DNA of 64,000 nt. It comes from Asparagopsis taxiformis. Taxonomy: Eukaryota; Rhodophyta; Florideophyceae; Bonnemaisoniales; Bonnemaisoniaceae. Shown here in pieces: positions 1-64,000 of the stretch. Each line of letters opens with the position of its first letter. The stretch's first letter is position 1. Below the pieces are notes generated by a model that saw only the letters and a list, made by a program, of their open reading frames with translations, was not told the origin of the DNA and did no database searches. Made by a program: the position numbers and the translations under genes. The stretch is taken from positions 62,001 to 126,000 of the forward strand of contig JALQPE010000598.1 in the NCBI GenBank assembly GCA_030407315.1, written 5' to 3'.

Positions 1-273
1 TGTGAGAAGCACGGGAAGATCGTTGAAGCGTATGAGGAATTGAAGGAGCTATACCCGGGCAAGATTCCGCCGGGGAAGTTTGGCGAACTTGCAAAGAAAT
101 ATAGTGAATGCTCCTCCGCAAACTCGGGCGGCAATCTAGGCTGGTTCCCGCGTGGAAAGATGGTGGGTGCCTTTGAGGAAAAGGCCTTTGGCACACCTCC
201 AGGCCAGGTTACGGCGCCGTTCAAGTCGAGTTCTGGCTACCATATTGTGCTAGTTGAAGGAAGAAAGATGTAG
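1..273 (+). CDS. Parvulin-type peptidyl-prolyl isomerase (PIN4/Par14-like), 3' part
   Basis: The frame is open from base 1, so the gene begins outside the window and only the last 90 residues are seen. It starts CEKHGK and ends with GYHIVLVEGRK before the TAG at 271. The fragment has the parvulin rotamase signature: a helix, then KYSECSSANSGGNLGWF, then RGKMVGAFEEKAF and the final strand HIVLVEGR. Parvulins catalyse cis-trans isomerisation of prolyl bonds. The CEKHGKI start and VEGRK end match the Par14/PIN4 subgroup, which lacks the WW domain and the phosphate-binding loop of PIN1. Whether the missing N-terminus carries a basic or transit region cannot be seen. Confidence 0.85.
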   Translation, partial: CEKHGKIVEAYEELKELYPGKIPPGKFGELAKKYSECSSANSGGNLGWFPRGKMVGAFEEKAFGTPPGQVTAPFKSSSGYHIVLVEGRKM

Positions 274-585
274 ATGGTTGTTATGCTCTTGTAGTGATGT
301 ATATACATTGTGTGCTTCAGTAAAGACATGAATGTGCGACAACTTTGCCAAATATCTCGATGTTTCCAAACGCTCTCTATGGCTCACACTGACACGTATT
401 GAGTAAATTTCAAGCGCAGACGGCTTCACACACGAAATCAGCTGTGCTGGATCTACATAACCAGCGGTCATCGTCAAGCTTTCGTGTGTACTCTACCGTC
501 AAGTCGTATGCTGTGTATATTTCCGCTTGCAATAAATAGCCTCGGCAACTTGTTCTACACCCAACATAGCATCTGACCAAAGACA
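274..585. other. Intergenic stretch downstream of the parvulin gene
   Basis: No supported gene is seen. It holds the 3' flank of the parvulin gene and probably the promoter and leader of the small ORF at 586. An AATAAA hexamer lies at about 531-536. Confidence 0.5.
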
Positions 586-900
586 ATGAAAAGTCCAAAG
601 CTCAGCGTCCAACAAGCAGACCTGCGCAACAGTCCGCCAACAGCCGGCGGGCCGCATCTACCACCCGAAGACGCTGAAGAACTGCGTCGTCTGGCAATCA
701 CCGCCAGCTGGAACCACCAGCTTCTTAACACACCCGCACAGCTCTCGCGCAAGTGCCCCGTCCTGCCTGGCTTCTTCCCCCGTGCCGTGGGGCAGGGGGC
801 GGCTGTATCCGGCGTGACCAAATCGGCGTCTACAGACAAGCGCGGCCGTTCCGGATTTCATGGCGACTCCTCGTCGGGCGGAAAATGTCCCGCCATGTGA
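586..900 (+). CDS. Small hypothetical protein (104 aa)
   Basis: An ATG ORF of 104 codons with an adenine-rich start context, lying between the convergent ends of the parvulin and cyclophilin genes. The protein is rich in Pro, Ser and Gly, has no membrane segment and no domain that I recognise. Its middle, with LPPEDAEELRRLAITASWNHQLL, reads like an amphipathic helix. Support is only the ATG, the length and the position in a gap that would otherwise be large for this genome. It could be a chance ORF. Confidence 0.35.
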   Translation: MKSPKLSVQQADLRNSPPTAGGPHLPPEDAEELRRLAITASWNHQLLNTPAQLSRKCPVLPGFFPRAVGQGAAVSGVTKSASTDKRGRSGFHGDSSSGGKCPAM

Positions 901-989
901 TTTGTATGTACAAAGGTTGTATCAATGTTGTTTAGAAACTGATTAAAGTAGGGAGCTTTATAGTATGTATCGCTACGTTTTCAGTCTTT

Positions 990-1733
990 TTAGAGTTCAC
1001 CGCATCCAGTGATCTTCACCTCTTTCTTCGGACGGTCCATCATGGCTGTCGGATTCGCCTCGATTGCTTTCACGACATCCATGCCGTTAATCACCTGTCC
1101 AAAGACGACGTGCTTGCCATCCAACCACGGGCATGGCACTGTTGTGATGAAAAACTGCGACCCGTTTGTATTCGGACCAGCGTTGGCCATTGACAACAAT
1201 CCTGGTACACTGTGCGGGATTGAAAACTTCTCATCCGCAAATTTTTCTCCATAGATCGACTTTCCACCTGTGCCATTCCCGGCGGTGATATCGCCGCCCT
1301 GTCAGAAAACACATCAAGCATCGATAGGTCAGCTGGCCGTTTGTACAGGCGTTGCACAGATCGCGTATCAAACATTACATCTTACCTGCAGCATAAACTC
1401 TGGAATCACACGATGAAAAATACTGTTCTCATAGCCGAAGCCCTTCTCGCCGGTGCAAAGTGCACGGAAATTCTCGGCTGTTTTCGGCACCTCTTCGCCG
1501 AACAGTGCAAATTCAATGCGGCCCGACGTTTCACCGCCGATCTCCACATCAAAGTATACCTTACTGGTCACGGCTGGCGCCGCCATTGTCGTTTGTGCGC
1601 GACGCATGGGCGCATTGGCACGACGCGTCTGCAATGTTGTCAGACGCGTGCCGTTGAAGGCGTGCACATTGATGGCGGATCGGGTCACTGCGCGTGCTGA
1701 GAGGCTGGGGAGTGCTGGAATAAAGGCTGCCAT
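990..1733 (-). CDS. Plastid-targeted cyclophilin, two exons
   Basis: Exon 1 is 1733-1386 and exon 2 is 1298-990. They are separated by an 87-nt intron with donor GTAAGA and acceptor CAG. Both junctions fall between codons, so EFMLQ joins directly to GGDITAGNG, the conserved cyclophilin reading. The product is 218 aa. After about 50 residues comes a cyclophilin A-type domain with [22 protein letters not shown], the active-site Trp in [11 protein letters not shown], and NGMDVV. The leader starts [10 protein letters not shown] and is Ser/Thr/Arg-rich, as in red-algal plastid transit peptides. The role is prolyl isomerisation and protein folding, probably in the stroma. Confidence 0.93.
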
Positions 1734-2113
1734 GACGAATGTGTTGGACGAGGAACCGAGATTGCGTCTGGCTGATCGTGATGCCTATAAGATCTCTACG
1801 ATGATCGAGCAGATGCGATCTGGTAACTGCATTTCTCAAATGGTTTCATAATCTCTGAAGGTTTTCATCGGAAAAATTACAGTTGGTTGAGGTATGCTTA
1901 CAGTCCATACCAGGCCGGACAGCATTCACAACAATCAATTGGATTGTCATTTGTAGATCAGATGCAAGAGAATCTTGTCCCGGGGGGCTGACGGGGCGTA
2001 GTCCGATTGCATCGTCAGCAATTCTCACAACTTTCTCGCACAACGGCAACAGTACATCGTGCGCGCCACCGTCGGCACAATCGATCAATCTATAACTACT
2101 TGTCCGTTGGTGC
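1734..2113. promoter_or_regulatory. Divergent intergenic region, cyclophilin and MDAR
   Basis: The 380 bp between two start codons pointing away from each other must hold both promoters. No clear TATA box or repeated element was recognised. Confidence 0.4.
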
Positions 2114-3465
2114 ATGATCAAACAGACTTTGACCCGTCTCTCGCAAACTCCAACCACCCGACTTATTCGTGCCATGTCAACTTATAAGTATGTTGTGCTC
2201 GGTGGCGGCAACGCCGCAGGTTATGCTGCCCGGAATTCGTGGCGCAGAACGTGGCCCCTGGCGATCTCTGCATTGTCGGGGAGGAGCCCGTGCTTCCGTA
2301 CGAGCGTCCCGCACTTTCAAAAGCAGTTCTCGTGAAGAAGCAGGTGCGCCTGCCTGGCTTCAATACTTGCGTGGGAAGCGGCGGCGAAAGGTACACTCAG
2401 GAATGGTACGATGAGCATGGAATTGAGACCAAACTAGGCCAGCCCGTTGTGGCTGTGGACACCGCATCTCGCTCACTTACACTTGCAGATGGTGCCGTTG
2501 TGTCCGCGTCCGAAGCCCTCATTCTTGCAACTGGTGCTGCACCCATTAAACTGACGAGAACCGAGGGTCATCATTTGAACGGTATCCACTACTTGAGAGA
2601 CAATGACGATGCTATGAAATTGTATGATGCCTTGCAGGCCAACGTTGGCAAAACGGTCATCGTTGTCGGAGGTGGATACATCGGCATGGAAGTCACAGCG
2701 GCTGCAATTACGGTCGGCTGTCGTGTGAAGATGATTTTCCCGGAGGAGAATGTGATGCCGCGTTTGTTCACCCCCGAATTGGCGAGGTATTATGAGCGCG
2801 TGTACGAGGAGAAGGGCGTGGAATTACTGAACAATGGCCGCCTTTGCAAAGCATTTTTGGACGACGGAGCAGGAAATTTGCGCGGAGTAAAGATGTGCCA
2901 GAACGGACTTGGCGACGCTGAGGTTGAAGGCACACTTGTCGTAGTCGGCGTAGGTGCTCGTACCAATGTGGCATTGTTCAAGGACGCAGTGGAAATGGAC
3001 GCACGAGGCGGTGTTGTTGTGGACGGCAATTTGAAAACGTCAGTGGATGGCGTGTACGCCATCGGTGATATTGCTACATTCCCGTTGAAATTGTACAATG
3101 ATCGTCCGGTGCGCATGGAGCATGTGCAGAATGCGCGTGATTCAGCTAGTCATGTTGCCAAGGTCGTCATGAAGAAGACGGAAGAAGCTTATGACTATGT
3201 ACCGTATTTCTACTCGAGAGTGTTTGACCTGTCGTGGCAGTTTTTCGGTGATAATGTCGGTGACTGTTTGATTGCGGGCGATTTCAATCCGAAACTGCTG
3301 GCGATCTGGGTACAGGGTTCGGATGTGCACGGAATTTTCATGGAACATCCGTCGGCGGAGGAAACAGCTGCCATGAAGAAGGTTGCGCGCGAGGGAGCCA
3401 GTGTCGATGTGGAAGCTTTCAAGAAGGCTGGTTCGGTCGAAGAAGCGTGGGCGTTCATCCAATAA
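2114..3465 (+). CDS. Monodehydroascorbate reductase, interrupted by a -1 frameshift
   Basis: A flavoprotein that regenerates ascorbate from monodehydroascorbate with NAD(P)H. The ATG at 2114 opens a frame with a short basic leader (TRLSQTPTTRLIRAM), then the FAD-binding GGGNAAGYAAR. The frame then leaves the alignment, and the family continues one frame back from about 2233 with EFVAQNVAPGDL, PYERPALSK, the NAD-binding GGGYIGMEV, MPRLFTPELA, GDIATFPLKLY and SWQFFGDNVGD. One G appears to be missing in the CGG-GAATTC context at 2231-2235. No GT-AG intron could explain the shift. With one base restored the protein is about 450 aa, the normal size plus a possible mitochondrial or dual-targeting leader. 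The rest of the gene is intact, so I treat it as functional. Confidence 0.9.
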
Positions 3466-3564
3466 GGTGTAGGATTAGAGTTTGTTGATGATTATAAACA
3501 TATATCCATTAGTTAAGGTATGTACTACTGTAGTGTATATCTAGGCGACTAAACTATGAAGGAA

Positions 3565-4296
3565 TCAATCGGCCTCGGCCTCCACCAATGCATACAAGAG
3601 GAGCCCAATTGCAACAACAACGGCCCCGACAGAGCCTGCGCCCGTAGAAAATAAGACGATCTGTCTAAAAACAGCACCACTCATCAACTGTTCACCAGAT
3701 GGGTTGGCCTCATACACGGCACGAGCATTGATAAAGGCATAGTAGCACGCGACAGAAAGCGGAAGACATAAAGCAGAGCCGACAAAGGCCTGCAGTTTGG
3801 TTGGACGCGGAAAGAATTGCGGCTTGAGTGCTTCGGGATCGATTTCACGCTTTGGTTGCGGTGTGATTTCAACCACGGGAGTGAGCACACGTGTCTCAAA
3901 GTAATTCTTGGCTTGCTGTAAATCTTCATCGAGCACAATCCAGCCGTTTTGAGAGGCGACGTATTCGCTGCGAATTTGGCGAATGTCCGCTACCTTTTCG
4001 TACGTTTCCTCGGTGTCTGGCACGTAGAGCTCGGGAATAAATGCTGTGAGCAGCGTCAAGTCAGCCGTGGCACCATTGCTCGATACGCCGGTTACCTGCG
4101 CGAGTTCCACTACGCTACCGCGTTTGACGGCGACAATAGAGCCGATTGGGATGGATTGCTGTGCTGCTGATGCGCGGATTTTGGCTGGACGGCGGTGTAC
4201 CGGGCGGATTGGTCGACGGTGGGTGGCGATTTTTGGTGCCGCTACGCTGTGACGGAGGATTTGGGGTGTCGAAACGATGAATGTGGGTAGCGTCAT
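3565..4296 (-). CDS. Plastid membrane protein of unknown function (243 aa)
   Basis: The ATG at 4296 is chosen because it gives a leader beginning MTLPTFIVS followed by an Arg/His-rich stretch, a red-algal-type transit peptide. The in-frame extension upstream looks random. After the leader is a compact beta-rich region beginning IPIGSIVAVKRGSVVELAQVTG, which reads like an SH3-like barrel. Two hydrophobic segments follow near the C-terminus (about residues 178-200 and 215-238). This suggests a thylakoid or envelope protein with a small soluble domain. I do not recognise the family. The gene is convergent with MDAR, 99 bp apart. Confidence 0.75.
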   Translation of the reverse strand: MTLPTFIVSTPQILRHSVAAPKIATHRRPIRPVHRRPAKIRASAAQQSIPIGSIVAVKRGSVVELAQVTGVSSNGATADLTLLTAFIPELYVPDTEETYEKVADIRQIRSEYVASQNGWIVLDEDLQQAKNYFETRVLTPVVEITPQPKREIDPEALKPQFFPRPTKLQAFVGSALCLPLSVACYYAFINARAVYEANPSGEQLMSGAVFRQIVLFSTGAGSVGAVVVAIGLLLYALVEAEAD

Positions 4297-4459
4297 TTTA
4301 TGACGATGATGAGTCAGTGATATGTGTCGAGCACTGGGGCATCGACAAACGTTCTCCCCCGGGTAGCTGCGAGATCTATTTAGGAGGCTGGGAAAGAATT
4401 GTTGCACGAGAAAAGTGTAATTATAATTAATTTGCATGTAACATATTTACAAAATTGAA

Positions 4460-5287
4460 TTAAAAATATCTGGCGTTCTGTGACTTGCGTCTCTTCATAT
4501 CGGTGGCAACAACCATGGTGAACCACAAGACGGCCTCTTCACGGGTCAAATTCTTGAGTGTAACATCATAAGTCTCACTTCTCGGCAGAAACCTTGCCAG
4601 CACAATGGACTTGACTTCACCGATCGAGCGCGGCACGTCTGTAACGCCAAGCAAGTAGTGTGTACCCAGCGACGACGCAAACTGCATTTCCAATCTGGGC
4701 ATTCCAACAATACCCTCAGGATAGAAGACACGATTATCCGGAAAGACTTCCATAATCTTACCAATCCTGGACCCCTGCGGCATATCTGTGTACAGACCCC
4801 AATTCTCCACATCCCACTTCAGAATCGGGCTTCGCACAAAGGCTTTGAACGCCCTCGAAAACGGGCTATTGGTATCGCCATGAAAGTGGACCTTGAGCAA
4901 CGGACGTGCAGTATTGACCTCCTGTATAATATAGCCAAGTATGGAGCCGTCGCGGGTGATTTTCGCTTCGAATAGCGGTGTACATTTGTCAAAGTAATCA
5001 GCGCCGGTATAGTCGTACGGGGGCGGTGCGTAGATCGTACTTTCGCCGCGATCGTAGAAGGAATGGTTATTGCGCATGACATAGCGCTGAATAGGATGCA
5101 CAGCGCTGTGCAATCTGTCGTGCTTGTAGCGGGTGCCGTCTGGGGCTACGCCGTACATGAGGGCGGCATCGTGGGTGGTGCACAGGTTGCGGAGAGGAAA
5201 GTTGAGAAAATCGGTAGCGGTGGGACGGTAGCCGAGCGGGTAGGGGAAGGGCTCCTGTTCTTTGCTGCGCTCTGGTTTGGTGGTCAT
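4460..5287 (-). CDS. Unrecognised soluble protein, possibly Tubby-C/LURP-like fold (275 aa)
   Basis: The ATG at 5287 opens a 275-residue protein with no signal peptide or membrane segment. It has a polar N-terminus with FPYPLGYRPTATDFLNFPLRN. A strand-rich core follows (FEAKITRDGSILGYIIQEVN, then LKVHFHG), and it ends with a hydrophobic helix (EEAVLWFTMVVATDM) and a basic tail. A strand-rich core closed by one hydrophobic C-terminal helix resembles the Tubby-C/scramblase/LURP-one fold, but this is a pattern impression only. It is a real gene judging by its length and the amphipathic strand pattern. The function is unknown. Confidence 0.7.
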   Translation of the reverse strand: MTTKPERSKEQEPFPYPLGYRPTATDFLNFPLRNLCTTHDAALMYGVAPDGTRYKHDRLHSAVHPIQRYVMRNNHSFYDRGESTIYAPPPYDYTGADYFDKCTPLFEAKITRDGSILGYIIQEVNTARPLLKVHFHGDTNSPFSRAFKAFVRSPILKWDVENWGLYTDMPQGSRIGKIMEVFPDNRVFYPEGIVGMPRLEMQFASSLGTHYLLGVTDVPRSIGEVKSIVLARFLPRSETYDVTLKNLTREEAVLWFTMVVATDMKRRKSQNARYF

Positions 5288-6226
5288 TGCTTGTTGGTTT
5301 GGATAGTGATGCACGTCAGTGTAGCGACGCGGATGGATGCGCGCGTGGTTATAAATGCGCAAGTCGGTTATGCGCCGTGTACACATTTGCAATTTTTTCT
5401 ACGCGCTTGCGAGATGCGTTGCGTCATCGTTGGGATATTTGCGCAGATAGAGTGCAGGATTCCGCGCCGTTTGATTGGCTGCAGCTGAAGCGGTTGGCAA
5501 ATTGGCCAATGGGGCTGCCATTACAGCTGACTATTATTATGACAATAAGAAGAATATGGGTAAGTTTTGTCGCCCAATCACAACCCTTGTTGGCGACAAA
5601 CATCCGCAGCTACTGAATTGAACGGGCTTTGGCGCTTGGGTTACTCAACTTGGCCACCCGTGTTTCCGATCAGCAACATTCCTCATCATCATTGCATACA
5701 CCCACCAGTACAATAAAACATACTGGTCCATTATAATTTCAACAAACTCATTATTCACTGTGATGGGCAACAACTGTGCTTCTCCACTCCATTACCTTTA
5801 GGCGGTACCCTTGGGTACATGCGGGGCACAGCAGTTTGGAAACAATCCACCCGTCGCATATGTGCATCGTATGTAGACCAAGTAGAAATCGGCTTGACAA
5901 GGGAAGGAGGCTGAACATAGCTTGCAGCCAACATGCAAGTAGAAATTACGATCCTGCTTCCCTCCCTCCACCAACATTGCTGGCAAAATCCTCCAGATGG
6001 TACAAGACAGACTGTCTTATACATATATTGCAAACATCATTACAGTACATCAACTGAACAGCAATGCCGTTCAATTTTAACAACAACAAATAACATACAA
6101 ATCTTACCACAACGATGCATGCCGCCGAAGCAGCCCCATCTATCTTCACCATTTCCCAGCACCAAAAAATGACCTCAGCAACCATCACAAACAACAACGC
6201 ATCATTCACACGTCCAATTTTCAACC
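5288..6226. promoter_or_regulatory. Divergent intergenic region (939 bp)
   Basis: It lies between the start codons of the unrecognised protein at 5287 and the CRAL-TRIO gene at 6227. The right half is AT-rich with CA-rich stretches. Short ORFs occur in several frames, but none has a recognisable domain. No RNA gene or repeat was recognised. Confidence 0.4.
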
Positions 6227-7177
6227 ATGAGCGACATCTCCCAACTGCAAGGCACAAATAAACGTCCAACAGGCCTATCATCAATTTTCAACGTCTTCCG
6301 CCGCATTGCCGCCGAGCCAGAATCCACCGACACAGCGCGGATAACAACCGCCGATAATCTCTCCGCGCCCTACATCCTGACCGCATCCGAGCAGCAACAC
6401 CAAATCTCTCTCCTTCACCAAGCCGCGCTCGCGGCGTCCAACCCGCGCGCCGCGCAAGCAGACCCCTTCTGGCAGCTGGCGGCCATCCACGCGCGCAAAG
6501 GCGACACAACACGCGCGCTCGCACTGCTGAGCAACTACCTGCAATGGCGGGACACGCTCGAGGCGTCGGCCACCAACCCGTGCACCTCGGCGATAATGGA
6601 GCAACAATTGCGTCGACGCGTCGTGTTTGTGGCCGGCAATACCGATCGTGACGGCCGACCTGTGCTCAGTATCCGCCTCCGCAATCAGGACCCGTCCACA
6701 TTCTCCGCGTTGCACACCGTGCGTACAATCTCCTTTGTGCTCGAATGGACGCTGCGCACCTTCCCGACCGCCCAGACGCACGGCGTGCTGCTTGTGGCCT
6801 GTATGCGCGACGCGACCTTTCGCAACATGGACGTGCGTGTGCCGGCGGAGATGCAACGCGCGTTTTCGAGAAATTTGCCCGTTCGCGTTTCGGCGATTTA
6901 TATTTGTAACCCCCCGCCGATTTTGAAGGCCGTTTTTTCGCTCGTGGCGCGCGTCATGAGCGATAAGATCAAGGCGAGGATTCGCGTCTTGTCGCAGAAC
7001 GATGCGCAGTTGTTGGCGCAGCAGTTTGATTCGGATCAGATTATGGACGATTTGCAGTTTGGTGGAACCGCGTCATGGACGGATGAGCAGCATGCCGCTT
7101 GGATCGAGAGAATGAAGAAGGATTGTCAAACTTGGGCCCCTGCTACGACATCGAGCGAGGCGCCGGTGCATACGTAA
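6227..7177 (+). CDS. CRAL-TRIO (SEC14-like) lipid-binding protein
   Basis: The product is 316 aa. The N-terminal third contains the helical CRAL-TRIO-N region with ARKGDTTRALALLSNYLQWR, as in other SEC14-like proteins. The lipid-binding domain follows (about residues 125-280), with RNLPVRVSAIYICNPPPILK, then AVFSLVARVMSDKIKARIRV. That segment is the most conserved part of the family and matches tocopherol-transfer/clavesin-type proteins. Members carry a hydrophobic lipid such as a phosphoinositide, tocopherol or retinoid between membranes. The ligand cannot be read from the sequence. There is no transit peptide or membrane segment, so it is probably cytosolic. Confidence 0.85.
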   Translation: MSDISQLQGTNKRPTGLSSIFNVFRRIAAEPESTDTARITTADNLSAPYILTASEQQHQISLLHQAALAASNPRAAQADPFWQLAAIHARKGDTTRALALLSNYLQWRDTLEASATNPCTSAIMEQQLRRRVVFVAGNTDRDGRPVLSIRLRNQDPSTFSALHTVRTISFVLEWTLRTFPTAQTHGVLLVACMRDATFRNMDVRVPAEMQRAFSRNLPVRVSAIYICNPPPILKAVFSLVARVMSDKIKARIRVLSQNDAQLLAQQFDSDQIMDDLQFGGTASWTDEQHAAWIERMKKDCQTWAPATTSSEAPVHT

Positions 7178-7620
7178 TGTACTCGATTACCTTTTTGCAT
7201 TGTTTTGCTGGCCGTTCTTTCCGTTTGTGTGGAACCATCATGAACCGCCTCTTTCACGAGCTGCAATTGCTCGACGACACACACTGTGAATGCTTGATAT
7301 GCGCTAGACATACATACACACGATTCCACAGTTAGCCAACCCTAAAACGAATCTTACTCTTCTCAACACTCACTGTACATCCAATCAAAATCGTGTATGG
7401 CGCATCACTGCCAAAGTTCCATCCAACGCTCAGGTCACCTATCGCCCGCATCTATACGATACACTATTAAGCCATCATATATAGCACCAGCGTACCTACT
7501 GTCGTTTGATAGAATGCGCCAATTGTTTCTTTACACAACTCGACCTTTTTTTAGCTACAATGCTCGTTGCCGACGCGAAAGCACGTGACGCAGCGCCTGG
7601 TCTGGCGGGTAGCACGCACC
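7178..7620. other. Intergenic region between same-strand genes
   Basis: 443 bp holding the 3' flank of the CRAL-TRIO gene and the promoter and leader of the zinc-finger gene. No other gene is seen. The reading frame of the next gene is open up to about 7567, but without an ATG before 7621. Confidence 0.4.
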
Positions 7621-8298
7621 ATGCAGCACGCTAAACTCGCCTGTGACAATCCGCACTCCACTTCCTCACTACTCTACAGCGATGAAGCAATGGCAAAACC
7701 ACTGCTCATCGCACCGCCACCGTCGCCGCCGTCGTCACCGACGCAGCTCGCGCACAGAAAAGTCGTCTGTGTGGATGTTGATGCAGATATCATCACAGAA
7801 ATTGTAGAAACCCAAACATCCGCCAATTTCATTCAGCAAATCTGTCAATCGACAAAAGCGGATGCTGCGTCCACGCATCGCCCGAGTCGCCCGACGAAGA
7901 GGCTGGGCGCCGAGATGGACGCCCAGATTCACGCCTTTGTCAAGTCATCGGGGAAGCAGCGCCGGCGTGTAGAAAAGATACGCGTCGATGCGGCCAAACG
8001 ACACTCGTCTTCGCCCAGCTCGCCGCTCTCGAAAGATGCTATTATTAAGAACAGCATTCGTAAGAACAAATGTGACATCTGTAATTTGACGGCCAGTTCG
8101 CTGGGCGAGCTGTTTAAACATCTGTTGACTAGGCGGCATAAACGAGCCAGGAGAAAGCAGGAACGTGATATGGTTGCGTATAAATGCCAGCCTTGTAATA
8201 TGGTTTTCTTCAGTTCGAGCCAATGTTATCAGCGCCATCTTGCTGGTGAACTTCACCATCGAAACAGCAAAGCGAAGGAGAAAACTGTCCAACCATGA
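7621..8298 (+). CDS. Two-finger U1/matrin-type C2H2 zinc-finger protein
   Basis: The first ATG is at 7621 (225 aa); a second in-frame ATG at 7690 gives a shorter product. The N-terminal part is Pro/Ser-rich (PPPSPPSSPT). A basic middle follows with RPTKRLG and KQRRRVEKIR. Two zinc fingers are at about residues 150-175 and 190-215: KCDIC...HLLTRRH and YKCQPC...HLAGELHH. The long spacing before the His pair and the trailing basic residues are typical of U1-like or matrin fingers, which bind double-stranded RNA or sit in splicing factors. A nuclear RNA- or DNA-binding role is likely. I cannot assign an ortholog. Confidence 0.75.
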   Translation: MQHAKLACDNPHSTSSLLYSDEAMAKPLLIAPPPSPPSSPTQLAHRKVVCVDVDADIITEIVETQTSANFIQQICQSTKADAASTHRPSRPTKRLGAEMDAQIHAFVKSSGKQRRRVEKIRVDAAKRHSSSPSSPLSKDAIIKNSIRKNKCDICNLTASSLGELFKHLLTRRHKRARRKQERDMVAYKCQPCNMVFFSSSQCYQRHLAGELHHRNSKAKEKTVQP

Positions 8299-8476
8299 CT
8301 GCTTCGCTGCAAAGTCAATAATTTGCAATCATGAAATATCACCATCATGCGTCGTTTCGATCGCAATACTTGAGCTCAGCCATAGTATAATACGTTACGC
8401 ATCATCCATCACACGCAATGACAAACAATAAAATATCGTAAACTGGATGAAATTCTTTATGAGCAAATGAGAAAAA

Positions 8477-11200
8477 CTAAGCGTCTTCAGCCGAAGGCGC
8501 ACCAAGATATCCTGTAAGTCTTAGCAGATCTGCAAACACCCCCGCAGCTGTCACATCAGCTCCTGCCCCAGGGCCTTGGACGACCAGTGGCTGCGCGTCA
8601 TATCGCTTCGTCTGGAATGCAACAATATTATCAGAACCTTGCAGACGACCAAATGGATGACTCTTTGAATATCTTCGCAACTCAACTGTACATTCTCCCG
8701 TTTGTGCATTCACCACACCAACATAGCGCAGCAGTTCACCGCTTTCTGCAGCTTCGTTCGCCATGGACGTCAACTCGTCGTCATACTCGGGCAGTCGAGT
8801 CATAAAGTCGTCAATAGATACGTCGTCGCCCTGCAAAGCATCTGGCACCAGACTCTTCACGGGTACATCGCTGAGCTCCACATTGATCCCTATTTCGCGC
8901 GCCAGAATCACCACCTTTCGTGCAACGTCCATACCACTCAAATCATCCCGAGGGTCAGGCTCCGTGTATCCCAGTGATTTCGCTTTGAGCACCACAGAGG
9001 AAAACGGCTCCGATCCGTCAAATTCGTTGAAAATGTAGCTCAGAGTCCCTGAGAAGATTCCCTCAATGTTTAGGAATTGGTCACCAGTGCGCAACAGGTC
9101 TCGGATGGAAGAAATGATTGGAAGCCCAGCTCCAACATTCGCTTCGTAGAAAAAGTGAGAATTCAATCTGCGCTGTGCTTGTCGCAATTGATTATAGTAT
9201 TCCAATGGCCCGCTGTTCGCCTTCTTATTCGGCGTGATAATATGGATACCGCGTTGCAGCCATTTCTCGTAGTAAGAGGACACCTTTTCCGAAGCTGTAC
9301 AATCACAAATCACAGCATGTGGCAGAGCATCGTCCTGAATGTAGTCGGCAAACGCATCGAGGTCAATTGGCAAGCAATTCGGCCCTTCAAATTCCGATTT
9401 CCACGAATCCAGTTTCACTGCTTCCCCCAGTAACATTTTCCGCGAAGTAGCAATTCCACGTACTCGCAAATCGACACAGAACTTTTCGTCCAACACGTCG
9501 ATTTGGCTGCGAATCTGTTCGAGGAACGCACTCCCTACAACACCGGGTCCGATAACTCCCAATGATACTGTTTGATCCGAAAGATAGAACGCCGCATGTG
9601 CAGCTCGCAACGCACGGCTCTCACTCTCAGCAGTGACAACGACAGAAATGTTATGCTCAGAAGACCCTTGCGCCATGGCGACAATATTTACACCAGCTCT
9701 TGTTAGGGAGGCAAACAGACGCGACGATACACCGGGACGTTGCTGCATCTGCTCGCCAACCATTGCTAGAATGCTGCATTCCGGTATAGATGATATAGTG
9801 GAAATGAGGCCATCAGCAAGTTCTGGTCGGAATGCAAGCTTGACCGATTCGACTGCAATCTTGTCTTGCGCAGATGGCACGGCGATGCAAATCGAAAACT
9901 CGGAGCTTGCCTGTGCAATAAGAATAACAGAGACGTTTTTAGAAAAGAGGGCTTGGAATGCACGTGATGCGATGCCTGGGACGCCGATCATGCCTGTGCC
10001 CTCTATGTTGATGATGGAAACGTCGTGCACGGTAGTGAAGCCTTTCACACCAGCCATATCTTTGCCCAGAAAATTGTCAGGAATACTGTCAGACTGAACA
10101 AGAGTACCTTCAGCATCACGGTTGAACGTGTTGCGGATACGCATCGGGATTTTGCTCTCAATGATGGGCGCCATAGTGTCCGGATGCAAAACCTTTGCTC
10201 CAAAGTATGCGAGTTCAGCAGCCTCCTTATAGCTCATGTCTGGAATAACAATTGCATCTGGCACAACTCTCGGATCTGCAGAGTACACGCCATCGACATC
10301 TGTCCAGATATGGAGCTCACTTGCCTGGAGGAGATTTGCAAACACGGCAGCAGAATAGTCCGATCCGTTACGGCCGAGCGTAGACGGTACACCCTCCAAA
10401 TCCTGACATATAAAGCCGGTAGCAATGATAAAATCAACCGGATTCGACTTGATCCATGCAGTCAACAGAGCGGAAGACTGGGTCAACTGAACAACTTTGC
10501 GGTTGATAGAGGCCTCGCTAGGACGGGCCACCATGACGTCACGTGTATCCATCATGGAACAAGTGACAGAATTCTGCGCTCTCATAAAATTCCAAAGAAG
10601 ACGGGCAGACCAGATCTCACCGTGCCCCACGATAAGGTCTCTGATTCTCACCGAGGCGGATCTAGCGATCCACGTTGCACGCAGCAAATCCTGTAAATCT
10701 TTGAGTTCTGCACGAAGGGTAGACATGAAAAGTTCACGCGACTTTTCATCCAGCAGATCGTTGGCAAGTGCATCATGACGATCTGCTATCGCATCGAGTA
10801 TCTCCAGATAATGTGCATCTGGATCACGCGAGACTGCGGCATCTACCAGACGTATCAGTTCATTTGTCACGCCACCAACGGCCGATACCACTACGAAAAG
10901 CTTTTCCTGTCCCGGACGTTGACGTTCAGCCAGAAGAATGTCGGCGACGAGACGGAAGCGATCGGCTTCGGCCAGGGATGAACCTCCAAACTTGTGCACG
11001 GACCAGCCGAGAAGTGAGGGGGGCGAGATAGGCGGAGCAGGTGCGGCGTTTGTAGCTGTGGCACGGATCGCGGTGCGCGCTGCTGCCGGGAAGGGTGGAA
11101 CGGACGGGAGGATCGCAGGCATTGGGTGCACAATCTTTTGAGAGTTTAAAGAGCTTCGGCGGACCGAACCGAGCGGTAGTGGTGTTTGGAAGGCGAGCAT
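8477..11200 (-). CDS. Bifunctional aspartokinase / homoserine dehydrogenase, plastid
   Basis: This enzyme performs the first and third steps of aspartate-family synthesis (Thr, Met, Ile). The ATG at 11200 gives 907 aa with the leader MLAFQTPLPLGSVRRSS, a plastid transit peptide; an ATG 75 bp upstream is in frame but less likely. The aspartokinase domain starts with KFGGSSLAEADR (about residues 70-80) and has the catalytic region GRNGSDYSAA (about 276-285) and HIWTDVDGV. Two ACT regulatory domains follow (about 395-540). The homoserine dehydrogenase domain has the NAD(P) motif GVIGPGVVGS (about 548-557), then ITPNKKAN, EANVGAGLPI, EGIFSGTLSYIFN and GYTEPDPRDDLSG. The order matches plant and bacterial ThrA, and Thr feedback through the ACT domains is expected. 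No break is seen. Confidence 0.96.
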   Translation of the reverse strand: MLAFQTPLPLGSVRRSSLNSQKIVHPMPAILPSVPPFPAAARTAIRATATNAAPAPPISPPSLLGWSVHKFGGSSLAEADRFRLVADILLAERQRPGQEKLFVVVSAVGGVTNELIRLVDAAVSRDPDAHYLEILDAIADRHDALANDLLDEKSRELFMSTLRAELKDLQDLLRATWIARSASVRIRDLIVGHGEIWSARLLWNFMRAQNSVTCSMMDTRDVMVARPSEASINRKVVQLTQSSALLTAWIKSNPVDFIIATGFICQDLEGVPSTLGRNGSDYSAAVFANLLQASELHIWTDVDGVYSADPRVVPDAIVIPDMSYKEAAELAYFGAKVLHPDTMAPIIESKIPMRIRNTFNRDAEGTLVQSDSIPDNFLGKDMAGVKGFTTVHDVSIINIEGTGMIGVPGIASRAFQALFSKNVSVILIAQASSEFSICIAVPSAQDKIAVESVKLAFRPELADGLISTISSIPECSILAMVGEQMQQRPGVSSRLFASLTRAGVNIVAMAQGSSEHNISVVVTAESESRALRAAHAAFYLSDQTVSLGVIGPGVVGSAFLEQIRSQIDVLDEKFCVDLRVRGIATSRKMLLGEAVKLDSWKSEFEGPNCLPIDLDAFADYIQDDALPHAVICDCTASEKVSSYYEKWLQRGIHIITPNKKANSGPLEYYNQLRQAQRRLNSHFFYEANVGAGLPIISSIRDLLRTGDQFLNIEGIFSGTLSYIFNEFDGSEPFSSVVLKAKSLGYTEPDPRDDLSGMDVARKVVILAREIGINVELSDVPVKSLVPDALQGDDVSIDDFMTRLPEYDDELTSMANEAAESGELLRYVGVVNAQTGECTVELRRYSKSHPFGRLQGSDNIVAFQTKRYDAQPLVVQGPGAGADVTAAGVFADLLRLTGYLGAPSAEDA

Positions 11201-11784
11201 GAGGAAGAGTTGTTTAGAATGTATCGCTGAATCCACAGGGTTGAGGGTTGCTATCCGTGAGGTCTCAATGTTCACATACGGGACGCATCAATTGTAAAGC
11301 ATGCATCCATGAGAAATCAATTCAAGTGAGATTACGATGGGCCAGATGGGAGGATTGGCAACAATTTGCTATTGAAACTTTGATCTTGATAGAATGATAT
11401 GATCTCGCAGATATGATACATTTGAAAAGCAGCTCACAGATCCAAACAGTATGATCCATTTGAGCGAGCTCACAGTCGACTTGAAATTTGCAAAGAGACG
11501 CGTGCAAATCGTGTTGAGGTGCGTAGGTTTTAAGCTGCGGTGTCGTTTCGACTGTTGATTGGATACGAGCAGATGACCTTCGGTGATATAATCATACCGT
11601 ACGACCAGAGATTGTTCCCCCGCCACATATCCAATGGTTCACACCCGTCTGCTCCTCACCTTTCCGCCTCCATTCTCATTTCAATCTCCTTTTTGTCGCT
11701 TCACACCCCAGCCGTCACCACTTCCGACCGACCTGCCCACCGCTATTCTGACACATCCGTCAAGTCATCGCACCCCATTCTACA
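11201..11784. promoter_or_regulatory. Divergent intergenic region, AK-HSDH and GGPPS
   Basis: 584 bp between two divergent plastid-protein genes. The right end is pyrimidine-rich, with CACATCCGTC close to the GGPPS start. No gene or RNA was recognised. Confidence 0.4.
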
Positions 11785-12855
11785 ATGACTTCTTCCGTCA
11801 TGGCATTCGCCCCGTCTCTCCCTGTCCGACTTCCGCATCAATCCCAAACCCAGCCGCGGAAGCGTCTGCCCTCGCGCATTACACCACTGGCAGTTCAACA
11901 ACAAACCCCACCCGTTCACGTACCAGTCACACCAGACGCTGCCACTCCCATTACCCCCAAATGGCTCGTGTCTTACCTCACCTCTAACAAAACTCTCGTC
12001 GATGCAGAATTGGCAGCGTCGCTCAGTTCAGACCAGCCCAACACAGCCAAGATTATCGACGCCATGAAATACTCCCTGCTTGCGGGTGGCAAGCGTATTC
12101 GTCCCTCGCTTGCAATTGCAGGCTACCAAATGTTCGCCTCAGACCCTTCCAATCTATCACCCGTCCTTCCAGCTGCGCTCGCCGTGGAAATGATTCACAC
12201 CATGAGCCTTATTCACGACGATCTTCCCAGCATGGACAACGACGACTTTCGGCGCGGGAAGCCCACAAATCACATGATCTACGGAGAGGACATTGCAATT
12301 CTCGCAGGTGATGCCATGTTGTCATACGCATTTGAATACGTCGCACGGCACACCCGTGACGTAGACCCTACTCGCGTTGTAAACGTTCTGGGACTGTTAG
12401 CAAATTCGGTCGGACCAGAAGGGCTGGCCGGCGGCCAGGTGCTCGATCTGCAGAGCGAAGGTAAGCAGGACGTCACGCTGGAAGATCTCACCTGGATACA
12501 TACACACAAGACAGCTGCATTGCTGCGTGTAAGCTGTGCTGCCGGCGCAATTTTAGGAGGCGCCAATGACGAAGATGTGCAACGTGTGAGCGAATTTGCA
12601 GTCAAGACCGGTCTTGCGTTCCAGATTGCAGATGACGTGTTGGATGTAACCGCGAGTACGGAAGCGTTGGGAAAAACAGCTGGAAAGGATGTGGCTGCCG
12701 ACAAGGCGACGTACCCGCGTTTGCTCGGATTGGAGGGCTCCAGAAAACAGGCTGAAAAGCTCATCGAGGAGGCGAAGCAATGCCTTGCGCCGTATGGCAA
12801 TCGTTCCCATACTTTGCTTGCGCTTGCCGATTTTATTATCAACCGTAGTAACTGA
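11785..12855 (+). CDS. Geranylgeranyl diphosphate synthase, plastid
   Basis: A prenyltransferase condensing IPP with allylic diphosphates to make GGPP for carotenoids, the chlorophyll phytyl tail and quinones. The product is 356 aa. The leader MTSSVMAFAPSLPVRL and the Arg/Pro/Gln-rich region to about residue 45 form a plastid transit peptide. The catalytic core has GGKRIRPSL, the first Asp-rich motif in SLIHDDLPSMDNDDFRRG (about 142-157), GLAGGQVLDL, and the second Asp-rich motif FQIADDVLD (about 279-287). A GKTAGKDVAADKATYP segment near the C-terminus is typical of the plant/bacterial type II enzyme. The length is normal and no break is seen. Confidence 0.95.
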   Translation: MTSSVMAFAPSLPVRLPHQSQTQPRKRLPSRITPLAVQQQTPPVHVPVTPDAATPITPKWLVSYLTSNKTLVDAELAASLSSDQPNTAKIIDAMKYSLLAGGKRIRPSLAIAGYQMFASDPSNLSPVLPAALAVEMIHTMSLIHDDLPSMDNDDFRRGKPTNHMIYGEDIAILAGDAMLSYAFEYVARHTRDVDPTRVVNVLGLLANSVGPEGLAGGQVLDLQSEGKQDVTLEDLTWIHTHKTAALLRVSCAAGAILGGANDEDVQRVSEFAVKTGLAFQIADDVLDVTASTEALGKTAGKDVAADKATYPRLLGLEGSRKQAEKLIEEAKQCLAPYGNRSHTLLALADFIINRSN

Positions 12856-13268
12856 GCGATTTTCCCGTCTGTCTAGATGGCTGGAAAGGCTGTTTGGGTA
12901 GCAGGCAGTCTTCTTTTCCTGTTTGGTATTTTCGTACGATTGCCTACCGACCCATTGTGTCTACACTCGCCTGGTCCCCTTCATGTTGGCGCGGTTATCC
13001 TGCTGCCTGCACTATATCCTTTGTAAAGTTCATCGGGACTTGAACGCATTGTTCATCACACTGTCCCGCTTATTCTGTTCAAAACATACCCCTCTCGTGT
13101 CGTAAAATATCATTAGAGGTAAACAATGACAATTGTGGGACCTGATTTATATTAGAGTAGGAGTCCGCCCTGATTGTGATTCGTCTGCTTTTCCACAAAC
13201 GTCTCACTTGCTTACAACAGCACCTCGCTTCCTGACCAACAAATACTATACAAAACGCGTCACATTGC
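12856..13268. other. Convergent 3' intergenic region
   Basis: 413 bp between the stop codons of GGPPS and UFD1. Nothing is recognised apart from the presumed 3' untranslated regions. Confidence 0.45.
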
Positions 13269-14231
13269 TCATCTTAGAGACCGCCCAGCCCCTCCGAAAG
13301 CTACGAAAGGCTTCTTTTCTTCCTTTTTCTCCTCATCCTTGCTAGTACCATTTGAAGCAGCCCCATTTGCAGAACTGGCCGCCCCAAATGTGAGTCCGCT
13401 ACGACCAGAACGTGCTTTTAGTGTCTGACCAGACCCTGGGAACAGCTCCTTTGGTGGCGGTTTATCATCATCAGATGAATCATTACTGTCATCATCTGCC
13501 GGCATACGTTTCTTCAAACGCTCCAATCTTTCCTTCAGTCTTTCCGAAGGATCCACGCGTGCCGCACCAGTGACACCCGCATTGACAGCACCCGTTGCGC
13601 CCGACGAGGACGGTTTGATTTCCGGCTCCACATAGTCGGCTGGCGCTGCAAACTCCACATTTACATCAGTCTCGATGATAGATATGGCCTCCCCCGGTGC
13701 GACCTCCAGCACATCGATGTAATAAGTTTTGTCGTTGTAATTAATCGCGATCGAATCACCCTTTGTCAAGCAAGTGAAGCTGCGCAACGTGGCCTCGAGA
13801 ACCGCCTTTGGGTTTGAAATTTTGAGAAAGTCCGAAGTCTGCGGTTGGAACTTGACAAAATTTCCCTTTGGCAGATTGGCGTTTCGAATTGTGATCATTT
13901 CACCTTCGGGAACGATCAGGTTTTGCATGAGCCAATACGGAAGATTTGCATGCCCTTCTTCCGCAATAAACTCCTGCACACCGCAGTGTGTCTTTCGACC
14001 ATCGCGCGACTCGAGCTGAAAGAGCATGGGAAAGGTGATGTTCAATCGCGCAAGAGTATCCAGAGCGGACGGCGGGAGGACAATTTTGTCGCCGCGCTCG
14101 AGCTCCGACTTGTCTATGAAGGACACGGGATAGCATCGAAATTGGCGGGTGAATGCTCCGGTCGCCGCTGTCGCACCTCCCATTCCAAAGTCATCGTCAT
14201 CGAAATGACCGCCCAACGGTGAAGCCCACAT
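13269..14231 (-). CDS. UFD1: UFD1, ubiquitin-fusion degradation cofactor of p97/CDC48
   Basis: The product is 320 aa. UFD1 with NPL4 recruits ubiquitylated substrates to CDC48/p97 in ER-associated and nuclear protein degradation. The double-psi barrel region (about residues 28-200) has FRCYPVSFIDKSELERGDKI, FPMLFQLES, VQEFIAEEG, LPYWLMQNL and NFVKFQPQTSDFL, all strongly conserved. The C-terminal tail keeps two CDC48/NPL4-binding elements, a SHP-type box FPGSGQTL (about 271-278) and the terminal FVAFGGAGRSLR. The N-terminus is short and acidic and there is no transit peptide. It is therefore the host cytosolic/nuclear form rather than a symbiont-derived ERAD copy. Confidence 0.94.
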   Translation of the reverse strand: MWASPLGGHFDDDDFGMGGATAATGAFTRQFRCYPVSFIDKSELERGDKIVLPPSALDTLARLNITFPMLFQLESRDGRKTHCGVQEFIAEEGHANLPYWLMQNLIVPEGEMITIRNANLPKGNFVKFQPQTSDFLKISNPKAVLEATLRSFTCLTKGDSIAINYNDKTYYIDVLEVAPGEAISIIETDVNVEFAAPADYVEPEIKPSSSGATGAVNAGVTGAARVDPSERLKERLERLKKRMPADDDSNDSSDDDKPPPKELFPGSGQTLKARSGRSGLTFGAASSANGAASNGTSKDEEKKEEKKPFVAFGGAGRSLR

Positions 14232-15070
14232 TTGATGTTACGGTTTGGTTGTTTGCCGTCAAATTGTTTTGAGTGAGCAAACTATACTTGGCAAGACGTC
14301 GGTCGGTCAGGTCATGAAGTGCTGTTCGGCTGGAGGCCTATGAAATATCAAGGCAGCTTGTCAAATGCGAAATTATGAAGTTGTAAATTAAAAGTCGTGT
14401 AATACGTTGCATGCACTGCTGGCTGAAATGAGCTTAACAGCATGCAGGGCACGACGAGTCACCAACGACTCGCAGGAAACGATGCAAAGAACGTGGTAAC
14501 GTTCATGGCGAATGTATTGCAGACTCCTCCGCAGAGAAATACATGGCTGAACCCCATGTTCAGAAAGGGGATTAAACACATTGTCAATATTAGAAAAAGT
14601 CGTAAGTGGGATACAACAATTTGGTCTACTGGCCGGGCACTGCATTCCTCGAGGGCGAGTGTTTTCTATGCTACACTATTCATCCAGCGAGTGATATTTT
14701 ACTGCACGCAAACATTTTGCGATTGATATATGAGCAGCAATTCGTAGCCTTAACAAGTTCACCATCTAACGACTTTTTCTGCCAATTCTATTGAGCTTCA
14801 TATACAATCAAGATATACACATCGAGCTTTCAATAAGATGCCGGAAACAAATACATTTCACCGCCAACCCTCCTTCCACATGGGCATACACCACAACCTT
14901 TCCCTTCCCCGTTCTACAAGCCCCTGAAGTCTGGATATGTTGTTTGATCTTTCAGAAAACACGTCGGCTACAAATACATCATTAACCATCCACTGAAAAG
15001 GCAAGCCCCTACCTGTGCTTTGCTATGCTATTCACGTTCAACTCAAGTGTTAATTCTTCTCCGAAACAGC
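14232..15070. promoter_or_regulatory. Divergent intergenic region, UFD1 and membrane paralog A
   Basis: 839 bp without a supported gene. AT-rich. It holds the promoters of UFD1 (leftward) and of the first tandem membrane protein (rightward). Confidence 0.4.
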
Positions 15071-16576
15071 ATGTTCACTGCCCTCAAAATCTCAGAAGGT
15101 CAACTTTCGGCATTTATTGGAGCCGTATTCTTGTTCTCGACAACGATAGGGTCTGTGGGTATCAGGCTTATATGGGGAAGCTACTGCAACACTAAATTGA
15201 AACGGGAAGGTCTCGTCTATCTAGATGAACGACCCTCAAGCATCGACGGTATGAGTTTATTGCAAAGGTTCCGAAGTATCAGGGGCATCAAGCGAACCAA
15301 GGAAAACTCTCCACAACTCTATGACAAGAGACTGTCTAGCTTGAGAGTTGGCCACAATGAGATCATTATACTTTCTGCATTACTCTTCTTGTCTTTCATG
15401 GCGGTCGGATCGATTGTTACACCATTAGGGATCCAGGACAGCGGTATCCGCGACATTTCCTTCTCAGAAGACACCGAAGATGTTTTATGTCTCCCGACTA
15501 CTACTGGAGATAGATCACAGGAACCGTTCATGGCCCAAGCAGTTGAGTACGTTACTTCAGCACATTGTGCGGGATTAAACGACCATACTCCTGTCGGTTC
15601 TGCCAGTATAGGTGAGGGAAGTATCTACTCGGCCAGGGGAAGACCTGAAAGTGCTAAAAGCTTGGTCACGGGATCCAAATTGTCATTGTCATTTGAGCTG
15701 GATATCAGCTATGACCAAAACAATGCTATAAATCTAAGCTGGGACTCGGAGCAGCTTTTGGAACAAGGGGCAGGGAATAATACAGGATTTCCAGCGTTCG
15801 AGAGAGTTTTCATTGAAAGATCTGTTGAACCATTGATATTGACCGGAAAAATCTACTTCACACAACTGATGTCGACTCGAGAAAAAGAGCGGTTAATAGG
15901 CTTCTCCTGCATACCTCTCGAACGAGGCCCATGGGAAAGAGGCACGAGAGTGACTGTGGCACTACACTGCTGGAGTTTCTTTGCAGAAACAAGTTTACCT
16001 GGTATCTCTCTACTGTCCGTGCGGCCTTCAACAATCGCGCTGGTTCTAGAAAAACGAAGGGAAAGAGGATCATGCCAAGAAGTTCCAGGAGGCGTGTTAA
16101 AGAGTACCAATAATTCCAAAGAAGCAATCGAGGAGACTGCACGCCTAGTAGCAGCTTCGCAACAAGTTGGAATTATACTCGCAGTTGGAGAAGAATGTGG
16201 AGTGAGGGGAGAGAGCATGAAGGTGCCGACGTCGCTGACGAAGCTGTCAATGATTCTTCTCGTGATTACCGCTATTGTTGGTGTACTATTATTTTTTGCG
16301 GGATTGGTATCGCGATTTGCTACGCGAAAGATGGTCAATTGGTGCGGTGATACCGATAGAATTATCAACTTGGCGTCGAATAGACAAGAAAGTACAGGAG
16401 GGAATAGTAAGGACTTGGCGGGGGCTTCAGGGTGGGTCGCGGTAATTCACTTTGTGGAAGACAGTAAGGAGATGCGATTGAGGTCTTATCATGCGTCGAA
16501 ATTGATGCAAATACCGCAGCCAGTTCAAAATGCTGATGCTGCAATGATTGACGGCACATGGATGTTGGCAGACTGA
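15071..16576 (+). CDS. Unrecognised three-pass membrane protein, tandem paralog A
   Basis: The ATG at 15071 is chosen because it aligns exactly with the start of the downstream paralog. The product is 501 aa. Predicted layout: TM1 about 11-33, a short basic loop with YCNTKLKREGLVYLDERPS, TM2 about 97-117, a large ectodomain about 118-390, TM3 about 392-414, and an 85-residue tail containing RIINLASNRQ. The ectodomain has six Cys shared with paralog B (140, 166, 280, 300, 335, 376), suggesting three disulfides, plus N-glycosylation sequons near 221, 236 and 347. There is no transit peptide. I recognise no family; a surface receptor or adhesion role would be inference only. Confidence 0.85.
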   Translation: MFTALKISEGQLSAFIGAVFLFSTTIGSVGIRLIWGSYCNTKLKREGLVYLDERPSSIDGMSLLQRFRSIRGIKRTKENSPQLYDKRLSSLRVGHNEIIILSALLFLSFMAVGSIVTPLGIQDSGIRDISFSEDTEDVLCLPTTTGDRSQEPFMAQAVEYVTSAHCAGLNDHTPVGSASIGEGSIYSARGRPESAKSLVTGSKLSLSFELDISYDQNNAINLSWDSEQLLEQGAGNNTGFPAFERVFIERSVEPLILTGKIYFTQLMSTREKERLIGFSCIPLERGPWERGTRVTVALHCWSFFAETSLPGISLLSVRPSTIALVLEKRRERGSCQEVPGGVLKSTNNSKEAIEETARLVAASQQVGIILAVGEECGVRGESMKVPTSLTKLSMILLVITAIVGVLLFFAGLVSRFATRKMVNWCGDTDRIINLASNRQESTGGNSKDLAGASGWVAVIHFVEDSKEMRLRSYHASKLMQIPQPVQNADAAMIDGTWMLAD

Positions 16577-17376
16577 AGACTAATTTAAATTTATTGCTGC
16601 GAGATTGCGCGGTGGAAGCAGGTTGGTTTCAGCGCTCACAACTAAGCAAATAAAATGCCGACTCGGAACAGATAGCGAGATTATGTCTGTACCCTTCGAG
16701 AGACGCAGTGTTCCACAGAGTAGAGGAATTCAACTAAGTACCTCTTATCGAGTATGATCTTTCTCATACTTGTTGTTTTTGTCTATCAACGATCCCATAC
16801 GTGCGCCAGACGCGTGCCAATTTAGAACGCGTATTTGAGGTATCTTTATTGGACAGAGCGTCTCTTCGTTGATGGTGTCTCATTCGAGGAGACTCTCGAC
16901 GAGGGAATTATTTTGATTCGCCCTTTGTGATGATATGTCTTTCGTCTTTTGCGTAGCATGCTTATGAAAAACTGTCTTCGTCCTCAACCACCGAAATGTG
17001 CCCCAGATGGCTGTCGACTTTGTCGGAATACTCTTGTCCAAAAAGCCATGAGGGTAGAATGGCTTTTTTTACAGCAAACTAGGAACTTGCAAAGAAGACA
17101 GTAGAATATATCCTCTTTGTATAGTATGCAAAATACTTTCATTCGACTGCAACTGGGCCATAAACTGTCATCTCTGAAACCGTCGCCTAGAACAAAAAAA
17201 TTGGTATGAACTGTGGTCGTAAACTCTCGTATTGTGCAACATATTCCGCTGATGTAGCGAATTACTTTCCTCCCCTCTTCGTCATGTATTCCGTTACCTC
17301 AGCCGAGAGGCAATGACCAAATCGCATCGCAAAACTTCGAATCCTCTGTACTATTTCAGCAAGTCTTTCCTGTAGT
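16577..17376. other. Intergenic region between the tandem membrane paralogs
   Basis: 800 bp with no supported gene. No copy of either coding sequence is visible in it, so the duplication left no obvious intermediate fragment. Confidence 0.4.
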
Positions 17377-18915
17377 ATGCTCGAAGGCATCAAAGTCACA
17401 GACGGACAGCTTTCAGCAATAATCGGAGCAGTCTATTTAGTTTCCACAGTTCTATGCTCTTCAGGCATCAAGTTTGCGTGGGAAAGTTATTGCAATTCCA
17501 AACTGAAAAGAGATGGACTCGTTTATCTCGATGAAAGGCCATCTAATATTGACGCAGTGAGCTTATTGGACAGATTCACACAAATAAGGCGCGCGAAACG
17601 TTCGAGAACATCGTCAAACGTCGCTCAGCACTATCCAACTTTTGTGCGGAAATCACCCGCCGCACGAGCCGGACACAGTGAGCTCATTATCCTTACCGCG
17701 CTTCTCTTCTTGTCCTTCATGGGATTAGGACAAGTACTCGTCCCACTCGGTATCAGGGACAGTGGCATCAGAGATGCTGCATTTACTGAGAACACTCGGG
17801 AAACATTATGCCTTCCAACATTGTCTGGGACTAGAGCACATGACCAATTCGTCGTGCAAGCAATTCAAATCGTTACTCGAGCGCATTGTGCTGGACTGGA
17901 TGATCATATTCAGGTCGGCTCTGTTGGTACTGTGGATCGTACTATGTATTCTAGCCGAGGAAGACCTGAAGAAGCTGGCGACCTCATCACGGCATCAAGA
18001 CAGTCTGGAATAATCAAACTGGAGATTGACTACCTCCCGGGAAATAGCATTTCCACGCGTACGGACGTTGACGAAATGATAGCGCAAGGTCCTGAGGCCA
18101 ACATTGGTGAATTGGTGAGGAACAGAATTTTTCTTCAGAGAACCGTTCTGCCGTTGGAATTGTCTGGAAATGTCTATTTCACGATATTGAGGTCAGGTTC
18201 AGATACTCAGCAATTAGTGGGATATTCCTGCACTCCACGACAGAGAGGGCCCTGGCCATTGGGTACCAATGTGACAGTTACAATGGATTGCTGGAGTTTC
18301 CTCAATCAAATCACAGGGCTGTTTCCTGGACTCTCATTGTTGACCATAGAACCCTCAACGATCTCAGAAGTGGTCGGACATGCAAGAGTGAGGGGATCCT
18401 GTCGTGAAATTGCGGGTGGCAGACGGAGGGAAATGTTGAATGCTACGGAAACCATACATGAAACTGCACGACTTGTTGCAGCGTCACACCAAGTTGCCAT
18501 AGCACTTGCTATTGGAGAACAATGTCGGGTTGAAGGGGAAGTCTTGAAGATTGCGACGGAATTGAGCACATGGTCACAATGTCTGCTGATAATTGGGGCA
18601 ATATTTGGCTTTCTTCTATTCATTATGGGGATAGGGTGTAAATGTTGGTCCAGGAAGAGCGTCAATTGGAGTGGAAGTGACACAAGAATAATCAATTTGG
18701 CGTCTAATCGACAACAATTTCGGGGTGGCACTAGCAATAATTTAGCAGGGTGTACGGAAATGGTGGCCATAATCCACGATGTTGATGGGGAGTTACATCT
18801 CAAATCATACCATGGGTCTCAAATGACGGAAAATATGCGAGAACCGGTACGAAATGCCTTTCCAGAGCATATTCAAGGGGCAGCCACTTGGGGGCAGCTT
18901 CCAGACTGCAATTGA
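17377..18915 (+). CDS. Unrecognised three-pass membrane protein, tandem paralog B
   Basis: The product is 512 aa and aligns end to end with the gene upstream. Shared blocks include DGQLSAIIGAVY at the start, SYCNSKLKRDGLVYLDERPS, LGIRDSGIRD, the DCWSF block, ETARLVAASHQV and RIINLASNRQ. TM1 is about 11-33, TM2 about 103-123, TM3 about 401-420. Ectodomain Cys at 145, 171, 285, 305, 342 and 383 match those of paralog A. This copy adds Cys around TM3 (402, 421, 423), possible acylation sites. Sequons lie near 298 and 355. No break is seen. Divergence between the copies is considerable, with roughly half of residues shared by eye, so the duplication is not recent and both copies look maintained. 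Confidence 0.85.
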   Translation: MLEGIKVTDGQLSAIIGAVYLVSTVLCSSGIKFAWESYCNSKLKRDGLVYLDERPSNIDAVSLLDRFTQIRRAKRSRTSSNVAQHYPTFVRKSPAARAGHSELIILTALLFLSFMGLGQVLVPLGIRDSGIRDAAFTENTRETLCLPTLSGTRAHDQFVVQAIQIVTRAHCAGLDDHIQVGSVGTVDRTMYSSRGRPEEAGDLITASRQSGIIKLEIDYLPGNSISTRTDVDEMIAQGPEANIGELVRNRIFLQRTVLPLELSGNVYFTILRSGSDTQQLVGYSCTPRQRGPWPLGTNVTVTMDCWSFLNQITGLFPGLSLLTIEPSTISEVVGHARVRGSCREIAGGRRREMLNATETIHETARLVAASHQVAIALAIGEQCRVEGEVLKIATELSTWSQCLLIIGAIFGFLLFIMGIGCKCWSRKSVNWSGSDTRIINLASNRQQFRGGTSNNLAGCTEMVAIIHDVDGELHLKSYHGSQMTENMREPVRNAFPEHIQGAATWGQLPDCN

Positions 18916-19983
18916 TTGTGTTGGTTTGTACCCGATCTGTTCCTGGTTATGGCTCAAATGGATACTTTAGGTAAGACGAGAGAAATATGAGAGTCATACG
19001 ACAGTTTAAAGATTTCAAACCGTACTATATGCGGATATTCTCGACGTACGTGATATACCTACTTTTGTCGAAGCAAGGACGCCCTGCTCTTCACTCATAG
19101 CAGTGTGATTTTGAAGTTTTGATTCCCGACGAGGGTACACGATGACGGAAAAGTACCATTTGTGGAATGGTTGGGCGATTATTTAATAGCTATCCGACAA
19201 TTCATAAGGATATGCATCTGCATGGGGTTTTACTTTAGGGGCAGCCTAATATAACGTATATTCCGTTAAATTACTTATCTAGTAGATATACGCACATCAA
19301 ATAAACTCTCGCTAATATTAACACCACAATCCTTTATTGGCCAGAGATGCGCTCAAATTAATTTACGCGGTTGAAAGAATCCAGGAAGACTTGATGGAGA
19401 ATACGACAATTTGAACGGATATGCAGACCCAATACATGTGATAGATCCGTACATGTGCACTCACAAATCCATGTGGAAGTATATAATCTAGTCAAGCTCA
19501 TTGCCATATTGCATCTCCACCGTGCGACGCGCATCTCATAAACGGGCTCAGACAGTCTGCGTACAATCAAGGAAATGTTAATGATGCGCTGCACCGACCA
19601 GCTTATTTTCATATATTGCACGCATTGGTAAGCCTAACAGCCATGGCAAAACGAATAGCGTAAGCGGCATCTACCCGAAACTATTATTAGCAGCTCAGCA
19701 TGGCAACGTTGAAGACTATTGATTCTGGTAGCTCACGAGGAGGCCAGAACCTCTCCGACAGCACGTGGGGCGCGGAGCACAAAAAATAGACTACGCAAGC
19801 TAGGCGAAAAAATGGTATGCTGATGTTCACTGGTAACGTGCCGAATTTTCTCCCTGTTCCTATCTTGTAGATGTTTCCACCCCTCAGCAGCCGTTCCAAC
19901 ATGGACGTTTTCACAACACTGTATAACCGTGGGGTGCAATTTCAAAACTAAGCACCACATGATTCATGTTGACACTCTTGTCT
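18916..19983. other. Long convergent intergenic region
   Basis: 1,068 bp between two stop codons, the longest gene-free stretch in the window. It is AT-rich with scattered stops in all frames. I found no domain, tRNA-like B box or repeat that I would defend. Confidence 0.45.
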
Positions 19984-22210
19984 TTACAAGGCCGGTAGCT
20001 TGGCAAACTTCATTCGTGACGGTGTCGTATCACCTAGTCTACGTCGTCTATCTTCCTGGTAAGCAGAAAAATTCCCCTCAAAGAAAGTAACTTGTCCCGG
20101 CACTTCGTCTCCCTCAAAAGCAAGAATGTGCGTCGCAATTCTGTTCAAAAATGCGATGTCATGAGAAACAATCACTGCGCAGCCGGCGAACCCAAGTAAC
20201 GCATCCTCCAGATTGCGGATCAGGAAAGCATCAGCGTCGTTGGTGAGCTCATCACCAAGTAATAAATTGCCTCCTTCCTTTGTCACTTGCGCCAATGATA
20301 GACGGTTCAGTTCGCCACCACTCAGAGCTTTCACAGGCTTTTGCTGGTCGCCTCCTTTGAAGTTGAACCATGATAGATACGCACGCGATTTGACAGTTCT
20401 CGAGCCGAGAGAAATCTCGTCATTATTATCCGCGACAGCTTCAAACACAGACTTTTCCCTATCTACAGAGGCACGGTTCTGATCCGCATACATCCACTGT
20501 TATTGCTCATATCAATTCTGCAGTTAGTACCCAATTTGAACAGCAACCAAACATTAGTTGTACAAGTTGCATCAACCAACCTGAACTGTCTCTCCAACTG
20601 TGAATTCACCTGCATCTGGTTTCTCTTCTCCAGTGATCATTCGAAGCACTGTAGGTGATTTCGTAAACAAAAACATAATTAACCACCAACTTTGTTAGTA
20701 ATTTGTCATGAATGGTCGTACTTTGCTCCAAGATGCAAATAACATACGCGTTGACTTTGGAAATAGAACAACATCAATCAATGCAAGTACAAGGAAAAGT
20801 CAGAATCCTTGCAATAGCTGAGCATTGCAAACACAATGCGACCAAATTACATACCTTTCCACTTCCATTTGGTCCAATGACACCAACAATTCCTCCCCGA
20901 GGAAGCGAGAACGTCATATTTTCAAACAGCACCTTATCGCCGTAACCTTTGCGCACGCCATCAGCTTCCACAACAATATCGCCCAGCTTGGGGCCAGGAG
21001 GAATGTAAATGCGATCAAGTGTGCTGCGCTTAACAGCTTCTGCATTCTCTTGCAGTAAATCTTCATACCTAGACAAACGTGCCTTAGACTTAGCCTGCTG
21101 ACCCTTCTGACTAGTTCGCATCCATTCCAACTCCTGCTTCATAAGTTTCTGACGACTCGAGGCAACCTTCTCCTCCTCTTCCATTCGTTTCGACTTGGTA
21201 TCCAAATACGTCGAATAATTTCCTTCATACGGGAAAGCTCTCCCATTATCGATTTCCAAAATCCAGTCGGTGAGCGCCTCCAGGAAGAAGCGGTCATGGG
21301 TCACAACGACGAGAGTACCGGGGAACGTTTCGAGGAAGCGCTCCAGCCACAACACGGAGAGCGCGTCGAGATGGTTTGTAGGTTCGTCGAGGATGAGCAA
21401 TTCAGGACGGCGAAGCAGCAGAGCACAGAGTGCCACGCGACGTCTCTCGCCACCGCTGAGATTTGCCACAGTTGCATCGCCGGGTGGACAGCGAAGCGCA
21501 TCGCGTGCACGACTGATATTTCTGTCCAATTCCCATCCATTAGCTGCTTCGATTTTGTTCTGTAAAGACTCCCACTCGGCTGTGATTTTCGCACGCTCTT
21601 CGTCGGAGATATCCGGCAGTGCGATCTGCTCGCCGAGTTGTGCATAGCGTGTGAGAAGGGCCCTTGTATCTGAAACGGCAAGGTCGATGTTTCCGTCGAC
21701 AGTTTCAGCCTCCAGCACAGGCTCTTGGGCGAGATAGCCTACGTTGATACCGGCCTGTGGGAGCGCGACGCCGTCATACTCGGTGTCGAGTCCCGCCATG
21801 ATTTTAAGCAATGTCGACTTTCCAGAGCCGTTTTCTCCGACGACTCCTATCTTTGCGCCGGGAAAGTAGGATAGATTTATGTTTTTCAGGAGCTGCTTTC
21901 CGGAAGATAGCGTCTTGTTCACACCGACCATTTGATAAATGTATTCACGGCGATTGGTGTCTACTTTGTGGGCATTTGCACGAGCGGGTGTGGAAGAAGA
22001 GGCAGATTTCTGCGATTTCTTCTTCTTGCCACCTTTCTTTTGTTTGGCGAGGTTCTTCGCGTTGAGGCCCATAGTGAGGGGCGAGTGAGACGGATGCGAG
22101 ACATTGTGTGTCGGTTTGATGGGAACACGGCGAGAAATAGCTGGAGAGAGGAAAGTGGAGGAGAGACCTGGAGAGGCGACTGCGCCTGAGATGAATGCTG
22201 GATGGGACAT
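19984..22210 (-). CDS. Plastid ABC-F ATPase (EttA-like), four exons including a 7-nt microexon
   Basis: Exons are 22210-20855, 20754-20748, 20648-20581 and 20496-19984, with introns of 100, 99 and 84 nt, all GT-AG. The spliced product is 647 aa. ABC-F proteins of the EttA type act on ribosomes as translation factors. The leader begins MSHPAFISG, a plastid transit peptide, followed by a Lys-rich stretch. The first ATPase domain has GENGSGKSTLL, NLSGGERRRVALC and LILDEPTNHLD. The linker after it is Glu/Lys-rich. The second has GPNGSGK joined by splicing to STLLRMITG, ALSGGELNRLSLAQ and SHD. Its Walker B reads LLLGDELTND, with Gly and Leu replacing the usual Leu and Pro but Asp-Glu kept. The ATG at 22210 is the first in frame. 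Confidence 0.92.
20748..20754 (-). other. 7-nt microexon in the ABC-F gene
   Basis: On the minus strand the 7 bases are preceded by TTTCCAAAG and followed by GTATGT, the same donor as the upstream exon. Joined to exon 1 (ending GGAAAG) and exon 3 (starting TGCTTCG), they supply Ser, Thr and the first base of Leu. This completes the Walker A motif GKSTLL. Direct joining of exon 1 to exon 3 would shift the frame. Confidence 0.85.
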
Positions 22211-22458
22211 TTTGTGGCTGATCAACTGAGTTGTTACTTGAGAGACTAGCTAGAGCTGAGCATGGGAGATCGTAAAGGCAATGAAGATCATAGCGAAATG
22301 AATATTTGAGATATTTTAGAATCGATTCCAATCCTACACAACATCTGTGCCATTGATTGAAAACCGATGTGCATCCTTGCGATCTACTTACCGTAAAAGG
22401 GCTGCCGGGAGAGAAGCACGTTGGATCCTCATCCCCACAGTGCGAGGATAGCTTCAAA

Positions 22459-23643
22459 ATGTCTCCAACAATACCATCCTTCCTCACGCCGCCACCTCTC
22501 TTCACAACAGGAAACAATAAAACCCGATTCCAATGCCTCCGAGACACGCGTACGACATGCAGTAAACGCGTGCGAATAGTAGCAACGGCAGCACCTCGAG
22601 AACGAGACCCGCTTCTCGACTCGCCTCTCGGACCGCCAATGGTCGTGTGCGTCGGGGAGCTACTACACGATTTACACGCGGGTGCGGACACATCTCTCGA
22701 AGATCGGTCACAATGGCAAGCGACACCAGGCGGGTCACCTGCCAATCTATCTGTCGCTCTGGCGCGTCTGGGCACCTCGAGTGCGTTTGTAGGCAATGTC
22801 GGGGACGACGATACCGGCACCAAATTGGTGCAATTTCTGTCGTCCAACTTGGTGAACATCGATGGCGTGCAGACGGTTTCGCGACCAACACGTGAGGTCT
22901 TTCTGCGCACCGTCGATGGAGACCGAACCTTTGTGGCGTTCACCGCGGACAATAGCTACTTTGCAGACACGTGCGCAATGGACACGGACGCGCTGCCCGG
23001 CGTGCTTTTCTACGCCGCGCAGATCATGGTCGCGGCGACGCTGTGCCTCGCATTTGCAGGTAGTCGGGAGAGCGTTAAGGAGCTTGTATCGCTTGCGCGC
23101 GCGTGCAAGCTGCGCGTGGTTATTGATGTCAATTGGCGCCCCGTGTTCTGGCAGGGCGTGGCGGAGGAGGAGGCGCGCAGTGTGATATTGGCGTTTCTGA
23201 GAGAGGATCCGGGCGCTGATTGGGTTAAGCTTTCGGTGGATGAGGTTGCGTTTCTATTTGGAGAACAATTGGCTGCCGAGGCGCTGCGGGAGCCGCTCAA
23301 AGTGCTGCGGGAGATCGGCGGGTGCGTTACTGGCGTGTTGGTGACGGATGGGGATAAGGGTGCTGCGTATGCATTTAGTGGAGGTATGGAGGATGTAGAT
23401 GGTTATGTAGAGGCGGTTGAACCGCCGTTAGGTGTTGTGGATACGTGTGGGGCTGGTGATGCATTTCTTGGAGGGTTTCTGTCGGAGATGTTGAGACTTG
23501 GTGGACCATTTGCACTCTTCGATAAGAACAAGGCGGAGCAAATTGTAAAGTTTGCAGCGGCTGTTGGGGCGTATTGTGTTGGTGGCGTTGGAGCGACTGA
23601 TCCTTTGCCGACGAGGGACACGGTGCAACAACTTTTCGATTGA
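22459..23643 (+). CDS. pfkB-family carbohydrate kinase (fructokinase-like), plastid
   Basis: The ATG at 22459 gives 394 aa. The frame is open further upstream, but without an ATG. The leader MSPTIPSFLTPPPLF plus a basic region to about residue 45 suggests plastid import. The kinase core starts VVCVGELLHDL and has pfkB signature 1 (GGSPANLSVALARLG, about 91-105) and VGNVGDDDTG. Later come VVIDVNWRP, VKLSVDEVAFLFG, and signature 2 with the catalytic Asp in DTCGAGDAFLGGF (about 330-342). VDVNWRP and KLSVDE are typical of plant fructokinase/FLN-type members. The catalytic GAGD is intact, so it is probably an active sugar kinase, unlike the degenerate plastid fructokinase-like proteins. Divergent from the ABC-F gene with 248 bp between starts. 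Confidence 0.88.
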   Translation: MSPTIPSFLTPPPLFTTGNNKTRFQCLRDTRTTCSKRVRIVATAAPRERDPLLDSPLGPPMVVCVGELLHDLHAGADTSLEDRSQWQATPGGSPANLSVALARLGTSSAFVGNVGDDDTGTKLVQFLSSNLVNIDGVQTVSRPTREVFLRTVDGDRTFVAFTADNSYFADTCAMDTDALPGVLFYAAQIMVAATLCLAFAGSRESVKELVSLARACKLRVVIDVNWRPVFWQGVAEEEARSVILAFLREDPGADWVKLSVDEVAFLFGEQLAAEALREPLKVLREIGGCVTGVLVTDGDKGAAYAFSGGMEDVDGYVEAVEPPLGVVDTCGAGDAFLGGFLSEMLRLGGPFALFDKNKAEQIVKFAAAVGAYCVGGVGATDPLPTRDTVQQLFD

Positions 23644-23865
23644 ATTAAATTATCAAAATTGTACCGAGGTGACAACACATGTCAACTATATACATGCAAT
23701 CGATTGACATCAAGTCGCAACTTGCGCAGCGAGTCAATGCTGCACTGCTGTGCCATTGCAACCATTATCATCCCGGCTCCAACGTCTTCACCACCACCAG
23801 GGGAGGACCAACCCCTCCTTCCGCCCGTCCCAGATACCTCCCATTCTCACAATCCCCAACCCGCC

Positions 23866-25833
23866 ATGCAAACCCGAAAGACTCCCTTTCTCGTTTTGAT
23901 TCTCTCCGTCCTGGTCTTCACATCGCGAACCAATGCATCCGACGCCCCCCTGTTCGGCGATTTCTTCTCCCCAGACTCTCTCATGGGCGCCGGCCAGCGC
24001 AGCCGAGATGCTCCCCCCAACACCCCGGATGGCTTTTCCGACCAAAGCACATATGTTCGTCTCTCCCGTTCCGGTGCCCTTATAGCCGTCGGTGACTTCA
24101 ATCGCGACCGTTTCATAGACCTTCTCATGCTCAATTCGGGCGACCTTCGTCGCGTCAGCGTGGCCTTCTGGCACCACGATGCATTTTCATTTGAACATCG
24201 TGGTTCTGGCGCTTCTCTTGATCAGCTGCCTCCTGCTGCTGCAAAGGAAATGGGAAATATTCGCGGTGCGCACGTCGCTGATTTTAATAACGATGGCGCC
24301 TTGGACATTATTCTTCATGATGGCTCCCATGGTGCATTGTACATTGGCGACGGTGACGGAAATTTCAACACGACACAACCGTTGTATATCCCTGAGATGT
24401 CCCCGAACTGCGCATTGATAGATGCCAATGCTGATCTTATTCCAGACCTCTTTGTCGCTTACCAAAACGGTACGCGTGCCTTTCTGACCTTCCACGAATC
24501 AGACAGTGAAACATCATCAGTACCAATTATTGAAACACACATCTGGGCTGGAGGCGAAAATAACGCTGGCGATGGGTCCCCTTGCGTTGTACTGGACCCT
24601 GTGTCAATGGCCTTTGTAGACCTGGATGGCGACTGTCTTCCCGACCTTGTAGTTCCCACTTCCTGTGGACTTGAAGTATGGAGCAACCCCACACTCAGCA
24701 ACAGACCTTTCTGGGACCTCACTTCAAACAGCACAACAGGTTCCGATTTACGCATCCTGGGGCTTGAGACGTTCAATTCAGCATATGGTGATGGCGCTAT
24801 TGCCTTTGATGATTTCAACGGCGATGGAACCATGGATATTGCAATCCCCAATCGCAACAGACAGGACCTCACCATACATCTCAATCAACAAAAAGCGCGT
24901 GAAGCCGGGGCGCTATGCCAACGCGACCCAGATTGGAAGCTGGAGACGCGTGTGGGTGTCACATCTGGATTGAATCTTCGAAATGGAAAAATCGGTTCAC
25001 TGTTCAACAGCATACCGGTCCCGCCATCGATCCATGTGGGCGATTACGATCTGGACGGACTTCCAGACATTCTGGCAATCGATTCATCATCATCGCGCCC
25101 CGTCCTGTTCCGCAACATAGGTCACTGGGGAGACAGCGCGCCACGCGAGCCACATTTTGTGCGAATGACGAACAAAGAAGAGCTCGGCCTCTCCACGGGA
25201 AATTCCGACGCTGTGGCGGGCATGTTCTTCGACACCGACGAGTCTGGTCGACAGGACATTCTCATTGTACGCAAAAACAACGACACACGTCTCATGTGGA
25301 ACAACTTCAATCGGCAATCAGACTCGCTTTTCTTCAAAGGCACCGTTCTGAACGGCCTGCCATACCGCCTGTCGCCGCGTCCGTTTGCACCCGTGCCCGG
25401 TAACACCATCAAGCTCAGTTACATGGAGCGCGGCTCGCACGAGCGGATAACGCGCGCGTGCTCTCAATGCCCGCAATCGGGCATGTGGCAACTGCGTCCG
25501 TGCAACTGCCAGTTTGGTCTGATGCACATTGCAAATTATATCGAGGAAATGTGTGTGGGCGCTGGTGCGGCGCGGCGCTCTTGGACTAATCTGATGCCCA
25601 ATTCAATGGCGGTTGTGTGGGCGGAACTGGGTAGTGCGCCCGCCGATGCGAGCGCTTGGTGGATGGAATACTTCACGCAGCGGCGCGGCGGACAGATGTT
25701 CCGTGTTACTGTGATTTTGGTATTTGCGCTCATCGGACTTGGAATCGCCATCGTTGTTTTGCAACATCAAGAACGGAAACAGGATCGCGAGGAAGATGAA
25801 CAAGAGCGCGTGCGGTTATTTACTTTTGTGTAG
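23866..25833 (+). CDS. ITFG1/LINKIN family (T-cell immunomodulatory protein homolog)
   Basis: The ATG at 23866 gives 655 aa with a clear signal peptide (MQTRKTPFLVLILSVLVFTS). The ectodomain contains FG-GAP/VCBS repeats with Ca-binding loops: DFNRDRFIDLLML, DFNNDGALDIILHD, DLDGDCLPDLVVP, DFNGDGTMDIAIP and DYDLDGLPDILAI. These form a beta-propeller. The juxtamembrane region has the family hallmark RACSQCPQSG, then one membrane helix (about 609-632) and a short charged cytoplasmic tail. LINKIN proteins are cell-surface proteins needed for tissue adhesion in animals and also occur in protists and plants. In an alga, a role at the plasma membrane or cell wall would be inference. Confidence 0.88.
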   Translation: MQTRKTPFLVLILSVLVFTSRTNASDAPLFGDFFSPDSLMGAGQRSRDAPPNTPDGFSDQSTYVRLSRSGALIAVGDFNRDRFIDLLMLNSGDLRRVSVAFWHHDAFSFEHRGSGASLDQLPPAAAKEMGNIRGAHVADFNNDGALDIILHDGSHGALYIGDGDGNFNTTQPLYIPEMSPNCALIDANADLIPDLFVAYQNGTRAFLTFHESDSETSSVPIIETHIWAGGENNAGDGSPCVVLDPVSMAFVDLDGDCLPDLVVPTSCGLEVWSNPTLSNRPFWDLTSNSTTGSDLRILGLETFNSAYGDGAIAFDDFNGDGTMDIAIPNRNRQDLTIHLNQQKAREAGALCQRDPDWKLETRVGVTSGLNLRNGKIGSLFNSIPVPPSIHVGDYDLDGLPDILAIDSSSSRPVLFRNIGHWGDSAPREPHFVRMTNKEELGLSTGNSDAVAGMFFDTDESGRQDILIVRKNNDTRLMWNNFNRQSDSLFFKGTVLNGLPYRLSPRPFAPVPGNTIKLSYMERGSHERITRACSQCPQSGMWQLRPCNCQFGLMHIANYIEEMCVGAGAARRSWTNLMPNSMAVVWAELGSAPADASAWWMEYFTQRRGGQMFRVTVILVFALIGLGIAIVVLQHQERKQDREEDEQERVRLFTFV

Positions 25834-26005
25834 TTGACAAAGTGATTAGATCGTGTCTATGCAGAGGATTGTGATTTCCTCCAAGGCTGTACAGTGAAGA
25901 CGAAGGCGGCACCATTTGTACCAAGGTTGCAGTCAGTAAAGTGTACCATATCGAATATAATATAGAAAGTCGTTCGCTGTGCGCTCAAACTTGACTTGAG
26001 GGAAA

Positions 26006-28483
26006 TTACGAAGCATCCATTCTTCCATGACTAGTGCGCTTGCCATCCTCAACCCGCAGCAGCCAATCGAGCCGTCTCAGCTTCGAGTTTAACTTTCGAG
26101 AAACTGGCGTCAACCTATCACTTGCCCGTAGAGTCTGCTGTGGTGTTCTCTCAGTCGCACTATTCCCTCGTTTGCTACCGTCAGCCTCTGCAGCCGCTTT
26201 CAAATTGCGATAGACATCCCTAACAATATCCCATTCTGTAATCTCGGAGCGATTTCGCAAAATTGTACTCGCCATTGCAGAATAGGTGACCATATCCGGC
26301 TGCTGACTTTCGTCCGCCACAAGCCCCTTGTAAATGTCTGCCACGACCTTCCATCCACCACCATGCATTCCAGCCGCATACAACGCGGCATTGTAGCTTG
26401 CTGTTGTTGGTGGTGGAATGAACGAAGAACTAGCGTCTGCTTGCTGCATACATTTCAATAGTTCCACAGCTCGTTGCCATTGTCCGGCGCGTCCGCAACC
26501 GTCGATCAACGCTGTCCATGCAAACGTATCATTGAGACCTATGCCTACATCTTGCATTTCACCGAGAAATCGAAACGCTCGATCAATTTGGCCATTGCGA
26601 GAACAAGAGCGGATGACAACGGCATATGTTTTGGCGTCTGGTGCGATGCCTTTACATTTCATGTTTTCGAATAACGTCAGACATCGGGTCAGCGATTGTA
26701 CTTCTCGTCCCAAGTGGTCCAGCGTTACGTTACAAACGGTTACGTTAATAAGTCCTTTCCAGAAGAGCCAGCCGAATACTGAAATTGCATCGGCTTCATG
26801 CCCTGTTTCGAAAAGAATTGTCAGTAACAATCCATGTGTCTTTTCATCAAGCGCGGTTCCGTCACGCACAGAATGTGAAAACAGCTGCATAGCAGAACGG
26901 TGATCTCCCGCAGCGCGGAATTGTTTCAGATACGATGACAGCGTCAAGGAATTGAGTTCAAAGTTGGGATCGTTTCGCATTTCATTCGAGATAATGTTAA
27001 TCAGTTTGGTCTGCTTGGCTTCGACAAGCACATCGAGCAAAATATTGTATGTGACCTGGGACGGAGCAAGTTGTCTCTTTTTCATGTTATAAAAAAGCTG
27101 GACTGCAAGTTGTGGGTTTCCACTGCGGCCCAACGAATAAATGACGGCGTTGTAAGTTTCAACGTTTGGTTGCAAGCCCGATTGCAAAATATCGTTTTCC
27201 AGAACTTGGTTCGCTTCACGGAACAGTCTGAACCTGACAAACGTCGAGATCAGCACATTGTACGTCTCAATGGTAGGCGCGATGTTGGCTTCATGCTGCA
27301 TGCGATAAATAATCTGTTTCGCAGTGCTGACCACATCGTGAGCAGATATCCTCAAGTCTTTACATACTGAAATAAGTCGACTGAAATGAACACGCTGTGG
27401 TTGCATCACAGCATATTTCGGCGCCCAATCGAGCAAAACCTGCAGCCCGAGTTGTATATCGGAGCTACGAATCGCCGTCTCAAACATAGTTGTGATGATT
27501 ATTTCTGTAGGCTCCACATTTGCGTCTTCCATCTGTTGAAAGACACGTCTGGCATTATGCGTGTCTCTGGCCTTGCTGCAGGAAGCAAGCGTGCTCGAAA
27601 AAATGTACACATTGGGATCAACGGACGAAGATCGCATCGCTGCATCAAAATATTTGATAACCTTGGCATGATTGCCACCTCTGTGACAGGCCGATATAAT
27701 CGGCGCATACGTTCGTGCATTAATATTCACATTGCGAGCTTCCAAGTCGTGCAAAACTTGCTCCACAAGCGCGAGCTCTCCGCACTTTGCATACGCAGAA
27801 ACCAATGCGGAGCCGGAAACAACATTGGGCTTAAAACCAAACACGCGTCTCGACTTGTCATCAAAATACTTTGTATAAGTCGCATCGCGACACGTCGCGC
27901 ATATCTGGAACAAAATCGACATAGTAAACTGGTCTGGAAAAACATCGCTCTGCAGCATACAATCGAACAACTGCACGGCAACTTTCAACAGATTGCTGGC
28001 ATACCCCTGCTCGCTATTCTTCTTGTTGCCGCGCAGCGCCATGAGAATGGCATTGAAGGTCGTCGCATTCTCCGGCGCGGGAATGGACTGCGAGAGGTCG
28101 TAGAGCTCTTCGTAGAGCTCTTCGGCGGCGATCGAAGCGCCAGAGTCGCGCATTTGGGCCGCATGCACATGAAGTGTTTCGTTGAGATAATCAGTGTCAT
28201 GTTTGGCCGTCGCATAAATCTTCTGCAGAATCATTTTCGCTGCCAGCCAATCACCCTTTTTCCGCAGCCTTTGCGCGTCCATGATGTCCTGCATGGGGCG
28301 ACGACGGGCGGCACGCGGGTTGTGATTGCGCCGCGCGCGGCGCGGCGGCCCATGGGTGCACATGGCCCATTTTGCGCGGCGCGGCGGCGTGAGAGGAGCT
28401 CGCGTGAAGCTGGTGAGAAAGGCTGGGTGGTGGTGAATGAGCACGGATTGCGGCGTGTTGAGAGAGAGCTGGGCGGGAAGCAT
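26006..28483 (-). CDS. Pentatricopeptide repeat (PPR) protein, P-type
   Basis: The ATG at 28483 gives 825 aa. The leader is basic and Pro/His-rich and includes HPAFLTSF and an Arg-rich stretch, so it is organelle-targeted, most likely to the plastid. From about residue 60 to 760 it is a run of 35-residue helical repeats, for example NVVSGSALVSAYAKCGELAL, PTIETYNVLISTFVRFRLF, NVETYNAVIYSLGRSGNPQL and DAKTYAVVIRSCSRNGQ. The C-terminal tail is basic, with no E/DYW or SMR domain visible. PPR proteins bind organellar RNA one base per repeat and control processing or translation. The target is not predictable by eye. The gene is intronless. Confidence 0.9.
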   Translation of the reverse strand: MLPAQLSLNTPQSVLIHHHPAFLTSFTRAPLTPPRRAKWAMCTHGPPRRARRNHNPRAARRRPMQDIMDAQRLRKKGDWLAAKMILQKIYATAKHDTDYLNETLHVHAAQMRDSGASIAAEELYEELYDLSQSIPAPENATTFNAILMALRGNKKNSEQGYASNLLKVAVQLFDCMLQSDVFPDQFTMSILFQICATCRDATYTKYFDDKSRRVFGFKPNVVSGSALVSAYAKCGELALVEQVLHDLEARNVNINARTYAPIISACHRGGNHAKVIKYFDAAMRSSSVDPNVYIFSSTLASCSKARDTHNARRVFQQMEDANVEPTEIIITTMFETAIRSSDIQLGLQVLLDWAPKYAVMQPQRVHFSRLISVCKDLRISAHDVVSTAKQIIYRMQHEANIAPTIETYNVLISTFVRFRLFREANQVLENDILQSGLQPNVETYNAVIYSLGRSGNPQLAVQLFYNMKKRQLAPSQVTYNILLDVLVEAKQTKLINIISNEMRNDPNFELNSLTLSSYLKQFRAAGDHRSAMQLFSHSVRDGTALDEKTHGLLLTILFETGHEADAISVFGWLFWKGLINVTVCNVTLDHLGREVQSLTRCLTLFENMKCKGIAPDAKTYAVVIRSCSRNGQIDRAFRFLGEMQDVGIGLNDTFAWTALIDGCGRAGQWQRAVELLKCMQQADASSSFIPPPTTASYNAALYAAGMHGGGWKVVADIYKGLVADESQQPDMVTYSAMASTILRNRSEITEWDIVRDVYRNLKAAAEADGSKRGNSATERTPQQTLRASDRLTPVSRKLNSKLRRLDWLLRVEDGKRTSHGRMDAS

Positions 28484-29518
28484 AGTGAGCTGATGTGTTT
28501 GGTTTCTGGGGTGCACGTGTTAGAGTTTGTTGTATGCAAGATGAGTTGAGCGGAGATTTCGTTCGCTGTTGATAGTCGCCGTTCGGTTCAGTGCTGCGGG
28601 GATTTGTCGTGATGCCATTGGTCGTTGCTGAAATGGATATGGTGAATTGTGGGTTAATTTGGGGTGTTTTGATATTTGAAATGGGATATTTTGTGGAGCG
28701 GTGCGCGTCATGGTCGCCATGAAGGATTGGGTGGATGACGTCGGCAGAATGGATTGTGGGAAGAGATGTGCCAGTCTGGCGACCGTGCACTGCCTCCGAG
28801 GCCGTGCCTTGTGGATGGCGATGTGAGGAAAGGAGACTAGTCGATGGAAATCTGAACTACAGTACATTTGAGGCCAAGTGATGGTACCCTTAGGTAATCG
28901 CGGGAATGGACCATGATTGTCAGAGTTGGTAGGAAGTTTATTTTAGTATTTCCATCTATGCCTGGGGTAGTAGCGGTTATATGTCATCGTCTCGTTACAG
29001 TCCGCTGGCAGAATTGCTGCTTGGGAAATATACACTCATGAATGCGGTAAACTGAAAAGAATACAAATGTGGATAAAAAGGAAAAAGCAGTTTTACGGTA
29101 TATGTATGGAGCTACAAAATGCCGTTTAATATAATGCTGTACTTTCAGGTACACAGATCTGTGTGCAAAAAGAGAAGCCTTGTCATGTGCAACGATACCG
29201 CTAATGCCACACTTGGGATGTAAGTGACATCCAGCATTATTTCTAATCAGAATCTCCAGTCGAGCCTTGTCGTACAAACTTCCACTTCTCAGTTTAGTAC
29301 CAATCAAGCCAATTCTTCCCCTCAGCAAGAAAGCGTCGACCTTACCATAATCCACCAATGAGCTTTGTTACGTACACCTGTATCTACAACTTCCCAGGAC
29401 CACCTCTACAATCCTCTGTCACCACCTTACATGCCCCATACACCCATAGCCCCGCCCCAATCCCATTCTATACAACCACCATCACCCGTCCCCGACAGTG
29501 TCACGCCCGTCGACCACA
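28484..29518. promoter_or_regulatory. Divergent intergenic region, PPR and Roc-COR-TIR genes
   Basis: 1,035 bp between two divergent start codons. The part close to the TIR gene is C-rich, with CATCACCCGTCCCC near 29480. A perfect 14-bp palindrome ACACAGATCTGTGT lies at 29151-29164. ORFs of up to about 120 codons occur, but none has a recognisable domain. Confidence 0.4.
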
Positions 29519-32500
29519 ATGAAGCACAACATGGCGAGAAAGCACCGTCGCTCCGAGCGCAAATCTGTAACGCGTCAAAAGACCAACCTCGACGCGGAAG
29601 TCTTCGATGCGCTCCTCGAGGTGCAGGATGAAACCTTCCCTACACCTCTGGTCCCTCCACTGCCTTCCCCCGAACCGGCCGTGCAACACCGATCCATCGA
29701 CAACGCATTTCGTCGCGTCGTAGCCAACTCGCCACCGCCAGTACCCCCGTCCCAAGCCGTGACTATAAACTTGAACAATTCGCATGAATGGCCCGCGTTG
29801 GGTGTGCCCACACCGCCGCCGCCGCTGCATCCAGATCCGTCCGTTGTGTCCGCCGCGATGAACCACGGTACTTCGCGACTCGATACTGTCCGATTACTCG
29901 TGCTCGGTTCGCCTGGGCGCGGGAAAACGACAACTATCTCCAGTTTGAGACGCAGGGAGTTTGTTGAAAAAAGGTCGTCGACGCGTTGCGTGGAATTGAA
30001 TGTGTGCTATGTTGTTCCAGGGCGTCCGACCATTGACGAGCAGCTGCAAAATACACTTAGACATCGTGATACTTTCAAAACGCGTTTCAGAAATTTTCTG
30101 AGAGAACTTCGAAAGCGTCCGATTACTTCACCGGGTATACGCAGACACTCCTCCGATCCAAATATTTCGCAGATGATCGGACTGGACAATATTTCCAATG
30201 TCACCCAGGATGATCTGCATAATAGTGTTATGGAAAAGGCGAGCGCTTCGGATGAATTTTCAGTACAGTCGATTCCAGAAGCTTGTGTTACTCTGCGTGT
30301 TTGGGATTTCGGTGGACAACGCGAGTACGAAGCTGCGCATGAGCTTTTTATTTCCCCGCGCTCCATTTTATTGTTTGTTTTCAATTTGGGCAACTTTATT
30401 GATAATGAAACGAAAGAAAAAGAAGTTGCAGAGCTTTCACGATGGCTACTCAATGCGTTTGCGTTAACAACGAACTATCAAGAGGATTGCATACCACCAA
30501 TATTGATTCTAGGAACTCATCGGGATGCATGCGAATCATCCATGGAAGTGGCACAACATTTCAGCGAGCTGCGAATGATGCTTTTGAAGAAATTACCGCC
30601 ACGCCTATGTGATGAATGGGAGCTTGATTCGGTAAAAATGCTCGCGATCGAGAATCGAACTGCTGTTAAAGATATCAAGCACTCTGGGTTGGAAAGTCTG
30701 GAAAACCAATTGAAATTGTATGCATTGAAAGTTATTGAGGAAAGTGAACAAATCCCGCTGCGGTGGCTTGCTTTTCTAGAGGAATTAAAGTCTGAGAACA
30801 AGAAGACAGGAAGTTTATTCATAGAACAGGACACAACAGAGGAAATGATGAAGGGCTTTAGATTTCCGCTTTATGGCGTGAATCAGAATGAAGAGTTGAA
30901 AAACTTTCTTCTATACTTTCGTGATCTCGGCGAATTGATTCTTTTCGCCAGAGAAGGCCAAATTTGTGAGGATGATGAATCAGGAACAATATTTTCAGAA
31001 TCTGCTCTTTCCGTTTCGCAAAGTCAGTACTGTGTGTTTCCAGAGCCAGAAAAGATTCTTGAGGCACTCGCTGTGATAATCGCACCCCCAAGTATTCGCT
31101 GTGAAGGTCTGAGATATGGAAGCCACATAGACCTTGTCACTCGGGGACATTTGGATATGGATATATTGAAGATTAAGTGGGGAGGTATGGCTGGTCTACA
31201 GAGCGAGCATGAACGTGAAGTTCTGGTCAATCTATTGATTGCAATGGACATATTTGTGAAATTGGAAGGCAAATGTCTAGCAGTGCCAGCGCTTATAAAG
31301 TGTGGGTGGGAAGACTGGAGCTGGCTGAAAGGGAGCGGAAGAAAGCGGGAATTATCAGCGATAACAAAATTGGAGGACGTTGTTCCTATCGGACTAATCG
31401 GCACGCTTATTGCGCGTTTGCATCGAACAATCGGGCAGAAGGGGACCAAAATCCACTGCGTCCGCTCCAATGCCGTGTTGTTATCTATCCCGACACAAAA
31501 GCCCGGGAAGCAGTTGAAACAACTGTTCGCTGGGTTTGATTTCAGCAACAGATCGCTACATTGGACGGTGCGCGCTGATAAGTATGATTTCGAATTACTG
31601 GCGTTGAGTCTACGTGCATTCGATGAACATGTACGTTATCGTCTGGGAGAAAAACGAAAGCAACTGAAATATGAGCATTTCTTTTCGGTGAAATGCCCAA
31701 AGGAATGCAGCGAGACGGACGAAACTGTATTGCTCAAGATGCCGCCTCTCGAACAGATTGTGGAGTGCGTAAGCAGAGAGAGACTGCCTGAGAAATGGGC
31801 ACGATTGTTTGCTGAACAAAAATCGGTACTGTCCAAGATATCAGATATTTGTGAGGAGGATGTATGCCAGAATGCAGAGTGCTTGCACATGATAAGTCTC
31901 AAGGATGGATTGAGCGTAAGCACGGTGTCTGAGGCGCCTGGACCTGGTAGTAGACAGGAAGAGAAGTATAAGGTGTTCCTGAGTCATGCGGGAGAGGACA
32001 AGGACCTTGCAGTGATGTTGAAGGAAGAATTGGACCGACGTGGACTACATACATTTGTGGATCGTCGTGGATTGCAAGGGAGTCGAGTGAAGGCGTCTAG
32101 ACGAATCAAAAGTGTTCTACGCACGACATGTATTGGGGTATTCCTACTTTCGCCAGAATTTTTCGGCAAGCGGTGGCCGATGTTCGAGCTTCGAGAATTT
32201 CTGAAGCGCAAATTGGGCGGTGGTGATGATGGACGGCATGTGTTATTGTTCCCGATATTTCACAGGTTGACGTATTGCGAGGCGAGTGACAACGAGTTGT
32301 ACAAGAAGAAACATATTGCATTGTTTGGATTGCATGGGTTCTTTGATCCGAGTCGACAGCAAGAGTGTTCGACGACGGATGCGCTTGGTGCGTTTAAGGA
32401 GGTGTGCAAATATAGTGGGTTGGAACAGAAGAACTGGGACATGCATTTGATGGCGATTTGGAGGAACCCGTGGGTTTATCTGTGGACGCTGTTAGTGCGC

Positions 32501-32671
32501 GTGATCAAATATATATTTGGCGTTGAACGCGATTCGCTGTGGCTTTTCGGTGTTACGAATCAGCAGTTTGTCGAGACTGCCGCGGATCGCATCCACCAAG
32601 CGTATCAGAAGCCGATCGACTGTGATGGCAGTGGCCAAAGCGATGAGGAGGAGGACGCTTGTTTTCATTAA
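29519..32671 (+). CDS. Roc-COR GTPase with C-terminal TIR domain
   Basis: The first ATG is at 29519 (1,050 aa, intronless). The N-terminus (about 1-120) is basic, then Pro-rich. The Roc GTPase domain follows: P-loop GSPGRGKT (about 130-137), switch II WDFGGQREY (about 262-270), and the base-specificity motif GTHRD (about 332-336). A long insert separates the P-loop from switch II. A COR-like region (about 405-700) contains FRDLGELILF and a winged-helix-like stretch. The C-terminal TIR domain (about 816-953) starts YKVFLSHAGEDKD, then GLQGSRV and GVFLLSPEFFGKRWPMFEL. The Glu at about 890 (codon 32186-32188) aligns with the catalytic Glu of NADase TIRs. A hydrophobic stretch follows at about 984-1000. 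No LRR or kinase domain is present. It is probably a danger- or pathogen-sensing switch. Confidence 0.88.
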   Translation: MKHNMARKHRRSERKSVTRQKTNLDAEVFDALLEVQDETFPTPLVPPLPSPEPAVQHRSIDNAFRRVVANSPPPVPPSQAVTINLNNSHEWPALGVPTPPPPLHPDPSVVSAAMNHGTSRLDTVRLLVLGSPGRGKTTTISSLRRREFVEKRSSTRCVELNVCYVVPGRPTIDEQLQNTLRHRDTFKTRFRNFLRELRKRPITSPGIRRHSSDPNISQMIGLDNISNVTQDDLHNSVMEKASASDEFSVQSIPEACVTLRVWDFGGQREYEAAHELFISPRSILLFVFNLGNFIDNETKEKEVAELSRWLLNAFALTTNYQEDCIPPILILGTHRDACESSMEVAQHFSELRMMLLKKLPPRLCDEWELDSVKMLAIENRTAVKDIKHSGLESLENQLKLYALKVIEESEQIPLRWLAFLEELKSENKKTGSLFIEQDTTEEMMKGFRFPLYGVNQNEELKNFLLYFRDLGELILFAREGQICEDDESGTIFSESALSVSQSQYCVFPEPEKILEALAVIIAPPSIRCEGLRYGSHIDLVTRGHLDMDILKIKWGGMAGLQSEHEREVLVNLLIAMDIFVKLEGKCLAVPALIKCGWEDWSWLKGSGRKRELSAITKLEDVVPIGLIGTLIARLHRTIGQKGTKIHCVRSNAVLLSIPTQKPGKQLKQLFAGFDFSNRSLHWTVRADKYDFELLALSLRAFDEHVRYRLGEKRKQLKYEHFFSVKCPKECSETDETVLLKMPPLEQIVECVSRERLPEKWARLFAEQKSVLSKISDICEEDVCQNAECLHMISLKDGLSVSTVSEAPGPGSRQEEKYKVFLSHAGEDKDLAVMLKEELDRRGLHTFVDRRGLQGSRVKASRRIKSVLRTTCIGVFLLSPEFFGKRWPMFELREFLKRKLGGGDDGRHVLLFPIFHRLTYCEASDNELYKKKHIALFGLHGFFDPSRQQECSTTDALGAFKEVCKYSGLEQKNWDMHLMAIWRNPWVYLWTLLVRVIKYIFGVERDSLWLFGVTNQQFVETAADRIHQAYQKPIDCDGSGQSDEEEDACFH

Positions 32672-32840
32672 TGTTGAAAATATTTTATAAATTAGTGATC
32701 AGCAGCCAATGGCAAACGTTGAAGCGTACAATTGCAAATGACGTAGAGCACGATGCACGCAAAGCAACTATGTCATTTACGTGTCACAAACGCGTACAAC
32801 TAGTCTGGAAGGCTCAGCAATCTGTGCGGCACCAATTAAT

Positions 32841-33269
32841 CTACGCATAGATGGCAGCTGCAAAGAACGCCGCAGCCACAAGCGAAGCGAGCGCCAGCGC
32901 GCCGGCCGGCACAAACTTGTTGGTCTTGTACAATCGAATGGCAAACACCAGTGTAAGCGCGACGGCAGTGCCGAGTGCGATTGGCAAACTGTCCTTGACG
33001 TATGCGGCTGCGAGGACGATACCAGCGGCGACACCGGAGATGAGACTGGGCTTGGACGATGAACGAAGGAAAGCACCGATACCACCAGCGGAAATGACCA
33101 CACCGTAAACAGCAATCGCACTACGCGCCGTTTCCGGCGACACAATAGCCATGCGCGCGACGCGTCGGTGCTGCACTGTGCGCGTCGGCAGCGCTGGTTT
33201 AAGCGCGAGCGTACTGCGCGATGCGGAAAGCGGCGCAAAGAACGGGGTGACAAACGCTGTGCGGCACAT
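32841..33269 (-). CDS. TMEM14/FAX-type plastid membrane protein
   Basis: The ATG at 33269 gives 142 aa with the leader MCRTAFVTPFFAPLSASRS and an Arg-rich end, a plastid transit peptide. The mature part has four hydrophobic helices with the Gly-rich pattern of TMEM14: YGVVISAGGIGAFLRSSSKP, then SLISGVAAGIVLAAAYV, ALGTAVALTLVFAIRLYKT, and KFVPAGALALASLVAAAFF. In plants the plastid members are FAX proteins of the inner envelope that export fatty acids for lipid assembly in the ER. The length and four-helix layout are normal. Fatty-acid export is the likely role, by family membership. Confidence 0.87.
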   Translation of the reverse strand: MCRTAFVTPFFAPLSASRSTLALKPALPTRTVQHRRVARMAIVSPETARSAIAVYGVVISAGGIGAFLRSSSKPSLISGVAAGIVLAAAYVKDSLPIALGTAVALTLVFAIRLYKTNKFVPAGALALASLVAAAFFAAAIYA

Positions 33270-33725
33270 GTTGCAATGAGTGAGACGGATCGATGGATGG
33301 ATCGCGACGGGACGGGACGGGATGGGATGGGATGCTCGCGACGATGGGAGATTAAGATGCCAGCAGTGTAGACGGGGCATATAGACGGACCGATCGGAGC
33401 TGAGACGGGTGTCAAATCAAAGGTGCTGTAAATGGACGCCGTATGGCAGCTGGAGGGCGCGTCGCGCGAAATTGAAAGCTGCGCTGGACATGGGGAAAAA
33501 ATAAAAAAAGGGCGCGCTCGCTTTCAACGCTGCCAAATGAGACAAGTGCTCGCTTTGCAAAGGTCCAAACGCACTACACAACGCTTACGCTGCCGCCATC
33601 TGTCCGTCGACACCCGCTCACCAACCACTCTCTTGTCCCCGTCCTGCCTCCTTGTCGTATCGCATCGTATCACATAGGCCCTTCCCTTACCTTCTCCTCT
33701 CTCCCATCCATTGCACACTCCCGCC
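33270..33725. promoter_or_regulatory. Divergent intergenic region, FAX and NF-YC
   Basis: 456 bp between divergent starts. It contains the GGGAC/GGGAT repeat in the FAX leader and a pyrimidine-rich leader before NF-YC. No gene is seen. Confidence 0.4.
33292..33334. repeat. Short tandem repeat (GGGAC)n(GGGAT)n in the FAX leader
   Basis: A GATGGATGG tetranucleotide run is followed by GGGAC units changing to GGGAT units. It lies 23-65 bp upstream of the FAX start. In the mRNA sense it reads CATCCC/CGTCCC. Confidence 0.8.
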
Positions 33726-34568
33726 ATGGCGGAAGAAAACCAAGCTGCTGCAGCGACTGCACCTGCCGCCCCCGCCGCACCTGCACCCGCCCCCGCCGCT
33801 CCCGTGCCCTCCCAAGTCGCCCCGCCCTACGCCTCCCAGATGGCCGCCCAGACCCAGATCATGCAGCAGCAGACCCGTCAGGCACAGCTCCAGCAGCAAC
33901 AGAATCTCCACGAGCTCAACGCAAAGCTCTCCCAGTTCTGGATCGAACAAATGGCAGAGGTGCAGCAGGCGACCGATTTCAAGAACCACTTGCTCCCCCT
34001 CGCACGCATCAAGAAGATTATGAAGTCGGACGAAGACGTTCGCATGATTTCCGCAGAGGCACCCGTCCTCTTCGCTAAAGCTTGCGAAATGTTCATCCTC
34101 GAGCTCACCCATCGCGCATGGGCACAAACAGAGGAGGCAAAGCGTCGTACATTGCAGCGTTCCGATATTTCCGCCGCAATTCAAAAGACTGACATTTTCG
34201 ACTTTCTCATCGACATTGTCCCGCGCGATGACCCCAAGAAGGAAGACGCTCGTCCCGTTGCAGGCGCCGTTGACCAATCTCAAATGCAGTATTATACAAT
34301 GGCAAACATGTCCCCAGCCGCATACGCAATGCCGCCCCAAATGAACCCCAGCGCCACAGACACTTCCGCTGCAATGATGTACGCCCCCAATCCGCAACAG
34401 GTCTACGCTTCGTCAACCGGTTACGCAAATGCCATGGGCTATCAACCCGCCATGGTCAATCCGCAGTATATGCGCATGCAACAGCCAGTCGTCTATGCGC
34501 CCCCAGGCTATCAGACCCAATATCTCACTGGTTCCACACCGCAAGAACAACAGCCCCCTTCCTCTTGA
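33726..34568 (+). CDS. NF-YC (HAP5) CCAAT-binding transcription factor subunit
   Basis: The first ATG at 33726 gives 280 aa. An Ala/Pro-rich and then Gln-rich N-terminus (about 1-75) precedes a histone-fold domain (about 80-170). That domain has LSQFWIEQMAEVQQATDFKN, LPLARIKKIMKSDEDVRMIS, EAPVLFAKACEMFILELTHRAW, RTLQRSDISAAIQKTDIFDF and LIDIVPRDD. It is nearly identical to NF-YC across eukaryotes and distinguishes it from the Pol epsilon/CHRAC subunits. The C-terminal 100 residues are rich in Met, Gln, Tyr and Pro, typical of an activation region. It pairs with NF-YB and NF-YA to bind CCAAT promoters. Confidence 0.95.
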   Translation: MAEENQAAAATAPAAPAAPAPAPAAPVPSQVAPPYASQMAAQTQIMQQQTRQAQLQQQQNLHELNAKLSQFWIEQMAEVQQATDFKNHLLPLARIKKIMKSDEDVRMISAEAPVLFAKACEMFILELTHRAWAQTEEAKRRTLQRSDISAAIQKTDIFDFLIDIVPRDDPKKEDARPVAGAVDQSQMQYYTMANMSPAAYAMPPQMNPSATDTSAAMMYAPNPQQVYASSTGYANAMGYQPAMVNPQYMRMQQPVVYAPPGYQTQYLTGSTPQEQQPPSS

Positions 34569-35431
34569 GTTGTCACATGCCATTTTCCTCGCTCACCACA
34601 TCAAGCTGCAAACCATGGCCCCCGCACATACTCTAACGCTGTACATGATGCCATACGCACAATCAGTCGCCGCGTTCGACCACCGCTCCGCCGCCACGCA
34701 GCTCGCATCGCCCAATCTTGATGTCAATGCAATACAGTTGCGTTCTTCATATTTGCCCCCCTCAACCCTGTACATCTTTCTGTTCTCAATATTACCCACG
34801 TATCCATCCACTGCACCTCCTCACATCTAAAAGCACTCAACCCCGACACGACCCCGTGCCTAATTTCAACTCTCCCTTTTTTTTCCATCCATCGGTAACT
34901 GAGCTTCTGCAGTCGGCCTTGCTGTTGTGTGCATGCGCGCTAAGGCCTCTGCCTCTTCCTGAGCACATTTTCTTAGTTGGGTGCATGTCTCTGAGGAGCC
35001 CGTAGCGATAAAGCGTCCCGATGCGCTAAACTATTCTGTGTGTGTAAACAAATCCACTAAACTGCAACCTGCGTTGCTCGCGTGTCGAACGCCAGCCATT
35101 TTCGAACTCACTTTCGATGCAAGTAGATGAGCAATGTCGCGTGTGAAGCATGCATGCGTTGTAACTTACTGTGATGAAGGACGGCTGTTCGTGGAAGATT
35201 TTACGTTTATAGCGGCATGGATTTCGGGGAACGAGGCGTTGAGGACGTGCGCGTACCAGTCATTGTCTACCAGCATACATTGATCAATAAACAGCGGCAA
35301 CCAAACATGACAGTGGTTTGTTCACTATGGCGTGGAGGTTGAGTGTTGGTTGCCCGCCCGTGGTGAATAAACTATCACATGCTAGTTTTTGATACACAGT
35401 CTAGTATCGAGTTTATTTCAATTCCACTGTT
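34569..35431. other. Convergent 3' intergenic region (863 bp)
   Basis: Between the stop codons of NF-YC and SF3B5. Several short ORFs are present, but none has a domain or good start context. No RNA gene or repeat was recognised. Confidence 0.45.
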
Positions 35432-35805
35432 CTACTCCTGCATGGACTGAATGTTTCGCTTTTTCGGCGGCTCGCCACACGGCCGATGCATGCGTTCCAG
35501 AAGGTTGAGTTTTGCACGACCAGCTGAAATTCCCTCCGCAATCGCAAAGTACTCAACCATGGAATGGTGGCCGAGATACGACGCTATGGAATCACGCTGA
35601 ATATTCGTGGCCAATTCACTGCAGATCGAAACGAGACGCATGGTGGGCGGTTAGTTTCAACGTCAGATCATCTTCCATCTGTCAGTAATGATTCTTGTTA
35701 CAATACTTACTGCTGCGTCGTTTCTGGATGACCTGTCCCGACGTATCGCGCTTGCAAATGTTCTAGCTGCGCGTAGACGCCGTTCTGCGGCGTGCTGGAC
35801 GACAT
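35432..35805 (-). CDS. SF3B5: SF3B5 (SF3b10), U2 snRNP splicing factor subunit, two exons
   Basis: Exon 1 is 35805-35711 and exon 2 is 35618-35432, with a 92-nt intron (GTAAGT...CTGCAG) splitting a His codon after its second base. The product is 93 aa, close to the 86 aa usual for the family. It has AQLEHLQARYVGTGHPETT, then ELATNIQRDSIASYLGH and VEYFAIAEGISAGRAKLNLLERM, then RPCGEPP, matching the family along its length. SF3B5 is a small helical subunit of the SF3b complex that helps U2 snRNP hold the branch site. It is one of only five intron-containing genes here. Confidence 0.93.
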
Positions 35806-35994
35806 GTGTGCAAGCGAACGGTTTGAAGCTCTACGCTGGAAATTGTAATGTGTGAGGAAAATGAGAAAATTTATCCGTCTTCCTGTCACGTCAAACACTC
35901 TTCTTTTACAGTGCCGACTAGACATATCTTCTACCCTTTGGGCATATAACAAAATTCATATGGCCAGAAACCTGAACAAACTCGCTACACTAGA

Positions 35995-37557
35995 TTACAC
36001 TCGACCGTAGAAAGAAACATACAGCGCAGAAGCTGATAACATGAACGCATTGCCCGCCGCACCCAGCAATCCACCGGACGGCAACGGTCCAATCTGTCCC
36101 TGTGAAGAGAGCACCGCAATCGGCACGGGGAATCTCTCCGAATACAACGTTCTATCCAAATCAGCATTGACCTTACCGTACAAATAAGCGCCACGCTCCG
36201 AGTCCACCAAAAGTAACGAACCCATCATCGCCATTCCATCCATCGCTCTCGACGACCCTTCCAATTGCAACTTTTCAAACAACGAAACCAGCTCTGCCCT
36301 CGCCGCTTCCTCATCCCTGATCTGAAACTGCACCCTACTCCCGAGTCGCACGTCACTGCCCTCAATCGTGAGCGACTTTGTGGCCTCATTAAAACCAATC
36401 ACCTTGCGAATGACCATGTCCGGCGGCTGCTGCACATCAGGTTCCGTTTTCTTAGCATCGGCTTCCAAACTGGACATGAGCGACAACTGAGCGACCTGCG
36501 CCACGCTGTCAATCTCGACGCCGAACAGCAGATACTGACGAGAATGCGCGCGGTCCTGCTCTGAAATAACTTCGTTTGAGGCCCACATGTCCAGCAGAAT
36601 CATCGGCGGCGCATTTGTCTTGGTCGCGGTATCAACCTCGCGAACTCTGGCGATTTCATTGCCGTCGCGTACCTCGGTCACCTCCATAATGGGCCCGACG
36701 CCACGGGCGCCCTGCGCGACACTGACGTCCATTTGAACGTCCGCGCTGGAGATGGCGATGCCGATTACACCGTCTGATACGTGTCCGTTGGTGTCGAACA
36801 GATAGATTTCGTGGAGCGGGTTGACGGCACCTGCTTGCGCGCCGAGTTTGGGCACGCCGGGATAGGCGAAATCCAGTCCGGAAAGTAGCTCTGCCATCTG
36901 GTCGAAATTTGGGTGCTGTAGAAGGAAGATTTGACTACTCTGTGGTAGAGATTCTGGCTCGGTGTCGTCGAAGGGGTCTTTCTGAAATGGCGGCGCCAAA
37001 CCCACAAATTCGTGCCATTGCTTCTGCTTCCAATCGATGTCAAACATGCTGGTTTCGTTGATGCAAAACGTTTGGATACTGGTGCCGGGTGGAAAATGGA
37101 CCAGCGCTACGATGACGGTCGGCTCATCGTCCGGGTTGGAATAATTGTTGGAGGAACATCCGAAGAAGATGGTTTCAGAAGCTAGAACTCTTCTCATTGC
37201 GAGTGCTTTTCTAGCAGTGGGTACTGCGCGTCGCATTTGATCATCGGTTGTATTCTCGGCTCGGGATTTGACAAAGAGAAATGCCACACTGGTCGTGACG
37301 TTACGACGTGACAGTGTGGCGGATGCACGCGTCACAGCTTCACGAACGGCATCGACGAGTTTGTACTCGTTGGACTCGCCGACAGCCCAGGTGAAAGATG
37401 TTGTCGCTGAAGGCGACTCACCGACGTCGGTGCACGACGTCGTGCAATGGCGGGACGTTGGTCGTTTGACTGCATAGTTGATGCGACGCGAATGCAGACA
37501 TTGTGGAGGACGAAGGGAGGGACGAAGAGGGATTGGGAATTGGAAAGCGGGATGCAT
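35995..37557 (-). CDS. FIST-domain protein, plastid-targeted
   Basis: The product is 520 aa. It begins MHPAFQFPIPLRPSLRPP followed by Arg/Ser-rich sequence, a red-algal plastid transit peptide. The FIST N domain (about 60-290) has WAVGESNEYKLVDAVREAV, SVAFLFVKS, a GCSSN motif and PKLGAQAG. The FIST C domain (about 330-515) has LGSRVQFQIRDEEAARAEL, SLLLVDSERGAYLYG and PIAVLSSQGQIGPL. FIST is a sensory ligand-binding module found in bacterial signalling proteins and in F-box proteins. Here it stands alone in a plastid protein. Ligand and partner are unknown. Divergent from the RNA polymerase III gene. Confidence 0.82.
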   Translation of the reverse strand: MHPAFQFPIPLRPSLRPPQCLHSRRINYAVKRPTSRHCTTSCTDVGESPSATTSFTWAVGESNEYKLVDAVREAVTRASATLSRRNVTTSVAFLFVKSRAENTTDDQMRRAVPTARKALAMRRVLASETIFFGCSSNNYSNPDDEPTVIVALVHFPPGTSIQTFCINETSMFDIDWKQKQWHEFVGLAPPFQKDPFDDTEPESLPQSSQIFLLQHPNFDQMAELLSGLDFAYPGVPKLGAQAGAVNPLHEIYLFDTNGHVSDGVIGIAISSADVQMDVSVAQGARGVGPIMEVTEVRDGNEIARVREVDTATKTNAPPMILLDMWASNEVISEQDRAHSRQYLLFGVEIDSVAQVAQLSLMSSLEADAKKTEPDVQQPPDMVIRKVIGFNEATKSLTIEGSDVRLGSRVQFQIRDEEAARAELVSLFEKLQLEGSSRAMDGMAMMGSLLLVDSERGAYLYGKVNADLDRTLYSERFPVPIAVLSSQGQIGPLPSGGLLGAAGNAFMLSASALYVSFYGRV

Positions 37558-37913
37558 CTGAGATATGTTACGAGATTGTAGACGAGCGGCAGGGGCATCT
37601 GCTGCCTATCCTGTCGTGTCCAGTCGGCTGCTAAGATGCACCGATTTCTGTGGTGGGAGGCGGGCCTCACCAGATGAATCATATACAGTTGATATTCTAG
37701 ACGCCAATTGGGTGTTTCTTCGCAATATGCAAATTTTTACAATTTTCACAGTTATTGATCCCAAAGTGATTCTTTTCGTTTCGTACAATTCGCTACCTCG
37801 CAGGCCTCGAACAACGAAGCATAGAACGACGGTCGTTCGAAGAGATTCAACTCTTTACGAGCACTACGACCTCATGTAAAATTCTCTACAGCCGTTCCAA
37901 CATCACTCCCAAA
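37558..37913. promoter_or_regulatory. Divergent intergenic region, FIST protein and RPC1
   Basis: 356 bp between divergent start codons. No recognised motif beyond the presumed promoters. Confidence 0.4.
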
Positions 37914-42375
<4,462 letters not shown>

Positions 42376-42656
42376 GGGTAGGATACAGTGGGGTCGTTGT
42401 ATAAAGCGAATGTACTTTACAAGCAGGGGGAGGGAGTGTTATTACGCAATGCACTATCGTAAAAATGAGTGATACATGAGTTACTGTGTACCGGATTGGG
42501 TGTTGTACTGGCATTGCAGCAATGAGAAACTGGCTTTACCAAACGCTCACACTTCCGCAATGTAGGCAAACCCGGCATGTAGCTACAACATTTTGCAGTC
42601 GAATGCACACGACGACAAGCGCCAGTGACAAAATAAAATACGCAAACGATGGGAAA

Positions 42657-43793
42657 TCAATGTTCAAGCGCTGTACCATTTCCATTGAGATCAGCAACAG
42701 GCTTGAGTCCAAGCGTCTTATGAATGCTTGGAGAGCCCAAAACAAGTGTGACAACGACATTGTAATCCTCAGTGATAGCCATGTCGAGAATTCTCTCCCC
42801 AAATTCATCAGTAGCCACACCGCCTGCTTGCTCCACGACAAAAGCGAGCGAAGCGGCCTCGCACATGAGGTGCACATTTGCAGCAACGACAAGGCCACCC
42901 GTTTGCACGAGCTGATGAACATCACCTACCAGACAGCCTGTTGTGAAGATCGAGCTGCACATGCGGTCCACGAGGGTGTTGAGGGCGGCAGCGATCGGGG
43001 TTGGTTTACGAAGCAAACAACGATCGGTATAGATCGTGGAGGGGTTTTCCGGAATTGATAAACGCATTGCAGGTTGCAGAAAGTACTGAAGCGCGACTGG
43101 ATGCAAGACAAACGAATAGACACCATGGCCCATTGTGTAATGCAGGGTCGTTGCACTCGAATAGGATGCGTATCCCGCAGCGACCTGGTCGGAGAGCTTT
43201 TGACGAAGATCCATACCGCGACCGGGGAGCGAGGTGGAGGAACGGCGTTTGTAGACGGAGAAGATCATGCCTGAAACGGGGTTTTGGTCCGAGCCGATAT
43301 CGTCCTCGTCCAATGGAGAGATGCAGATGACATAGTTGCCGTGCAACACGGTGTCGTTGAATGTGAGGGGCTGATCGACGCCTTTGGCGAGGATGATGCA
43401 GCAGTACCCATCAGCGGCGAGTAGTTTGTACAACTGCATGATAGTCTGCTCGGGAGTCTGGTTGGCGACAGCGGACGCGGCCGAGGCGGAGGTACGGGTG
43501 AAGGTGGCAATGTCATCGAGGAGTCGAACGAGCTCGCCGGTGTAGTCGACGGGATGTCTGGCGAATGTACGACGCACGTGGGAGAGGAAGACGGTGGCAG
43601 CTTTATTGATATCCGAGGTGAGACGGAGGCCCATCGGACTGGCGGGGGACACGATTTCCATTTTGGCGGCAGCCATGGCGGCAGAGGGAGGGGTGTTGGT
43701 AAGCTTCTGACGCTTGGGGGAGGCGGCTGCTAGGGCGGTGAGGGATCGCGCTGTAGGGGTGAGAAGAGGGAAGGGACGCGCTTGTTGGGTCAT
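42657..43793 (-). CDS. FBPase-fold protein, probably catalytically inactive
   Basis: The product is 378 aa. The C-terminal half aligns well with fructose-1,6-bisphosphatase: TTGCLVGDVHQLV (about 284-296) for the GSMVADVHR region, CEAASLAFVVEQAGG (about 311-325) for YECNPMAYVMEKAGG, and VLGSP. The Glu expected as a metal ligand is kept in CEAAS. In the N-terminal half the metal motif DPLDGSSNID is replaced by SPLDEDDIGSD (about 159-169), so one Asp is Ser and Gly-Ser are lost. The SEE motif is not visible, with LAKGVDQP in its place. The leader MTQQARPFPLLTPTARS could target the plastid. It looks like a regulatory or structural pseudoenzyme. Confidence 0.8.
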   Translation of the reverse strand: MTQQARPFPLLTPTARSLTALAAASPKRQKLTNTPPSAAMAAAKMEIVSPASPMGLRLTSDINKAATVFLSHVRRTFARHPVDYTGELVRLLDDIATFTRTSASAASAVANQTPEQTIMQLYKLLAADGYCCIILAKGVDQPLTFNDTVLHGNYVICISPLDEDDIGSDQNPVSGMIFSVYKRRSSTSLPGRGMDLRQKLSDQVAAGYASYSSATTLHYTMGHGVYSFVLHPVALQYFLQPAMRLSIPENPSTIYTDRCLLRKPTPIAAALNTLVDRMCSSIFTTGCLVGDVHQLVQTGGLVVAANVHLMCEAASLAFVVEQAGGVATDEFGERILDMAITEDYNVVVTLVLGSPSIHKTLGLKPVADLNGNGTALEH

Positions 43794-44416
43794 GAGGATG
43801 GTATTTAAAGTATGCGATTGGATTCGATTATTTTGTCATTGAAGATTCACGAGTCGCTGTGTGGTCTGAATTGTGTGCAACGCGATGTGATGCGATGCGG
43901 CGCAGTTGCGTCGATCAACTGATCCACGTCGCGGTCGGGGCCGATGACTAGAGCTCTACAGCGGCACTGCCGCCGAGTCGCGAGTGTCAGCTTGGATGCG
44001 CCACCGCCGACACTTGGTCGCATATGATTGGCAACTGTAAGCTGTTGGGCAGTGGTAAAAATTTCAGTCAACAAGCACACGATAGTTTTGGTTTTCAAAA
44101 AATTGAAATTTGCGCGAAAATATTGCGCAAATAGTACACTCAGCCAACCGCTCAGTGGCTCGTTGGGCGCACAGGGCCCAAGGGACGACGGCCGGCGAAC
44201 AACCTTCTAAGCCGACGTAGACGCCCCCGTTGCGCACAGCACATACGTCTTGTAATGCACTACACTTTCAGCGCACAGCACCGCTCACGCCACACACTCG
44301 ACGACCGTCCAACAGCCAACTAGCTCTCTACATAGATAACCAACCGCTCCTCTCACCGTCGACCTTTGTCGCCATCAATCCATCAACGCTTCCGCTACAT
44401 TCGCTACCCACTCGTC
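43794..44416. promoter_or_regulatory. Divergent intergenic region, FBPase-like and PABP
   Basis: 623 bp between divergent starts. A TTTAAATA-like sequence lies just upstream of the FBPase-like start (minus strand, about 43801-43810). The PABP side ends in a pyrimidine/CATC-rich leader. Confidence 0.4.
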
Positions 44417-46636
44417 ATGCCGTCTCCAGTTGAAGCAACTAGCGCCCCCGAAGTGCCCCCGAAAGATCCCGTCGTCGCCGCCGAGCCCGTCGCCCAGCCC
44501 GCGCCCGCCGACGACCCCGCCGCACCCGCCCCAGCCGCACCCGCCCCCACCACGGACGACCAGGACGCCACCGACGCCTCCACTACCGACCCCCCGACCC
44601 CTGGCGTCGCCCCCGCCGCCGCCGCGCCCCTCCAGAACCAGGGCGCCGCCCAGCACAGCGCCTCGCTTTATGTCGGCGACCTCCATCCAGACATTACCGA
44701 GAACAATCTCTATGAGATTTTCCAAGCACTCGGCCCGCTTCAATCCATTCGTGTTTGTCGCGACGTGGTCACTCGTCGCAGTCTCGGCTATGCTTACATC
44801 AATTTCCACAACAATGTGGACGCCGAACGCGCCTTGGACACTATGAACTTTTACTCGAGCTCCCTCACCAAGAATAAGCCCCTCCGTATGATGTGGATGA
44901 TTCGCGACCCCTCCCAGCGCAGAACTGGCGCTGGTAATATCTTTGTCAAGAGCTTGGACAAGTCTATTGACAATAAGAGTCTTTATGATACCTTTTCTCA
45001 GTTTGGAAACATCCTTAGCTGCAAGGTTGCGACCGATGACAGTGGCCAGAGCTTGGGACACGGCTTTGTTCACTTTGAGACCCCTGAAGCTGCCCAGTCG
45101 GCAATTGAAAAGGTGAATGGAAAGCTTCTCGTTGGTCGTAAGGTGTATGTTGGCAAATTCCTCAACCGCCGCGAACGTGAGGCCGCTGGACAAGTGAATA
45201 AGATTTTCACCAATGTCTATGTCAAGAACTTGGACGAGGCCTTTTGTGAAGATGAAAAGCTACGCGAGCTCTTTGCTGAGTACGGTGAGATCACATCCGT
45301 TCATGTTGCCCTCGACGATGCTGGCAAGCCCAAGGGTTTTGCTTTCATCAACTTTGCTTCTCCCGAAAATGCTAAGAATGCTGTCGATGAGATGAATAAT
45401 AAGGATATCAATGGCAAGCAGATTGTTGTTTGCCCCGCTCAGAAAAAGTCAGTTCGCGAGGCAGAGCTTCGCAACAAGTATGAAATGCTTCGCAATGAGC
45501 GTATGCAAAAGTATCAGGGAATCAATCTTTACATTAAGAACTTGTCTGACGACATTGATGATGAGCGCTTACGTCAGGAGTTCTCCGCCTTTGGTACCAT
45601 TACATCCTGTAAGATTATGCGTGACGATAAGGGATTCTCGCGTGGATTTGGCTTTGTGTGCTTCACTCAGCCGGAGGAAGCCACTAAAGCCGTTACCGAG
45701 TTGAACGGGCGCATGATTGGCCAGAAGCCCATTTATGTTGCTCTCGCTCAACGAAAGGATGTTCGTCGAGCCCAATTGGAAGCCCAACGTTCAATCAACA
45801 TGCGCATCCCGCCCGGTGCCATCCCTCCAGGTCCAGCGGCCATGTATGCGCAGCCTTCGCCCTATATGTACCAACAACCAATGCCCAACATGGGACAAGT
45901 GCCAGCCGGGATTGCCCCCGGACGCAGCGGCGCCTACATGAGCCCACAGTATGTTGCTGCGATGGGTCGTGGAGCACCTGCCGGTCGTGGAAACCCGAGC
46001 GCTATGCCGCAATACATTGCAGCTATGGGACGTGGACAACAACCGATGGCTCCAGGAATGAACCCGGCGGGTATGCAGCCGTATGCCATGGCACCGCAAC
46101 GTCAGCCGCGTCAGAACCGTCAACGTGGCGCTCCGATTGGTGCGAGTGGGCCGAACGCCGGTATGCCAGCTACACGCAGCCCAGGTGGTGGGCGTGGACG
46201 TGGCGGACCAAATGCCGGTCCTCCTGGTCAGCAGTACAAGTACACTACTAATGCTCGCAACGCTAACATGCCTAACGGTGCTGCTCAAGCACAGGCGGTT
46301 CAGCAGGCTGCAAACGGGCAGGTGATGCCGGCGCAGTCTGCTCAGGACCCGTCGAGTGTGTCGCAGCCGCTCACTATTGAAAGTCTGACGAATGCTACTC
46401 CTGCGCAGCAGAAGCAGATGTTGGGAGAAAAGTTGTATCCATTGATTGCTGAGATTCAGCCGAGACTGAGTGGGAAGATCACTGGTATGCTTTTGGATAT
46501 GGAGAACACGGAAATTCTTCACTTGCTCGAGTCTCCAGAGGCATTGGCTGAAAGGGTGGAAGAGGCTGTGACGGTTCTTCGGGAACACGCTGCGGCGTCG
46601 AATGACCAGACGCAGGGACAAGCGCAGGCTGTGTAA
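44417..46636 (+). CDS. Cytoplasmic poly(A)-binding protein
   Basis: The ATG at 44417 gives 739 aa. An Ala/Pro/Asp-rich N-terminus (about 1-95) precedes four RRMs. These start at SLYVGDLHPDITENNLYEIF, NIFVKSLDKSIDNKSLYDTF, NVYVKNLDEAFCEDEKLREL and NLYIKNLSDDIDDERLRQEF. Each has its RNP1 strand, for example LGYAYINF, KGFAFINF and RGFGFVCF. The linker is Met/Gly/Pro/Gln-rich with RGG-like parts. The C-terminal MLLE domain (about 665-730) has QKQMLGEKLYPLI and KITGMLLDMENTEIL. It binds mRNA poly(A) tails and recruits PAM2-containing partners. The long Ala/Pro-rich N-terminal extension is unusual for PABP, whose RRM1 is generally near the start. Confidence 0.96.
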   Translation: MPSPVEATSAPEVPPKDPVVAAEPVAQPAPADDPAAPAPAAPAPTTDDQDATDASTTDPPTPGVAPAAAAPLQNQGAAQHSASLYVGDLHPDITENNLYEIFQALGPLQSIRVCRDVVTRRSLGYAYINFHNNVDAERALDTMNFYSSSLTKNKPLRMMWMIRDPSQRRTGAGNIFVKSLDKSIDNKSLYDTFSQFGNILSCKVATDDSGQSLGHGFVHFETPEAAQSAIEKVNGKLLVGRKVYVGKFLNRREREAAGQVNKIFTNVYVKNLDEAFCEDEKLRELFAEYGEITSVHVALDDAGKPKGFAFINFASPENAKNAVDEMNNKDINGKQIVVCPAQKKSVREAELRNKYEMLRNERMQKYQGINLYIKNLSDDIDDERLRQEFSAFGTITSCKIMRDDKGFSRGFGFVCFTQPEEATKAVTELNGRMIGQKPIYVALAQRKDVRRAQLEAQRSINMRIPPGAIPPGPAAMYAQPSPYMYQQPMPNMGQVPAGIAPGRSGAYMSPQYVAAMGRGAPAGRGNPSAMPQYIAAMGRGQQPMAPGMNPAGMQPYAMAPQRQPRQNRQRGAPIGASGPNAGMPATRSPGGGRGRGGPNAGPPGQQYKYTTNARNANMPNGAAQAQAVQQAANGQVMPAQSAQDPSSVSQPLTIESLTNATPAQQKQMLGEKLYPLIAEIQPRLSGKITGMLLDMENTEILHLLESPEALAERVEEAVTVLREHAAASNDQTQGQAQAV

Positions 46637-47059
46637 ACGGATCAAGCACTAATTTGTTGCGAAGTGGGGGTGCCGAGCGACGGGATTGCTATGCTCTAGT
46701 GTGAAATAGTAGAAGTTTATGGTGATAATTGGCACGCCGTTGTGCAATTGTGGTTGGTTTCGTGCCTGGTCTACTTGATTGTGATTTGCATCAGTTTGCA
46801 TGTCGTCTTCGGCGCATCGATCTCGCAGATAAGAAACGTAGAAAAGACCAAAAAAATATATTGTCTCCCCAACTTTGTTCTGTAGTGATTGTCGACGATA
46901 CAACTGTAGACTTGACGCCCATTGGCTGTGCATCATGCCACGCCACAACTCCATTTGCACACCACAGAGTTATTGCTACTGCTGCCACTGCATCATTTCC
47001 GCAGCTAGCTAACCTCTTGGTGCTTCTCTCAGTCGCTGATCGCACCATCGCCATTCGAC
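46637..47059. other. Intergenic region between same-strand genes
   Basis: 423 bp with the 3' flank of PABP and the promoter of the small gene at 47060. Nothing else is recognised. Confidence 0.4.
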
Positions 47060-47458
47060 ATGGACCAGCACGCCAGACGGCAAGAGCGCGTTGTGCGCGT
47101 GCTGCAAACCATCGGTAAACGCCACACCTATGTCGACGAACACGGACGACAGCGCACCGGTCTATCACCGCACAAGTTTCGCCAACTGCGCGCCATGTTC
47201 GAGGAGCTCGTCGCCAGCGCGGTGGCATTTGAACGCATGCAAGCGGCGTTACAAGCGCAAAAGAATAATAGTAGCGACGCGAACAACCAAGTTGCCAATG
47301 TGAAACTGCACGTGTGCGTGTCGTGCGACGACGGTCAAGGCGGCGTGATAAACGTGCCGCTCATCGGCGACGCTGTGCAATACGAACTGGTGCCCAACGA
47401 CGCCGAGCTGGACCATGTCGATACACTGTCGTGCTGCACTGATGACGACAGTGCGTGA
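47060..47458 (+). CDS. Small hypothetical protein (132 aa)
   Basis: An ATG ORF of 132 codons in a gap of the right size. The product starts with a basic helix (MDQHARRQERVVRVLQTIG), followed by a probable second helix (FRQLRAMFEELVASAVAFER). It ends in a mixed, acidic C-terminal half with several Cys. No membrane segment or targeting peptide is seen. No known domain is recognised. The helical alternation and an end only 90 bp from a convergent neighbour favour a real gene. Confidence 0.5.
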   Translation: MDQHARRQERVVRVLQTIGKRHTYVDEHGRQRTGLSPHKFRQLRAMFEELVASAVAFERMQAALQAQKNNSSDANNQVANVKLHVCVSCDDGQGGVINVPLIGDAVQYELVPNDAELDHVDTLSCCTDDDSA

Positions 47459-47548
47459 CGCACAACTCTGCTGGAAGAAGCGTTTATTTGTGTTGTGTTC
47501 ATAGCATAATGGCATGGCTAGTTAGATCACGCTCTAGTAAATTCACAT

Positions 47549-48370
47549 CTAGCCAAGCAAACGAGCGCGCAATGTGCAAAGTTGTTGCAGCTTTTCAGAT
47601 TCGCCACCCAGCGATATTTTCAGTATACTCTGTGCAGACGGGACAAAGTGTTGCATCGGTCCGTGTTCATCATCTTGACGTAGTAAATTTTCACCAAACA
47701 CACTCTCTGCTATTGACAAGTCGCTGTGATCGCACTTGGTGTTCGATAGTACATTTGCAGCTGCACGCAGCAGCGGTTGTTGTTGCTCGTTTGAATTCTC
47801 CAATCGATGCGCCTTTAAAATATTCTCGCCAGCCTTGAGATCGTTGGCGGCGTCATCGACGTTGTGCAGGAGCTGTGCAATGTTCTCCGAACCGGATATG
47901 TGCATGTCATCGCTGAGCCGCTTCATGAGCGACAAATGCTGCGCGGCGCTCTCCTTCATATTGGCGAGGTCTCTAATAGCGACTTCGACGTCTCTGATTT
48001 GCGCGCGAGCGGCGGCAATCTCTGCGTCGAGACGCGTTTCCTCGCGCCGCGATTGGGCGCCATCGGCGTCTTTGAGCGCGTTGTGCAGCGTGTCGACGTC
48101 GACGCCGGGCGGGATGCAGAACACGTTTCGCTGCAGAATGAAGCGCAGACGCGCGAGATGCTTGTCCAGCGTCGGCGCGAGGGCGGCCGTGAACGCACCG
48201 ATGCTGTGCGTCGCGGATGGCGTGGCGATTGTCGCGGCGGAATAGGCGAGCGCGTCGGTCGCGTCGCAGATTGCAGCCGTGACTAGTTTGGTCAGTTGAT
48301 CGAGCACATGGTCCACTTCGGCGCCCCAGATAGACGCGGACGTCGCGGAGGATGCAGCCATTTGCGCCAT
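47549..48370 (-). CDS. MIS12-like kinetochore protein (tentative)
   Basis: The ATG at 48370 gives 273 aa. The N-terminal region is helical: EVDHVLDQLTKLVTAAICDA, then LDKHLARLRFILQRNVFCIP, then PGVDVDTL. This order, with a hydrophobic helix run ending in an I-P dipeptide before an acidic stretch, is the pattern of MIS12, the core of the MIS12 kinetochore complex. From about residue 130 to 235 it is probable coiled coil (RREETRLDAEIAAARAQIRD and following). MIS12 diverges quickly and the match is by eye, so another coiled-coil protein is possible. If correct, it links centromeric chromatin to the NDC80 complex. Confidence 0.55.
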   Translation of the reverse strand: MAQMAASSATSASIWGAEVDHVLDQLTKLVTAAICDATDALAYSAATIATPSATHSIGAFTAALAPTLDKHLARLRFILQRNVFCIPPGVDVDTLHNALKDADGAQSRREETRLDAEIAAARAQIRDVEVAIRDLANMKESAAQHLSLMKRLSDDMHISGSENIAQLLHNVDDAANDLKAGENILKAHRLENSNEQQQPLLRAAANVLSNTKCDHSDLSIAESVFGENLLRQDDEHGPMQHFVPSAQSILKISLGGESEKLQQLCTLRARLLG

Positions 48371-48997
48371 CGACTGCAGACGATGACGATGCGCGCGAGC
48401 GAGCGAGAGGCTCAGCGTCCAGGGGAACGGTTCATGTTGGAGATGATGGCGTGGCGCGCGTTTCGAATTTTTAAATGCAGAGCTGTTCAATTCATTTTCT
48501 CAATTTTTGTCGCTTTTGTATTTCAAATCCAGACAATGACAGTTGTGCGCCGCGACGCGACGCGCCGCTCAGCGCTGCGCTGCGCAGCTGCGCCTGCAAT
48601 CGACTGTCAACCACGCGTCTGATGAGCCAGTCAAGTGCGGCCATGCAACAGGGCCGTTGCCAGTGGCGGATGCACGACCTTCTCCCGAGCTAAGTGCACT
48701 ACGTCCCGTCACAGTCATGTTCATGCCTGGCTCGCGCTCCTTCCCTCGTATTTGCTGCAGCCTCCACACCGCCTCGTCGTACCTTCACTTATTCCGCGTC
48801 TTCTTTACGTGCAGCCCTTCTGTCACTGTCTGAATATGACATCCAAGTCGAGTCCGTAGCACCCGTTCCGTTCCGTGACCAGTTTTACTCGTGTTAATTC
48901 ACCCCATCCATCCATCCGTCCGTCCGTCTAGACCGCCGGTCCATTCCCGTCCGACACTCTGCCCCGCGCCGCCCGCTCGCGCCAGCCACTTGCCGAT
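48371..48997. promoter_or_regulatory. Divergent intergenic region with GC-rich, CpG-rich sequence
   Basis: 627 bp. It contains a very GC-rich run with short palindromes (AGCGCT, CTGCGCAG, CAGCTG) at about 48565-48590 and a CATC/CGTC tetranucleotide run at 48904-48929. No gene is supported. Confidence 0.4.
48904..48929. repeat. CATC/CGTC tetranucleotide repeat
   Basis: CATC units change to CGTC units, 69-94 bp before the ATG at 48998. Similar runs occur in the leaders of several other genes in this window. Confidence 0.75.
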
Positions 48998-49378
48998 ATG
49001 CGTCGGCCGCGCACGCGCTCGCCGCATCTCTCATCGCTCGAAATCTACTTTGATGGGCTGCTCAGCTCGCGCGTCGGCTTCAAGTCCAGATCGGCCAATA
49101 CGCCCGTTGGCGCCGACCCGTTGGAAGAGGACGCGTCCAATGAAGCGCCACGTAAGAGATATAGACGCCCGTGGGGCCCCGGTCAGTTGGAGGAAAGCGG
49201 ATTGCTTTCGCGACTATTGCCGCTTATGAAGCGCTCCAAATTTTGCAACACAATTATCGTTCGAAACGACAAGAGTCGGAGAAGAGCGCAACGCTCTGAC
49301 AATAACTCGCTTCGCACCTTGCACGCTATGCCCGCCATTCGAAAACGACTGCCTTCGGCGGCCACCGGTCGCTCATGA
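48998..49378 (+). CDS. Small basic hypothetical protein (126 aa)
   Basis: An ATG ORF of 126 codons ending 100 bp before the convergent end of the DVR gene. The protein is strongly basic (RKRYRRPW, DKSRRRAQR, AIRKRLPS) with a short acidic patch and a Leu-rich segment ESGLLSRLLPLM. This suggests a nuclear or nucleic-acid-associated protein. No domain is recognised and a chance ORF cannot be excluded. Its leader carries the CATC/CGTC run seen at other genes. Confidence 0.45.
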   Translation: MRRPRTRSPHLSSLEIYFDGLLSSRVGFKSRSANTPVGADPLEEDASNEAPRKRYRRPWGPGQLEESGLLSRLLPLMKRSKFCNTIIVRNDKSRRRAQRSDNNSLRTLHAMPAIRKRLPSAATGRS

Positions 49379-49478
49379 CACGTGCCAGACACCCTTTTCG
49401 GACAAACATACTCTCGTTTACGCACACTTTGGACATATAGCTTGACTACCTACTCAAAATTGCGTTAAAGGAAGACGA

Positions 49479-50630
49479 TCAGAATATGGCTGCATCACCA
49501 AGTTCCTGTCCGTCCAGTCCACCATCTTGAATTGCCGACTGGAAAAAGTCTTCGAGTGTATCCTGTCCAAACGGAGGAGCGACCATATCCTCCACCGCAT
49601 AATACTTTCCAATCTTGCCAAACTCTGCCGGATCTCGCATAAACGGCAAAAAGGTCGCCAGTGCATCCAACAGCCCAATTGCACCATCCATGAGTCCAAT
49701 CGGTAACGAGATGTACTTTGGCTCCTTTCCGATGAGCCGAAACTGCATCTCGGCCTGTTGCTTGGGTGTGACAGGCGCCCCCGGGCCACCGACGGGTAGA
49801 ATCTGATTACGCTTCTCGACATCAGTGGCACAAAGCGCAATGAATCGCGCCAGATCGGCCTCGGATAACGCGTTACATTTGCACAAATCTCCATCACCAA
49901 ACATGATAAATGCCGACCCCTTCTTCAAACGCTCAATCTGTCCAGCAAGAGACTTGAAGAATGCGGTTGGTCGCACAATGGAATAACTAAAGCTGTCATC
50001 CTGCTGCGCTAGCTGCGCCAATTCCGCTTCAAACTTGAGCTTTGCACGCTGAAATTCTAGCAGTGGATTCTGCACGCAGATAGCCGATAGCAAAATGAAA
50101 TGATTTGCACCAGCCTGACGTCCCGTCTGTAAAGTATTCAACGTCGCCGCATAGTCAATTCGATTAGAATCCTCAATACCACCCGTACGCGACGCCAGAC
50201 AGGACACCACGATCGTCGATCGTGCACTGGCCGAATCCGCGCGCGGCTCGAAAGCACGCGCCACATCAGCGGCGTTGGTCACGTCACCAAACACGACGCG
50301 CGCTCCGCGCAAATCTTGCTGCACATCGTCGCGCGTTTTGCGCCCGCTCACGCCGGATTTGTCGCGCGCAAATGCAGTCACCTGGTAGCCCTGCTTGAGA
50401 AATTCAAACACGACATAGCGACCAATGTAGCCGGTCGCGCCGAAAATCACGACGTGCACATCGGACGGCGTCGTGTCGGCGTGGTAGATGCCCGCTCCTG
50501 CCAGATCCATGCGCGGGGCACGCGTGCGTCGCGTGTGCATCGCGCGCGCGAGATCCGGACGCGCGGTCTGTCGCGGCGTAAAGGCGCATGCTGAGCTGAG
50601 AGCTGGCGGCGAGGCAGGGATGAAAGCCAT
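49479..50630 (-). CDS. DVR: Divinyl chlorophyllide a 8-vinyl-reductase, plastid
   Basis: It reduces the 8-vinyl group of divinyl (proto)chlorophyllide with NADPH, a late step in chlorophyll a synthesis. The ATG at 50630 gives 383 aa with the leader MAFIPASPPALSSACAFTPR. The Rossmann fold starts VVIFGATGYIGRYV (about 60-73). Diagnostic blocks are SIVRPTAFFKSLAGQIE, FIMFGDGDLCKCNALSEADL, LPVGGPGAPVTPKQQAEM and EFGKIGKYYAVEDM. It ends with FGQDTLEDFF and GQELGDAAIF. These match the plant-type BciA/DVR enzyme rather than the cyanobacterial BciB iron-sulfur type. No break is seen. Confidence 0.96.
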   Translation of the reverse strand: MAFIPASPPALSSACAFTPRQTARPDLARAMHTRRTRAPRMDLAGAGIYHADTTPSDVHVVIFGATGYIGRYVVFEFLKQGYQVTAFARDKSGVSGRKTRDDVQQDLRGARVVFGDVTNAADVARAFEPRADSASARSTIVVSCLASRTGGIEDSNRIDYAATLNTLQTGRQAGANHFILLSAICVQNPLLEFQRAKLKFEAELAQLAQQDDSFSYSIVRPTAFFKSLAGQIERLKKGSAFIMFGDGDLCKCNALSEADLARFIALCATDVEKRNQILPVGGPGAPVTPKQQAEMQFRLIGKEPKYISLPIGLMDGAIGLLDALATFLPFMRDPAEFGKIGKYYAVEDMVAPPFGQDTLEDFFQSAIQDGGLDGQELGDAAIF

Positions 50631-50673
50631 GTTGGGACGGAGCGCTTGGGTGCTGGTCGGGGGCGATTGGGCG

Positions 50674-50703
50674 GGTGGATGGATGGATGGATGGACGGAT
50701 GGG
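50674..50703. repeat. GGAT tetranucleotide repeat in the DVR leader
   Basis: Four to five GGAT units plus a GGAC variant, 44-73 bp upstream of the DVR start. In the mRNA sense this is a CATCC-rich tract. Confidence 0.8.
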
Positions 50704-50837
50704 TATGGATGAACGTGATCTCCGGTAGGACATGAGGCGTTGAGAGGTTTTGGCACGTGTCCTGAAAGAAAGGTTTGCGGTGTGCACCGTGTCTTTCTGT
50801 GAAAAATCTGCAGACGACGAGCGATACAATTGGGTGT

Positions 50838-51662
50838 TTAATCATCTCGGACATACCAATACGTTTGAATGATCGGGGCAATAAATGAAATGACTAAAAC
50901 GCCACCAACTACCGTTATGTACTTTTTGCGATCCGACTTGGTCTCCTCCTTGGTCTTGAAATTCTGCACCACCTCTCTCACCGCCATGTCCGGCGGACCC
51001 GGATCAGCCTGTCCGCTCAGCACGGGTATAAGTCTATTACTAACTTCCAACACAGCGGCGCCATATCTCTCGTCGCCGGCCGGCACTGCATACGTCTGAT
51101 TACAGATCGATTGCGCGATATCCGGCGTCAAATACGGCACATCCGCGCCGACAAAACTACCGGCACGCGCAAGTTTGGGACTGGCAACGAAGAGGACGTC
51201 CGAGGCGCCGAGTTTCCATTGTTGCGCGAGCTCGTTTGCGTATTCGTCCGGTGTCTCTTCGTAGGGTAGCGCCTTTGCAAAGACAAAGCGTACAGTTATA
51301 CCTTCCTTTGTCTTGATATTGATGGCTGCCTTGGAGAAGAGCGAGGCGGATGATTTCTGCACGACGGCTGCCTCATCGAAGAAGAATGTGCCCGGAGCCG
51401 TGTCGGGAATCTCTGCCAATGCCGGTGTTAGTAATGCCGTGCCCAGTACGACGCCGACGGCAGCTGCGGATAGGAGACTGCGTGATGCTGTTTGACATGC
51501 CTTTTCGAGATGTGCGATGTCGTCGCGCGCGCGCTGCGCCACCCGCGATGATAGAGAGGCGGTGGCGATTACGGGTCTGTTGGGGCGACGGGCGCGCGTT
51601 GGAGATGGCAATTTGCGTTGTGAGAGAGATGGGAGCGCGTTTACAATGAATGCGTTGTTCAT
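50838..51662 (-). CDS. TPM-domain thylakoid lumen protein (TLP18.3/PSB32-like)
   Basis: The ATG at 51662 gives 274 aa. The leader is bipartite: a stromal part MNNAFIVNALPSLSQRK with Arg-rich sequence, then a hydrophobic core and an ALA-type cleavage site (VGVVLGTALLTPALAEIP, about 68-85). This indicates import into the thylakoid lumen. The TPM domain follows (about 90-225), with FFFDEAAVVQ, a region of TVRFVFAKALPYEE, and SDVLFVASPKLARAGSFVGADV. A single C-terminal membrane helix (about 247-266, VGGVLVISFIAPIIQTYW) anchors it. Plant TPM proteins (TLP18.3, PSB32) act in photosystem II assembly and repair. That role is likely here by family membership. Confidence 0.85.
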   Translation of the reverse strand: MNNAFIVNALPSLSQRKLPSPTRARRPNRPVIATASLSSRVAQRARDDIAHLEKACQTASRSLLSAAAVGVVLGTALLTPALAEIPDTAPGTFFFDEAAVVQKSSASLFSKAAINIKTKEGITVRFVFAKALPYEETPDEYANELAQQWKLGASDVLFVASPKLARAGSFVGADVPYLTPDIAQSICNQTYAVPAGDERYGAAVLEVSNRLIPVLSGQADPGPPDMAVREVVQNFKTKEETKSDRKKYITVVGGVLVISFIAPIIQTYWYVRDD

Positions 51663-51950
51663 GTTTGTTGTGCTGTTGGGCAGGCGGATGGTGGATGGCG
51701 TCGTTGGGTATGTGTTTGTTATTGGCAATGTTGAGTGCGTGGCAATGGGCGACAAGACGAGATCTCGAGATGAAATAGTGGTGTGTAATTGGACCACTTG
51801 GTAATTTAGTAACCTCCAATGCTGTATGCAAAATATATTGCAAATTATGCTTGCCACAACGATAGTACCTACCTTGCCGAGAAATATCCGTCCATCCCTC
51901 TCGCTCACCGCCTCGCTATCGTTTTCACGACAACACACATCTGAACAACA

Positions 51951-52418
51951 ATGGCATTCGTAACGCTACAACCAAATCTACAACTAGGCACAACTCGTCA
52001 AAGTGTCAAAATCTGCCGTATTCGAATGGCAGACCAACCAGCACAGGATGATCAATCACAACCGCCAACAGCCAAAAAGCTGCCCGTAAGCAACAGCCCG
52101 GCGGTGCCGGGCCGAAAGCTGGTGCGCAACAAATCGGACGCGTCCAACAACTACGCGCAAGGCAGCGCCGGCGACATGGTGGGCGGGCCGGCGGTGGGCG
52201 AGGGGCTGGGACCGCGACGCGGCGTGCAAGAAAAGAAGGTGACCAAAGCGGCCGCCATTCAAAAGAGTCAATCGTTTGCCGATGCATGGGCGGAACAGAA
52301 TCAAGGACGACCTGATATTTGGCTTTTAATCGGTGCATTGACCTTGCTCACACCTATAATCATTCTGGCGTGGGCTGTTGCCACCGGCGTGATTCCCACC
52401 GGTGGATTGTTCGAGTAG
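51951..52418 (+). CDS. Plastid single-pass membrane protein, unrecognised (155 aa)
   Basis: The leader MAFVTLQPNLQLGTTRQSV is of the red-algal plastid type. The middle is polar and low-complexity, followed by FADAWAEQNQGRPD. One hydrophobic segment lies near the C-terminus (about 123-145, IWLLIGALTLLTPIIILAW), with a short VATGVIPTGGLFE tail. The size and single-helix layout resemble small thylakoid assembly proteins, but I recognise no family. It is divergent from the TPM-domain gene with 288 bp between starts, so shared regulation is possible. Confidence 0.72.
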   Translation: MAFVTLQPNLQLGTTRQSVKICRIRMADQPAQDDQSQPPTAKKLPVSNSPAVPGRKLVRNKSDASNNYAQGSAGDMVGGPAVGEGLGPRRGVQEKKVTKAAAIQKSQSFADAWAEQNQGRPDIWLLIGALTLLTPIIILAWAVATGVIPTGGLFE

Positions 52419-52449
52419 TAACGATTGCCTAATTTGTTTCCCCGTCACC

Positions 52450-53337
52450 TCAATTGAGACGCTCGCTTTGCATCGCGTAGGGCCCAAATTGGTCGGTAAA
52501 GGCGGCGATGAAATTGTCGCGCGCACTCGTCATATCGACGCTTTGTTGCGAACCGACCAATTGTTGGAGTGAAGTGACGCGAAAATCGGTGATGCCGCAT
52601 GGATTGATTCTTTCAAATGCAGATAAATCAGCTGTTACATTGATCGCCAATCCATGCATCGTAATCCACTTGCTTACCTTCAACCCCAGCGCGCACACTT
52701 TCTCATCACCGACCCACACGCCAGTCAATCCCTCCTTTCTGCACGCATGCAGAGCGTAATAGTCGCGCAGCATGTTGATGACCACGTCCTCCAGCGAGCG
52801 CAGATACCAATGTAGATCCTTTTTATGTCGCGTCAAGTTGAGAATTGGATAGGCGACAAGTTGTCCCGGGCCGTGATAGGTAACTTCACCGCCGCGTTCG
52901 GTGCGCACAAGCAATGGTGTTTGCTGAGTGGATGCGGTGTCGTTGTGCTGCCGCCTGCCTAGTGCCTCGCCCTGGAACAGCACGTGTTGCAGTTTACTAG
53001 CGGTTCCCAGCGTGTAAACGGGCTCGTGTTCGAGTAGAATCAAGGCGTCGGTTTGGTCGTGATTGGTCTTCATTTGGTCCACGATGGTGTGCTGCCATTC
53101 CCAGGCGGTGTGGTACGGCACCAACTGGTCGCGAATGTCGTAGAGACGACAGTGCGCACTGGCGGGGACGACACTGTTTTGGGCGGCGAGTTTGCACTGG
53201 AGCGGGCGCGGGCGTGGTTGCGAGGCGGGCGAGGACGAGCGGCGGATGGGGGATTGGAGAGGGGTGGAGAACAGGGTCGGTCGTAGAAATGGACGCGATG
53301 GAGGCATGGTGGGAGGGATGAAGGCGGATGAGGTCAT
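52450..53337 (-). CDS. LIP2p: Octanoyl-[ACP]:protein octanoyltransferase (LipB), plastid
   Basis: It transfers octanoate from ACP to lipoyl domains, the first step of lipoate attachment for plastid pyruvate dehydrogenase. The ATG at 53337 gives 295 aa with the leader MTSSAFIPPTMPPSRPF. An in-frame ATG at 53388 also exists. The BPL/LPL fold has LILLEHEPVYTLGTAS, then RTERGGEVTYHGPGQLVAYP, the catalytic Lys in KVCALGLKVSKWITMHG, and the catalytic Cys in INPCGITDFRVTSL. Both catalytic residues are present. A plastid rather than mitochondrial location is inferred from the leader only. Confidence 0.93.
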   Translation of the reverse strand: MTSSAFIPPTMPPSRPFLRPTLFSTPLQSPIRRSSSPASQPRPRPLQCKLAAQNSVVPASAHCRLYDIRDQLVPYHTAWEWQHTIVDQMKTNHDQTDALILLEHEPVYTLGTASKLQHVLFQGEALGRRQHNDTASTQQTPLLVRTERGGEVTYHGPGQLVAYPILNLTRHKKDLHWYLRSLEDVVINMLRDYYALHACRKEGLTGVWVGDEKVCALGLKVSKWITMHGLAINVTADLSAFERINPCGITDFRVTSLQQLVGSQQSVDMTSARDNFIAAFTDQFGPYAMQSERLN

Positions 53338-53425
53338 TGTGAGATGTGCGGATGGCATCGGTAGTGCGAATTTTACTCTCCGATGCATATCATACAGTAG
53401 TGCTCAAATCACATGCGACAATTTG

Positions 53426-54264
53426 CTAACAACACTTGCTCATCTTTGATGTGCTCTTGCGTGCGCCAGTTGGCGTCTCTAGTTTGATGGAATCGCCATG
53501 TGGATCTTGTGTCTCCTCCCCGATTCGTCCCGTAACTGTATTAACACTAGCTAACTTGTAAATTTCTTCAAGAACACGTTTGAAACTTTCGTCCACGTTG
53601 GTCGCGTTGAGCGCCGACGTTTCGAGGAAACTGAGTCCGAATTTTGCAGCTGCGGCCGTTCCCTCTTCAATTGTCACTTGACGCTCATGCTTCAAATCGC
53701 ATTTATTGCCGACCAACATGACGACTATCTTCGAATCGGCGTGGTCCTTCAGTTCCTTCAACCAACGCTCCACACTCTCAAACGTGTTCTTCTTGGTGAT
53801 GTCGTACACCAGCAGCGCGCCGACAGCGCCACGATAGTATGCCGACGTGATAGCGCGATATCGCTCCTGTCCGGCTACGAGTGACAAGTGCACCATACGG
53901 GCGCGGCATGTTAGCGTCGTGTGCTACTGTCGCCATAGCCAAGCGCAAATCACAACCTACCTGTATCCCAAATCTGCGCCTTGATGGTCTTCCCCTGGAT
54001 TGCAATGGAACGGGTTGCAAATTCAACACCGATAGTGGTTTTGGAATTGAGATCGACTTCATTGCGCGTGAATCGTAGAAGAAGATTACTCTTGCCAACT
54101 GCACTGTCACCTATTAAAACAACTATAGTCAAGTGTGCCATGAACGCGCGCGCGCGCATGTGTCAGCTCAGTGTTTGCGGGCGCGCATGAGGCGCAACAC
54201 ACAACATGGCAAATGGTATCGTACCTTTGAATAGATAATCATACTCATCCTCGTTGCGTGCCAT
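53426..54264 (-). CDS. RAB11-type small GTPase, copy 1, three exons
   Basis: Exons are 54264-54225 (40 nt), 54122-53961 and 53874-53426, with introns of 102 and 86 nt. The spliced protein is 216 aa. It starts [20 protein letters not shown]. It has the P-loop GDSAVGKS, switch [36 protein letters not shown] and ETSAL, and ends in the prenylation motif [14 protein letters not shown] and the effector loop are diagnostic of RAB11/RABA, which controls recycling and trans-Golgi traffic. The introns split a Val codon (K-V at residue 14) and the Ala codon of WDTAGQ, both in phase 1. Intron 1 contains a CG dinucleotide run. Confidence 0.95.
54145..54157. repeat. CG dinucleotide run in RAB11 copy 1 intron
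   Basis: Six CG units inside the first intron of the minus-strand RAB11 gene. Confidence 0.8.
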
Positions 54265-54501
54265 AGAGAAGAATGTTGTGCGACAGGTTTTGCCGCAGAA
54301 GCGATGTAACAAGAGGGTTGAATTACGAGTTGGCGTCGTCTATGTACTACACAGGCAGCGAGCGACAAGTATGGAGTGTCAACCATCCGTAGGGGAACGA
54401 AAAATACTCGCAAGTAATGCACACGTGTACCCCCAAAACAACTGTAATTTCGCCGCAAAACCTCGATCGACGCGCCCAAAACCTGAGCAGCTCTACGCAT
54501 C

Positions 54502-55704
54502 ATGAGAGCGCTGCGACGACCATTCGGCGTCCAATTGCGCAAGCACGCCGTCCCGCACGCGTGGGGCGTCGCCGAGAGCGGTCAATTAGGCCTACCAGCG
54601 ACGCATCTCCACGCCGATCCGAGCGCGGTGGGCGAGACGTGCGCGACGCCGACACCGATCCCGCATCTGCGCACCTACCATCTGCGCCATGTGTGCACCT
54701 CGGGCAGTCACAGCGCCTTTGTGCGCGCGGACGGCAGTCTATTCACGACGGGCGTCGGCGCGCACGGACAGCTGGGACACACTTGTGGCGGCGTGTCACG
54801 CGAGCCGACGCTTGTGCAGGCATTACCGCGCGTGCGACGCGTCGCATGCGGCAGTCGACACACGCTGGCGCTGAGCGAGGACGGCTGCGTGTACGCGTTT
54901 GGGGACGGACAACGCGGACAATTGGGCGTGATTGCACCGCGTGTCGATGCCACCCCGCATGAAGTGCGCGTGCTGCGCGAGGAGGGCGTGCGTGTGGTGG
55001 ATATCGCCGCCGGCGACGAGTTTTCCGTCGCGGTCGGCGAGGATGGTCGCGTGTTCACGTGGGGATTCGCGGCGGATGGACGGCTCGGTCATGGCGAACG
55101 GGTGGAGACGAGCGCGTTGACACGCTTTGTTAGCGGCGATTTGGTCCCCGATGAGCCGTTACCGCGCCGCGTGCGCGGCCTGGATGGCGTCAGGATTCGG
55201 CGCGTGTTTTGTGGAAAACGACATGTGATTGCGGTTTGTGAGCGTGGACGCGCGTTTGCCTGGGGTTGTGGACGACATTTTCAGCTGGGTACAGGCAGGA
55301 ATCGCGCGGAATGGCAGCCGGTCGAGGCGTTTGCTGGGATGCGTGTGCGTAAGATTGCGAATGGCGCGACGCATAGTCTGGTGATGGACCATGCGGGTAG
55401 GCTGTTCGGGGTCGGGTTGGGGGAATATGGATGTTTGGGTGGGGTGGAGACGCGCGGAGAGATTGTGGCGATCGGTAATGTCGGTCGGGTCGTGGATGTC
55501 GCGGCGGGTTGTCATGTGTCGGCGGTCGTTGTGGCGCGCAGGAATGAGTCGGATGAGATCGGAGAGGTGCTCACTTGGGGATGCGGGGCGGGCGGAGCTT
55601 TGGGTAATGGGCAGTTTGCGGATCGATGGATGCCGTTTGGAATTGGACTTGAAGCGAGACGCATCGTTGCTGCTCATGGCGCTGGATGTATGTTTACGTA
55701 TTAG
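54502..55704 (+). CDS. RCC1-repeat beta-propeller protein
   Basis: The product is 400 aa, intronless, of a size equal to one seven-bladed propeller. Repeat units with the RCC1 signature are seen throughout: AWGVAESGQLGL, GVGAHGQLGHT, VACGSRHTLALSEDGCVYAFG, FTWGFAADGRLGHG, VFCGKRHVIAVCERGRAFAWG, IANGATHSLVMDHAGRLFGVG and LTWGCGAGGALGNG. There is no clear targeting peptide. RCC1 itself is the Ran exchange factor, but many RCC1-like proteins serve other GTPases or ubiquitin ligases, and the Ran-binding residues cannot be judged by eye. The gene is markedly GC- and CpG-rich. It lies between two RAB11 genes, divergent from copy 1. Confidence 0.88.
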   Translation: MRALRRPFGVQLRKHAVPHAWGVAESGQLGLPATHLHADPSAVGETCATPTPIPHLRTYHLRHVCTSGSHSAFVRADGSLFTTGVGAHGQLGHTCGGVSREPTLVQALPRVRRVACGSRHTLALSEDGCVYAFGDGQRGQLGVIAPRVDATPHEVRVLREEGVRVVDIAAGDEFSVAVGEDGRVFTWGFAADGRLGHGERVETSALTRFVSGDLVPDEPLPRRVRGLDGVRIRRVFCGKRHVIAVCERGRAFAWGCGRHFQLGTGRNRAEWQPVEAFAGMRVRKIANGATHSLVMDHAGRLFGVGLGEYGCLGGVETRGEIVAIGNVGRVVDVAAGCHVSAVVVARRNESDEIGEVLTWGCGAGGALGNGQFADRWMPFGIGLEARRIVAAHGAGCMFTY

Positions 55705-55944
55705 AGGAGGACTGTGGCGCGTGGAAATTATTGCCTTCCACGCGCATTTTTGTTGAGAAAAGTTGCTAATGTGCCAGCAATGGCATTTTTCTACATATTA
55801 AATGTCGCTGTCAACATCCAATGCTGCGCACGCCACTGCTACAAGCTGCATTAACTCTCCATTCCTTTCATCCCGTCCCGTCCCGCCCGCTCCACCGATC
55901 ACCATCCGCTGCGCAACCTCCCACCCCAATTCACTCCGTACTCG

Positions 55945-56745
55945 ATGGCGCGCTCCGACGATGAATACGGTTCGTTTTCACCCCTTTTGCTCCCTCCCTC
56001 ACGCTAGGCCTCTAACCATCCCCGCTGTCAACAGATTATCTCTTCAAGGTGGTTCTCATCGGTGACGCCGGTGTCGGGTACGTATTCCTCATTCCCAACC
56101 CTGCATCGCTGCTCCCCATTCCCACATCACTAATTCCCCTCTTGTGTCGCCGCGTCGCGTTGGTGCAGAAAATCAAACCTGCTGAGTCGCTTCACGCGAA
56201 ACGAATTCAATCTCGAATCCAAGTCCACTATCGGTGTCGAGTTTGCCACCCGATCCATTCAAACAGAGGGAAAGACTATCAAGGCGCAGATTTGGGACAC
56301 AGCGGGTCAGGAGCGCTATCGTGCCATCACTTCGGCGTACTATCGCGGCGCTGTGGGCGCCCTTCTCGTGTACGATATTTCAAAGAAGGGCACTTTTGAA
56401 AATGTCGAGCGTTGGTTGAAGGAACTCAAGGACCATGCCGACTCCAATATCGTTATCATGCTCGTCGGCAACAAGAGCGACTTGAAACATTTGCGTGCCG
56501 TCACAACAGAGGATGGTTCCGCGTTTTCAGAGCAGCACGCTTTGAGTTTTATTGAGACCTCCGCTTTAGACGCGACCAATGTCGAGGCCGCTTTCCGCTC
56601 CATTCTCTCAGAAATATACAAGCTCGGTTCTAAAAAGGCGCTGGAGAAGGGGACCGGCGGCAACTTTGCGCCAAATGCCACACAGACAATTGTTATCAAT
56701 CCGCCAGGTGAAGACCAAAAAGTTGAGAAGAGCAAATGTTGCTGA
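55945..56745 (+). CDS. RAB11-type small GTPase, copy 2, three exons
   Basis: Exons are 55945-55969 (25 nt), 56035-56077 (43 nt) and 56169-56745, with introns of 65 and 91 nt (GTTCGT and GTACGT donors). The spliced protein is 214 aa and starts [20 protein letters not shown]. It has the P-loop GDAGVGKS, which is split by intron 2 at the second base of the Gly codon. It also has the ATRSI effector region, [24 protein letters not shown] and [14 protein letters not shown], and the C-terminal KSKCC for geranylgeranylation. It is closer to plant and animal RAB11 than copy 1 ([11 protein letters not shown]). The intron positions differ from those of copy 1. Confidence 0.95.
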
Positions 56746-56875
56746 GCAAACCTCCGCCCTGTGTCTCGTTGCGCTTGTGTATGTCTACATCGCATTGCAT
56801 TTGTCTATCTCTTGCAATGCCAAACTGCTACCGACTGTCCTATTTGAATAGGCCAAACCTCCTCTCCCTCTCCCA

Positions 56876-58237
56876 TCAGCTAAAATAAACAGTTTCGTCT
56901 ATTTGGTCCGTCGCAACTTGACTCTCCCCCCGCTCCCTCTTCACTGCTCCAGACCAGCACATGATCTCTGAACCGCTCGAAGAGTAGAGCTCCTCGTTAA
57001 TCGGATGCACACACATCGCACGCATGTCTCGCAAGTGTCCACGCCGCCTGCTCACAAGATCTCCGTTTTCTAAATCCTCAACGACCAGCATGCCGTTACA
57101 ATTCGAAAACAAATGAATGCTGTCTCGCGCGACTTCGAATACAGTGCTGCTGTTTCTACCCTTTCCCCCTAACGTCGACAACAAACAATGTCCAGTGAAT
57201 GTGTCCCACAATCGATATCGTCCATCTCGTCCAGCAGACACCAGTCCCGATCCATCCGGCGTGAATCGAATCCGCGTACAAGCTTGGAAATGCGCCCGAC
57301 TAGACCCTGTTCGTCCCCTACTCTCCAGTCGTCTCTTCCGATACCGCTCCTGAGACGCCGAGGCGCTTTCCCATGCACATCGCAGACCAAGCAAACGCGC
57401 GCCACTTCCATACGTCTCTGCGTCGTTCAAGGCCGTCTGACCCGATGACATCCTCAATCGTTTCTGCAATTTCCGCATCTGCACTTCCGGCGTGTCGTGT
57501 ATGGGCAGCACTTTGCTTCGGTCCAATGTGAGCAAACAAGCTGAATTGCCGGACCGTCGTACGTCAAACATTTGCACGCTACCGTCCGATGATGCAGACG
57601 CCAGCAAATATGGGTTCTGTGACGACCATTTCACATCCAGTATAGACGCGTCATGATAGCCAACTTCGTGAATACTGGCGCCAGAGCCGATATCGATTAA
57701 TTTCACACGTCCGTAATTCATGCGTGCCGCCGCAACAACTTCCGTCTTCGCACCCGGCACGCAGGACATGTCAAGCGCGGTCAATTCCGTCTCGCCAGCA
57801 ACACTGTCTGCGACCGGGATACTTGTCGCCACTTCGAAACATTCTGTGTCCCACACCATGACATCGCCAGTGCTGCCGCCGGCTATAAAGATGGCGGGGT
57901 CTTCCGGGAACCATTTTGCGCAAATAATCGGTGGGCTTACTTTGCCGAAATCAGTTGACACTGCCACAGGGTCTGGCTGCGCTTTGGTACGCTCTGCGGA
58001 AAGACGGAAAACGCCGAGGCATCCTGAGAGTTGTGTCTGCGTACTTTCTGCAACTCCGCCACAGAGAAGGAGTAGTCCGGCTGGATGGTCAATGTCTATC
58101 GCGTTGAGAGAGCTTGCAAATATTGCATCAAGTCTCCTCATTGGATCCAGTCTCACATTTGCCCAGCGATGTGATATGTATTCGTGAAAGCCATATCCGT
58201 TCTCGCCACATTCTCTGGAAAGAAGAGCTTGCTGCAT
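56876..58237 (-). CDS. CSA/ERCC8-like WD40 protein
   Basis: The product is 453 aa, with WD40 blades along its length: LLCGGVAEST, FIAGGSTGDVMVWDTECFE, VKWSSQNPYLLASASSDGSV followed by QMFDVRRSGNSACLLTLD, FTPDGSGLVSAGRDGRYRLW and ELYSSSGSEIMCW. The RR-SGNSACLLTLD block after the central WD repeat, and the ending with a Cys-Trp strand and charged tail, match ERCC8/CSA. CSA is the substrate receptor of the CUL4-DDB1 ligase in transcription-coupled repair. An insert of about 60 residues (Arg/Ser-rich, about 275-330) separates two blades. A different DCAF-type WD40 protein is possible. Confidence 0.75.
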   Translation of the reverse strand: MQQALLSRECGENGYGFHEYISHRWANVRLDPMRRLDAIFASSLNAIDIDHPAGLLLLCGGVAESTQTQLSGCLGVFRLSAERTKAQPDPVAVSTDFGKVSPPIICAKWFPEDPAIFIAGGSTGDVMVWDTECFEVATSIPVADSVAGETELTALDMSCVPGAKTEVVAAARMNYGRVKLIDIGSGASIHEVGYHDASILDVKWSSQNPYLLASASSDGSVQMFDVRRSGNSACLLTLDRSKVLPIHDTPEVQMRKLQKRLRMSSGQTALNDAETYGSGARLLGLRCAWESASASQERYRKRRLESRGRTGSSRAHFQACTRIRFTPDGSGLVSAGRDGRYRLWDTFTGHCLLSTLGGKGRNSSTVFEVARDSIHLFSNCNGMLVVEDLENGDLVSRRRGHLRDMRAMCVHPINEELYSSSGSEIMCWSGAVKRERGESQVATDQIDETVYFS

Positions 58238-58673
58238 ATTTTCTGGCTGGATAAGAGCACTTACTGCAGGTGCAGTACCGATATATCATTGCATTCGCGA
58301 GATGAACAGATCGTTGGGGTGTGGAAACTGACTTGAGGAAAGCATGACACGCTGAAATCGGTTGAGAAGTGACGAACGTCCTGAATGGCGCGTGTTGAGC
58401 GCGGGACACCTTTCGTGCTTATGCAAACAAGGGAAACTCTGCGTGAGTTGCAATGAACAAGTTCGGTATAATCGAGCGCAAGGAGAAAGTATGGTGGTGC
58501 AAGTAAAACCTTTCATGCTCGATTTAAGATAGTGAGCGGCCCAAATATTGTTGAAATTTTCCAACAAGGCACTGCTGTGACAAGATGGCAAGTTTGTCAT
58601 TTGATGGAACCGCATTTGATGCCAAATAGTTAAAAGTTTAGTAGTACAACAAGTCACTTTCGACGTCTCCGCA
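58238..58673. other. Intergenic region between same-strand genes
   Basis: 436 bp between the CSA-like start and the FtsH stop codon, both on the minus strand. An unbroken minus-strand frame spans part of it but has no recognisable domain. Confidence 0.4.
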
Positions 58674-61307
58674 CTACGCGAGCTCAGGTATATTCTCCTC
58701 TCCGGGAGTTGGAACACTACCGCCGCCATGCTTATGCCCAACACCGTCACTACTACTTCCTTCCATGGCGCCTTGAACAGGAATTGGAGGAGTTGTAGCT
58801 CCATCCTTCGCCTTTTTGTCACCATCTGAAATGTCGTATCCAGTTCGATCCTTGCGATCCTTATCAAACCTACCAACGACTTCATCGTAAGTTGCTGGTT
58901 TCGCATAAGGTCGTGGGCCGAGCACATCAGTCAGATCCTCCTCGCCAATAACTTCCTTCTCGAGAAGGCGCTGTGCCAAACTTTTGACGACGTCGAGTTT
59001 CTCAGTTAGCAGTTTCTCGCAATCAACATACGCCTCCTCAACCATGCGATACGCTTCGTCATCGATCATTTCAGCAGTACTCTCGCTGTACGGTTTGTAG
59101 AATTGGTTCCCCGACTCGCCCGCATTCGGAAAGTAGACCTTCCCAACTTTCTCACTCATTCCAAAATTCGTTATCTGAGCATACACCGCACGAGTAATTC
59201 GCTTCAGATCGTCTTGAGCACCGGTCGTAATGCTCCCAAAACATAGCTGCTCGGCCACTCGGCCTCCCAATGCCATGATCATAAAGTCCCTAAGTTGCTC
59301 TCGAGATTGCAAAAACTTGTCCACCGGCAAATATTGCGCAAATCCAAGAGCGGCAGAACCCCTCGGAATGATGGACACTTTGATGAGCGGATCAGCATGT
59401 TTTAAGAACCACCCGGCAACTGCATGACCAGCTTCATGATGGGCCACAATTTCGCGTTCCTTCCGTGATATCACTTTGTTCTTCTTTTCAAGTCCTCCAA
59501 TCACACGATCCGTAGCTTTCTCAAAGTCCGACATTTCCACAAAGTCCTTTTCTGCCCTTGCTGCAATCAGAGCCGCTTCGTTACATATGTTTGCAATATC
59601 AGCTCCCGCAAACCCTGGTGAAAGCGCAGCGAGTCTTTTGGCAATATCCGAACGATCATCCTTCACTTTCAGTGGCTGCAGATGCACCATAAAGATTTGG
59701 AACCGACCCCGCATGTCCGGCTTGTCAATACTGATTTGACGATCAAAGCGCCCTGGTCTGAGCAGAGCCTTATCAAGGACATCAGCTCTATTCGTACCCG
59801 CTAGAACGACCACACCTGAGCTGGAAGTAAACCCGTCCATTTCAACCAACAGCGCATTTAGAGTATTTTCTCTCTCATCATTCCCCCCTGCCATTCCTCC
59901 ACGGCCTCTGGCCTTGCCGATGGCATCAATCTCATCAATAAAAATAATGCACGGAGAATTGGACCTCGCTTGGGAAAACAAGTCACGTACCCGGCTTGGA
60001 CCCACACCCACAAACATTTCAATAAAGTCTGAACCGCTCATAGAATAGAATGGGACATTTGCTTCTCCGGCCGTAGCCTTTGCCAATAACGTCTTTCCTG
60101 TACCCGGTGGTCCTACTAGTAGCGCACCTTTCGGAATTTTGGCCCCGAGCTTCTCGTATCTTCCTGGATTCTTCAGGAAGTCGACAAACTCCATAACCTC
60201 CAGCTTGGCCTCATCAAGGCCAGCAACATGAGCAAACGTCGTCGTTTGCGGACCGCTTTCACCACCCTTCACAACGGTTGGATTTGCTTTTCCAACCTGA
60301 AAGATCCCATTACGACTGCCACCCATACCGCCAAGCTGACCCAGCGCATTTCGCAGCACAAGAATCCCAATACCCAGCAAGACGATCGATGGAGCCTGTC
60401 TGATAAACTCTGTGAGCACACTAGATTCCTTAGTGTACACGACGGGCACAAAGTCATCCGGCTCTATACCAAGGTCTTCCTGCACGGCTTCAATCTTCCT
60501 TTCAAATGTATCAATTGTGCCGATATTGAAATAGAACGGCGATTCGGTGGAGTTTATCGTCGCACGACTTGGATTCAACTTAGCACCAGATGCTTTCCCC
60601 GCCGAATCACTCGCAAAGTCTTCATTGGACACACTCCAATTATCCGCATTATCAGTATCAGATCCTCTCTGACCGGTGCGTGCCCGCGCCTCAAAGCCCA
60701 CGTCCTGCGAGCGCACCCGTGCGGAAGTTCTGAGATACACGCGAGCGACATTGCGATTCACGACTTCAATTCTGTCCACGAGACCGGGTTCCAACAAATC
60801 CCACACAAAGGCCTGGAAGGAGATTTCGCGGCCATTATCCCGAGATCCGAGCAGGGACAGGCCGAGCATGACGAAGAGTGCCAGCGCGGCCTGTCCCATC
60901 CACGAGCTGTTGTTGTGTTCCTCATCACCTCCATTCGCGCCACCGGATCGATCGGAGCGGGGCTTCTCTGCTGACGCGCGCTGCTTGTTCTTCGCATGGT
61001 CGTCGGCGCCGCCTGGAGAAGCGCTCGGCTTGGAAGCTTGCGGGTTGGGCGGCGGTTTGGTGCCAGGCGTTTCGGGCGTTGGATCGGCGAGGAGAAGGGC
61101 GTTGCGCAGCGATTGCATGTGCGGATGCGGGTCGTGCTGGAGATGATGGTAGGCTGTGCTGAGAAGCCGTGTCTGTGTCGCGGTTAGATGCGGGGCGGTG
61201 CTTGCGAGTTTTGGTAATGCAGGCTGTCGGCGGAGTCTTAGCTCGGCGGATCGCGCTAGAATGCGGAGCGCGCTTTGATGGAGTCGCATGCTGCTGGAGC
61301 GAAGCAT
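58674..61307 (-). CDS. Mitochondrial m-AAA protease (AFG3/FtsH3-10 type)
   Basis: The ATG at 61307 gives 877 aa. The N-terminus [20 protein letters not shown] is an Arg-rich amphipathic mitochondrial presequence, without the plastid Phe motif. TM1 is about 137-155 and TM2 about 305-323, with the FtsH-extracellular domain between. The AAA domain has Walker A GPPGTGKT (about 399-406), pore motif MFVGVG, Walker B FIDEIDA (about 455-461), and arginine fingers in RPGRFDRQ. The protease domain has the zinc motif HEAGH (about 624-628). The length, Gly-rich presequence linker and C-terminal acidic tail match AFG3L2/Yta10-12. It degrades misfolded inner-membrane proteins and processes imported ones. 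Confidence 0.94.
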
Positions 61308-61578
61308 GGTTGTCTGCAAGGTGGTGAAGGATGGAAGGGAATTGAGGTAATCTTGTGCAGCAACTGTCCAGCGGGGGGGTCGGGAGAATTGCCTCTTATT
61401 CTCAGTTTGCTGAGATGTGGGTGGAATCCGAAAACGACGTAATTCGCCATATTTTGAGTGGCATGGTATGGTATAAATACAAAGGTAGTTTCTCGTTACT
61501 TTACGGGGATGGAATGCTGTACAAGATTTCCCATCAAGTTTGAGAGCGGTTTCCGCAAGTTACGTCATAAGTAATACG

Positions 61579-64000
61579 CTATCGTGATGGCTCGTCCGTG
61601 ATAAACGTCAGAGCTACGTCGCGACCGACTTCCTGTACGCTACTCACTTTCTTCTTGTGCGTCACACCGTACCACATATCTCCTGCATTAACAAATTCTG
61701 GTCTAAACGTTGTAGTAACAAACTGCGTTCCCAGATTGGCTTGCTTTCTGATCAGATTTGCAACAGCTTGCCTATGTGTCGCATCCAAGTTGGCATCAAT
61801 CTCATCGAATAAATAGAACGGAGCCGGGTCAAGTCGTTGGATAGAGAAGATGAGCGCCAGAGCAACGATTGATTTCTGTCCGCCGCTTAGCTGTTGCAAC
61901 AAATAGGCCTCCCCCGTACTACTGAACGACACTTTCATCGCAACACCTGTATATTGTATCCTTCCCGATGTGTCAACTTCTTTCGTCCGCCGCCTATCTC
62001 TCGTGTTTTCATTTGACTTGAGCATAACCAGCGAAGCTTTGCCGCCGGGCACAAGTTCTGAAAACACCTCGGTGAAAAATTTGCTGATGCCTCTGTAGGT
62101 GCGCAGAATGTCTTCATCCTTTCGTAAATCCAATGATTCGATTAGTTCTCTGATTGCAACCGCCCCACTGTCCAGCTCTTCTCTGCGCCTTGTCAAGGTT
62201 TCCCGTTGTTCGGTGAAATTCAGGAACTGGTCAAGTGCTTTCTTGTTCACATGCGCATACTTTTGCAGTTTCTGATTTGCTTTCTTCAGCTTTTTCATAA
62301 GCACTCCAACGGCTTGTCCGCGATACTTGTCAAAGTCTGAAGGAAGCGACCCCAATTCTCGGATTTTCTTCTCAGAATCAGCCTTCCGTTGCGTCTGAAT
62401 TGACCTCTGATTGTAGCTTTCTTCGACATTCTGTCTGTCTTCCTCCAAGCTGTTGTTAATCTTCGTCTCTTCTTCTCGATCCTGTTCCAGCTGAGCACTC
62501 AATGTACTATAACGTTTTCTCTTCACACTGGCCCGCTTCTCTGCATCCGTCAACATTTCTCGAGCACCCTCCAGTTCAGCCTCTGCAGTTCGAAGTGCTG
62601 CGCGTCGTTTCTCGAGCACATCTTGCGCCTGCTTCTCAGCATCTGCCCCGCTGGGTCCCTCAGTTAAATCTAGTGCATTTCCAACCATTGCTTCCTTCAA
62701 TTCAGACGCTCGGCGCTCTAGATTCCCGGTCAGTTCTGATCGCAACGAAACCACAGACTTCTCTATGGTGGAACGATCGTGAACCTTCTCCGACAAATTC
62801 GGACGAAGATCTTCTAGCTCGGCCTTCAACTCACTCATCACATTTTCCTCTTCTCTGGACAGACCGCTAACCATTGGTGTCCCCAATTCTGCCTCGAGCT
62901 CGGCGATACCACGCTCAGTCACTCGAATAGATTCCTCGGCAACAGATATTCTTTCGGCTGCGCGCGGCAAATTTTGTTCATCTGCTTTCTTATACCTTTC
63001 GAGAGTGGATAGCTCAGTGCGTATGCGCACAATTTTAGATTGTGCCGTTCTTTGAATAGCCTCTCGCCGTTGAACTTCACCAAGTACTCTTGAGAGCTCA
63101 TTTTCAATTTCAGTCACACTAGTTCTCAATTCCGAAGCTTTTGGTTCTATCTCAGCCAGTTCAATCTGAGCCTCACGCAGATACCGAGCAGCATCAATTC
63201 GACTTCGACTTGTATCCATAAAGCCGCCAGTCATCGCTCCTCGCTTATTGACCTGGTCTCCTTCCAGAGTGACACAATCCACTCCGTGTTCTCGAGACAG
63301 CTCGGCGGCTATTGAAACAGTCCTTGTCACCAGGGTGCGCCCAAACACTTGTATCACTGCATCTCTGAATCGATCATCGCATGTAATTTTGCTTACCAGT
63401 GGGATTGAATCTGCAGTTGCTGCAGGAGGCGGTCTCCGATCAACTTCCAATTGATTCAAAGGGATGAACGTAACCCTGCCTGCCCGCTTACTCTGCATGA
63501 TTCGCACCAATTTCGCTGCCGTTGAATCAGAGTCAACAACGACATGAGTAAGAGCGGAGCCTGCCGTTACATCTGCAGCTGTTGAAAACTTGGCATCGAC
63601 TGAGATGAGATCCACCAGTGGTCCAAATACTCGGTTCGGACCAAGATTGTGTGGATCTTCAGATGCAGCTTTCATGACTGCAGAAATGGCATTGTATGCT
63701 CCAGAACCAAGCACCGAACGTTTGGCAGCTTCCAGCCGCCCCATTCCGTTTCGAAGGTCTTTGATTTTGCTGTCAAGTTCAGCTTCTTTTCGCCAAACTT
63801 CTTGGCGCTGTGCATGGATTGTGTCTCGTTCACGACGGAAAGATGAAAGTTCCTCTGTTGCCTGCGTGGAATCTGAGACCAGCTGTGCCGACTCTGCTTC
63901 CTTGGCTTCTTTCTTCTCTGCATTTTTCGCAATAGCCTTCTCGAGTCGTTCGACATCCTTGCGAGCGGCTACGATTGCGGCATTGAATGAGTCTTTACGT
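61579..64000 (-). CDS. SMC3: SMC3 cohesin subunit, C-terminal two-thirds (partial)
   Basis: The minus-strand frame is open to base 64000, so the N-terminal ATPase half lies outside the window; about 806 residues are present. The region nearest the edge is coiled coil. It is followed by the hinge: FGPLVDLISVDAKF, DVTAGSALTHVVVDSD, VTFIPLNQLEV, DCVTLEGDQVNKRGAMTGGF. A second long coiled coil contains KIRELGSLPSDFDKYR and KKALDQFLNFTEQRETL. The C-terminal ATPase half has QQLSGGQKSIVALALIFSIQ (signature) and PFYLFDEIDANLDATHRQAV (Walker B and D-loop). TLEGDQVNKRGAMTGG and YSHVNKKALDQF-like segments identify SMC3 rather than SMC1. It holds sister chromatids with SMC1 and a kleisin. Confidence 0.96.
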   Translation of the reverse strand, partial: RKDSFNAAIVAARKDVERLEKAIAKNAEKKEAKEAESAQLVSDSTQATEELSSFRRERDTIHAQRQEVWRKEAELDSKIKDLRNGMGRLEAAKRSVLGSGAYNAISAVMKAASEDPHNLGPNRVFGPLVDLISVDAKFSTAADVTAGSALTHVVVDSDSTAAKLVRIMQSKRAGRVTFIPLNQLEVDRRPPPAATADSIPLVSKITCDDRFRDAVIQVFGRTLVTRTVSIAAELSREHGVDCVTLEGDQVNKRGAMTGGFMDTSRSRIDAARYLREAQIELAEIEPKASELRTSVTEIENELSRVLGEVQRREAIQRTAQSKIVRIRTELSTLERYKKADEQNLPRAAERISVAEESIRVTERGIAELEAELGTPMVSGLSREEENVMSELKAELEDLRPNLSEKVHDRSTIEKSVVSLRSELTGNLERRASELKEAMVGNALDLTEGPSGADAEKQAQDVLEKRRAALRTAEAELEGAREMLTDAEKRASVKRKRYSTLSAQLEQDREEETKINNSLEEDRQNVEESYNQRSIQTQRKADSEKKIRELGSLPSDFDKYRGQAVGVLMKKLKKANQKLQKYAHVNKKALDQFLNFTEQRETLTRRREELDSGAVAIRELIESLDLRKDEDILRTYRGISKFFTEVFSELVPGGKASLVMLKSNENTRDRRRTKEVDTSGRIQYTGVAMKVSFSSTGEAYLLQQLSGGQKSIVALALIFSIQRLDPAPFYLFDEIDANLDATHRQAVANLIRKQANLGTQFVTTTFRPEFVNAGDMWYGVTHKKKVSSVQEVGRDVALTFITDEPSR

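Follow-up and report, generated by a model that had tools for sequence, protein, structure and literature searches.

The window analysed here, a 64,000-nucleotide stretch of the red alga Asparagopsis taxiformis (positions 62001-126000 of contig C598, in a 141.5-Mb assembly of 3156 contigs), encodes a genuine, conserved ROCO-TIR protein in which a Roc GTPase, a COR region and a C-terminal TIR domain share one chain. Its sequence and predicted structure make it probable that this is a ROCO-family GTPase with a catalytic TIR output, in which an upstream signal would act on the Roc-COR switch, the TIR domains would assemble and NAD+ would be cleaved. A reading made from the sequence only had proposed an immune receptor that converts a GTPase signal into NAD cleavage; as a putative assignment this is reasonable. 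The main interest of such a protein is its putative, testable GTPase-to-NADase switch. Links with immunity have been made for ROCO GTPases, LRRK2 and MFHAS1 among them, though none is known to offer a simple measurable output. If the present interpretation is correct, a natural ROCO with an enzyme effector would offer NAD cleavage as an easy readout of how the nucleotide state of Roc-COR controls an effector. The TIR receptors would likewise gain a branch controlled by a GTPase, within a lineage where immune receptors have received little attention.

The gene is a single uninterrupted open reading frame of 1050 amino acids counted from the first ATG (29519..32671, + strand). It contains no internal stop, and at the window's stop frequency a given frame would remain open for 1050 codons with a probability of 3.5e-15. 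Three protein searches, two of them limited to some 8000 scored candidates, returned at least five relatives that span Roc-COR-TIR (P0002, P0004, P0005, P0011 and P0010), which align with the window protein by BLASTP at 35-42% identity over 784-967 columns. The claim of an intact frame thus holds, and a chance open reading frame or pseudogene can be dismissed, since nothing was found in its favour while the length of the open frame, the retained motifs and the homologues along Roc-COR-TIR all oppose it. The motifs also lie where the sequence-only reading had placed them (GSPGRGKT from residue 130, DFGGQ 263, THRD 333 and WPMFEL 886, with the GAG codon at 32186-32188 encoding E890), as does the order of Roc, COR and TIR. 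Residues 1-105 (29519..29833, +) form the expected Pro-rich N-terminus, with 19 prolines; composition and a pLDDT of 24-33 for residues 1-100 in the structure model predict that it is disordered. Pfam recognises no sensor domain in the window protein, nor any LRR, kinase, NB-ARC or NACHT at E up to 10 within HMMER's filters. The protein was correctly described as free of LRR and kinase, and so falls outside the LRRK-type ROCO kinases that combine the two, although its relatives carry other N-terminal modules. The description of the switch as STAND-type has to be abandoned: NB-ARC and NACHT, the marks of STAND NTPases, are absent by Pfam and the switch is a Ras-like Roc.

The Roc domain spans residues ~118-408 (29870..30742, +). 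It scores 39.8 bits against PF08477 (curated cut-off 27; E = 6.2e-10), as the proposed Roc assignment required, its fold matches the LRRK2 Roc and Rab GTPases, and among PDB sequences it is closest to LRRK2. The G1-G4 motifs of a ROCO are present. They were compared in a family alignment of six rows, namely the window protein, P0002, P0004, P0005, P0010 and P0011, with P0010 lacking the P-loop region. The P-loop, GSPGRGKT (residues 130-137; 29906..29929, +), follows the pattern GxxxRGK[ST] in 5/5 rows that reach it, and the G3/switch II motif WDFGGQ (residues 262-267; 30302..30319, +) is present in all six. The G4-like THRD (residues 333-336; 30515..30526, +) conforms to T-[HR]-R-D in five of the six rows, being degraded to TRSS in P0002. 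Motif spacing further defines an insertion between switch I and G3 (residues ~166-255; 30014..30283, +). The distance from P-loop to WDxGG is 124 residues in the window protein, 136 in P0002, 134 in both P0004 and P0005, 129 in P0011 and 171 in the own-genome paralog described below, against 42, 42, 39, 41 and 35 in the other Roc-COR proteins P0003, P0006, P0007, P0008 and P0009. By this measure the insertion is roughly 80-100 residues long in the family and ~130 in the paralog. It sits after switch I, because the P-loop Lys and the switch I Thr are 19 residues apart in both the window protein and P0003.

COR lies directly after Roc, as in other ROCO proteins. Profile searches failed to find it: neither PF16095 (E up to 0.1) nor PF25497 (E up to 1) matched anywhere in the genome, and Pfam detected no COR in the window protein. 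The region is nevertheless present by profile-profile comparison and predicted fold, so that the earlier COR claim stands on these two and fails on the HMM test. It comprises COR-A (residues ~411-595; 30749..31303, +) and COR-B (residues ~608-752; 31340..31774, +); the fold matches LRRK2 as far as residue 742 and CtRoco as far as residue 801, and the hhalign match extends to residue 694. Sequence and model agree that COR-A and COR-B have diverged in this protein. At the junction of COR and TIR lies a Cys cluster, CPxxC ... C(x4)CxNxxC (residues 726-788; 31694..31882, +), conserved in 6/6 family rows. A similar, though not identical, Cys set occurs in the paralog, and Cys-Pro pairs are also found in P0003. 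The cluster is a possible metal site; zinc binding would be a guess.

The TIR domain and its C-terminal helices occupy residues ~814-1030 (31958..32608, +). Both the fold and Pfam assign them to the TIR family, with TIR_2 (1.3e-9) and TIR (7.3e-8) above their curated cut-offs, in agreement with the proposed TIR assignment. The structure models, whose input alignments comprised 11 and 6 sequences, reach a mean pLDDT of 68.8 and 70.7, respectively, and the BB loop has low confidence in both (851-857; 850-855 in the TIR model). The domain had been called plant-like. This is true of its fold, which is nearest to plant RUN1, RPV1 and L6, but not of its sequence, for which the bacterial PDB entries 4lzp, AbTIR, 7uxr and TcpB are nearer and L6 is weaker (1.3e-4). 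According to one study, Chondrus TIRs lie outside the four land-plant TIR groups (PMC9806590). The putative catalytic glutamate, E890 of W886-P-M-F-E890 (32186..32188, +), is matched, in alignments to PDB sequences, by the glutamates of AbTIR (WTNYEL) and TcpB (WPAREL). We take these two to be catalytic residues. Glu is kept at this position in 6/6 family rows and Trp at -4 in 5/6 (Tyr in P0010), which bears out the claim of a conserved Glu and gives the window TIR the sequence hallmarks expected of a NADase. A grouping with NB-ARC-WD40 TIRs was considered and rejected, as in a 23-row TIR tree the six TIRs of the family group separately (96/100); some branches of this tree are flagged as long, that of the window row included, and it does not place the paralog and further rows. 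The hydrophobic patch noted after the TIR is real, but its suggested binding to membranes is weakly founded. It is an amphipathic helix (residues 984-1001; 32468..32521, +; helix 984-999 in the model) without counterpart in the five relatives, and its best 19-residue Kyte-Doolittle mean, 1.29, is below the usual transmembrane level. A transmembrane anchor at 984-1002 was rejected for this low hydropathy and lack of conservation.

Among the relatives, P0004 and P0005 have a second, N-terminal TIR, TIR_2 and TIR each matching twice (best TIR stretches 57-149 and 961-1059 in P0004, 46-150 and 962-1058 in P0005), so that one Roc-COR is flanked by two TIRs. Their N-terminal TIRs (residues ~40-215) keep the Glu, in WTMKEL and WPMKEL, while SCAAT replaces SHAG, and AFADGGD and SFVDGGD replace TFVDR. 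In such proteins the two TIRs might pair intramolecularly. Residues 1-60 of P0002 resemble the winged-helix end of an NB-ARC, which would give NB-ARC-Roc-COR-TIR. The first 50 residues do align to the winged-helix position of a profile built from 13 own-genome sequences, yet the candidate was rejected, as its domain score of 1.3 bits is lower than the best shuffle (4.2). Five other proteins align with the window protein mainly in Roc, extending into COR-A for P0003 and P0006. P0003, P0006 and P0009 are Roc-COR proteins without TIR among their Pfam matches; P0007 and P0008 have the domain order LRR-Roc-COR-TIR. The last two resemble the window protein in joining Roc, COR and a C-terminal TIR, but they have an LRR N-terminus, no Roc insertion and only a 32-column stretch of Roc aligned by BLASTP. 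Prokaryote contigs gave eight matching loci (six from Pseudanabaena, two from Planctomycetota) and viral contigs four. Eleven of these 12 match Roc or just beyond (query 223-437), and one viral locus matches query 45-111. A TIR-only scan of the viral contigs produced seven pattern matches, none of them confirmed.

How the switch might operate is suggested by the arrangement of the domains, since Roc-COR in the same chain as a TIR could control it. As the window protein shows no recognisable repeat sensor, an upstream signal would reach it via a partner or via the insertion in Roc. This signal would shift the nucleotide and dimer state of Roc-COR, bringing two or more TIRs together into a composite NAD pocket, where cleavage of NAD+ would lead to NAD loss or to signalling nucleotides. 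A study on Roco proteins states that the Roc-COR tandem dimerises, largely via the C-terminal half of COR, and that a nucleotide-linked monomer-dimer cycle has been proposed (PMC6337361). With no sensor recognised in the window protein, Sel1 repeats in the paralog and a second TIR in two relatives, recognition may be the task of partners or of the N-terminus, which varies. It is conceivable, and we put it forward tentatively, that red algae possess a distinct class of intracellular receptors whose TIR NADase is gated by a Ras-like Roc-COR instead of a STAND ATPase, with a constant Roc-COR-TIR core that has its own GTPase insertion and an N-terminus swapped among a disordered Pro-rich segment, Sel1 repeats and a second TIR. 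A doubtful alternative, though one with some appeal, is that the TIR makes a signalling nucleotide (a cyclic ADPR isomer, or 2',3'-cAMP/cGMP) instead of depleting NAD, the receptor for it being encoded elsewhere. The nearness of the fold to plant TIRs is in its favour, as some of these are described as bifunctional via the same Glu (PMC9806590). It overlaps with NAD+ cleavage as proposed here, which would give either NAD loss or signalling nucleotides.

The genome supplies context for the biological role. A protein search of it gave 46 matches (44 of 275 candidates scored), 41 of which, besides those named here, concern the TIR part only (query 782-1018). One other gene combining Roc-COR and TIR emerged among the scored candidates: L056 on contig C999, a paralog of 1353 amino acids from MGNRIS, with Sel1 repeats (2.9e-48), Roc (2.9e-9) and TIR_2 (6.3e-11); its TIR retains the Glu, in WPMWEA. 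C3132, probably a duplicate contig, carries an identical open frame of 1369 codons (L057). Scoring 114 of 414 NB-ARC candidates and 150 of 315 TIR_2 candidates in the genome gave at least 114 and at least 150 stretches, respectively, several per contig; both lists include redundant contigs, and the window TIR itself is outside the TIR_2 list. On contigs C107, C415, C2109, C2336, C1845, C2825 and others (L036-L055, L058) these stretches are array-like. An EDS1 EP-domain search of the genome gave no match, nor did its control. Given the large NB-ARC/TIR repertoire, the putative GTPase-to-NADase switch may serve innate immunity or regulated cell death.

A non-immune role, in which a ROCO sensing GTP or NAD metabolism or acting in development would tune NAD levels through its TIR, is improbable but has several points to recommend it. 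There is the single other Roc-COR-TIR gene among the candidates scored, set against the 150 or more TIR stretches, and a role as GTP sensors has been proposed for Roco proteins (PMC6337361). The neighbours found by an ORF scan also look housekeeping-like: an ITFG1/FG-GAP-like gene (23659-25833, +), a PPR protein (26006-28516, -), a TMEM14-like gene (32841-33380, -), an NF-Y/histone-fold factor (33711-34568, +), a FIST-domain protein (35995-37557, -) and the N-terminal part of RNA polymerase Rpb1 (37914-40958, +). All six are ordinary; the odd one is FIST, a domain known chiefly from bacterial sensors. Because of these neighbours, and because no other TIR or NB-ARC on contig C598 is among the matches listed, the gene is not visibly within a defence array. 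Against a metabolic or developmental sensor, the TIR output, the varied N-termini and the NB-ARC/TIR repertoire look like immune hardware. It is quite improbable that the TIR is a MyD88-like scaffold or adaptor recruiting TIR proteins of the same cell, with its Glu retained but NAD cleavage not its role. The Glu is invariant across the family rows and the paralog, the W-x3-E spacing is that of AbTIR and TcpB, and by fold plant TIRs and AbTIR are closer matches than are MAL and MyD88.

The ROCO-TIR architecture itself has previously been published for a red alga. A 2024 study names a 'TPR-ROCO-TIR (Chondrus crispus)', gives the number of ROCOs in this species as five and mentions N-terminal TIR domains on the ROCOs of some organisms (PMC11378527). 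Like the window protein, this protein comes from a red alga and places a TIR after Roc-COR; the window protein differs in having no TPR or Sel1 repeats. The paralog L056 may be its counterpart, because TPR_1 also passes its cut-off on the Sel1 repeats. In the accessible text of that study, the account of TPR-ROCO-TIR makes no mention of a Roc insertion, Cys cluster, catalytic Glu or two-TIR forms (PMC11378527). Our search of open-licence PMC literature found no description of these four features in a ROCO-TIR, nor the combination of ROCO, TIR and NADase, and more may be in print. P0010, annotated 'TIR domain-containing protein GTPase [Chondrus crispus]', shares 39% identity with the window protein across 784 Roc-COR-TIR columns, along with TFVDR and the Glu. 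At 840 amino acids it starts after the P-loop, perhaps as an incomplete gene model, and has Tyr in place of W886. Compared with the ROCOs LRRK2, LRRK1, C. tepidum Roco and M. barkeri Roco2, the window protein lacks LRR and kinase, and it has the Roc insertion, a COR below Pfam detection and a TIR output.

Plant TIR-NLRs and red-algal NB-ARC-WD40-TIR proteins likewise couple an NTP switch to a TIR with Glu in the same place, but their switch is an NB-ARC ATPase where that of the window protein is a Ras-like GTPase. One such protein is encoded in full length on contig C2109 (L058). The TIR is C-terminal both there and in the window protein; plant TIRs are N-terminal. The starts of L058 (MGKCFS...) and L056 (MGNRIS...) look like what is presumably an N-myristoylation signal, and that of the window protein does not. 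L058 resembles the NB-WD40 genes of Chondrus crispus, of which one report counts 58, 23 with TIR (PMC7145615). The Roc/Ras profile also matches the window at ~53696-54123 (-) and at 56170-56481 (+), the latter at 2.9e-27 within a 203-aa open frame; both are probably ordinary small GTPases.
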